Source: Acanthosoma haemorrhoidale
Lineage: Eukaryota; Arthropoda; Insecta; Hemiptera; Acanthosomatidae
Direction of reading: 5' to 3'
Length of the DNA: 64,000 nt
Assembly (NCBI GenBank): GCA_930367205.1
Contig: OV884011.1
Location: forward strand, 123,315,866 to 123,379,865
In this document: positions 1-64,000 of the stretch, piece after piece
How the letters are laid out: the number at the start of each line of letters is the position of its first letter
Position numbering within the stretch: position 1 is the stretch's first letter
Notes under the pieces: model-generated
Told to the model about the DNA's origin: nothing
What the model saw: only the letters and a program-made list of their open reading frames with translations
Databases searched by the model: none
Made by a program: the position numbers and the translations under genes

Positions 1-805
1 ATTCAAGAATTTTTTTCTGTTGATGAAAACCATCGAAAAACCTTGACTGGAAAAGATCCAAGAACAACTGATTGAGAACTTGTGGATAGTGGAATTTTTA
101 GTTGGGAAATCAATTGTTCCTAACCACCCCTCAGTGATCCGCAAGGTTAAAAAGCCATAAAAATAGATTTCCAAATTACAGGAGCTTTTTACAAGACTTA
201 CGACTCATGCAAGCCACTTTCCAGACCTCTTGCAAATCGACTAACACTTTTTTAGATACCTAGAGGACTTTTTACAAGAAAAAGCAATTTATGACAAAAA
301 ACTTTGGAAAATATCTTTTTAGAATTTCATTAATTTAACTCATAAAACTGGTAACAGTTTTATTAAGCTAATGTTTGGTGAATGCTGATAACAACTTAGT
401 TATAATGAATATTTTCTAAAAGTAATAAAGTTCTGTTCCAGTTGTTTGTACAACATGGTGGTCCTGGCAATATTTTTTAAATCAATTATAATTTTGTTAT
501 CACTACTTAGATTTAGTGTACTTTCTAGCAATATTTTCTTAGGTGTGTTGGCTAGTGTGGGTGGAACATTGATAATTGATTAAAGCAACTTTTGTCTGCC
601 CACAAATTTTTTATTCTATTTACAATTGTAAACGTACTTTCAATGGCTTAAACCACTATCATCAGGTGGTATATTGAGAAAACATAGATGCACATCTATA
701 TATAATCATCTATCAACTTAAAATTAAAAATACACTTGTACGGTATAAATTTAATTATGGGATTTAACAGTATTTATTTTATTTTATTTGTTTTTTTGGA
801 TTCAG
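1..805. other. Left-edge non-coding stretch, upstream intron of the plus-strand gene
   Basis: No exon with convincing borders was found here. Bases 1-250 have short protein-like stretches broken by stops in all plus frames and may be an old mobile-element remnant, but no motif identifies it. The last bases form the pyrimidine-rich tract and AG acceptor of the exon starting at 806. Confidence 0.4.
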
Positions 806-1035
806 GTCATATTTGTGAGAAACTGTTTAAAAATGAAAAAGAAATAAAGTTTATGAAAAAACTGTTTTATGAAGTATTACGTTTTGCCCAAAAGAGAAAT
901 TATGATACAATAAAAATCGCAAGCCTGTTTGGTATGTACTATACAACGCACAGTTTCTTTATAAGCTCATTGTGGCATGACTACGAGGAAACATATCACT
1001 TCTTTAAAGAAACAGTGTTTGTGCACTCAATTAAT
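806..1035 (+). CDS. Internal exon of a CFAP119/CABCOCO1-like ciliary protein gene
   Basis: The exon is bounded by a T-rich tract ending GATTCAG and by the donor AAT|GTGAGT. It is open throughout in one frame (entry phase 1, exit phase 0) and gives about 77 residues, starting GHICEKLF and ending TVFVHSIN. The pattern FYEVLRFAQKRNYD, IASLF, a histidine, then a Y-x-x-FK segment and HS resembles, from memory, the core of CFAP119 (CCDC189) and CABCOCO1 proteins, where a similar block ends HSVxRPPFS. The next exon begins DPPESVPIFS in matching phase, so the join reproduces the family's HS..PP..IFS arrangement. Known members of these families are axoneme-associated. The family call is by pattern only and the 5' exons are outside the window or unseen. 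Confidence 0.65.
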
Positions 1036-2568
1036 GTGAGTTTATAAACATCCAAGATTTAATTATTGTTAGTTAGTAAAGGAGGTCAAACCACAAATCC
1101 CCTAGCAACACGTTTAGCCCTCAGTTTAGTACACTATGATCCAATACCAGAACAATTTACAAGGTGACAGGGCTCACCTGAAGGATGATTGTAACTAATA
1201 CTAACTTAACCAAGGTATCATTGGCAGTCTGTTGTCATCAGTGTAGAAAGTGTGGCAGAGTCATGGTGTTAAACCCCGGGTTAGTAAGGTGCTGCAACAA
1301 GTCAAAAACTTGATGTGTCTCCAATAAATGAACTCGCTCACCCTCAGCACACCAAGCAACGGGTTCTTTAGTCGCAGGTTGGCATTATTTACCTTCTTGA
1401 GAGAGGTATGCCTGACCTCATTTCTCACCACAGTGCTCTTAAATCAAGACAAATAATATAAGGATAATTATAACAAATTAAAATTATAATACAAGGCTCA
1501 GTGGTTTAAAATTTTATATTCTGTTTGGTCATTGAATTTATATGATACTTGAGAATGGCGGTATGTCCATCAAAAGCGCTTGTATGACTGTGAAATAAAC
1601 TGTGGGTAGACCAGAGGGAGTCTATATTTTTTAATATGAATAAACACTACAACCAGTCTTCCAATATTATTGATTTAGCATAGTTCATTACATTTCGAAT
1701 GGTCCCTCTGTCTATTATTTGATTTCTATTCCATGCAGGATATCAATCCCAGAAAGGGGGGAAGGGTCCCACTTTTGCACTCCTCTCAATGCTATTCACC
1801 ACCCTCACCCAAAGCAATAGAATTGAACTGTACAGTGAACCCTCCTGCACTCACAGTGGTTATGAATTTGACACAAAGAGCTTATGAGATAGGGACATTC
1901 TTTGTCTACTCAATCATTTGTGATCATGTGTGAATTGCATTAAAACCTATTTCTATTATGCTAGATTTTTCTGTTATGATTTAAATTAAATAAAAAAAAA
2001 TTCTTGACAGACAAAATTATGACATTAGGAAACCCTCATGATCATTACTAGTTTTTAATGAAAAAAAGAAATCCAGTTTAAAGCCTTGAGCTATAAATTT
2101 ATATTATGTCAAAACTCTGCAGGCAAGTTTCACATCAATACATTTCTAATAAAAGTGATTTTGAAGTGACCTTATGGAAAGCTTTATCAGTTTTTTATTA
2201 ATAACTCAGTTTGTATTATTTACTTAAGAATTGCATTGTGAAATTTTTAATAGTCACTCACAAAATAAAAGCTATAGCAAGATGACAGCAAATAATACTA
2301 AGCTCACAAAAAAATATTCCGTCCTAAAATCAATATCAGTTCATTAATGAAAATTGAATAAAGTACAAATAATATTCCTTAAAGTAATTTAGTCAATCAA
2401 TTTTTATACATATCGATTTTTTCCAATGTTTCTTTTTCATAATTCCATTATTGAATTTGAGAATATACGAGTATACACATATTCATTACTGAATATTTAC
2501 TCTAATTCAATACATATACATTTTTACCACCCTAAGCTAATAACTATTTCAAAAACTGTTTAAGGTAG
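1036..2568 (+). other. Intron of the CFAP119-like gene
   Basis: This stretch runs between the GTGAGT donor at 1036 and the acceptor AAGGTAG ending at 2568. It is AT-rich. A 66-codon plus-strand open frame at 1733-1933 shows no recognisable motif. No mobile-element ends were recognised. Confidence 0.5.
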
Positions 2569-2844
2569 GACCCACCTGAAAGTGTACCAATCTTTAGTGT
2601 CATAAATGTGAAAGATATCCTGGAAAGGTTCAGTACTTTATACTTGCCAGTGCTTCCTCTCTTGCGAGTAATTCTTCTTCCAAATGCAAGGTTGGTAATG
2701 ACTTGGGAAAAATTGAAAGACAAATATGAGGTACAAGAAGAGGATAAATTCCTTAGCCGTTTGAAAATGAAAGAGCTTCAACAGGGAAGAAGTAGAAAAG
2801 AGGATGTGGAAGAAGTGGAATTGGAGCTTGATGAGAGAAGTTGA
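2569..2844 (+). CDS. 3' exon of the CFAP119/CABCOCO1-like gene, ending in an acidic tail
   Basis: The exon opens after AAGGTAG in phase 0, joining the exon at 806-1035 without loss of frame. It codes 91 residues and a TGA at 2842-2844. It begins DPPESVPIFSVINVKDILER, followed by a hydrophobic stretch (LYLPVLPLLRVILLPNARL), MTWEKLKDKYE and an acidic/basic tail. The PP..IFS..VK.IL segment is where CFAP119-type proteins carry their RPPFS-IFS motif. A polyadenylation signal AATAAA is at 3068-3073. In the plus-two frame the acidic coding character carries on past the stop to 2993, which suggests an indel in this exon or a sequence error near 2820-2845. If so, the 3' end given here is artificial. 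Confidence 0.6.
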   Translation, partial: DPPESVPIFSVINVKDILERFSTLYLPVLPLLRVILLPNARLVMTWEKLKDKYEVQEEDKFLSRLKMKELQQGRSRKEDVEEVELELDERS

Positions 2845-2993
2845 ATGGAGAAGAGGAAGGGTTCGGGGAAGAGGAACTTAAAGAGGAGGAGTGGGAAGAC
2901 ATGGATGATGAGGTAGAGTGGGAGGAGAAAGAGCTATTAATAAAGAAACGAACTACACATCAGTACTACTACACAACTAGCGAAGAAGATTGA
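2838..2993 (+). pseudogene. Out-of-frame continuation of the acidic C-terminal tail
   Basis: In the frame shifted by two from the upstream exon, the DNA reads KLNGEEEGFG, then EEELKEEEWEDMDDEVEWEE, then a K/T/Y-rich end and SEED before TGA at 2991-2993. Reading on past that stop gives another short acidic stretch to a TAG near 3034. This looks like the natural continuation of the acidic tail just upstream, displaced by a one-step frameshift. Either the gene is decaying or the sequence has an indel. Confidence 0.45.
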
Positions 2994-3067
2994 ATTGATG
3001 AACAAGCTATATCACATGTAAAAGATGATGATTAGTTTGAATTCAAAGTAGTGTAAAAAATGATAAT

Positions 3068-3073
3068 AATAAA
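3068..3073 (+). terminator. Polyadenylation signal AATAAA for the plus-strand gene
   Basis: AATAAA follows the acidic tail by about 75 bases (from the stop at 2993) or 225 bases (from the stop at 2844). A T-rich stretch follows from about 3091. It is a plausible 3' end for the CFAP119-like transcript. Confidence 0.4.
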
Positions 3074-4435
3074 ATGAACATATATCCAAAGTAGATTAAT
3101 TTTATTCTTTGTGGTTATAACTTATCTCGACTCATCTTTATGAAAGAGTTGTCTAAACAGTTGATTTTTCCTTAATTTATTGAGACATGCTACAGCTAAA
3201 TTTTACAGTGACCAAATATTTATTTTATTAATTTATAGCTTTACTTGTAATTTTTGCAATAAAATACAACAAATGCAACAATAAAATAAGTTAGCAATGT
3301 AAGTTAATTCACTTATCTAAATAACTGTAGATCTAGCATAATCTCCTACCTGTAACAATCATAGGATAGAAGGATGTTTTGGGAGCAGGAATTGATTATT
3401 AAAGGAGGAAAGATGCTTCTGATGTCTGAAAACCACTTTAAACAAAAACACTAATGTCTAACTTGTACTAAGAGAACACATCAGTCTCTCCTTAGCAGTA
3501 ACCAAGTATAGACGTGTTCTTAGTGTTCTCAAAAGTTTTGTTTTGTTATTTTATTTATAAATTTATTTTTTATTTTAACTAGAGTAGTTCTATTTATTAA
3601 CTAATTAGTTCCAAAAACAGTGTTATTAACAACAATGGCCCTTCAAGTAAACGTTTAAAAACGGAGATACTAGGCTCTTCAAAATTTAATTTGTACCAGA
3701 GTTCTACTAAAAGAAAAAAAAGTGAGTCAGTAAAGTACAATATTTAATAGTTTCAAACAACTTTCAGATAAAGAAGAAGAACTTGAAGAGGAAATCCAGA
3801 CAATGAAACCAAAATTCCCACCATTTATGGTAAATTTTACATTGGATAATCATAGAGAAATTATTGCATTTCTTAAATCAAAATTGAATAAGGTTAACAT
3901 AGAATAATATGGTTCTAGGAAAAGGTTTGGTCAATGGTTATCTCTAACCTCCTCTCTTGTTATACACTGGTCGTTTGCCGCCCTTTTATGCCAGCTAATT
4001 TTTCAAATTCAAATATCACAACATTATACAGATTTTTCAAAATGAAATTGTTTTTCGTCACATCATTCATCATCAAACCATATTCACCCACAATAAGCGA
4101 AAGACACTTTAGCCAAAAATTCAAAGTACTTCACCCGAGAAAAGAAAACATTTTTACATTATTTTCCTTAAAAAAGCACATGTGAAGATTAAGTTTCTAT
4201 TTTGTTTTTTTACTTAGATAACTCTTCGTAAAATCTAGTAGTATTAATTTCCAGGAAAAAAATATTGTTTCTCATTATTTATTTCATCAGATTATAGTCA
4301 TATACAAACATATTGATGCCTGCTGAGGTTATTAACTTTAATAGTGTAATGTTTTTCAGATGAAATTATTACTAATTTTCATATTGTAACCTAATACAAA
4401 GTGAAAAACAACAAGTATAGCAAATGAAACCCCAT
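3074..4435. other. Convergent intergenic region
   Basis: This lies between the 3' end of the plus-strand gene and the 3' end of the large minus-strand gene. A plus-strand open stretch at about 3735-3906 reads SFKQLSDKEEELEEEIQTMK followed by PKFPPFM and a basic end, then a stop. It could be a stray exon or old processed copy, but its splice phase does not fit the neighbouring gene. Nothing else was recognised. Confidence 0.35.
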
Positions 4436-4441
4436 TTTATT
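4436..4441 (-). terminator. Polyadenylation signal of the large minus-strand gene
   Basis: Read on the minus strand, AATAAA follows the TAA stop by about ten bases. This would give a very short 3' UTR unless a later signal is used. Confidence 0.4.
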
Positions 4442-4451
4442 TCTATCTTCA

Positions 4452-4499
4452 TTAGCCATTCTGAAGAAACAATTTTTTCATAGCATTATCCATTTGTTT
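4452..4499 (-). CDS. Exon 48 (terminal) of the large coiled-coil gene
   Basis: The acceptor TTGTTCACAG is followed by 15 codons, KQMDNAMKKLFLQNG, and TAA. It enters in phase 0 like all other exons and an AATAAA follows closely, which supports it as the last exon. It is short, so support rests on phase, acceptor and position. Confidence 0.6.
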   Translation of the reverse strand, partial: KQMDNAMKKLFLQNG

Positions 4500-7400
4500 C
4501 TGTGAACAAAAATACAAATAGAACCATTAGTGTATAACCATTTACTGAAAAGAGGAGGTACTTACAATCTACAAGAGATATATACCCTGTTTCCTAAGAA
4601 CCTGCTTTCAGCCAAGCAAGAGCACTTGACACTCAATTTATTGTATATATATAGTCAATAAAACATAACCATATTACCATATGTTAATTATATCCCACCA
4701 ATTTAGGATTGGAAAACACTATTTCCTTTAAATCATTGATCAGTCTTGTATCATATTTTAATAAATTATATTGTGTAAAATAACTATTTCTGTAATTTTA
4801 TTAGTTATAGGAATTATAGGTGTATGAAAAAATGCTTTACGAGATTGCGCATCCTATTCAGAATATTGCATTATGATTGAAGTTATCACTACTTAATTTT
4901 TGTTTGTTTTAAAGCATGTCTGTACATTTCTGTGTTTATGAAACTAGTCATGTGTGAATGATTTCATCAATATCAGATTTTAAAGGTATATTGAACAACC
5001 CTGGTTACCTAATTAATTAATTCTATAAGAAGAGTATTAAAATATAGACTATACCATATTGTTCAACAGGTAAGCTTTCTTCAACCTTATTTGTATACAT
5101 TTTTTCTCGAAGAAGGGAATAATTTATATGTTGCAGCGAGTCTATCATAGAGAGCAATCGTCTACAACAAAATATTGTTTTTATACAATATAGCTATAAG
5201 CTGGAGACATAACTATACAACTGTTATAGTATGATTTTATGAAATATCTGGGGTGGGGAGGGGGAGAGAGAGAGAGGAACTGGAAGACTTCTTCACTAAC
5301 ACAGCATCCACACCGAATTACGGCTATATCACCAGACTTAAATTACAGATAAAATGCTTCAAGAATTTCATTGAATATAATTTGAAAAAGAAAAAAGTAA
5401 AAGTAGTGATCACCCAGAATTTGAATTGCCCAAGGTGGATGATTTTGTTTACCGTTCTTTGATTTGTTCAACCACCTTGCCAATCCCCATCATCCTTCCC
5501 CAATGATGCCAGTGATATTATTTACATTTAGAGAATTTGAAGCCTCTCGAACCTGCTTTGGCCTGCCTTGGTTTGGAGCCTGCTTTGGTTTGAGGTGTAG
5601 TGAGAAATTTGAAAAGACGTGATCTAACATTTAGAAGAGACAAATCAAAAGTAGAATTTCAGAGGCTAAAGTGAAGATTGATCAAAAAAAGAAGACCAGA
5701 AGGAAGAATAAATGTAAATATTGTACATTTAAAGATAATTTTGTTGTTTGGAAGCTTACCTGTTTACCTCTAACGATTGCCAAAGTTTCATTTTGTAGGC
5801 TGCTGCTCTTGCAATGGTATTCTTGTCCATCACATCATTTAAAGCTGAGCAAAAGTCATTATTGCTATCTTCAGCATCTACGTTGTCCAACATTAACATC
5901 GTACTCTGCAAAGAACTGAAAATTAATGAAAACAACATCTCACCATTATCTATATAGTATTCTTTTTAATAAAAATAGTTTTGTTATTACATTTACTTTT
6001 GACAAGAATCGATACGCTATGTAATAGCAGGTATAACATCAGGACAGGTCTAGGCTCTGGCATAAAATCGAACTTATAAATGTCACTGAACTAATTAATC
6101 TAAGGAATAGCTCTTGTTGGTACTATAATAAATAACTAAATCTGTACAGGCTGTTCTGTTTAGAAAAGAACTTCTGAATACATTAAAACATAACAAACTG
6201 AGGTATACATTTTAAATAATTAGTGCCAGTTATGGAAGGGTATAATCAAATAATAAATCTTTCATCTTTCCACAATATAGTATTTATTTACCAGAAATAA
6301 TTCTGAAGATTTATAATTTAATTTGAGATACATTAATTTTTTGAAAATAATTTTTAGAATAACAAATACTGAAATATGATTAGTAATTCATAACCCAAGA
6401 TTAAAAAGAAAATAATTGGAAGAAAAGGAAGAACCTAATTGACAATGTATGTGATGTTTTTCTTCCTTTTAATCTTTATATCTCTATTGAAATGATTAGA
6501 TATCAGGTTGGCCAAAAAGTCCGTTCGGTTTTTTAAGCGAAAATAAGACACAACTTTTAAACACAAAGCGATTTATTCAATCAATGATATAATTGCCGTT
6601 TTGTTCCAGTATCTTCTGCCATCTCATGGGCAGATTCATAATTCCATGCTCAAAGAATTTCCTGTCTTTACTGGCAAAAAAATTTTCCAAGTAGATTTTT
6701 ACACCTTCAGAGTTGAAGGTCTGTCCATTCAATGATGGATTTTGAAGAGACCGTAACAGGTGGAAATCGGAAGGTGCAAGGTCGGGCAAATATGGAGGGT
6801 GCGGCAAAACTACCCAGCCAATTTCCAGTAACTTCTGCCACGTCTGCAAAGAAGTGTGCAGTCTGGCATTGTCGTGATGGAAGACAATCCCCTTACGGTT
6901 GGCTAGTTCTGGACGCTTCTGGTGGATCGCTGCATTTAATTTGTCCAGCTGGTCACAGTACACATCCGAATTGATGGTCCTGGTTCATGGGAAGAAGTTC
7001 GTAAAAGGCAACACCCCTCCAATCCCACCAAATCGAGAGTATAACCTGCTTTGGGGGTTGTTGGTGGTAATTCGCCGCGCTTTCCCCATGAGCGTTTGCG
7101 CTCCACATTGTTATAAACGATCCACTTTTCGTCCCCTGTCATCATTCTCTTAAAAAAAAAGGATCGTTTTCTTCACGTTTCCGCAACGAATCGAAGATGG
7201 AAATCCTTTGAGCGAGGTTAGCCTCACTAAGTTGATGGGGAACCCAAACATCGAGCCTGCTCACATAGCCAAGTTGATGCAGATGGTTTTCAACACTCGA
7301 TTTGGATATTTTGAGGATAACTGTGATCTCCCTAGTTGTATAACGGGGATTGGTGTTGACTAATTCATTCACTTAGTCGCTGTTAATCTCAGTTGGCCGG

Positions 7401-10400
7401 CCAGAGCGAGGTGTGTCTTGAACCAAAAAATTTCCCGATCCAAATCTTGAAAACCACTTCTGGCACACACGTTCTGTAACAGCATCCTCTCCATATCTTC
7501 CTGCAAGTTTCTACTGCTTTCTAGCCTTTTTTTAAATAAAAAAGCATGAGGTGTCAATAATGCTCGTTTTGGTTTTCCATTTTCAGGATGATCCTAAACA
7601 CACAAAATACAAACAGTCTCGTGAGAATTTCTCGTCAAACTACATTGAAGTGTCTAGTATCTGACGAGAGCGCACTCGCAAGGGGCGGACTGAAGTTAGC
7701 TACATATTAGACTGCTTGAAGTTTCATGACGACAAAAACCAAACGTACTTTTTGGCCAACCTTTTACAATCAATTTAAAGTAAATAAGCAGTCCTTAGGA
7801 CTTCAGTATTTAACCTCTTGTTACTTTTTTATTTACACAGGGTGGAAAGCTCAATAGCCAAAACCACTTAACTTGAAACTTTAATAATCACCACTCTATG
7901 AAGCTCATTTTAAATAAAACAATAGTTGGCTATTGGTCGAGAGGCCACCTCTGCTTTAGACGTCGCTATGGGTTGCTGGGTGTGAGATGGAAACATAAAG
8001 CATTGGGATATGGATTAAGATGGCCAAGGAGGAGGGCATGAATCTTATGATATCGGGAGGTGGCTAGATCTTGAATGAATGGGATGTCGATTCAGCCTAA
8101 AAGGCTCAACACAGTGTTGATATAAGGGATTATTGGCTATATTATTATATGGATTATATTGGATCCTATTGGAATTATATGGATTGCCTCCAGCAGGATG
8201 TCTGGGACAAAGGAGCACTGGAATAATAACTACTGGCCCACTCTCCATTTATAATTTGTCTAAGCACTCCCCTGATACCCCCAAAAGATATTATTTGGCT
8301 TAGTGCACTATGAGAATGATTATTATTATTATTGTAAGAATTATACTAATTCTTAATAATAATTTTTAAAGTACAGTTAAACAAAACAATTTAGTCAAAA
8401 TTGCATAAAAAAGTTAATATTGATTAACAGCTGACTTCTCACCATTTGTAACTGAGTTTGTAGAATATTAATAGTCTCGTCACGATCAGCAATGAAGCTG
8501 TTCATGTGGGTAATTTTAAAGATTAGCAGCTCAATAAAATCTTCTTGTTCTTGTAAAATATTCTAAAATATTAATATTATATTTTAATGGTGTTGTGATT
8601 TGATAATTCAATGAGAAAATATAAATAGAATGAGCAACAAATTAGATAACAGGATAGAATAAAAAATATTTTCTTGCATTATTATGGGAAAGAAGTGTTC
8701 AGGCAACATCAGGAGTACAATTTGGAAACAACATAGATACACATTTTGCATAATACAAGGAATATAGTAAAAAAAATAAAGTACTAAAATTTGGAATGTT
8801 ATGAGATGTAATTTATTAAACAAAAATTCCAATTAAAAAAATAAAATATTTCGAATTTATCATTGTTTTTTAAATCTATTCTTTGTACTTAAAAAACATA
8901 AAATTTGTATACATCTTGTCATCAATGGTCATCCTGATAATACCTGAACAGGTGAAACATTGACTGTTAAATGATATATTGTCAATAAAAGAGGATTTTG
9001 GAGAGACTAAAGTTTGATGAACAACCCAGAGTGCAAATGTATCTTTTCAAATATCAATATGAGGGAAAATATTATTAAATAATTTCATTTAAGGCAAAAT
9101 ACTTGTTTGCCCATTTAAAGTCAAATCCTTGAATCATTCGCGGCTTACAAAGTAAGTTACTTCTCTTAAAATAACAAATCACCAACTGGATATACTTACT
9201 TAAAGATGCCCAAATATATAGTCTTATATCTACCATCAATTATCATGAAATTTTTACAGTTTATGACTATCTATTTAAATAATTTTTCAAAAAAATTATG
9301 TTTTAAACTATGAGTAGCAAACCATGAATTGGTCATTGTATAATGGTAATATTGTTAAAACCTTATCAACCACTGGTACGCTTTCATCAACTTCATAAAC
9401 AAATCTTTGTTTTTCTTGTAAAAGCTTCTGCAGATCAGAATTGATATGCTCTAGAATGCCCTATAAGATAAATATCAGTTAATAAAATAAAGTAAAGGTA
9501 GATATAAATTATGTTTGTATAAATAATTAAGAGAGGCTAGGGTTTATGGTTAAAAAAATGAAGTGTAAACAGTACTTAAACCCGATATGATGTATGCAAA
9601 GATCCTCTGCTCATTGAAAAATAAGAATAAATGGTTTGATAAAGAGCCCAGTATGAGAATCTCTTAAGTAATGAATAACAGAGGAAAGACATGAAAAAAT
9701 AAAATTTTAACTTCAGAGAAGTGGCAATGAATTATAAGCCAAGCTTTGTGAGCATGGCCGTGATGTGTTAACCAAACACACACAAAAATGCTCAAAACAT
9801 TTTTGTGGATAAATAGTTACAAGATAAACTCTACCAAGACATCGACAAATATGTTAAAACTAGATAGGATAACAACAAAAAACGATGGTGCACTGTGAGG
9901 ACTAAAGGTTTCACATTATTTTGCCCTGCTATTAGAGGGTACATTCTGATGAGGCAGATCAGCCCAGACATTACAGTTTACTTATGACATGGATGAAGTA
10001 AGAAGGACACTCACAGTCACGCTGAATGCATCTCTTGACCTGCAAATAATTAATCAGTTAAAGATCGAATACACAAAAACTGATCAACTGATGAGGTGAA
10101 AACCAGAGAGATGCAGAATTACAGGTTGGTGAGTTTGGGTTCATTTATCTAGGAGGGCTAAGCTCTAACAATGATATGAGAGCAGAAATAAACTGAAGGA
10201 TAATGGTAAGATAAGTGGATGGGCTCTGCAGAGGTAGCTTATTCTGATGTTACCTAAGAGGAAGAAACCTCCATAGCCTATATATGAATAGAAAAGATGT
10301 ACAGAGGTGGAGAGTGCAGAGGCAAAATGTGCAGAAGTAGCTTACATTTGTACAGTCTGCATGCCTACAAATACACAGTTCTCCTCTGCACAGATTACTC

Positions 10401-13400
10401 TTCTTAGCTCCTCTCCAAATAGCTTGGACAACTTGAAATAGCTGATGCATGGTCTGCCTTCCAATTTTATACGTTTGAGTAGCTCTTCTGGATAGTATTT
10501 AACGAAAATTAATCTGAAAAGCCTTATAATAATGATCATGTAATAGAAGAATTGGAAGTACTACTTAAGGGCTTTAAGCAACTGCTTAAAGAGTTCAGTA
10601 AAACTGCAATTTCAGTAACTGGTGCATTAGGTAAACAAGAAGAATGACAAAAAAACAAAATCTGGGGAGAATTTGAAAAAAAAAAAAAAGATAAAATAAA
10701 TTCAACCGCCTGTTGACATGAAAAATAGAAACACTTTACATGAGGAAAACATAAAAGTGAAAAAATGTCGTTTTTTCATAACCAACCTTTATTGACCTTA
10801 TACCTTTGTCCCATTGTTTCTTTTCTCAAGGACAAATTTTTACTCATTTTTAACTTTGATGACCCATTGGATGGGCGTTTCACTGTACCCTGATGGGCCC
10901 CTTCTTACCAGAAAGAGGACAGAGGAACTAGTCTGTTTTATCTGGGATCTTTGAAAGAAGTAAACAATTGTAATCTGTTTGAAATGGAATGTTTATAGTT
11001 GTAATACAACTATGGTATTACAAGGTGCTATTGTTAACCAGGTTCACCATTCTCAAGTGCAAGCAATAGAATGTGGCAACATGGCTAGTCCCCAGGTGGG
11101 TGAAAAACAAACAGTGCCAACTTAATCATTAAAAGATTTTGGACCAATAGGGGGTGGGGGAGTCATGAAACGTGAATTTTTTATAACTTAAGGGCATTTA
11201 AGCAACTGCTTAAAGAGTTCAGTAAAACTGCAATTTCAGTAACAAACAAAAGTTTGGATTTGATGGTAGATGTTTAGATTTAGCAAGTTTAAGGATTAGC
11301 AAGCAAAAGTAGCCAATCTCGATGGACCTAGTTTCTACTTTTTGGGGAGTAGGTTTATCAAGGATTAAATATTTTTCTAGGTAGCTAAATATCTTTTTTT
11401 ACACGACCAAACATGGTTTTTTTCTTAAAATTCAAGACCAAGACTTCTATAATTAGTTTGTAAAAGGTAATAATAATTTTCAATAACTGATAAAAATTTA
11501 TTTCTAGATAAAGCTATGATGATGACTTTAAAAACATCAGGAATTAAAATAACTATTAATGAACACACTATTTAAAATTGATTTTACTTATTTTTTATTC
11601 ATGGCAAGCAAGTCACTGACCTTTTCTTGATTCAATTTCATCATGGTTTGTCTGGTATTGACTAAAACTTCAGTCAGTTCACAAAGTTCCTTCCTGTTAG
11701 CTTCTAAGTCTTGTAACAATTGAGTCTTTTCATTTTCATGTTTATCCTAAAAGTGAATAAATAATTTGTAGAAACAATTAATTCAGATACAAATTTCTAT
11801 AGAACATAAAATAATGGCATACATTTTCTGTCTTTAACAAGTGATTTTCTGTAATCAAATTTGTAAGATTTTCCTTCTGTTTGTTTGAAACACGTAGCCA
11901 ATGCTCTGCCTAAAAAAATATGATTAATTCCATGATAAAATTTGTAGATGATATAGCCTTCCAGGCTCCAGGCATAGTAAATTATTTTTCTTTGGTATGT
12001 TGTAGGGGAGTCTTAAAAATGAATTTTCCTGGAGTCCTACAAGTCTGTATTATTTTGGTGAATAATTTATAATCATCAAAGAATAAATAATTCCTTAGAA
12101 CTGAATTTCTTACTATGATGGTCAAATAAATTTATTTTTATTTTCAAATCACCTCATTTTGTAATAATATTTACTTTTTTCTATTATGCCCATAATAATA
12201 AGAGAACAACAGAATAACCTTTTAATTTACTCTTAGACCAGAGAACCTGTAAGTGTTTGCTTCTCTCAAGATAGATATGCATATAATTTCACATCATACT
12301 AAAAAATGTTCTGGCATGATTGAAACTTCCATGAGTGCTGCTCAGTCGACTACCCCTCCCCTCCTCCTTAGGTGGTGATTTTAAGTTAGAAAATAGTAGC
12401 AAACAGTAAATAGCCACCCTTTAAGTTGTGTTGTCAGCCTAAACAATTTCTGAAAAACAAAATGAACCACCATTCTGGCCCTTCAAATCCAAAAAGGTGG
12501 GAAGGGCATAATAATTTGTTTATGTCAATTACCTAGTGAGCACTTCTGTTGGTAACCTCTGTAACCACTTAAGGCAACGGCCCTCTCTCTCTCTCTTTTT
12601 CTTACCTGATGACTCCTGTGATCTGAGGTATCTAGCTCAGAGATGGTAAATTAAGCTGGTACACTGGTGGAGATGGTATACTATAAGATTATAAGGAGCA
12701 ATGGATTTGTTATATGGCAGAAATAGAACGACAAGAGATTTGGGAGACATGGGATTTCCAGAAAGTTGGGTCAAAGGTCTCTATATGCATACAGGCTTGT
12801 ATATATTTCTCAATAAATAAATAACCAAGGATTTTCAAAAAAAAGGATGTCAAATCGATCATTGAATCCAGTTATGTCCTAAGTTAGGTAGAGTGTACAC
12901 CTCTGTGTCACTTACACTGTGTGTTGTCAGTGTTCAGTCATCAGTTCAAGTGGCTTGTGATAAACAGCATAAACTCCAACCCACAGTACAGGAACCTTCA
13001 CCCCACCACCTCGACATTAGTAGTCTTCTAAGATGACATAGACATTGACTTAAACAAGCCAATTATTAATAAAGTATCTAACTCTCCTCAGAGCGCCCCA
13101 GATAAATCACATTCCGGCAGCCTGAAAAAACCTGACGTTTTTCAAGGTTCAAAAGCTAAAAAAAAAACAACCCAAATTACCCCTACAATGATATCAAACT
13201 CAACTCTTTTGAGCATCTTAAAGCCCAAAAAGCACCTGAACAGCAAGTCACAGCATGATTGCTATCTTACGATTACCACTGACAAACTAAAACCAAAGCT
13301 GATTCCACACACAGCTCACAGGGAAGTGGACCAGTGGCAGGGAATCTGGAAGTCAAATTCACTTCACGGAAGTATTGTCTTATTGTTTTGTGTGAAATTA

Positions 13401-16400
13401 CCACGTATGAAGTTCTGGCTGAATGAAGTTCATTTCAAAGTGGAAAATTTGTTTGGAACCTCTATCTTAAGGCTGAGAGTGTTATGAAATGGTCATCTCT
13501 GGCAATTGGCATTACTGGTTATTAGCATTTATTCTATCAATGGAAGATTACATTAGAAGTTAATATATAATAATCCTGAATCCATTACTAATACCAGTGC
13601 TGGTTAGAACAATTCCATTTATGTCTAATGAAGATGTAAACAAACAAATATAAAATACAAAGTTATGTGCTAATTTTTCCCAGGAGTTTATATCAATTAC
13701 GCAGAACGGATCCTGCAGGAGTAAATAATATCATAGAACCGGTGCTGGTGAAACCAATTCAGCACATCAACCACGTCCTGTTTAGAGTCACAACCTACAG
13801 TAGCAGAAGAGAAGTGTATAAACTGCCAAGAATATGCCTAAACATAGAGGTATTGTTTTAAGTTACCAAAGTAGGTGCACTGTGACCATGCTCATGAAAC
13901 AAGAGACTGCCCTCGGGACTAGGCAATACCACTACAATGTGAAAACTGTAGGGAAGACCACGTCACATCTTATCAACAATGCCCCTAAAGGTTAAACTGC
14001 TACAGGTGACGAGACTCCAACTTCCGGCCTAACTACTGTCCTATGAGCTTACTAACGTACCAGTCAAAGCGGTTCTAGAAAATTATCCACCACCATCTCT
14101 CTCAACACTCCAAGACACAGGAGATCATCCCAATACAGCAGACTGGCTTCATCAAAGACCTGATTGTTGACTACAACCTTGTGTGGCTGTACGTAACTGC
14201 AACAGTACGTGGCTACAGGGTCACCCTGGAATCCTCCAAAACTTTTGACTCTGTGGACCACAACATACTGGTCCAGCTCCTGAAGGACTGCGAATCTCCA
14301 GCTACCAGACATATTAACTTCTTACCTCACCGGCAGAACTTTCTCATGAGGATAGGAACCACAACAACAACCCAAACAGATTTAGTCCCTCAAGGCACGG
14401 TGCTGGGCCCTCTTTTATTCAACATACACAACACACATTTTAGAAACCTCATCCGACAACAGTAAGATGGTGACGTATACATACAACATTGGGATCTATA
14501 GTACTAGCCTCGACCTTAAAAAAGCGGTAAAGACCACGTACCAACTTCAACAGCACCAATCCCTGAACTCTACCATATAAACATAAATGTGGCTGATACA
14601 CTATGTGCCACTGCAGGTCTCAAAGAGCACTGTGTTTAATAAAATGAAACCTCCAAAAACACATTAACAAATTTCCTGACCAAGTTCTGTAAAATAATAA
14701 TAAAATTTTAAATAATTAAAAGATTATACTACCAAAATCAAGAAAATGATCTTATGCATGCGAGCATCAACCACCTTGTGCTAATTTATTCTTTTTCCTC
14801 TTTCTGTGAATATTATTATTATTTCCCAAAGTTCTCAGATTTGAAATTAAGGAAGAAGAAAGAATGGAATTCAGGTAATAGGAATCTTTTGCTAGGAAAA
14901 AATATTGTTTGCATACCAGGTGAAGGAGTTTTTGGGTGAGGCACTAATAGTCTAGGAACAGTGGTGAGAGTTCACTGCAGGCTTTTCCTAGAATGACTAG
15001 GAGCTAGTCAATCAAAGATTGATAATTTTGACATACATTTGGAACATTGTTCATCAAGCATGTGTTGTTGGACCAGAGGCCAGTACAGTATGTCAATTAG
15101 TCCTTCCATGCCTGTGAACTATTTAGTTGTTCTATTAAATTGTGGCGAGGGTTGCAGGTTGTGACAGTCCTGGATGGAGTCGAAAAACTTGATGTGCCAG
15201 TTTCAGGACCCTCTAATATTAATAGGTTCAGTCTAAGAGAAAAAGCCCGGATTGAGATCTGGTGTCACTAGGATGAAGAAAGTCAAAAGCTAGGTGAATC
15301 TCTAAGTGGTATATAATGTTGGCGATTTTGCAGTCGATGCCATCCGGGATAAAGGTTTTTGGAAGTGATTTATAAATGTGTCCTCTGGCCAGCTCTGATG
15401 TAAGAAGCCTCACTATATACTCACTTGACTGACTGATGAGAAAACTGGTCAGACATAGACATACCTCTATCCAGAGGTTAAAGTACGCCGATCTGTACCT
15501 GTTGCTAGGTGTGCTTTCAGTGGGTAAGTTCATCCACTGGAGATACATTAAGTTTTGATTCCTTGCAGCACCTGACTAACCCAGTATTTAACACTATGAC
15601 CCCACCCCTATTTCCGTATTGATGGCAACAGGATGTCCAGGAAAACTAGTTCAAGTTAGTGAGTTAGATTTAGGTTAGTAATAGCATAACTCATTCTTAA
15701 GGAAAACCCTATCACTTGCTATGTTCATATAAATATTGTGTTCTATGTTTATGTAAATATTCTATATTGTGGAATCTGTAACTCACTCGTAAATATTGAA
15801 TATAAAGGGTTTTGAAAAAAATAAAATAAATCTTTCTTATCAGCCTGTTGGCGTTACATCCCCTCACACCTTCACACAAGTTGTTAGCATCGCTCAAAAC
15901 AGGGCAATACTGCAGCATATATTTTTTGGCTTTGAGTGCAAACAAAAAAGAAAAAGAAAAATACATTGATTAAAAATAACAAGTGAGTTCATGCATGCAG
16001 TTACCTGATCAGATCGATTAGATATTTCCTTTTTCAGATGAAGCATTAAATTTTCCCAGCAGACTACCTTTTCTTTAAGTTCCTAATAAATAAATAAACA
16101 ATAAAGGTTATAACACAGTGAAAATATCATGTTAGTTAATAATTTCAAAATGATTTGAAATTAAATTAATTACCATTAATTCTTGAAGTTGACTATTTAT
16201 GCTAGCATTACTAATCTCCCTGGTTATCTGAAGTTCTTCAAGCTGTAAATAATACTGATTTTGCAACATCACTACAACAATTTTATTGAGATTGTTAAAG
16301 AAAAATATAATAACAACATAAATAAATCACTACCTGTTCAGATTTAATCATTAATTCTTGATCCAACTCGTCCATTTTGTTTTGTTGAATGAGTATTTGA

Positions 16401-19400
16401 AGTCTATTTTCATCAGATTCATTCTAAAAAAGACCATTTTAGCAATAAAATTACACCAAACCTCCACAAAAAATTGGAAAAGTTCAGTAAAACAAAATTT
16501 AAGTTAATAATTTTAAAGGCTTTTATAATTATATCTCGTAAGAATCCCAACAAATATTAAATATTATTAATAAACACCCAGAGATCTATTTTTATTTATA
16601 AGAATGGACTGACAGGCCACAAAACATGACCCATAAGACACCAAATTATATACTATGAATAATATACAATGAAAACCAAATTTGAAAGAGATGGCAATGA
16701 GGGAGAGGCCCATATGCCAAAACTATGTGTGACCAACTATCATAGTTACACATAACTCATTCAACTAAAATTAGGCAGAAACAGGATAAAAAATTTCAAA
16801 CAATATTTGGACTCTATGGACCTTGATGGTGAAAGCCTGCGGAGAGAAACAAAATGAATTTTCGGACATAAATCTGTAGTTCCACCGTGGACATATAAGA
16901 GGCAGATGTTGACATAGGATGAAGATAAATGTGAACTATTTATGTGATGAGTTTTCCGCTTATACTTGAAATGATGAAATACCGGCCTACTGGTCAACAG
17001 CACCACACACATACAAACATCACATTTAAACCCATTACTCTTCCAAAAATTGTCAAGAACATTAAATGGCTGGCAAACAAAAAAAGCTCCGGGAAAAGAC
17101 TCATCCCCATTGAAAAATCTATCATGGAAAAGCATTGCTCTTTTTTAAAATGTGTTTTAACATGCTTATGGTTGGGATATTTTCCAATGTCTGCAATATT
17201 CTTCAGGGGCAGTCTTCCTCCATCTAGTCCAACCTATCCAGGGCAGAATCAAGCCAAGAAAGTATTAAAACCTTTAAATTATTATTATTTTATTTATTTA
17301 CTTAATTTTTTTAATCCCTGTTTAAAAATTTGTGTAAAATATTATACTAATGTATTGGTCCAAATAAATATATTTATTGATTGATTTATAAGTAATGACT
17401 ATTATTTGTCATAAACTATTTTCATAATTATAGTTCTTTTAAGCCAAGTTACTTATTATTAATCAGAATGTCAAGATTTTTAATTTGATTCTCTACTTAA
17501 TAGAAAAATAATTGCTTATTTATTATTGTCCTTTCATAATTTTTCATGTGGCTAGTTTTATTTTAAACGTCATTGGGAATGCATCCCTTTATCTTTCTTA
17601 CAAATTAGAATATTCTAATCTTTACTATGAGGCCAGCCCTAACTCAAAGCTGAAGTGTTTCTTCCATGGACATTAAAAATATTTTTCAATAAAAATAGTC
17701 TTAAATTTGACTAGAAGAAACTCAAGTAAATTATTTTAAGACATGTTTAACCTCACCTCTTTTTCTGAAAGTTTCTCTTGAATTTCGATTATATATTCCT
17801 TTGCTTCTTCAAACTTTGAGGGGCAAAAAATCAATAAACCAACTATTTTGACAATTACTATTTAATAAGTAAGTAATTGTTACCTTCACTAGTAGGTCAT
17901 TATACCCACATTGCAGGGTATTCAGCTCATTTTTTAATGTTTTTATTTCCAACTGATAAAAAATAAAAAAATAATTAAGTAAGCATATCTATTAATTAAC
18001 TTAAAAAAAAAATTAAGATCCAAAATTTCTTTTCATACTTGTTAAGCTGAATTTTATTATAGCAAAGACAATAACCTTCAATTTCATGTGAAAAGTACAT
18101 GGTTAGGAAAAACTGACTATTTCCCAAAAAATATATTTTCTGTTTACCAAAAAACAAAAATAATATATATATATTATTAGCAGTTCCAAAATAAAAATCA
18201 AAGAAAGTAAATCAAAACTAGACAACATTCTTCGGAAGAACAAATAGTATTGAAATCATACTATTTCCTTACATAAGTTGAAATATATAAGGGTACTAAA
18301 CCCTAACACTACCTGCTGAAGACTTAACTGTTGTGTTCCCAAAAACAACTTCATTAATACTGCCTGTATGTTGTAAAATGAAATGCTTTACCTCAAAACA
18401 AATATTGAGAATCGTCTAGTATATCTATCTACCCAACCATAAAATTAAAATTTAATGCCCAAAATATTTAAAGAGAAAAGAAGCTAGTGTGACTGGGTAA
18501 ACAGCTGTAATAAAGGTCAAAGGACCTTTAAAACTAAAGTTTTTTAAAGTTATCAGTGCCTTTGAGAAGCCTTATCTAAAGATAGCGTAGAGGTATAAAG
18601 ATATTCGACATTAGCTCTTTGTGCCTTATTTTCACTATGATGGAGTAATTATACTAAATTTGTTTTAATCAACTGCTTTAGAAAATTGAGACCATTAGCT
18701 CTCAGAACCTCTTTGCTCTCTCAGCAACCAGAGCCATATCTTGTAAGTTATCAGAAATACCATTTATCATACCGTATTAAACCCCTCAGAGGATTCCAAA
18801 GAAACTATAAATGAAGTAAAAAAAACAACAACAGATTATTTGATTACCCAAAAGCCAAGCAATAATTATTAAGAAATTTTATTTTCAAGACTCAAAAAGT
18901 ATACCTTACCCACCATAAACAACTAAGTTCTTTTTTACCTGATTTTCCGAATGATTTTCTTCAAGTTCCAGGATATACTGCTTTGCTTCTTCAAACTTTA
19001 TGATGCAGAAAAAATTGTTATCACTATAATAATAAATATTTAAATGTTTAATTACATATTCTATAAATTATATTTATGATTCATAGTGGTGTAGCTGGGG
19101 AAAAAATAAGCAAAGACCATAAAAAAAAAATAAACAGTAGGGGGAGGGGATGTTATAGTAGCTGTAACATCAGTCATAAGTTTTAGGATAAGTTTTAGCG
19201 GAGGTGGAATCTCTTTTAAATACCTGATTATGATGGTATTGGCCATCGAAAGTGCTTTAATTATTATAAATATAATAAAAAACTGTGGGAAAACTAATGC
19301 TGTTCCAATAAATTATCAATATTAAACCACGATTGCAGTTAATTTTATGTTATATAGCTGGTTTTATTAGAAAAGTTGTAAGACAGCTAGCCCTAGGTAA

Positions 19401-22400
19401 CATTGTACTTTATTCAACAACTCATTTTCTCCCGTGCTGGAGATGTTCAGTACAAAGCATACATCTATATTCAACAGTTGTTCAAATAAATATAAATAGT
19501 TTATATATATCAAAATTTAAAAAAAGTTATTTGATACACATAAATATATAAACCTTAAGAAACGAAACACACTGCATCAATTTTCAGAAATTTTACAAGA
19601 GAGGCAAAAAACAAACACAATTTTCATAAAAACGAAAATATTGTTGACAATGAAAACTTTTCTTAATGAATCTTGGTTCTTTCCAAAAACATTTACCAAA
19701 ATTCCAATGCCTGGATTGGTGTAGTTTTTTTTCTCTTCAGTAAAGTTTCTGAAAACTGATAAAGCAGATTTTGATTCTGACTGCCGCATTTGATATCAGT
19801 TTGTTGGAACTAGTTTAATACTGATGTTTTATCAATTAAAACAAAGGCCTCAATTGTAGTGGTCTCAGTTATATATACTTAGATTGGAGCAATTTTAATT
19901 CTTTTTAAACTAACCAACTTTTAACTTTTTATTTAAAAAAAAATCAGTTTAGGGTTACATTAGTTAGAATACATAATATAGAATTGTACTTACTTTTTGT
20001 GACTGTTGCTCTATGATGCAGTGTAGCTGATACAGAAAATTCTGAAATTTATTTTATGATCAGATGTATTTTATTAACCTAACTTAGATATAAGGTATTT
20101 GAAGTTGGGTATAATATATCTCATATGAATACAAGGCATATCTGGTTAAAAGAGATCCCACAAAAGAACGGAACACAATATACATATTATGCTTACAACA
20201 AAGATGACTTTCAGATTCCCTACACAAGTTATATGTAAGTGAATCCAAATTCTATAAGTTTTTAAACACTCTAATTATGTTTGATATTCCAGTGTGAATA
20301 CCTCGTAAGACTCGTTGAAAAACCACTAGCTCAGACAAATGATTTTGACTGGTTGTTAGCGAATCTGTCCTCAGAGCTTCCATTGTAACTGCTAGATTAA
20401 GAAAGAGAGGGACAGGGTTTATTTCTGATACCCCTAGCAAATTTTATTCAATAACTTTACAGGTAGATAATATTTTATTGCCTCCTCAAAATATTTTTAT
20501 TTAATGAACATTTTTAACAACTCTACATTGTTATCTACAGACTACAAAACACCACAAGGTTAACAATAGCACTACATATCCTCACCACCATGTTTAAGTA
20601 ACGAATATAGCTACTTTTCAAGAGAGAACTTTTTTTAACTTCTCAATTGTGAATAATTATTTTATCTCTGGGGCTTTTTACTTCTCTGAACCCTAGATTT
20701 TCGTCAATAAGATTTTATTTTGCAAAAATGATTCTGGTAAAATTAATAAAAGTAATTAAAAATATTTTATGATTTTTCACATTGGTTAGTTAAACATGGC
20801 GGCAATAATATCAACGTCTACAATAAAATAAAATATTCCTAAAATTGTTAAATTTTTTTCAATAAACAATGTAATGGTCCAGTGTAATAAAAGTTATAGT
20901 CTTAATTTCAACTAAAAGATGATTAAACCAAAGATACAGCTAATATGTGATAAACCTTACTAAAACCTTGGATTATTCTTTAAATAATTATTAATAAAAT
21001 GTATTTAATAATGGTGTAAATAATAGATAAAATTTATATGCAAGACACATTAGCAATGAGTGTATCCCAATTGCACATTCAAGGTAAATCTTAATCATTG
21101 AGTAAGTTTTAATGTATTTTATTAGCAGCATCATAGGAGTTGGGATTGTTTATCCTAATTTATTAAGGTAACGATGTTGTGTTACTAATGAGGAAGAGCT
21201 TTTTAGTTGTAAATACTCCACAGCTATTTTAATTTAATAAATAGCTATAATTTTTACAACAAGTTCCATTTTGAATATCTTGGACCTTTTTTTTTGGAAA
21301 TTGATTACTTGTTTCAGTAATTGGCCATTTGCAAAAAAATGAAAAATCAATAATAGAACATATGTTGCTCTAGTAGTTGACAACATACCAAAGCTAGGGA
21401 ATTCAAAATAATAATGTTGACAATCATTTCAAAACAACAAATTTAAAAATTAAGTAAGTACAAATTAAAAAACGTAAATTCCATAAAAAATTTAGTTCTG
21501 GTATGAGCAAAATTCTGTTTTTTGGAGCTCATTGATGTATGAAACTATCGATTTCCATTCATAATTCAACACATCAGCACTTATGGCCACTTTCACAGTC
21601 TTCCGCATGGATGAAATAGTCACTTCTGAGTCAACAAATTTGTTCTTGGGAAGTATAAACCTTCATACTAAAATGTTAACCATTTTGTTAACAGGGGCCC
21701 AAATATTATTATTTGAACTCCCAGCTTCTTCTCTGGAGTCCTCATTCCATTTGCTTTCAACAGAATCAGATAGGTCATAACTGTAGTCTAAACTCTTTTT
21801 TGCTTTCTTTCGCCCTTCTCTTTTTATTTTTCAATCTCTTCTTTCTTTGCGATTTTCTTTTGGAAATATTCTTGGTCCAGAGTTTTCCCAATACAATCTA
21901 AGGCATTCTTTTGCACTTTTATTCTTATTGGGGAAATTTTTTCCTTTCTAGATAGAAGAAATTCATTTAAATTTGCTAGAAATTTTATGCCTAAGCTTTG
22001 TGAAGTGGTGTAGCTATAATTGAGGATGTATGGTTGATGGGTCAGATACTTTGTCATTATGGCCTATATTTTGAGAAGTTTCACAGTTTTTTTTGTAGTC
22101 CAACTAAATTGTCAAAAGGGAGTAAAATTGTTGGATCATCAGTGGATTGAAGGTTGGTCAGAACATCTTCCTGAAGAATTGTGGGAGGGAAGTCATAGGA
22201 CTTTCATAGGTGTTTCAGCAGAGGTGTCATTTCCCCGAAACAGCGATGCTAGACTTGATTTGGATGAGTTGTTTTCCAAATACAATAAAGATGTGTTCTG
22301 AAGATCCTTGTTCCAGTTTATAGATGAACACTGAAAAGTGTCAAGTTTATTTTTCCCAATATATTGATTCAAAAACTGAAAACCCTGTTACAAATAATTC

Positions 22401-25400
22401 TTTCATAGTGAGTCTGCAACCCTGTTACTACCTGTATCCTTTTTCTCTCCCAGCACTTTGAACTGCGAAGGGATTCCAAGGAAACAATTCTCGTTTCCAA
22501 AATCCATTTGCTGACATAGTTCCAGTAACATTTTCATCACTTACACATTTGACCAATTTATGGAAATCTTTCTTTTTTTTGAATTGGGGCATTAATAACA
22601 CACAAAAAATGTTTCAATAGATATCTATCAGCTTAGTAGTTGGTATCTACTGGAAACAGTAATTCAACAAGCTTGAAATTTAAATATCTTATTACTAATC
22701 TGAATTACTTTCAACAGATTGATAATTTATGACAAACTAGTTTCACCATCCCAGTCAACTTCTAGACGGGATGTACTATCAGAAATTCAGTAATTGACCA
22801 CCCCTCTCACTAAATAATAAATTTTCCGTCTCTCCACGTTATAATGATTATTCAATATTAATGTTTTGACACTAACACTAACAAGAAAGCATTGTCATCT
22901 TCAGTTGTCAATTGATAGTCTGAAAAACTTATATCATTTGAAATAATTTCTATTAATTCACACTTTAAAATAGGTTTGCAATCTGTTAGAAAGAAAGATA
23001 GCAAACATTTCCACAATGGCTTGATGAAGATCAGTATTGAATACTGAAACGATCAACAAATAGAAAACTTAATTCAGTATTGAATCATTGGAGAAAGAAT
23101 GGATGCTTTGTAGAAGAAAATAAATAACAACGGCTGAATAGAAGAGTTTCACAGGTAAGAAATTTAGATAAATAAATAGTAAATAATAATAAATCTTTAT
23201 TTATTCACGAATTGTGGGGCTATAGCCCCCTAACATTAATGATACTAGAATGTAAGCAGTTAGCTTTACATCTCAAAGTAAACAATGTGCTTATTTAAAG
23301 ATAATAAAAAATAAATAAAAGACAGTAAACTATTTATAGAGTATGTCATTACACTTATAAATGGATAAAAAGAATGTTGAAGATAAAGTATTTAAATATA
23401 GGAAGAATTTTAGAAGGGGAATAATTCCAGAGGAAGGTTATCAAACGCCAGCCACAGTGCAATGAGCCAATGTACTCACATACAAAAGGAGGAAACAAGT
23501 GAAAGTATGGTTTTAATTGAAGAAATTGTAGGGAAAACAGCGAGAGTGGAGGGCTTAATAGAGGAAGGTAAGGAAATAGCTGCAGCTACAGGAAGAGTAG
23601 AGCACTCACTTTAGTATGTATTTAATTAAGAGTTCATTTATTCTTTCTAGTTACAACAAAGTTGTTATTATTTAGAAAAATCACTACAAAATGACATTAT
23701 ATTACTAAACTAAATATTTAATTAACACATAACACTAAATTACTCCTTATGAATGCAAAATTACTAATAGTATAATCATAATAGGTTTGTTCTAGCATGG
23801 TATTTCAAACAATTTTCGTTTTTATTAATTTAAAATAAACAAAATCAAACAAAAAGTTTGATTTTTACATAAAGCAGATGCCAAGAATGATCATTTATAT
23901 ATTATTCAAACAATTAAAATACATTATTAATTAGAAAAAAAATAATAATAAAGTAAGTCTGCATATTTAACCTTCAGAACTGCATAAATATCTTGTTTGA
24001 CCTAAACATGAAATTTTACATGGCGGCTGAACAATTTTTTTTTTTTATGTCAATTAGGGGCTGCTAAAAAGTTGTAATGACAATTTAAATGTTCCTCTAA
24101 AGTCCCAACACAAACTACAAATAAGAAAATTAAGATCTTTAATTAAATTTACTCTACTCAATGTAATAGAAAAATAATTACTTTTTTATGACCAAGTAAT
24201 TAATGACACTTAAACATGTTTTCTGGCTATATTTTTCATACTGATTAGTTGTAAAATAAAACTGCCTTGTAAAATTTAATGTTATAGTGTGTGTAGGGGA
24301 TGTACACAATTACCGAGGCAGAGGGTAGAAAACATAAAGGTTTCTTTTAAAAAAAACCAACAATAGCCTAAAAATTACAAGGTCTCTCTATATTATGGCA
24401 GGTACAGGGAATCAATTAGTCTGTTTCCTGCCAATATCTTTATTACTTCTGTACTAGTTATTAACTATAATAGCAGTTATAATTTTATTTCGCACTTAGT
24501 TTAACTTGTTCAAAGAAATATATTATTCAAGAAGTGGGATGAAATTAATTTTTTGAAAATCCAAAGTATTAAATACAAATAATAATTACAAAGCTGGTCT
24601 TTTAGAGCTCAGTTAAAGAAAAAAAACAAGGTGATAATATTATATAGTACTATTTTGCCCTTAATTAACCTAACAAAAAATAAAATAAAACTAAGTTGGA
24701 AGGATTTAAAATAACGCAAATTTACAGCTTGTACTGTTAATATCACTTAACTGTTAATTGTATTCATAGATAAAAAAAGGAAGCACTATTTCATCTATAT
24801 AGCCTTTTACAGCTAGTCGCTGTATACTTGGTTTCTTTAATAAACAATTAAAAATGGCAAGTAAAATGGTAACTAAAAAACTTCTATATCATTAAGTACT
24901 TTTGGCAGTTTAAATACTTCAATGGGTAAACATTAATACAACTACATTAAATACAATAAATCAACTACATATTAATGATTTTTCCCCTAGCCTTAATTTT
25001 GATTTATAATCTAAATAAATAAATGTAATTTATAGTATTTGTTAACAGGTAAACTTCTGTCATGGCTTTTCAGTAGTAAAGATTTGTGTTATACATCATG
25101 TACATGTCTTATTTGTCTATTCTGTGGCCAAGAAAAAATCCAACTTTTATTACTTACAGCTTCCGGTTCCTGATTTTGTGAAGCAGCCTGAAGCTTACAA
25201 ACCTACAGAAATATATCATTAATTTAAATTTAGGGGAGTAAAAGTATACATTTAAAAATAGTAATATTAAATAAACATGTTCAATTGAAAAAACATGAAA
25301 TAATACTACTCTATACCTTGGCTTGAAGTTCTTCCATAACTTTTTGATTTCTTTCTTCCATTTCAGCTTTCTCCAATTTCTACACAAACAACCTATCAAT

Positions 25401-28400
25401 TTTCATTTACATTTGTACGAAAAATAGTGAATATTAAAAATGAGGAATTGTAAATTGATTAATAAAAAAAACCATGCCATTAAACAACAAAATTAAAGGA
25501 TTTTATTGACAGTTTTAATAACTTTTTCCTAAAGCTGTAACACATAATACATGTTGCTAATCAGGATGTTGAGATCTTTGATCAACCATCAACTTTTCAA
25601 CCACTATTAAGAAGAGATAACAACTGAAACTATCCAGGCAAGTCAGGTTAGTTTGGGAACCTGAAGATCTCTTTACAAGTATACAGTTTATTGGACTAGA
25701 GTTAGATAGTTGACAAGGAACATCGCGATTAGGGCATGTCCTCAAAGCTAAATAGGGTATTACTAAAGCATTATTTCTTTTTTTAATTAACCAATTAATT
25801 AATACTAATAATTTATCATCTCTTACTTTTTTTAAGTAACCAATTAATTAATAATTTTTATTACTATTAAAAAAAAATGGATAATGAGTTTTTTCCAAGT
25901 GAAGTCCAACAATGATAATAGAAGATCTTGCTCTCTTACCTCCACACCCCATTTATATAGAATGAAACAAAACCAGGCAATCACCTCAGAGTTCCCGAAC
26001 ACAATCTGATGACTGAGGAATCACCCTTTTTTTTGCACAACAGTTTTGATACACTAAAAAACATGTAGACAATAGAGAAACAACTTAAACATCCCCAATC
26101 TTCATAAGAAATACTAGCAATTTTAAATTCAGTCAGGACTACAGTCATCACAAAAACTTATGGCCACTACATACTACGTTGTGTGCATTCCAGCACAAGG
26201 CCACTGATTGCAGAAACTCACAAGTTACCTTCAATATGTGCCCTTTGTTCTAAGGGCCATTTAACCAACTACAAGGGATGCCAGACATACAAAATAATAA
26301 TGATGAGCAGACTTCAATCACATTGCTTGTTGAACAAGAATAAAACAAGATGATTTAGTTTTCTCAATCAGAATAAGAATAATTTTGTAATTCAAAATTA
26401 ATTTATTACCAAGCTTGTGTACTCTTCTTGCATTTTTTGTAAATAACAATGACTTCTGGACAAGTCTTCTTGAAGACTTTGAAAAACATAATCTTTTTCA
26501 TCATAAGCCTGAAAAACAATTCAAATGTAGATTTTATATAATTTATAATGATCTAGGAGCTAATGAATTTTGTCACTTACACAAACTTCTTCAATTTCAT
26601 GTTCTTCACAACTTAATGGCTCAATTCCATAAGCCTGAAATAACAAAGCAAAAGTAATATAAAATTAAATTGTAAGTTAATAGTTCGGTGAAATTATAAA
26701 AGAGGTTTAGGTTGATGAAAAAAAAAAAATATATTAGACTTTCTCACCAAGCTTCTTTACTTCTCTACTATGCAAGCTCATTGAGATGGAAGTGATGTGG
26801 TGCAGACATATATACATTAGTATGAGGAAATGGTGAACAAAGATCTAGTTAAAGAAACACTAACATTTGTTTGTATTTTTCACCACCCTAAGCCAACTCT
26901 CGACAAATATACCCAAACATTATATAACTGTTAGATCATTTTAAAGTTTCATTTTGAGAACATAAAAATTCATCTCGACTTTACTACTACTCCCATACAT
27001 CATAACATACTCTGGAGTTCACTGAGCTCTTAAATAAATATAGCAATAACGATGTTAGCCCATAATAATAGTTTAACAAAATATAAAATGAGGGAGTAAA
27101 AGGAAATCATTACTACACATATTCTCGTTATTATACAGTCAAACCTCTATATATTGAACATGAAGGTTCCTTGAAAAATATTTGAAATATAGAAATTTTG
27201 ATGTATAGAATGATAGCAAATTTTCATCCTTGTCACACTAAAAACAATTATGGTTATTTTTTAGCATTAAAGAAGAATCAAAGGCAATTTTTTAGGGTTA
27301 AAGAAAATAACTGAATGATTAAAAACATTACTTTGAAAAATTGAACAAATTACATGTCATTGCAGATTTTTTGCATATGTACATGCATAATTTGTACGTA
27401 TTAACATGCAAAATAGTTTCTGTCTTTTTGTGTATAATTTATCATCGAAGCTGTTTCAAAGAAATATTCACTTTTATTCAGATACATAAAAATTTCCTTA
27501 GGGATGTTAGGAATAAATCTCAAGCCGTGATGCAGTTTCGAATGCTTCCATTATTTGTTCTCTACAAGTGTTTTCAGTTAATTCATCTTCTTTTCCGTCG
27601 TTGTCATCATAATTTTTTGGTTCATCCTGTTTAAGGCAGTCCTAGTCTTGATTGGTGGGGTAATCAGCCTCAAAAATTGCTCAAATTTGATTCCATCATT
27701 TATTTATCCCAATGAGTCAAGTGTTTTCATGCTTCATTTGTATTTTCAGTATCTGTTTGCACTTGATCTTCTTCAGGACTCTCTTCTACAAAACCAGTTT
27801 TAGCAAAACAGTTTTTTTATTGTAGTGGGTAAGACATCATCTCCCATTCTTTGACTAATGCACTTATACAATATCAAAGAAGTTTTTATGTAGGTTCATC
27901 ATTTTCAAATGCAAATATCAAGCGCTTCAGGATTCATTTTCGGTAATGTATTTTCAAATTTTTAATTACACATAAGTCCAAGGGCTGTAATTTAACAGTC
28001 ATATTTAGTGGGGGGAAAAAAAGCTTAACATTAGTCAATTTTCGTTCAACTGAACTAAGATGGACTGGGCAATTGTTCACAAAAAGAAGCACTTTTTAGT
28101 TTGATCACTTGTTTATCAAAGTTAGTTATCCAGTTCTCAAAAATTGCTCCAGTCATCCACCATTCATCATTAACCTCAAGTGATTTCACACCTTTAAAAC
28201 AACGTGGCTGTTTACTTTTTCCTATTAAAAGAAGCATTAATTTCTCATTACCTGTCATATTCACACAAATGACAGCCGTGATTCGTTCCTTACAATTTTT
28301 CCTCCAAAACATTTATTGTTTTTGAAAGTCAAAGTTTTATTGGGTAAACAGTTGAAAAAACTCCTTTTTCATCCATGTTGAACACATTGTCGGGCTCATA

Positions 28401-31137
28401 TTCTTTAAAAATGGTTTCGCCATTGAGAACATTATGCTTTTGAAACACAAGCACTTTCACCCGATATTATTTTTCTTGGACACCATCTTGCTTTTTAAAT
28501 TTATCGAGCCACCCACAGCTAGCTTGCAAGTCGGAGATTCCCAAAGTTGCACCACATTCAGTCCCTAAATTCCTTATGAGTGGTTTTGATACCGGCATGT
28601 TCTTATCTCGTATCATTTTCAGCCACTTTATTACCGCTTCAACGATTTTATCAAACTGTAAGGATTTAAATCGTTTCCGATCTCCAAATCTTTCAGACAT
28701 TTTAATAACTGAATCACAGTTTTTGTAAATTGTTGATACCATATTTGTCATAACTTCATATTTTTTGCCACATCTTTATTTTTTATCCCTCTGTTTATAT
28801 CTTGTATTAAGTTGTAATTTTTTTTTCACATTTAATGTTTTTTCATTTAGTAGCCATATGACAAGAAAGACAAAGTTAAACTGAATTTAAAATAAAAATT
28901 TCACTCAACATTTTAAATGTTAGGCAAGAGATTCAAAGAATCTCACACCTGTGGGTAACATAATTAACTCTTCTCAAACACGGAATTTCCATTGCTTTGT
29001 GAAACATGTTTTTTTTTTGTTATGTGAACATAAAATAAGTAGCCTTTTTGATGAGAATTACATTTTATATTTTTGTATTATTATTTTAAATTTGAATAAG
29101 TGCGGGGAAAATGGGCTGGGCCAGTCAGCTGTTACAATAAAGTGAGGGTGGCGCAAGATACACCAGTAAAATGAGTTGGTTGGCACCAGTTCCACCAACC
29201 AAACCAAAGTTAATGGATGGTCAAGGATATTTGCATGTGGAAACATTGCACGGCGGTCATATTATGTGAAGAATGCAGAAAATATTAACGTAACCAACCA
29301 GGCAGCATTATTAATTGGGATTTCAGAATCAAAAAAGGACACTATTTAAATTGGAACAAGCCAAATTGAATGACAAAAACTAGTTAAGAACTCGAAACAT
29401 ATATTATTTTAGCATGTTTATGTTTAAATATGTTTGGTTGTCAAGACCCAGCCCCTGAGATATCAAGAATAAATTCTAAGTTTAATAATTATATTTTATC
29501 ATGATAAATATCATAACTTCATATTTTTTTCAATTCTGACTTTTTTTTTTCATATATAGAAATTTTATTCAATATGCAGAATATTTTTTCCTAATAAAAA
29601 TTCAAGGTTCCTAAAAGTTTCATTGCTTTTTTTTTTATGTTGACATTTTTGTTATATGAAGTTCGACTGTATGTTCATATTATTAATAAGATTTATATTG
29701 AACAATCCATTACACAGTTTTAAATGTTGTGATTATTTTTATTTTAAAACTTACATCCTGATAAAAAGGTATATTAACATCCCATTCCTGTTTTCCTTGA
29801 TACGAATCGTGTGCAATGCCTTCGGCCCTTTGTTGTGCCTGAAAATAAAAATCATGACTTGTATTGTCATAGCAAAAAAAAAATCTACCGATTTTGCAAG
29901 CATAGGACACAAAACTATTTAAACATATAAGATTATTTAATTTTTTTAACCATCAGCATTTGAAATACATATTGTGCGTCCAGAAGTTCTGCAAAATTCC
30001 GCACAAAGCTTGGGCACGCTCATTCGAGGATTTTTCTGATTTGATTAGTAATGGGTCTTTTATCTCTAACAATTAACAATTTTGGACGGACACTTTTTTC
30101 ACCCTCATGAAGCTGATTTTCACTTCTGTATCTTTTTATTATACTTCCCACAGTAGACACAGGCATCTAACTAATTATTTTTGTGGTTTCACCTTTTTCT
30201 TGTAAAAATAATTATTATAATACACTGCTCAGTTGTTGAATTTTTACTTTTATGTCCCATTTTAAAAACTTCTTCTTTCCAGTTTGGTTATCAGTTATGT
30301 AGTGAAGAAGAAACGTTTAAAAAAAAGAAATTATATTGAGGATTAGTAATAATTATGGTTTCCGAATAAATTTGACACCTAATAATCTTGAACTTTGCAC
30401 TCTTCAATCTGATACTTTATTAAATAAATATACTTTTCACTTAACTGGGTAGTGATTTTACTTATTGGGAATATTCTTTAAAGAGTTATTTGCTTTAAAA
30501 CCTAAGAGGTGTAAAAAGAAAAAGCCATACTAACATCCCATTCCTGTTTCCCAAACAGGGGAACTTGCGCATGGCCTTCAGCCCTTTTCTGTGCCTGGAA
30601 ATGAAAACCATAATTTGTATTGTGCCATTATACATATTTCAGCTATTTTGTAAGCATCACATAAAAAACTACATCTATGATTATTTCTATTTTCAATATA
30701 CAAAAAACAAAACATTCGAAATATTTTGGAAGCCCTACACAGAAAATTACACCAGGATTACTTATTTTTCTAATTACCAGCTGAATTATTGTAGAAACTA
30801 ATTCATCTGTTGTATTTAAATGTTGAAAATTAACTTCTCATTAATTCCATTCCATTTAATATATTATATTTTTACAGTTTTAGACGTGCAGATTGTTTTT
30901 ATTTTAAAACTTACAACCTTATAAACAAAGCATACTAACATCCCTTTCCCGTTGTCCAACAGGTGAACCTTCTGCAATGCCTTTGGCCCCTCTTCGTGCC
31001 TGAAAATAAAAATCATAATTTGTATTATACCATAGCAAAACATTCTACCTATTTTACAAGCTCTACATAGAAAACTGAATGTACAATTATTTCTATTTTT
31101 AATTATCACAGCTAAATTATTTTGGAATGAGTTCATC

Positions 31138-31213
<76 letters not shown>

Positions 31214-34200
31214 TATTAGTCAACTAAGTTCTCTTAATTGTATTCCCTTTGATATATCATTGTATTATTTGAATGATTTATACTGAAAAATTCATGAAAC
31301 ATGGATGTACTGACTTGCTTCATTAGGGGTCATAAAAGGGTTACCTAAGTATTTAAACAGAATAAATAAAAACATTACATTTGCATCAGAAATAGAACAA
31401 TTCAAAGCAATTAATTTTCTGGATTTGACATTGAAGTGGGAAAAAACAGGGATTCAGGATATACAGGAAAGACACGATGACCTATGTATCAATATGTAAG
31501 ACTTCTTTGCACAATCACAGTCACAAGATGGCCTGTTTCACTTCCTCATTAATAGATTACATAACATCCCAATAGACAGGGATAAATATGATAAAGGGCT
31601 TAGATATATATATACACCATGTAGAAGTAGCCAATGAGTACGATACAGAAACTACAACAAGAATCAAATGAAAAATTGAGTACAGAAGACTGACGAAAAA
31701 GAATACAAATAAAAATAACTAGAAAAAATGGTGCACCAGCCCATATTTAGGAAATATTTCTGAAAAATTAGTGAATATTTTTAAAAAAGTAGGCATTGGT
31801 GAAGCCTTTAAAAGTAAAGCCACTTTACACAACTCAATTACCCAAACTAAAGATACAATTCAGTTAAAAGATAGATTGGGCATGAAGTGGGAAGAGGGAA
31901 TAGAGTGCGGGAATGCAATAAATCTTATGCCGGGGTAGATCTAATAGATAATTATCAATTAGATGCAAAGAAAATCTTAAACCAAAAACAAGCAAGTTCT
32001 GTCAGCATCTACAGGAGGAAGGGCATCTTGATGCACCACATAGAGTTGCCTAGCTACACCATATAAATGATAGAAGTAATAAATAATAAACACAAGTATG
32101 CTAAGAAACCCCCCCCCTTCCATACCTCCTAAATAAAGGCAGTTGAGTTGTAAAGTTAAGTCTGAAGAGATTGCAAACCTATATTAAAGGCTGAATTAAT
32201 ATAAATTATTTCAAATGCAGTAAGTTTTTTCACACCATCAATTAGGTGAGTAGCCATGAGATATGTGTATTATTGTGTTTTTTTAAATTTAATTATTTAT
32301 TACATGTGTTGAATTTAATTTTTTTTTTAATTTTAGTAAAATGGGTGGACCACTTTTGACTAGGTGTAAATTCAGTACTGTTAATATTTCGAATATGTTT
32401 TACATATTCATTGTTGCTTTTAATGATAGATTTTGTTTCTCTCCATATGCCCAGTCAAGGTTTTTATCATGTGACTTTTCATTTTAGCAAACTAAAGATG
32501 GACAGAGTAGAGCTGAGGAAAACATTATTGGTGAATAAATACATTGTGGAAAGACTTATTCTTTAATCCATGATACATTTTAAACATTCAGATTATTTTT
32601 ATTTCAAAATTTACAACCATATAAAAAAGCATACTAACATCCCATTCACGTTGTCTAACAGATGAACCTGGTGTAATGCCTTCGGTTCTTCTTTGTGCCT
32701 GGAAATTAAAATCATAATTTGTATTGTGCCATTATGCACATTTCACCTATTTAATAAGCAGCACATAGAAAACTGCATCTATGATTATATCTATTTTCAA
32801 CTACCAGCTGAATTATTTTATAAATTAGTTCATTATATTTATTTAGGCTCGAATGACTTCAAGCAATAAAAAGTTCAAATAGCTTTCGATAATAAAAACT
32901 TCATTATCGAGCAGTAAACCCTAAGAAATAATGGATGAGTTTGATAAAAAGATAAAATAATCATGGGGGAGTCAGAGCCACCAAAATCAGAAGAAATGTA
33001 TAACAATACTATTGGAAGGTCCTCGAACCCAGAAGACTGTGCTATACACATTTATATTATCCCTGTGATAGATGAGAATAGTTGGGAAAATTCAAATAAT
33101 TAAAAATTTTCTGAAAAGATGAATTGAAAATGGCTGTTCATACAAAAGATGGTCAGTCCAAAAATTGTCTCATTTGGTGAGGATTGAACATACGTCCTCT
33201 TCCTTTGGGTGATTCTAGATAACTGCTACCTGATCCTAGGTTGAACTATGGAAATTGGCCCTACCCAGCTTACAAAATCTTCTTATGGATACCGTTCCTA
33301 CCGAAGAGGAGATGGCTGATGCGAGTTAGAAAAATAATCATTGTTTATATCAAGTGCCATTAATTATTCCCACTCCAAATGATAATTGAATATGAACATT
33401 TTTTTAAGACCTTAAAAGAAGGGCCCAGTTGGTAGAGGCCTCAGGTGGTGGGTGACCTTGGAACAACCTATCTTTAACTAATGTGAAGGTCACATATTAA
33501 ATTGAGCCTGGTAAATCAGCATCGAACCTCAGTAAATGGCCTTAGGAGGGCAAAGAGGAAAGGCTCTGGATGATTCGTTCAGAAGTAGCAAACACGTATT
33601 ACTTGAGAGACTTATGCTGCACAATCCTTAATACATTTTTAGAAAGGTTCAGATTATTTTTATTTAAAAACTTATAACCTTATGAAAAAGCATACTAACA
33701 TCCCTTTCACGTAGTCCAACAGGTGAACCTGGTGCAATGCCTTCGAATCTTCTTTGTGCCTGAAAAAAATCATAATATGTATTGTGTCATTACAAACTTC
33801 CACCTACCTATTCCATAAGCACTGTGCGAAAAACTACATGAACAATTAGTTCTATAATAACTACCACGTAGTTGCTATACAGGACATAAAATTATTATTA
33901 CAAACTTCCGCCTATTCCATAAGCACTGGACAAAAAACTACAACTAAAATTATTTCTATTTTTAACTACCAGCTAAATTCTTCAAGAAATTAAATTAGTT
34001 CATTATATTTAAATTTAGTTAATTGTCATTTATTTGATCATATTCCCTCTGATATTTCTTGGTATGATTAGAAAGACTTATGCTGCATAATCCTCAATAC
34101 AATTTGAGAAAGGTTCAGATTATTTTTATTTCAAAACTTATAACCTTATGAAAAAGCATACTAACATCCCTTTCACGTTGTCCAACAGGCGAACCTGGTG

Positions 34201-37200
34201 CAATGCCTTCGAATCTTCTTTGTGCCTGAAAAAAATCATAATATGTATTGTGTCATTACAAACTTCCACCTACCTATTCCATAAGCACTGGGCGAAAAAC
34301 TACATGAACAATTAGTTCTATAATAACTACCACGTAGTTGCTATACAGGACATAAAATTATTATTACAAACTTCCGCCTATTCCATAAGCACTGGACAAA
34401 AAACTACAACTAAAATTATTTCTATTTTTAACTACCAGCTAAATTCTTCAAGAAATTAAATTAGTTCATTATATTTAAATTTAGTTAATTGTCATTTATT
34501 TGATCATATTCCCTCTGATATTTCTTGGTATGATTAGAAAGACTTATGCTGCATAATCCTCAATACAATTTGAGAAAGGTTCAGATTATTTTTATTTAAA
34601 AACTTATAACCTTATGAAAAAGCATACTAACATCCCTTTCACGTTGTCCAACAGGCGAACCTGGTGCAATGCCTTCGAATCTTCTTTGTGCCTGAAAAAA
34701 ATCATAATATGTATTGTGTCATTACAAACTTCCACCTACCTATTCCATAAGCACTGGGCGAAAAACTACATGAACAATTAGTTCTATAATAACTACCATC
34801 TGACTTCATAGAGAAATTAAATTAATTCATTACATTTAAATTTAGCTAATTATCTTTTCTTTATTCGTATTCCCTCTGATATTTCTTGGTATTACTTGAG
34901 AGACTTATGCTGCACAATCCTTAATATATTTTTAGAAAGGTTCAGATTATTTTTATTTAAAACCTTACAACCTTATGAAAAAACATACTAACATCCCTTT
35001 CTTGTTGTCCAACAGAACTTGGTACAATGCCTTCAGATCTTCTTTGTGCCTGAAAAAATCATTATTTATATTGTGCCTAATAGAATAACTACCTAGTAGA
35101 AAACTACAACTAGGACTTTTTTATTTTGAACTATCAGCTGAATCCTGCTAGAAATGAAATTAGTTCATTATATTTAAATTTAGCCAATTAACTTTTCTTT
35201 AATTACATTCCCTCTGGTATTTCTTCACCCTTTTAATAATTCAGATTAATTTTATCTCAAAACTTAAAACCTTATAACAAAGCATACTAACATCCCTTTC
35301 ACGTTGTCCAATAGGTGAACCTGGTGCAATGGCTTCGGTTCTTCTTTGTGCCTGAAAAAAAATATCATAATTTGTGTTGCCCCATTACACAGAACACTAA
35401 ATCTATTATTGTTTCTTTTTTCAACTGCTAGCTGAATTATTTTAGAAATTAAATTAGTTCATTATATTTGAATTTAGACAGTTAACTTCTCTTTAATTAT
35501 AAACTGTGTATAATTTGAAAGATTTATGGTGAACAATCCATAATACAGTTGTAGACGTTCAGCCTACTGTTGAACCTCGCTAATCCGACTTCCACCAGTA
35601 CAAAAACCCGGGTAGTCTGTGGCCCCCCCCCCCCATAATGTACTCAACATTCTTGGAATTGCGGGCGACCAAACTGGCAAGTTCACATTGAGAATTTCTC
35701 CAAAAATGTTAATCCAATTGAAACCTTCTCCCATCCTTCCAGTTTTACGTTGTTTTTTTTAGCGGAAAGCCTCAATCATTCAGCATCAATGAAAAATCTA
35801 CATTAATTTTATTCTAAAACATACAACCTGATAAAAAGGCATAATAACCTGTGATTCAGGTCGACCCGCTGGCAAACTTTGAGCAATGTCTTTGGCTGTT
35901 TTTTCTGCCTGAAAATAAAAATCATAATTTTTATTATGCCATGAAAAAATTTAAAACTATTTTATCTATTTCACTAATAATACACACAAAACTGCCTCTG
36001 TGATTATGTTTTGCTTTTTCAATACCCAGGTGTATTTCAGAAATTAGTATACTATTTTTACATTCCAGAACCACTATATTACCCCAAATGAGCTAATAAT
36101 GGCATGAATTTGTTTAAAAGGTATCCCATATGTTTTTTCAGCAAGTGTAACTGGTTGATAATTTTAAGATCCTCTAGACAGACAATGATTTTTTTATTTG
36201 CAACTCTGTAAATAGAAGTGGGCGACTCCTGACTTCTTACCAAACTTGTGCGGACTTGCATTTTTTCCAAATAAGGATCACTTCTGGATAAGCCTTTTTT
36301 AAGAGTTTTAGTAAAATCATCTTTGGCATGGACCTGAAAATTAATCCAAATATAGTTTTTATAAATTTTATCTTAATCTAAACACAAATGAATTTGTCTA
36401 CTAACACCAAATTGTTTGTTTGCACGATCTTCACTACCAGATGGCAGTCTATCATAAATCTGCAATCAAAAATAAAAGTAATATATAACTGTTGTGTAAT
36501 TCAAATAATTAGTTTCAGATTGAAAAAATTAAGATCTTACCTCAGTTTTTCTACTACTAGGCAAAGTTAACCGATTCAGTAGTTTACTGAGCTGTTAAAT
36601 AAACATAGTATTAACAATAATGATCTAAGCCATTAAAAATAATTTAACACAATATAAAATGAGAAATTGAAAAGAAAGGAGAGAAAACAGAAAAAATAAA
36701 ATTTTGAGTCAGCACATTTTAATTTATACGGTACATAAAAAAAAAGTAGCATATGCCATCACTCAAAAAAAATTTAAATCCTTTTTAATTACACTCAAAA
36801 GAGCATGTGAATTTTCTATGAAACCTCAAAGCAGTAAATATAAATTAGTAGTTTTAAGTTAACTCATATTTTTTTGGAAATGGTGTTTGTTAAATCCCAT
36901 ATCATCTCATTGTAAATATTTTGTAGAAATATCTGCATAAATTAATAATTTTTTTGGTATTAATAAAATATACTATTACTATTCACAATATTGGTACTGA
37001 GCAAACAAAAATGTAGACAATAAAAAAGAAGCTAGTTCTTTCATAATAATAATAAAAAACCAGTATTTAAAAGTACTATTTTAGCTTCTGTACTTAAGAG
37101 TAAAATTAATTACAACATATATGTATAGAATGATCTTTAGAAAACTGACCTGCTGTTTCATTGTATTATTCTCATCTTTTATAGACTTCATCGATAATCT

Positions 37201-40200
37201 TTCATTTTCAGAAGATCTCTGAAAATAAAATTTAAAAGGTTTTAGTTATTTATTGCAATTGTTATCACCATCCAGGTTAGTATTATAAATCAATTGTTAG
37301 TAAAAATATTGTGAATAGACCAACAAGATTAACATCAAATAGTTCACCAGAGTTGCAGAGGTTTGTAACATGGATCAGAAAAGAAGCCACAGAAGCAGGA
37401 GTTTATGGTATGGAGAGATTGGATAGATAATTTTAATTGGAGGAAATTGTAAAGTTAAGGGGGATTTTCATCCAAGGAAGTATTGAGAGAAGATGTATCC
37501 ATCCTAAGTTGGTTGTGTTGTGTTATGTGTCAGTATCTGGGGATCTTGAGTATAAACCTTAGGAAACAGTTCATTAAGCTTTTGGAATGAGCTTTAAGAT
37601 CTCCAAAGAACCCACAGTACATCTTATGTAATTGTAGTCAAAAGGAGAGAGGACAAGGGAAGAAAACAAAAGTTGATAGGTTTACTGGGGAAAATTGAGC
37701 AGTAGGGTTTAGGATATATCTTTCCAGGATAGGGTTTGGTCAAAAACCAAATTGTTTTAAGAAGTTTGCGGGCTAGGAGTCAGTCGCAAAGGTTTTAATA
37801 TCAATTTGAGTTTGGAGGAAGGGTGCTAAGTTGAAGTTTGTGGAGAGAAGCACAGCCCCGAAGAACAGTTTGGCTCAGGTCTTCCTGAATCGGTAGTGTT
37901 GCAGAGGTCTCAAGGAAGAAAATATAGAAATATTTAAATGTAATCAGCATAAATACGGTAACAGATTTGAATAGATGGTTGGAGGGGGCTTGATGAAAAG
38001 GTGGGATTTTGATCTTGAACTATGGCTATTTGGATCCATTATGACATGACAAATGTGAGCCTATTGGAGAAAGACAACAATGATGTTTGATGAAAGAATA
38101 GCCAGGTGTGTCAGATGCTTATGGAAGTCTAAGAGGAAAAGATGGTAGTAGTATGTTATTTATAAATGGCGAATTTAAATTCTTGATTAATTTTAATATG
38201 AGTAGATTTGGTTGACAATCCAAGTCAGAAGCCCGATTGGGGAATTAATGCATATTTCAAGAAAGGTACTGATAGATAGGATACTGAGTTTTGTAAAAGT
38301 CATTTGGTTTTGAAAGGTTTGAGGGTATGTATATAGGACAATTTAGGAAGATAGGGTTTAGAACTTTGTTCAAGAAGAGAACATTCACTCATTATGAATA
38401 TATAGAATTTCAGAAAGAGAAGTTTCAGATATGGGGAATGAATAGTAGGTGGAAGGGTAAAGGTTTAGAAATTTATGGTGCTGTCATCTGTTCTAATAGA
38501 TTTTATTTTTATTTCTCTATCTCCATCATGCTTCCAGGCATGGAACAGTCTCGGACCATCTCCTTTTCATCTTTCTCATTGAGCTGGCAAGTTTACTTCT
38601 GAGTCTTTCCATGTACCCATATCAGTCTTGGCAATTGGTTGCAAGCCTGCCAATTTGTTGTGGTCCCTGATAGCATGCTTCAAATTTCTTCTGCTCAATG
38701 CCCATCTGGCAGATGTGTCCTAGGGTCTTGAGCAGATTTTCCTGCAGGACTTCACTGACTGGTCTAACTCCTAGACTCTCTACCATATTTTTGTTTTTTA
38801 TGCAGTACCGACTTGTCCTCCTAGCCATTATACTTCAGTAGCTGTAATCCTGATTGCATACTTGATCAAAAGTGTCCAACTTTCTGAACTATACAAGAGA
38901 AACACATACTTGAAATGATGAAGCTTAGCCTGCTAACTTACTCAATTTTCACTTCCCAATTAGCCATGAATATCTGGTAGAACATATTATTGGCATTGGC
39001 CCTTTTAACATGATTGAGTACCTCCCGGTTGATTTTTAACCATAGTACCCAAGTATTGTCCACAACCTTTAACTGGTTACCATTGTAGAGAATGTGAAGT
39101 TGTTGGTTCATCATTTCCCTATCAACGTGCATAGCCATTCTTTCTCTTCAACAGAGACCTGAAGCTGGTCAGGGGAATTAGCAACTAAAACGATGTCATC
39201 TGCATATAGTAAATACTGAACCAGTACAGGCTATGCATTCATGTACCCCATAGTTGCCCTGGGTATTTTCCTTCTGAACTACATTCATCCCTGTATTGAA
39301 GAGAAGGGGGGGGGGCACTACATGTCTCCTTGATCCACTTCTTTATAGAATACAAATGGACTTAAACCATTTAGGCATATGACTTCTTTTGGGTTTTAGC
39401 AGCCTGACTTGATGGTGGTTATCAAGTTTGAGGAAATGCTTTTCTCCTTTTCTTTTGAAGAGCTCTGATGGCACACCAAAGGCTTTTTTTTTTTGGGTGA
39501 TGATCTGAAATGGGTATGCTGGTCAAGGTAGACTCAGCCCTGAGAGGATAAATAAGTAGCTACTTGAATAAAGAAGTAGCAAACCCATTTAAGAGTACCA
39601 AATTTAAGGTTGAGAGGAAATACCTAATGCTAGCCACATTGCCACCTCAATTCTATGCTTCAACCTTTGGTTTGCCCTATCTCTTCTCTTCATGAAATGA
39701 TGGATGTATTCATGGTGCCATGGATTTATTTCATTTATTGCTCCTTCATTATACACTTGCGGCATGGTTAACAAAAACATAATTGAATGGGGCTTGCATA
39801 ATAAAATAAATGTTAAATGTGAACAGTAAGTATGAAAAGACTGACGATCAAGATTGGTTTAGAGTGGTTACAATACCACCTCAAATAATTCAATAAATCA
39901 TGAGAATAAGATGATTTTTTTTATATACCACTTAACATGAATAGATGGGCCCTTGTCTATGCATCTCCCAAAAACAGCCAATGAATATATGATTTATTTA
40001 CCTTAATATTCTCAGTAATATCCAATAATGACTCTATATGATCATTGACAGAGTGTGTGAAGTCCTGAAAGTCTGGTTGTTCCTCAAAAATCTAAAAATA
40101 AAAAACAACTAAGCTGATATGTATTTTACATATTTAAAAAATAAAAATTGACAGTAATTAAATTATGTAAGTGATACTGAAAAAATTATACTTATTAACA

Positions 40201-43200
40201 TATTAAAGCAGTAATATATACAAATGCATTTTGGTTTTAAATAATATTAATTGAATCTTCGGATTTTTAACATATCTACAGATATATTTTAATTCACAAA
40301 GGTGTAATTTCAAGCGGAGAATGCAACAAATCTTAATTGCTGGTTGTGGGTGGTGGTGATGAAATAAAAGACACTTCGTTTTGTCTTCCTATAATAAATA
40401 TATTTCTATGTATGAGTGCTTTCAGCAACCTATGCTACCAATACCAAGTACAAATTATGCTAACAACTTGGGCAGTGTCGGGCCTGTTACTGTCCAGTCG
40501 GGACTGTGACAGAAATATATCGTTTGTGGGAAGACAAAATGAGGTGTCTGTTACTTCAATAGAAAATTAACTCTTTAATAATAAATGATAATTTATAAGA
40601 TGAAAAGAACGTCTTAATCAAAAGACAATCCGACTCAATAAACATTTATTTACAAGAGGAACAGGACCAGAGGGATTAAGCACCACAGAAGGTGCCATTG
40701 CTAACAATAATAGGAAATCAATCATAAGTCTTGAGAGTATTCAAATTAAATTGCAATCACCTTAAACATCTGATAATAACCTGATAAAAAGAACAGTAGT
40801 AAACATCCACCATTGAAAGACTGAATGCAGACACCCAATAGTGCTATAGTGCTAGTATTTATGTTATAAAAGATTTTTCAATACTTTTTATATATTGTTC
40901 CGCACTGATAAAGAAGCTGTAAATTGGCAGGCATTCACATTTATTCGTTTTTTTCTTTTCCAAACAAAAAACCCTAACATATGGCACTCAGTCTAATCGG
41001 CCATGTAGGTAAAAATAAGCAATTTGATTCAAAGCATTGCTCATGCTTTTTGGAAATTAAATACAAAAGAAAGGAAGTTGAATTTTTCAGAATATTGAAG
41101 TTTTATTGTTCATCATATGAGTTAAGGTAGTAATGCTAAGTCATCAATTATCTAAAATATATATTGATTCTGTTCTTAAACACGTTTTTATTTAAATCTA
41201 TCTCATTCATTAAAAATTTATTGAAAAGTGAATTTTTTTATACTAATAATTGTTTTTAATTTTGAGTTTCCTCTAATATATTCAAAGAAAATATTAATAA
41301 ATACATTTCAATGAGTTCCTATGCAAAGAATAAAAAAAATGGAGACCCAAGTTACAGCAGGGATGGTAATAACATTAGAGGAAGATAAGGCATCATTAGT
41401 ACTAGGCCAAATAAATAAGTAGGCGAAAGTATATAATCTTTGGAAAAAAAATAATATAAGAACTCATTGTCAGAAAATGCTTAGTAAATAAATAATACAT
41501 GACTACTCACAAATGATTCAAGGGCTTGAAGTAGTTCTTCACCTTTATTTTCTGCTTCATTAATACTAGTGCTAAGCCTTGAGAGTTGCTCAAGATTTTC
41601 CTAAAATTAGGTTAATAATAATAAACTTTTGTTTGGTAAAGTCTGTGTAATTTATGTATCATGTTGATGGTGTCTTACAGAAGTTGATTCCTTGGGAGTT
41701 GGCAGTTCTTGGTGAATTTTTGTAAGTGCCTCAACCAAACTTCTCGTTTCATGTTCAAATTGATGCATCTGTGGCATAAAGGCAATACTGTTCATTAATT
41801 TATGTGTAGTCAAGTAATTAACTTTGCATGTAAATACAAGCTTTGAAAAAAAACTCTTGACAATAAGGCAAAACTAATAGTTGGGCCGGCCCTGTTGTTG
41901 ATATGTCACAAGGGAAGGCTTCAGGTCCCTGGTGGAGGAAAAAGATTTAGATGGTCTATGAACTTGGCAACGGCTTAGTGGCAGTTAACATCTTTGATCT
42001 ACCTGATTCCAGACACTGTACTGATTCCAGGAGAAAAGGTAGGTATAGGTTAGGACTTGGGGATTTTAAGTGGTCCTGGAGTGCTATGAGATCACACTCT
42101 GAATCTTAGGTTAGGCCAAAGCCGTCCCCAAGGGCAAATGTGAACTGGAAAGAGACGAATTGAACGACTGGTGGAGTGCAACTAGGAAGATGTGGTGCCC
42201 AAGAAGACGTTGTCCAGGAAGGGACCAGTTTTAGTAAGTTGATGCCAGAGAATTCCACTGGGAAGGTGTGGAGTCTGAGAGCGCCGGAGATGCAGAAGTC
42301 AAATAAGAAGACAATATTTCAGAACATAAATGCAACTGCGAGTACCAGTCCCGAGGCTCGACTGGAACTGATTGCTGGTCAGCCAAGAATCAGGGCTATA
42401 TAATCTCAGGCGGCAGCCAATCAGAATGCCGTTTGTTTCAGCTAATCAAAACAGGTTTCACTTGCTGCAGCAGCCTGACATGGAGCTCCTAGCCGCGGCC
42501 AGGGAACTTGTTGTATCTTGCTCTTTATTAAGATGAACCATTATTTACAGAGTTTGGTTTTACCGTAAAACAATATTGACATTATTTAAATTAAACACAG
42601 TATTATTATATTTAAATAAATAAAATAATAATAATGATACATCCTTGGTTTGAGTCTGGTGGATAAGTTGGCCTAGATGGGGAGGAGGCTGCCCCAAAAG
42701 ATAATTATAAAAGATTATAGTATTTCTTTGTAAGCTCTTCTATGCATTGAGATATTAAGTATAAGGAAACAATTAGTGGAAAAGTAACATGCATCAAACC
42801 GAAGGAAGAGACACATGGAGGGGGAAAATTTCAGAGAGAGTTAGCGGCGTAAGATCCATTATTTGTAAATTCTTTTTTGTCGACTTGACTGTAGATGTAT
42901 TTACAATATCAAACAATTTTTTGCATTAATAAAGCGGCAAGCCTTTTTGGTAGCTTACATTTTCAAAGATAGCAAAAATTCTAAAACATACAAAGAAATA
43001 GAAACAGTTATATCAATTATTTTAGATTTACTTATTGTTTTTATTTAGGAAATTAGATAGGTATTCATATTGATTTTAATAATGGTATCAGTGCTGCATA
43101 ATTGGGGATGGGTACAGCAAAAAGCCCCAATATTTGTATTATTAGTATTAAAAAAAGCAAAATATTTTTATATAAATCTCATTTGAGATACATTTTTTCT

Positions 43201-46200
43201 ATGTATTTTGCTAAAATCCTAAAATAATTTGTCCAAAGAAAACAATTTTTTAAATACTAACCATTTCTTTAAAATCATTATGGGTTCAGCAGAACATTTT
43301 TAAAATGAATGTGGATGCCGAGTTATACTAGTAACCATTTTCAATGCAACCCTATTTAACTTGCGTATTTAGACAATAAATATAGTTATTATTCCACTCT
43401 ATATTTTACATGTGAAAAAAATTCAGCTCATTATTTTGGTCTCTAAAATTCAAATTGCTTGACTACTATATCATTAATAAAAACAAATAATTATTCACAG
43501 GCAACAGTGATATATCAAAACACTTTAGTGATAACATTTATTAATATAACCTTGATTTTATGAATATTTCTCAAATTTTATTCTTTGATTTAATTAATTA
43601 CACTTTTTAAAATAAAGCGTTATTATAACATATTTACCTTAGCTTCACTTCGCACGAGCTCTTCAGACATTGTAGAAATTTTTTCTTTCAAGCTCAATAC
43701 ACCTTTTTCTAATTGGTGTGACTTATCAATAACATTTTCATGACTCTCAGCCATTAAAGACTGAAATAAATACATGAGGTGAACAGGAATAAATTGTGAG
43801 ATATAAAGAAATTAATGAAAAAATTCAATTGAGTCATATGAATTTACTTCCCAATAAGGTTCTTTCAGAATCCTATAGCCTGTACTTACTAAGCACAATT
43901 TTATTTTAATAAAACTCATAAATCAAGGAAACCTTTGTGCAAATAAATCAATGATGGGGATAGTATCGAATTCCACAATCTCCACTTTTCTAATTTGTTT
44001 ACTTGATATTGAATACCCAAAGGCTAACCTGTTGCAAAAAATGCTTAATAATAATAATAATTGCGATGCAAGATTTCATTCATACAATTCCACTTACTAT
44101 GTACCAACATTCATTCATTATGTTTCTAAAAAAAGGTTTAGCTGAGACCCTCTTTGAAATTGGAATATGCCAACACTTTTTAAGAATACTTGAAAATCAA
44201 TATTCGTCATCAACCAGGTAAACTGGAGCTCTCTATATTCAAGGCCACCAGGAACTGCCAATACCCACCTTGTTATCACAAAAGAAGAGTTGCCCCAGTA
44301 AACCTATAACATTACCAAGAATTGATGTGTCCCAAACGTGGCTAGACTGTTAATCTTTTAGAGTCACACAGCAACACAATGGCTGAGTCAAATCTCCACG
44401 TTCTTTTTTATTGATTCATCCAACAAGAATATCACAAGGAAGCATTTGCCCTTTCATCAGTTTTAAACCTTTGAGGTGAATAAAGCAGCACAAATTTTGA
44501 GCAAATCCACCATTACAGATTGGCATCACATCCATTTGAAAAATAACCTTGAATATGCTGCTTCACGTGAAATTGGTCTATTAGGATTGGTTAACTGTTC
44601 TATGTGGTCGGCTGGACCTGACTGGTTACTTCTACCCCAAACAGCCAGGCCATTGTCAGAATCGCAAACAACGCTGACCCCCTCAGAACTGTCCGAAACA
44701 AAAACTTGACCCAAGTTTTATACTCCTCGCTCTTTTATAAATTTATTCATAGATTATTCTCCCACCCTAAATTAAGAGGGATTTTGGAATTTAAGTTAAA
44801 ATTTCAGGATGGAGTTTCCTATCTTACTCTGGAAATTTTCAATAAAAATTTGGTGGACTTTGCTATTTGTTTTTTTTATTCATGGATAGTTCAATTAATT
44901 TTAATATATTTTGCAATGTTATTTTTAAGAATTCATTTGAGAGAAGAATTATTTTATTATATAAAATATTAAATAATGCAAAATAAATTATAAAAAGTTT
45001 AATTTCAAACAAGTGAACACCACAGGTCAGGAGTTGTAAGTCATCTCTTGTCAGGGAAACTGCTGTGACCCTGACTGTGCTCTTCACTTCGGATGTTTCT
45101 GTTTTGTCTACTCACCTCTCACCACTCTCTGAGCAGCGGTGCATCGATTCTAGTCCAGAGTGGCTTGAGACAAGAGAACTTCAACAAATACACGGTTTGC
45201 TTCACACTTCTTTTCTTTACATATTTCAATTTTTAATTCAATCATTAATTTTAATTTCATAACATTATTTCAAGGGCTAAATGATTATTATTTTTTGTTA
45301 TGCACATATCCCATTTTTAAACATTATAAGATTCTTTGTAATGGATTTGTAATGTTTGTCATTGTTTTTTTTTTAGCAATTTTCATTTTATTTTTACCAA
45401 TAGCAACATTTTTTTCTCTCATTTAGTGCTTCATGTACTAAAGTATTTCTGTTTTTTGTAGAATGATCACAGACTAGGAATTTCTCAAAGAGATTGGAGG
45501 TTTGTGAATTAATTACAATTCATCCCTCCCTCCAACAAATAGCTAGCAGTTAACTACCTTCAATGACAGAGGAAAATGTTGAAGAACTTCCAGGTGAGGA
45601 GAATCGTGCTCAAAATTAATTGAACTCTGCAAGATAGCCACTAAATTTATTCAGCTTCGATTCAGAAAGTGCTAAATTCCTACACTACAACAGTGTATCT
45701 CTCCAAAATTACAAGAATAACAATGCAAAACATTCAGCTTTGTTTTTTGCATGCAGGTTTGTTGTTTTTGACAAAAAAAGTGATCAGTGAGTGAGTGATA
45801 TTTGCATTTTATAATGTAATGTTATTTTTAAGGTTACATATTATTAAATTTTATTGGTTTATTAAATTAAAGTTAATATTTTTGTTATTTTAGAAGAAGT
45901 TTGATTAAATATAAAAGTTGTTCAATTTAAATAAGTGGGGGGAAAGTCTGTGACATAGAAGGGCAGGCCACCTGACTATCAGCAGGTCATTTGGGCAAGA
46001 GCGAGGTTCAAGTCATGAGAAAGCTCTCTCTCTTTTTTTATGAATCGGTAGCAAGAGAGAGAATACACACATGGCGGGAGAGTGGAGTAACTTGGGGTGA
46101 GAGCTTCATTTTCACAAGAGTGAATAGCACTGAGCAACAACGTGTTGAAAAGGATAGAAGGTGAACAGAACATCTAAGAAAGTAAAATTTATCAAGAAAT

Positions 46201-49200
46201 ATTTGTGAATTTCAAGACTATATTGTGAGTACCCAAAAATAATTACACTTCCCCAAAAATATAAATAATAATGAGCCCAACAAATATCCAGCATAGTTTT
46301 TAGATTGTAAATGTTTTAATATGTGTAAAGATAGGTTAAGTAAAATTAGTGTTTAATGGTATGAGTATTAGAGAAGAAGAAGACTAGTTTGGAGACCAGT
46401 CGGTAAATAATAAGTTAAGCCAGTAACAGTTATATCATTACTTGGATGGGTAACTACTCGCTCTCCATGTACTTGTAAGGCACTTCCTGTGTAAGACAAA
46501 ACCCAATCCTTCAGGTTATCATACCCAAAAAGGCAGATTTCTAAATTATGAATTAATTACATTTTATCCTTATCACTGAAGGGCTCAAAACCAGTACACT
46601 GAAAAATGTGGATATTTAAAAAAAAATAGAACTTACCAAAGATGAAGAACTCTGGCTGAGATTTCTTTTTTGAAGGCTGTTGTTTAAAGACCTCAAATCA
46701 TTAATTAAATCTTGTTTTTCATCTAGCTATAAATATAAAAAAATACATTCTATATTTTGAAAACACCAATAAAAACTAATGAGAAACAGTTCACTATTAA
46801 AAATGCAAAATAATAAAAGAGATTATCCAATAATATTGAGAGGCAATAGCCCAGCATATCTATCTGTCAATCAATCATGGTATAGACAATATTTACAAAA
46901 ACCTGATATAATACATGGAATATCATAATATACAAAAATAAAGATGAGTCAAAACCCATTAAATCTATGGTTTGGTGAATATTTTAATGGTTATTATTAT
47001 TTTTAGCTTTTGTGGATTAATAATTATTAAATAACTTCACTAATATTTATTAAAATAAAGTTAAAAATATCTTAGTTTCAATATCATGCCAAAAACATAA
47101 TAATAATAAGAAAAAAATCTGAAACTTCTAAAACTATTGCACGATTTAAAAACTTTCTTGTACACTTTACATGAAAACTTTGTGTCAGCCTAGCTTGACC
47201 ATCTGCCCAAATCTAAATTTTCTTTTCAACTGGCAAATCATCTATTTGCTATATGTCACATTTACGTACCTTAACCACCTTTTTTTATTGTTCTGCAGTT
47301 GTCTCAAAATAAAACCTTATACATTAAATACACAGAAATTTATTAATACAATAAAACCAAAATAAACTACACAAGATAAAATGTATTCTTATATAAATAT
47401 ATAACAAAAATAGAATGTACACAGAAATTAAATACAAAAGTGAAAACAATCTGTTGTAAATATGAATATTCATTATTCCCACTTAATCTAAAATTGGTTT
47501 AGCCATAAAGGACAAATTATTTTTGCCGAAACCAACCTCCTCTATTTAACCACAAGCCTCAAAATCCTACCTAAACAACGATTTTTCAGGAAAGCAGTTC
47601 TTGTAGATGTTGAATCTTCTGTATGTTTTTTTCTTGATATAGATCTTTTGATTCAAATTTGACTAAGTCATTTTCCCATCATTAACAAGGTTAAGGCGTG
47701 TTTCTGTGGAGTCTCTTAATTACCAGAAGTATGTTACACATTTTCCCAAATTTCATTCAGTGAATGTTTTTTCTCTCTGGAATTTCCTCATGACATTGTG
47801 GCGTAAGCATCCACACATAAATGTTTATGTAAGTTTAATGGTTTCACTCCTGTATTTGAACACATATTGAAAAAGTGTTCCTTGGGCCCATGGCAACTTT
47901 CAAGAGGTGATGTAATTGTGCTTCTCATTCATTAATATTAGAGTGAAGTAATAGTAAATAAAAAATTGATTATCACTCCCTGTGGTAATTAATCAATAGC
48001 CCGACATAATAATTGTTGCATTATTTTATTCTGGAAAATTTTATTTAAATAAAAAAACAATAGCATATTTACAGATAACTTATACAGGTTTTAGTGGTCT
48101 ACTGAATAAATAAATATATATATATAGTTAGTAATAAATATATTGATATATGCAAAAATTTAACTCTTAAATTTAGATTTTTCTGATAAACCCAAGTTAC
48201 AAATTTAAGAACAATGATGTCGAAAACATCAAGAGTTTGTGTCAGCAAAAGAAGGAATATATTACTAAAATAATTATGGGACTTTCATCATGAGATTACA
48301 TATAAAATGTAACAGCATGGCTAGGATGGTCGAGAGGGTTGAAGTTTAGGTCACAGTTTGCTTGTTCCAGGGTAGAATAAGTTGGATTCTCACCTGTGAG
48401 AGAGAACAGATTTTATTTAGTGGGGGACCCACAAAATTAATTCAATACTCCCACTCTGGCTAGAAAAGGGTGGTAGATAAGCCACTTATCCTCACATAAT
48501 TGAAGTCGTTTACATTAAACTCAGACAAACAAAAAAGAAATGTAACAACAGTGAAACCTTTTCAAATACAATTTTAAACTTCAATTAATCTAGTATTCCT
48601 GAAATGACATCACATATGGTTTTTCAGTTCAAAATAGATCATAATTACTTGTAAATCCTTGTTTGAGACAACTTTACAAAGACTGTCTATTTCTTTACTG
48701 GCTTCCTGAAATTCAATGTTAAATTAATAAATAAAATGTTCAGTTCAGATTTATAACAAAGAAGAAAACTCATACTTCTACATATTTGTTCGACGACAGA
48801 GCCATCTTTAGATTATCTATTTCAACAAATTGTTTTTGAAGCTGTAATAAAAAAAAAAATTAAGTGAAAAATGAAATTTCAGGTTATTATACCCTTTTAA
48901 TCAGCAAATTTATTAATTTTATAAGAAAATATTTAACATAAGATTAGGATAGGATATTTTAAAATAAAATTAATTGCCTGTTTTTCTTTAGCCAAAATAA
49001 TAGCAAATAATTTTCTTGTTTCTTTTTTAAGGCATTCTGCTGAACTATTGTAATTACAGAATCCTTTTTCAAACTCCATCATTTTTCTCATGAGTGTTTG
49101 TGAAAATTCGAACTGGAAATAAAAACAAATATGGCTGATACTATTGTATGTTAATTTGTTTTAAATGATATATATTTTATTTTAATTAAACCTGTTGTCT

Positions 49201-52200
49201 CTGAACAGTGGCAATTTTTTCAAAAAAATTCTCTTTCTCTTCTAATACAGATTTGATTAAGGAGACAATATCTGAAAGATTATTTTCAACCAAAGGTGCG
49301 TTTTCCTGTAAATATTAATATAATTTGTAAATAAATGACAATGACAACAAAACAGCCTAATTCCATACAAAAATAGTTAGTTAACCTTATATTGCATATG
49401 AGTGTCATTTTTCAAATTTTCTATAACTTGGATTATGGAAAGTGAATCATTAATAGCTGTTGAAAGTTTCTGCTTAACCCCAGCATCACCAGCTTCCTAG
49501 AAAAAGTAATAATGTTTGTTTTTTTTAATTTTAATAAAGATCATGCCATTACAAAAAGTAAATATACATAAGATGACATAAATACTTATCAAGGTAATCA
49601 CAAAGCTGTATGTATAAAGGGAGAAACCAAATTTTTGCTTTTTCTTAAGACGATTAACAGATTTTTATACAAGAGCCTCTCAGCATTTATGGGTTTTTTT
49701 AGTTTAGGATGTTTTTAAACGTGTTACAGTGTAGTATATTTTTAAATTATGTATATATTTTAGTGTTTTGTTATTCTATTAATAAAAAAAAAGTAAATTA
49801 AACTTATATATAATGTATTATATTTCAGGAGGATCCTCGGCAACTAAACATTTACATAAAATAAATAAAAATAGAAAATGGTATATACTGTTTTTAAGTT
49901 CTTCACAATTTTTGTCTCGGCTTGTCTTGCTCCAGCCCAAGTATTTGGTTTTGTGATCCCGACATTCCAAATACAGTGCTGTCTGAATGACCTTCTGTAG
50001 ACTCCGTTAATATGCAAGTATGATGTATGAGGTGATATGATTGCATGTGATGACAGAAGGTAATATGAAGAAATGAAATAAGAGGAACATGCAAATATGG
50101 TATATGAGGAAATACAAAGTATGAGTGCCTTCACGACAAATATATTTGACCATCCGCTAACTGCAATAAATCGTCATCAACACCTCTCTTCTGCAATAAT
50201 AAACAATTGACAACTAACCACTTCTCCCTTCAAGCATCTCTTAACAACTCTGAACTAACAGCGTTCCTCCAGCTATTCCAATTATTCACATACTTCCCAG
50301 TTTGTTTTATTCACTTGTTTGAAATTAAACTTTTTTAAATTCATTTTCCTTCTTTCAAATTACAGTAGGCTCTTCCACATCCAGATTAACCTGGGCGGAG
50401 GTGATCCAGATATGTGAGAGTAACTATTTGTATAAAGTTGTTGTTTTTTTGTCATCCTTTCCTGAGCTCTGATGTCTCACTAGTACCTTATAATCGTGAC
50501 GTTCATTTAAATTTATAAAATGTTAAATTCCATTATTCTTTTGTCTTATTAGATATGTAATTCTCATTTAAAAAACAACGAAAATAATTTTTTTTTAAAC
50601 GTATTTGGCTGTCCGCATATGGGAGAGCCTACTGTACTCCTTAAAAAATGACATTACATTTTTCCCTCCTTCTAGTTTAAAAAAAAACATATAAATTCAT
50701 AACTCATTGAAAAAGAATTTTTTTTTCCATATTTAAGTTAAAGCTATATTAACTTTTTGAACTAACTGAGACAATTCTTAAAAGTATCTATACTAATGAA
50801 TTATTCCTAATTGGTTATCATGCAACATGATATATTTTTAAACAAAGGACATTATTATATTAAACAAAGGACATATACATATTTTCTAAAAATAATGCAC
50901 AATTTTGCAATCAAGATGGTAATGGCAATTATCTCACTAACAGGAAAACTATTTACAGAATTACTTAAAAGAAAAACTTGTTTCACAGCTCTTTGATAAA
51001 TGATTTTGGATGTATGTGAATGTTTAAAAATTCACCAGTTGTAATTTTAATAACCCTATTATTTGCTTCTATTTGTACATTTTGTTCGACACGTTTTTCA
51101 AAATCCATCTTGGCAATTTGCATTTTGGGTTTTTTTATTCTTTCTAAAATTCTTCGGTTTGACACGATCGATTTTCTCCATTTCAATAACATTAATTTTA
51201 TCTGTGACCGGTTCCACACATTGCAATTTTGTGGTTAACTTATTTTGTTCACCAAGTTCGATGCTTTGGTTCATAAATTGTTTTATTTTTCCTTACGTAA
51301 TAGTTTCGAAACTATTTTTTAAATCATTTGTGTGTTCATCAATATCACAGGCCAACAGGTGTTTTGTGCCTGAATATTTGGAGCCGATTTCATATGAATT
51401 TGGTACCCTGAATTCAAATATGATATTAGTTTTGTCCAGGAGCTCAAGTTTCTAAGAAATAAAACTATTTTAAGTTCAATCCATGGATAAAATAAAAAAA
51501 AAACAAACATGGAATTTTTATTATTATATTATACAAATATTATTACGTACAAAGATAGAGGAAAATGACATCGATGACACCGACTAGTCACTAAACACTT
51601 CAGAAGCTTGTTTTATGTGACATTATTGAATGCATTTTGGAACAGTCCCTTTTTAAACCCCAGCAGTAATCTTCCATAATGTGTGTATCCCATCTTCCTT
51701 GGTAGTAGGCCTTCGTATTATTAATATCCTGGTGAAATCTTTCACCTTGTCCCTCACTGGTGTCTCCTAAATTTTCTGGAAAATGGTCTAAGTGGCTTTG
51801 TAAATAGTGCACCTTAATAACTCATGTAACACTTTAATAAATTAAAGAAATCGTACACTATATATATAAATTGTATTGTAGGCATTCTGTTTTGTTTTTA
51901 AAACATATATTTTATACTTCTCTTATTATAAAAACTAAAAGGACTTTCTAGGAAATACGATCATTTTACATATCCGGTATGAACATAACATTACTATTTT
52001 AAATGTTACATTTTTACAATTTTCTAAAGAGTTTATGCTTAAAATAATAATTATTAAATAAAAATAAAAATATATATATTTTGCTTGTTGGGTGGTGGTG
52101 GACGATTTTCTTCCTCCTGGCTCCTTGTTCTATCCTCGGATCTTGATCTGTGTGATTCTATCTTTAATTCCTGGTCTCATGGCCGCTGACTAATGCACTC

Positions 52201-55200
52201 AACTCACCAAGATACAAAAACACTAACTAAGACATAAGGCTTAAGATGTAACATCACTAAGATCTAAAAAAGTAAGACCTCGCTTCCTCCTAAACACTGA
52301 TATTTATATACAGCCTATCCCCACCATATAAAAGGAGTTTTTCTAATGTGTCATAGCTAATTTGCTGGGAATTTCAGGTGGGTCTTTCCGGTTCTTTGTT
52401 TCCAAGGCTTAAATGATATATATATATATATATATCCACCAATGTTCGTTTTAAAATAAAAAATGATTTCACCATAAAAATATCATTACAATATATATCG
52501 TAGCAATTCAGCTTTATTAAAAAAACTATTTAAAATTTCTTATTATAAACAGATACAAGGATATTCATAAGAATTTTAAAGAATTAGATTTTATTTAAAA
52601 AAGATTAAAATTAATACTTATCTTAGGATTAAATGGGGTCCCAGTAGATTTATGATTTCAAACTTTTCACTTCACATAAATTGTCTTGAGTTTTACGTAG
52701 CTAAAAATTATAAGTACCTAATATGAATAATAATAGGGATATGCTTCAATGTTGTGTGGTGGGTATTCTTCTTTCTTTATAATGCTTATCTTCTTATCTG
52801 AATAAGTGGTCTCTTGTGCCAAACAGAACACCCCATGGCTACTGACTCTCTGAACTGCATCCATTAGAAGAAGTAGGCAAAAGACCTCTCCTGCCTCCTA
52901 AACCCTGCTATTTATGGTCACCTCTCAAAAATCCAGGGTTAAGCTACCTGCAAGGATCTTGGAGTAAGGCCAAAGCACTACCAATATTCAATTTATTCAA
53001 ACAGAAAATTCCTTTCTTAAAAACAAACTAATTTTAATAAATAATTAATTAGGTAATAATCAAAAGCATTACAATATGTATGTACAACTATTGTAATGAT
53101 TCTTATTATTTGTAAATTAATCATTTATTAGACTGAATGTAAAAAGGGAATTTTCCTGCTGAGAGGTATTGAAAAGAAGAATGTTTTGACCTGACAGGAC
53201 AGGTACCTTTGATAATAAAACCCAGATTTACTCTCGAAAGGACTACCTCAGTGGGAAGCCCTGGGCCTTAACTATGATGACACATCAGAAAACCTCTCCT
53301 TTTATAGCAGGGTAAGTCGGACAACAAATAGCAGGTAATCATGCCCCCTCTCTCTACCTTTTAGCCCAGAGGTTTGATGCTGTGAGTTAGTAAGTCAGTA
53401 GCCATGAGGTCGAGTGCTGCCAGGTTCACTCCTCATAGCAGAGTTCACCATATAATGAGAACATCTTTCTCTACTTCCTAGAGTGAGTACCTCTGAATGA
53501 TGTGAGTGAATTAACAACCTTGAGGTCTGGTGTTGCAGTGTGCCACGTTTTGAGACCTCCTTTGAAGACCAAGGTTTTTATACCGACCATCAGAATAGTC
53601 ATATTATTTAGGTATTTAGTATCTTTATATTCAATTGTAACTGTGGAACATTTAAAGAGTAACTTTATATATGCACTAAGAATCATCAAAAACCCTAAGA
53701 TATATATTTTAATTTAAAATAAACTGTTATTTAGTACGGAGTTTTCTTCTTTTTTTACCTTTTAATAAATAAAATATTAAAAATTTATATTGTGAATAGT
53801 AGGAATCATGACAGTATATATACACCTAGTCCTGCACACAAGAGATAAAAATATAAATGCAAGAAAAAACGTCTATTCGCAAACTAGCAAGCGTCTGTCT
53901 GGATGGTGAGGAGTTGTTGGAATAGGAGTGTTTTAAAGGTATTTAAGAATGAAGCATGGCATATATTAAAAGGTAGAAGATACTAGAGGGTAGTGGAGCA
54001 CCAAGGAAGGAAAGAATGATCCTATGCTGCTGTTTTGTGCGCAGGAGTATAAAGGGCAGAGAGACGGGATTCTTGTGTTCCAGGAGTAGACTGAGGATTT
54101 GAGCTATAGAATATTGTATATATGGAGGGTAATGAGAATTGATGGTTTCGAATAGGAATGAATAGAGGAAATATTGTGTATGAAAGGTGGGTAAGAGCCC
54201 ATTATACATATTGAAAAAAATAAATATTAAAATAACTTACCAAATGGAAACTTGGTTCACTGGAACTTGAAATCAGGTAAGCTTTGGATAAGGATTCAGA
54301 AATTTCCTGGAGATTGCCTTTCAAGCAATGTAAATGATAGCATAACATATCATTTTCCTAAAAAAAAAACTAATCAAATACATTTTATGTGAATTTTATC
54401 CAGGAAAATGCTGCAACAAACACTTTCAATACTATACAAAAAAAATTTTTGTATTAGTGAACCTTCGGGTCATGCTTCATTAAATTTATCTCTGGGACTC
54501 CGCAGCGCTCCCATGGCTCCCACTTATATGCCGAATTAGGCTTTCCGTCATTCCATGCGCAGTATTTCCTCAGTTCATTGCTTTTCCAAACCATCAATTC
54601 TCATCATCCCCCTTATATATACAATATTATACAGGTCGAATCCTCAGTCTACTCCCAGAACACAAGATCCCATTTCTCTGACCTTTATACTCCTGCCCAC
54701 TAAACGGCAACATATGATTGTTCCTTCCTTCCTTGCTCTACTACCTTCTGGAATTCTCTATCCACTATGCTTCATCCTTTCAAACCTTTAAAGCCCTCCT
54801 ATTCTAACACCTCCTTACCATCTAGACAGATGTTGATCTCGGACAGATGATGTCGGTCTGGGAACGATTCATTTATTATATTATATTTTCAGACTTTTTT
54901 TTTTGCATTTATAAATTTATTTAAAAGTTTATTATATATTGTTGTGATATTTGATATTGTAAATTTTATTTATCAAGAATTTAAAATAAAAGGGCGTTAA
55001 TTGACCCGGGTATCAAGAAGGCGATAAAAACAAAGGAGGGAGGTTTTGAAATAACAAGGGAGCGAGAGCGTTAGCGTCGTTCTATTGGGTCAGCCCGGGA
55101 GATGAGTTGTTATCTGAAGATGGCAAGTGTTGTGAAAAATTCAAAATTCTTTTAGTTAATGGTGATTGGGCTTATAGGAGAACGGAAGAGGAGTTTTATG

Positions 55201-58200
55201 AAGAGAAGAAGATTGATGTGATATAATTGAATTTTGCAGACCAAGTGAAGAAGCAATAGGAAAAATTAGTAAATCTGGCCAGTCGGTAATAACATTAAGG
55301 TAAAATAGTAAATTTGTAAATAATATTGTAATTTATCAGACGTACTTATAAAACTAATTAAAGAAAGTTCCTTTTGCCAGAGTTATTCTTTTATTAACAG
55401 AACCTAAAACCTCAGATAAAAATTAAGCAAATAAATAAAAAACATAACAATATATATATATTATTATGTTTTTTATCTTAATTGTTTATATTTTTTATTA
55501 ATCTGAGGTTTTATAAAGGTTCTGCTAATATAAAAAAGAATTGGCAAAAGGAAAATTGTTTGATTACAAATGGATTCATGAATTTAATATACATATAAAC
55601 ACGTACGTGATAAGATTACAATGTTAAAAACTAAAGTTAAAATGTACCTTACTTTAATCGCGACTGGCCAGTTTTACTACGTTGTGCGTCCTTTGCTGTT
55701 CGTTTCATTCTTCCTTTGTTCTTGGCTGTAGAGCGTGGTTGCCATATGCCTTGTTGTCGTCTTTTTCACCACGAGGTCCTTGCACGTCTACTGCTAGCGT
55801 CTTTTCCAACTTTCCTCTCTCGTGCCCGGTTCCAATTGAAAGGAGAGCCTTGCTAACCGGGGTCTCCTGGTCCTCATACCTTTCCGCTGCCTTCTTGATT
55901 TTTTAACTTTTTTACTTTAAAGTTAACAAATCCAATATTAAATATTTATATTTAATTTTTGGTATTATTTATTTGATAATTATTAATATTAGGCATAACG
56001 GCAACAAATAATGTCCATCCCTTCATAGCCATGATCCACAGGTCGTTTTACCACTCTTTTACGCACGCTAGTTTTGAGTTTATATCAAAGGCAACATTCA
56101 AACTCACAACATCTAAATATCACAACAATATATATATATGTGAGTGTGTGTTATATGATGCTTGCCTGCCACCATTCTTGGTTTTTACTATTGTATATTG
56201 TAATGTTAAGAAATAGTAAAGTTATTTAGGTATATAAAATATAATTAGACATAAAGATTACATTTGCTATAGAAATCTGCAAGAGGAAACTTAAGAGATA
56301 GCGGAGATAAGAACACGGACCAATAGGAAAAGACCATGATAAGAGCTTTGTGGAAGAGGGAAATAGCTACATAAGGTGTCTGCAAAATTTCTATTGGTTT
56401 CGATGTACCACGAGAGATAACACTGTCATAAAGCTCAAGACCTCAGAAAGGCACCATACAGGTATTTCATGTACCAGCTAAAACAACAAAAATGCCTGTT
56501 GCACTGATCAAGGAAGAGCTTGAAAGGATAGAGTTTAAGGTCCGTGACGCATGCAATAATACCCACGGAGTCAACAAACTTCACTCCCATTGTTTTAAGT
56601 TAACATAGAGTCTGGAACCTCACAACTCCAAAACAAAGGTGACAACTCCAAGACAAGAAGAAAGGAAATTCCACAATGCACCCAATACCAAGGGTTTTTT
56701 TATGAAAAGAACTTATTATAGTGGCTATAGTAACTAACTTACTATAAAGAACCAACTATAGTGGCTGTGCAGTCTACCGGGACTTGGTTTACAGGCAATG
56801 ATCTCAAAATCTCCGGTGACCTACCCACCATCTAACCCCGGAACAACCAGACCTTGCCTGCTCCAGTCACCCCCCCCCCCCCCCATCTCCAGACCAAAAT
56901 AAACCCAGCAACTTCCTGAAGGATAGTTCCAACGAGCAATAAATCACCAACAACCACCCGTTCTCCTCAGCAACACAATAGAAGTACCACACCAGCCTTC
57001 AACCAACCTAGGTTTTATGCTTCTGTAACCAAAACCCATCTACCATACTGTCCCGCCCTACAAACTTCATTGGGCTTCTTCATCGCAGGAACAAATTTAT
57101 ATTACTACTACAAACCAAAAACATAGACATTGCCACAGTATAACATCTTTATTTCTGGATACAACACATACTGAAGCAATCATGCGCACTCATGGTGGTT
57201 CTGCTATCATGATTCGCTCCAATATTTCTCACTATCCCGATCCCTCCTACTCCTTTGGATACTGCCTTTTCAACCTGAACAGTGTTTCCTTGTATCCAAT
57301 CAACTGGACACAACACTGTTTCTCTCTCTGCCACCAACTACTTTCCATCCCAAAAAAGTAGCCTCAGTCATTCACGAACTTCCTACCCGAAAAGCTCCTG
57401 GTTTCAATCTTATCACACCAATTAACCTCCAACATTTTGAGGATTGAGTATGGCACCAGGGCTTGCTCTGTAAGCTCAAAGCCAATCTTACTTTCACGTA
57501 CTACCTCAGCGTCTAGTCATACCTAACTGAAAGATATTTCAGCCCATCTTAAGTCTCTTCTACCTCATTTCTGCAACTTGCCGGAGTCCCCCAGGATGGG
57601 ATACTCAGTGACATCCTGTTTCTTTTGTACTCATTTGCTATGTTGACTCATCCTTCAACATTCCTCTATGGATACATATGATACAGCCATCCTTTTTTTC
57701 TATTAAGACCCCATCCTCATTTCTCGAGCTTTGCAAGAACACCACATCTGGCCCTTATAGAACCATGGCTCTCCAAATGGATATTTAAATTGAATGCTGA
57801 CAAGTCCTCTCATGTCAATTTCACCCACCCTCTATTCCTTGTCCTGTCCACCAGTATTGCCATTATTGTTCAACCTATCAATTCCTGCTAAATCCCAAAC
57901 CCCTTATCTAGGACTTATACAAGACAAAAAACTCACTTGGGGCCCTCACTCACATCACATTGTAATGACCAGAAACTACTAGAGACGATTGGAACTGCTT
58001 CTCAGCCTTATGGAAAATTGTGCAAATATAACAATAGAAAACAAGAGACTAATTTAGACAACTACACTGGTCCTGAGAGTTGAAATCTCAGGGAAACCCT
58101 CCAATATCCTTCACCTCCATTCCCCGCAAGATAGTCAATGCAGGAGCATTGTTAATGGTTGTTAACATAGAAGGGATTCTATGTTAACAACCGTACCTTT

Positions 58201-61200
58201 TACACTAGTCTCGACATCCCAAGGCTTAACAACCTCTCGCTATTATAATCTACTTCACTTCCATTCCTGCCCTCCTGGCCATCTTAATCCATATACTAAT
58301 GCTCTATTCTCCCATCTCATCCACGGCAAACCAGATCAAAGCCTAAGTTAAGGATGGGGATGACCTCGTGACCCACTAACATTTTGATCTTGTGTGATAC
58401 TGTGTCAAGTGAAGTGATTTTGGATAAAGAGCCCTTTTCCCCCAAAGAATATTTTTGGTTAGCAGTTGGGTAAATACCCAATTAATTAATTAGGTGGTAC
58501 ATGACAGTTAGATCAGAAGGCACAAAGCTAATTGTAGGCCCGGCATATATATAATTTAACATTTTTATGGTCAAGGAGTTTTATTGTAAAATGAATATCT
58601 GGTTAGATATATGATAGAGATATATGAATTATGACCTAGGGTAGGAAATCAGGTATTCAAGGATTTGCCTCTGAGAAAAACTGCATATATAGAGTGGTCT
58701 ATTAATAGCAGATGGTAAGAAACAGAAGGGTCTTTGTCATAAAGTAATTCATTCAATGAGGTAAGTTGAGTTGGTTAGTTAAGTTCATTAAGACATGTGC
58801 TAGACCAGAGAGTGGAGCATAGAATAAAAAAAAAACAGGATTGAAGAATGAACTTAAGTTATTATAATTCATTGTATGCATTAGGCAACTATTATTTTAA
58901 TTATAACAATTCTCTATTCAATTATGTTAATATGCCACTTGAAATAGACAGCATTATGCAATATAACCATAAAGAACCTTAAGATCATATTAATTGAAAC
59001 TTTATAACATCCTTTGAATTCTTATATACAAGAAAGTAAAATAGATTTTTAAGGTATATTACATATAAAGCTACAATAAATCAATCCTGATGAGGAAGAG
59101 GATGAATTGATTGTCAAAACTCACTGACTGGCCAATTCTTTTTGCTCCCTAATCATATATCCATTATTACCGAATTTTTGAAATCCAACTTTTTTTTTAT
59201 ATCGGATGATCCTTATTTAGGGGACTTGGCATGGATGCATTGGTTATAATGAGATTATAGATGAAAGGAAAGGTAGAAGGTAAGAGATTCTACTTTTGGG
59301 TTTCTGCTTAAATAATCCACTATTTTATTGAATTTTCCTACTATATGGTGAAATTTGACATTCATAAAGCACAAATAATATATTTATAAAACTAAACAGT
59401 TTCAAGGGGTTCTGCATGATTATTGCAGTCTGAGTTTTAAACCAATGCTAAGGATATCTGATTATTGACATGCTACAAGCATTGTCTAGTTCAATTAGGT
59501 TCTTCTGTATAACTGACTAAAGGTAGGGGTAGGCTATAGGTTTGATTAACCAAATACTTATGATAGCCTACTGTCAATGACAGAAATTATGGTTTTTATT
59601 TTTCAGGAGCATTCCCAAATACTCACCATTATAAAGACGTATTACTTTAGTTATATTTGATTTTGTGGGTTTAATTAATTCAAAATAAGGTAAAATATTT
59701 TTCTTGACTGAGTATTCTAGATACTACCAGAATATATAAATCCTAGATACTACTGTTAAATGGTCCTGAAACCAAATTTTTAGATCGTAATGGTTACTCA
59801 TAGAAACAACCAAGACTTCTGAAATAGCATTTGAATTAACATGCAAATGTATGGAATTACTGATGGTACTTAGCATAAGAGCATGGTTGTTGCTTGCTCT
59901 GCATTGCTGATTGTGTTCTGCAGCAACATTTTGTTCTATACTTATAACTTCCTTATTTAAAATGTCTTTTTCTTCTTCATTTAGTTCATAATCTTTTCTA
60001 AAAGGTTCCACTTTTGAGTTACTTATAGACTCAATCTTTGTATCTGAAGGCATACATACAGTAGTGAAATAATTCTTATTCATTAACCATAAAAATTATG
60101 AAACAACTGAATAATTTATGTGAACTGCCAAGAATACAGTAAACTTTACTAATAAACCAAAAGTCCTAAGTCCGTATGTTTGATGACAAATATTATGATT
60201 GCCAGTCTTTGCAAATATTTTACTTTCCTATTCATAATGAGACAAGGCCATTAATGACAAGTTCATAAAGAATAGTATTTTACTTTGTTATGTTTCATTT
60301 AATATGATCTCAGGGTTTTATATGGTTCTTGAGTATAATTTTAGCTATTAACACACATATTATATTAACATACTTGGCTAAAGGAATTTACAGATAATTT
60401 AAATAATAGTTCAGTATAGCTTAGATAAACAATGACTTATAATAAATTGTGTACATTCTTTGTTTTTGGGGATATGTTGGCTAATTTAACTGGCTACATA
60501 GGCTCTCTAGGGCTGTCTAGCATAGACTTACACCATATGAGGCTAAAGAGAAGAGATTTGGGAGAGGGGGAAATTGATGAGAGAGGGGGTTTACCCCAAA
60601 TGCAGGAACACATCATACCACTCAATTCGCCCACAAATTTCAAATTAAACAGATATACAAAATAATATTATAATAGTATAATTCTAAACATAAAGAAGTG
60701 ATGAGAGTCGTCAGCATCATGCATTACAGATTTTTTAATATTTAGACTTTTTTTTAAATATTTTAATATACATTTTAATGTTTTAATATATATTTAAATG
60801 TTTTTTAATATTATAATATAAATTTATGCTTACATTCTATGTGATATACAATAAAAGCTACACCTATTGTTTAGTTCTTCTTTATTTTTCCCCAACCTCT
60901 ATAATCTACATTTTTTACTAATCTGAACATCTTCCAGCAAGAATTAGCTCAGATTAGCAAGAGGTGCGTTATTAACTGGAAAGTTTAGCAAGATGCACAG
61001 GGAGAATGTGGACTGAGCTGCATAACACTGAGAAGCCCAGAAAAACAAGCAAATGAAAATGAAAACAGGTCATCAATCCGCACAAATATTACAACAAAAA
61101 ACCAAAATATAATCTAGGAAAGATTATAAATTCTGTAACCAATGTTATAAACAATGATTCATATATATGCAGATAGTTTTAGTATTCATAAATAAGTAAA

Positions 61201-63209: not shown

Positions 63210-63880
63210 CTAGAAAATCCAAATCAATAATTGGTTTCACTCATCAAAGCACAGCTAGAAAAAAGTTATCAGTTTGATTTATTTTAAAGGATAGACTTTT
63301 TTTGTTGGAATACTGTGAATAGTACTGTAATGGATATGATAGCCGCCTTACTAAAATGTAAATCTTATACACTAAGGACTTATGCAATATTTTCCCTGGA
63401 ACTCCTGCTTGTTCCTAGTTAAACATAATATTAAATCAGAAAAATGTCGATAATTCAACAATACTAATATTAGTACAAATGGTGTTGGAATATGTGATAC
63501 TGTTGCCAAATATGTGCCGAATACAGGCTATGCGATTATTTGAAAATACATACCAAACTGGCAATGCTACATTTAAAACAAAACAGTACACACCATCTCC
63601 AAAAATTTAATCTCAAAGAGGTAAAGACCATTCCAAAACTATACGGTCATCTCAATCCTTATCAAGTCCAACAGTATAGACAAACATACAACAATGTTTA
63701 AAAAACAAATTGCAGAGAGATTGTTTGAAGGTTTGATATGACCCCAGTGCAACTAACACCAAGCACCGAGAAGTACTGTAACAATAACAGTCCTTTCACG
63801 AAAAGTAGTTTTCACTGCTGTAAAATTGTATTTATTTATTACATAAATTGAAATTTAATATATTATATGGAATTATTTTA
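63210..63880 (-). other. Intron upstream of exon 1
   Basis: No exon was found in the remaining upstream sequence. Confidence 0.4.
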
Positions 63881-63889
63881 TGAGGTAAT

Positions 63890-64000
63890 ATGCAGAAAAG
63901 ACCTAAAAGTCTTCCATTCTGTTACATAACCTTTTGCTATCTTTCTGGTAACTTCATGATCCCGTGGTGCTCATAGGGCTTCTGGTCCTTATCAGCAAAA
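63890..64000 (-). mobile_element. C-terminal end of a second mariner transposase, cut by the window edge
   Basis: The minus strand reads FADKDQKPYEHHGIMKLPER, a stop, then QKVM, another stop and QNGR. This is the same ending as the mariner at 6577-6963 (FFASKDRKFFEHGIMNLPMR...). Two stops make it non-functional. The rest lies beyond the window. Confidence 0.75.

Follow-up and report, generated by a model that had tools for sequence, protein, structure and literature searches.

What does a gene for a long coiled-coil protein gain from ten tandem copies of one small exon, and are these copies kept for the residues they encode or for the length they add? The question is raised by a window of DNA, the 64,000 nucleotides (64 kb) that we analysed from contig OV884011.1 (assembly GCA_930367205.1) of the true bug Acanthosoma haemorrhoidale. 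The original prediction placed ten duplicated exons on the minus strand, one of them a codon short and all with phase 0 at both ends, and all ten are found at that place. Of the interval given for them, 29755..35908, the right edge stands; the left edge belongs to an alternative 84-nt form of the last copy, whose 60-nt form starts at 29779, so that the array of ten copies occupies 29779-35908.

Nine of the ten copies are 60 nt long. Read along the minus strand, the first copy, u1 (35849-35908; AEKTAKDIAQSLPAGRPESQ), is among the most diverged, together with u9 and u10, and is followed by u2 (35292-35351) and u3 (34993-35049), which at 57 nt lacks one codon. The three middle copies, u4 (34632-34691), u5 (34166-34225) and u6 (33700-33759), lie within a tandem unit of 466 bp (98% matches), which indicates that part of the duplication is recent. 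They are followed by u7 (32639-32698) and by u8 (30940-30999), in which the 24 bases downstream of the exon carry a 1-base insertion directly past the +60 donor; the same 24 bases are rearranged in u9 (30535-30594). The middle of u9 itself has been rewritten with the frame kept, by two compensating indels that were read by eye from the alignment, the aligner itself having placed none. The last copy, u10 (29779-29838), has a second, stronger donor (GTAAGT) 24 bases past +60, which gives the 84-nt form (29755-29838) and explains the earlier left edge. The intron before u8 contains 36 perfect TA copies (31141-31212).

All ten exons are preceded by CAG. The donor at +60 is GTTAGT in eight copies, GTTATT in u1 and GTTAAT in u10, and the usual GAT/GTTAGT scores only 0.4 on a generic matrix. 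A nucleotide profile built from the ten copies recovers all of them, by construction, at E 2e-48 to 1.2e-35; no further copy of the repeat exon was found in the 64-kb window, the next-best match having E 0.024. The unit could still derive from a transposon, although its profile gave no further copy within the window, the stretch that was searched.

The array lies in a coiled-coil gene that spans 5101-63209 on the minus strand, with its 5' end beyond the window. An exon scan that used generic tables of splice signals and codons returned, at scores >8, 39 minus-strand candidates with phase 0/0, all ten array exons among them, versus 19 and 8 in the other symmetric classes; the plus strand yielded 4, 7 and 5 candidates in the three symmetric classes. 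The joined translation matches four protein entries (7986 candidates scored), including Halyomorpha halys X4 and X13 and one protein from Nezara viridula, and tblastn pieces of these relatives (queries P0001, P0002 and P0004, with P0003 left out) are collinear on the minus strand from 63209 down to 5101. Judged by this collinear similarity, the host gene is the same gene as the H. halys 'putative leucine-rich repeat-containing protein DDB_G0290503'. The host product is 53.9% identical to the predicted H. halys coiled-coil protein (P0001) over 1168 alignment columns, versus 77% identity between the H. halys and N. viridula proteins, and the window species therefore falls outside that pair. More distant relatives, under the names that their sources give, come from other true bugs, a leafhopper and beetles. 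For the host protein, no family reached the curated cut-off in Pfam or NCBIfam and no solved structure matched; the rows from NCBIfam, well short of cut-off, are models of SMC and Rad50. A literature search for the DDB_G0290503-named protein of H. halys found no paper.

It had been suggested that the symmetry of the exons lets any subset be included or skipped without a frame change. The tandem duplicates in an arthropod coiled-coil gene are borne out, whereas phase 0/0 as a special feature is not, since it also occurs in 33 of the 36 exons examined outside the array. This count was made with the frame fixed and all three phases allowed, on 26 exons taken from a phase-0-only list and on 10 that tblastn or an unrestricted scan had supplied, 7 of the latter 10 being 0/0. 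Phase 0/0 is thus common to most of the gene and not special to the array.

The relatives also offer information on how the gene may be spliced. Between predicted isoforms X4 and X13 of H. halys the differing blocks are 228 and 28 residues long, between predicted isoforms X4 and X8 of Cimex 94 and 17 residues, with no mismatch elsewhere in either pair. Mismatch-free differences of whole in-frame blocks argue for cassette splicing in this gene; the host gene probably uses it as well, and the skipping or inclusion of blocks seems to be its habit. On the minus strand at 25089-25202, reading through past the donor of the exon at 25158-25202 gives VSNKSWIFSWPQNRQIRHVHDV and then a stop. This end resembles the C-terminus of P0004, VSNKSWLFPWPQSR, and is probably a conserved alternative short protein end.

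The surroundings of the array have themselves been duplicated. The array sits between minus-strand exons E2A (36241-36333) and E1B (26581-26634), and the segment from E1A (36406-36459) through an intron to E2A duplicates the segment from E1B through an intron to exon E2B (26410-26508) at 69.7% identity over 304 aligned bases (E 1.1e-39); upstream of the duplicated block lies exon E0 (36541-36591; LSKLLNRLTLPSSRKTE), likewise on the minus strand. E2B is orthologous to the H. halys and N. viridula proteins, and E2A is its diverged duplicate. Identities between the duplicates are 67/93 in E2, 52/72 in the intron and 33/54 in E1, meaning that the duplicated exons have diverged as fast as the intron, or faster. 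Because the divergence of E2A equals that of the E1-E2 intron, decay may extend to the inserted block as a whole. This is the main rival explanation, in which E1A-E2A and the repeat exons would be leftovers that most or all transcripts skip, the working protein would join E0 to E1B, and the splice signals would be conserved by inheritance or weak background effects; we hold it to be less probable than our preferred reading. No homology of the repeat to E1 or E2 showed in the unit-profile search of the window, in which neither exon came up.

Transposon remains are also present. The intron between the array and E1B contains DDE_1 remains on the minus strand at 28058-28775 (Pfam E 4.4e-13 for 28058-28312), which we take to be pogo-like. 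Elsewhere in the window are mariner-like transposase pieces on the minus strand at 6580-7148 (Transposase_1 at 6580-6984, E 8.4e-06; nothing in Pfam for 7029-7148) and a reverse transcriptase fragment on the plus strand at 14079-14462 (RVT_1, E 9e-08).

A decaying block would also agree with the distribution of the repeat, which is absent from the four fetched proteins of the closest relatives. A motif scan of 19 fetched proteins (P0001-P0019) did not find it; a loose pattern matched twice, in P0008 and P0012, both unlike the unit. A search scored on the array region, covering the 7996 candidates that shared most words and had lengths of 0.55-1.75 x 1079 residues, gave nothing at E up to 1. 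As one family search with the host protein had omitted nine of the ten repeats, the whole array was searched separately, giving two weak matches among solved structures, at E 0.001 to alpha mating factor and at E 0.23 to an IgA1 protease, and a single match in Pfam that stayed below threshold; a four-unit piece gave four sub-threshold Pfam rows, the best being Fibrinogen_BP at E 0.0033. At the array site itself, the H. halys protein is longer than that of N. viridula by 11 residues, and P0004 has no linker. Residues 1199-1220 of H. halys P0001, at this site, form an 11-residue near-duplicate (TSDNLLLEDVG, TTDNLLVEDVC), which suggests a tendency of the linker to duplicate that is not confined to a single bug.

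Each of the ten copies has an open phase-0 frame, with no stop and no net frame shift within the exon. Frame +1, used as a control, is equally open in 10/10 copies, so the open phase-0 frame is weak evidence, and the equal openness of the two frames is what a decaying block would also produce. Such a block is harder to reconcile with the neutral simulations, which ignored indels and in which ten copies stayed free of stops in 1.6% of cases (1000 runs) or in 1.7% and 10.7% under two base compositions, and with the fact that both indels read within the exon preserve the frame.

What is new here is where the copies change: change is lowest at the acceptor, has a second low at the +60 donor, is intermediate in the exon body and is highest in the far intron. 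Across eight copies (omitting u5, u6 and columns present in <8 copies), the acceptor has a mean pairwise difference of 0.11 and the +60 donor one of 0.13, against 0.28 for the exon and 0.47 for the far intron. Column permutation separates the exon from the splice signals with p 0.0004, and for far intron versus exon 0 of 20000 permutations reached the observed value to four decimals. In a sliding profile of change, all twelve lowest windows fall between -22 and +7, at the acceptor, and a second, shallower low falls at +55..+75, not +84. The position of this second low speaks against the 84-nt form, already broken in most copies, as the true exon. Although u1 and u10 have an in-frame GTATGT or GTAAGT at +84, an in-frame GT occurs there in only 4/10 copies (u1, u3, u7 and u10), and we consider this reading very improbable.

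Parsimony counts agree with the pairwise figures. With all ten copies, and region counts taken on columns present in >=8, the acceptor shows 0.41 changes per site and the donor 0.62, the stretch +14..+28 shows 0.86, the exon 1.28, the stretch +29..+50 1.26 and the far intron 1.91-2.00. There are fewer changes than in the exon both at the acceptor (binomial p 0.0014) and at the donor (p 0.046), and in the near downstream intron (+29..+50) the rate of change matches that of the exon (p 1). Since the copies share descent and the nodes of their tree are weak (support 37-95), these figures are to be taken as guides. Splice signals that change significantly less than the exon body speak against a decaying block.

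Within the exon, no such restraint is seen. Parsimony changes fall 25/27/25 on the three codon positions, and pairwise differences among six copies (omitting u3, u5, u6 and u9) fall 90/84/64; one identity row of the repeat-unit alignment omits u5 and u6. The ratio pN/pS is 1.27 for eight copies (u5 and u9 left out), for which neutral simulations gave medians of 1.14 and 1.00 (300 runs each), and 1.69 for the six inner copies. The original prediction had looked for dN/dS near one together with frame-breaking changes across related species as a sign against a functional array: among the copies, substitutions inside the exons do look neutral at the protein level, but stops and net frame shifts are absent. 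This neutral pattern inside the repeat exons would suit a decaying block. A ratio slightly above 1, in adjacent homologous exons of equal length with differing residues, would also suit Dscam-like mutually exclusive exons, with one copy used per transcript and the copies diverging as versions of one segment. However, all copies are symmetric, so multiple inclusion would be harmless, and the three near-identical copies of the 98%-match unit would provide no diversity; mutually exclusive use is thus very improbable. Overall, the splice signals look constrained and the encoded residues free, a combination that a length-variable linker fits better than a conserved motif.

Our preferred reading, to which we give a probability of roughly 0.55, is that this true-bug gene, which encodes a long coiled-coil protein, has acquired a lineage-specific array of cassette exons. 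It starts from what is directly supported, namely the copies, the conservation of their splice signals, the flanking duplication, the orthology of the gene and the absence of the repeat from the fetched relatives. A segment with exons E1 and E2 would have been duplicated. Between the two resulting segments, a small phase-0 exon would have grown to ten copies as exon and intron were duplicated together in tandem. Because the surrounding introns are in phase 0, the repeat exons could be spliced in at any number with the frame unchanged. The product would be a linker rich in R, A, G, Q and E, between 0 and 199 residues long, in a region whose length differs among the relatives as well. The 199 encoded residues comprise 15% R, 12% A, 12% G, 11% Q, 10% E and 7% P, a composition that suggests the linker is probably unstructured and may form a flexible stretch between coiled-coil parts of a long rod-like protein. 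Variable inclusion is the likeliest use of the repeat exons, where both the splicing and its variability are what we infer from the DNA, and the length of the linker would be what matters.

A more far-reaching proposal, which we regard as doubtful, is that selection keeps exon definition (acceptor, +60 donor and frame) and not amino acids. The locus would then encode a genetically length-tunable coiled-coil hinge, whose repeat number would vary among individuals and tissues as a result of exon skipping and unequal crossing-over. Provided that the exons are spliced, the array is a young one, observed in the middle of its expansion, in a gene whose exons are mostly exchangeable, and its constrained splice signals and free residues would allow a direct test of linker length alone as the selected trait.

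Three known systems can be compared with this locus. The closest in descent are the DDB_G0290503-like protein of H. halys (X4 and X13) and its relatives in N. viridula and Cimex lectularius, which represent the same gene with block-wise isoforms; their fetched sequences lack the repeat, and H. halys has its 11-residue near-duplicate instead. The aphid bicycle genes also have many small internal exons, nearly all in one phase (PMC9168663); there the phase is 2 and the products are putative gall effectors, whereas the host gene here has phase 0 (33/36 exons) and encodes a coiled coil. The closest in working is the PEVK region of titin (TTN), although the host protein and the repeat sequence here are unrelated to it: no titin appeared among the array's solved-structure or Pfam matches, and the host protein matched no solved structure. 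In titin, small PEVK repeat exons duplicate in tandem and are spliced in at variable number, and in PEVK-C length is said to dominate over selection on particular exons (PMC6469411). The array described here is likewise a tandem series of homologous in-frame exons, for which variable splicing is predicted.
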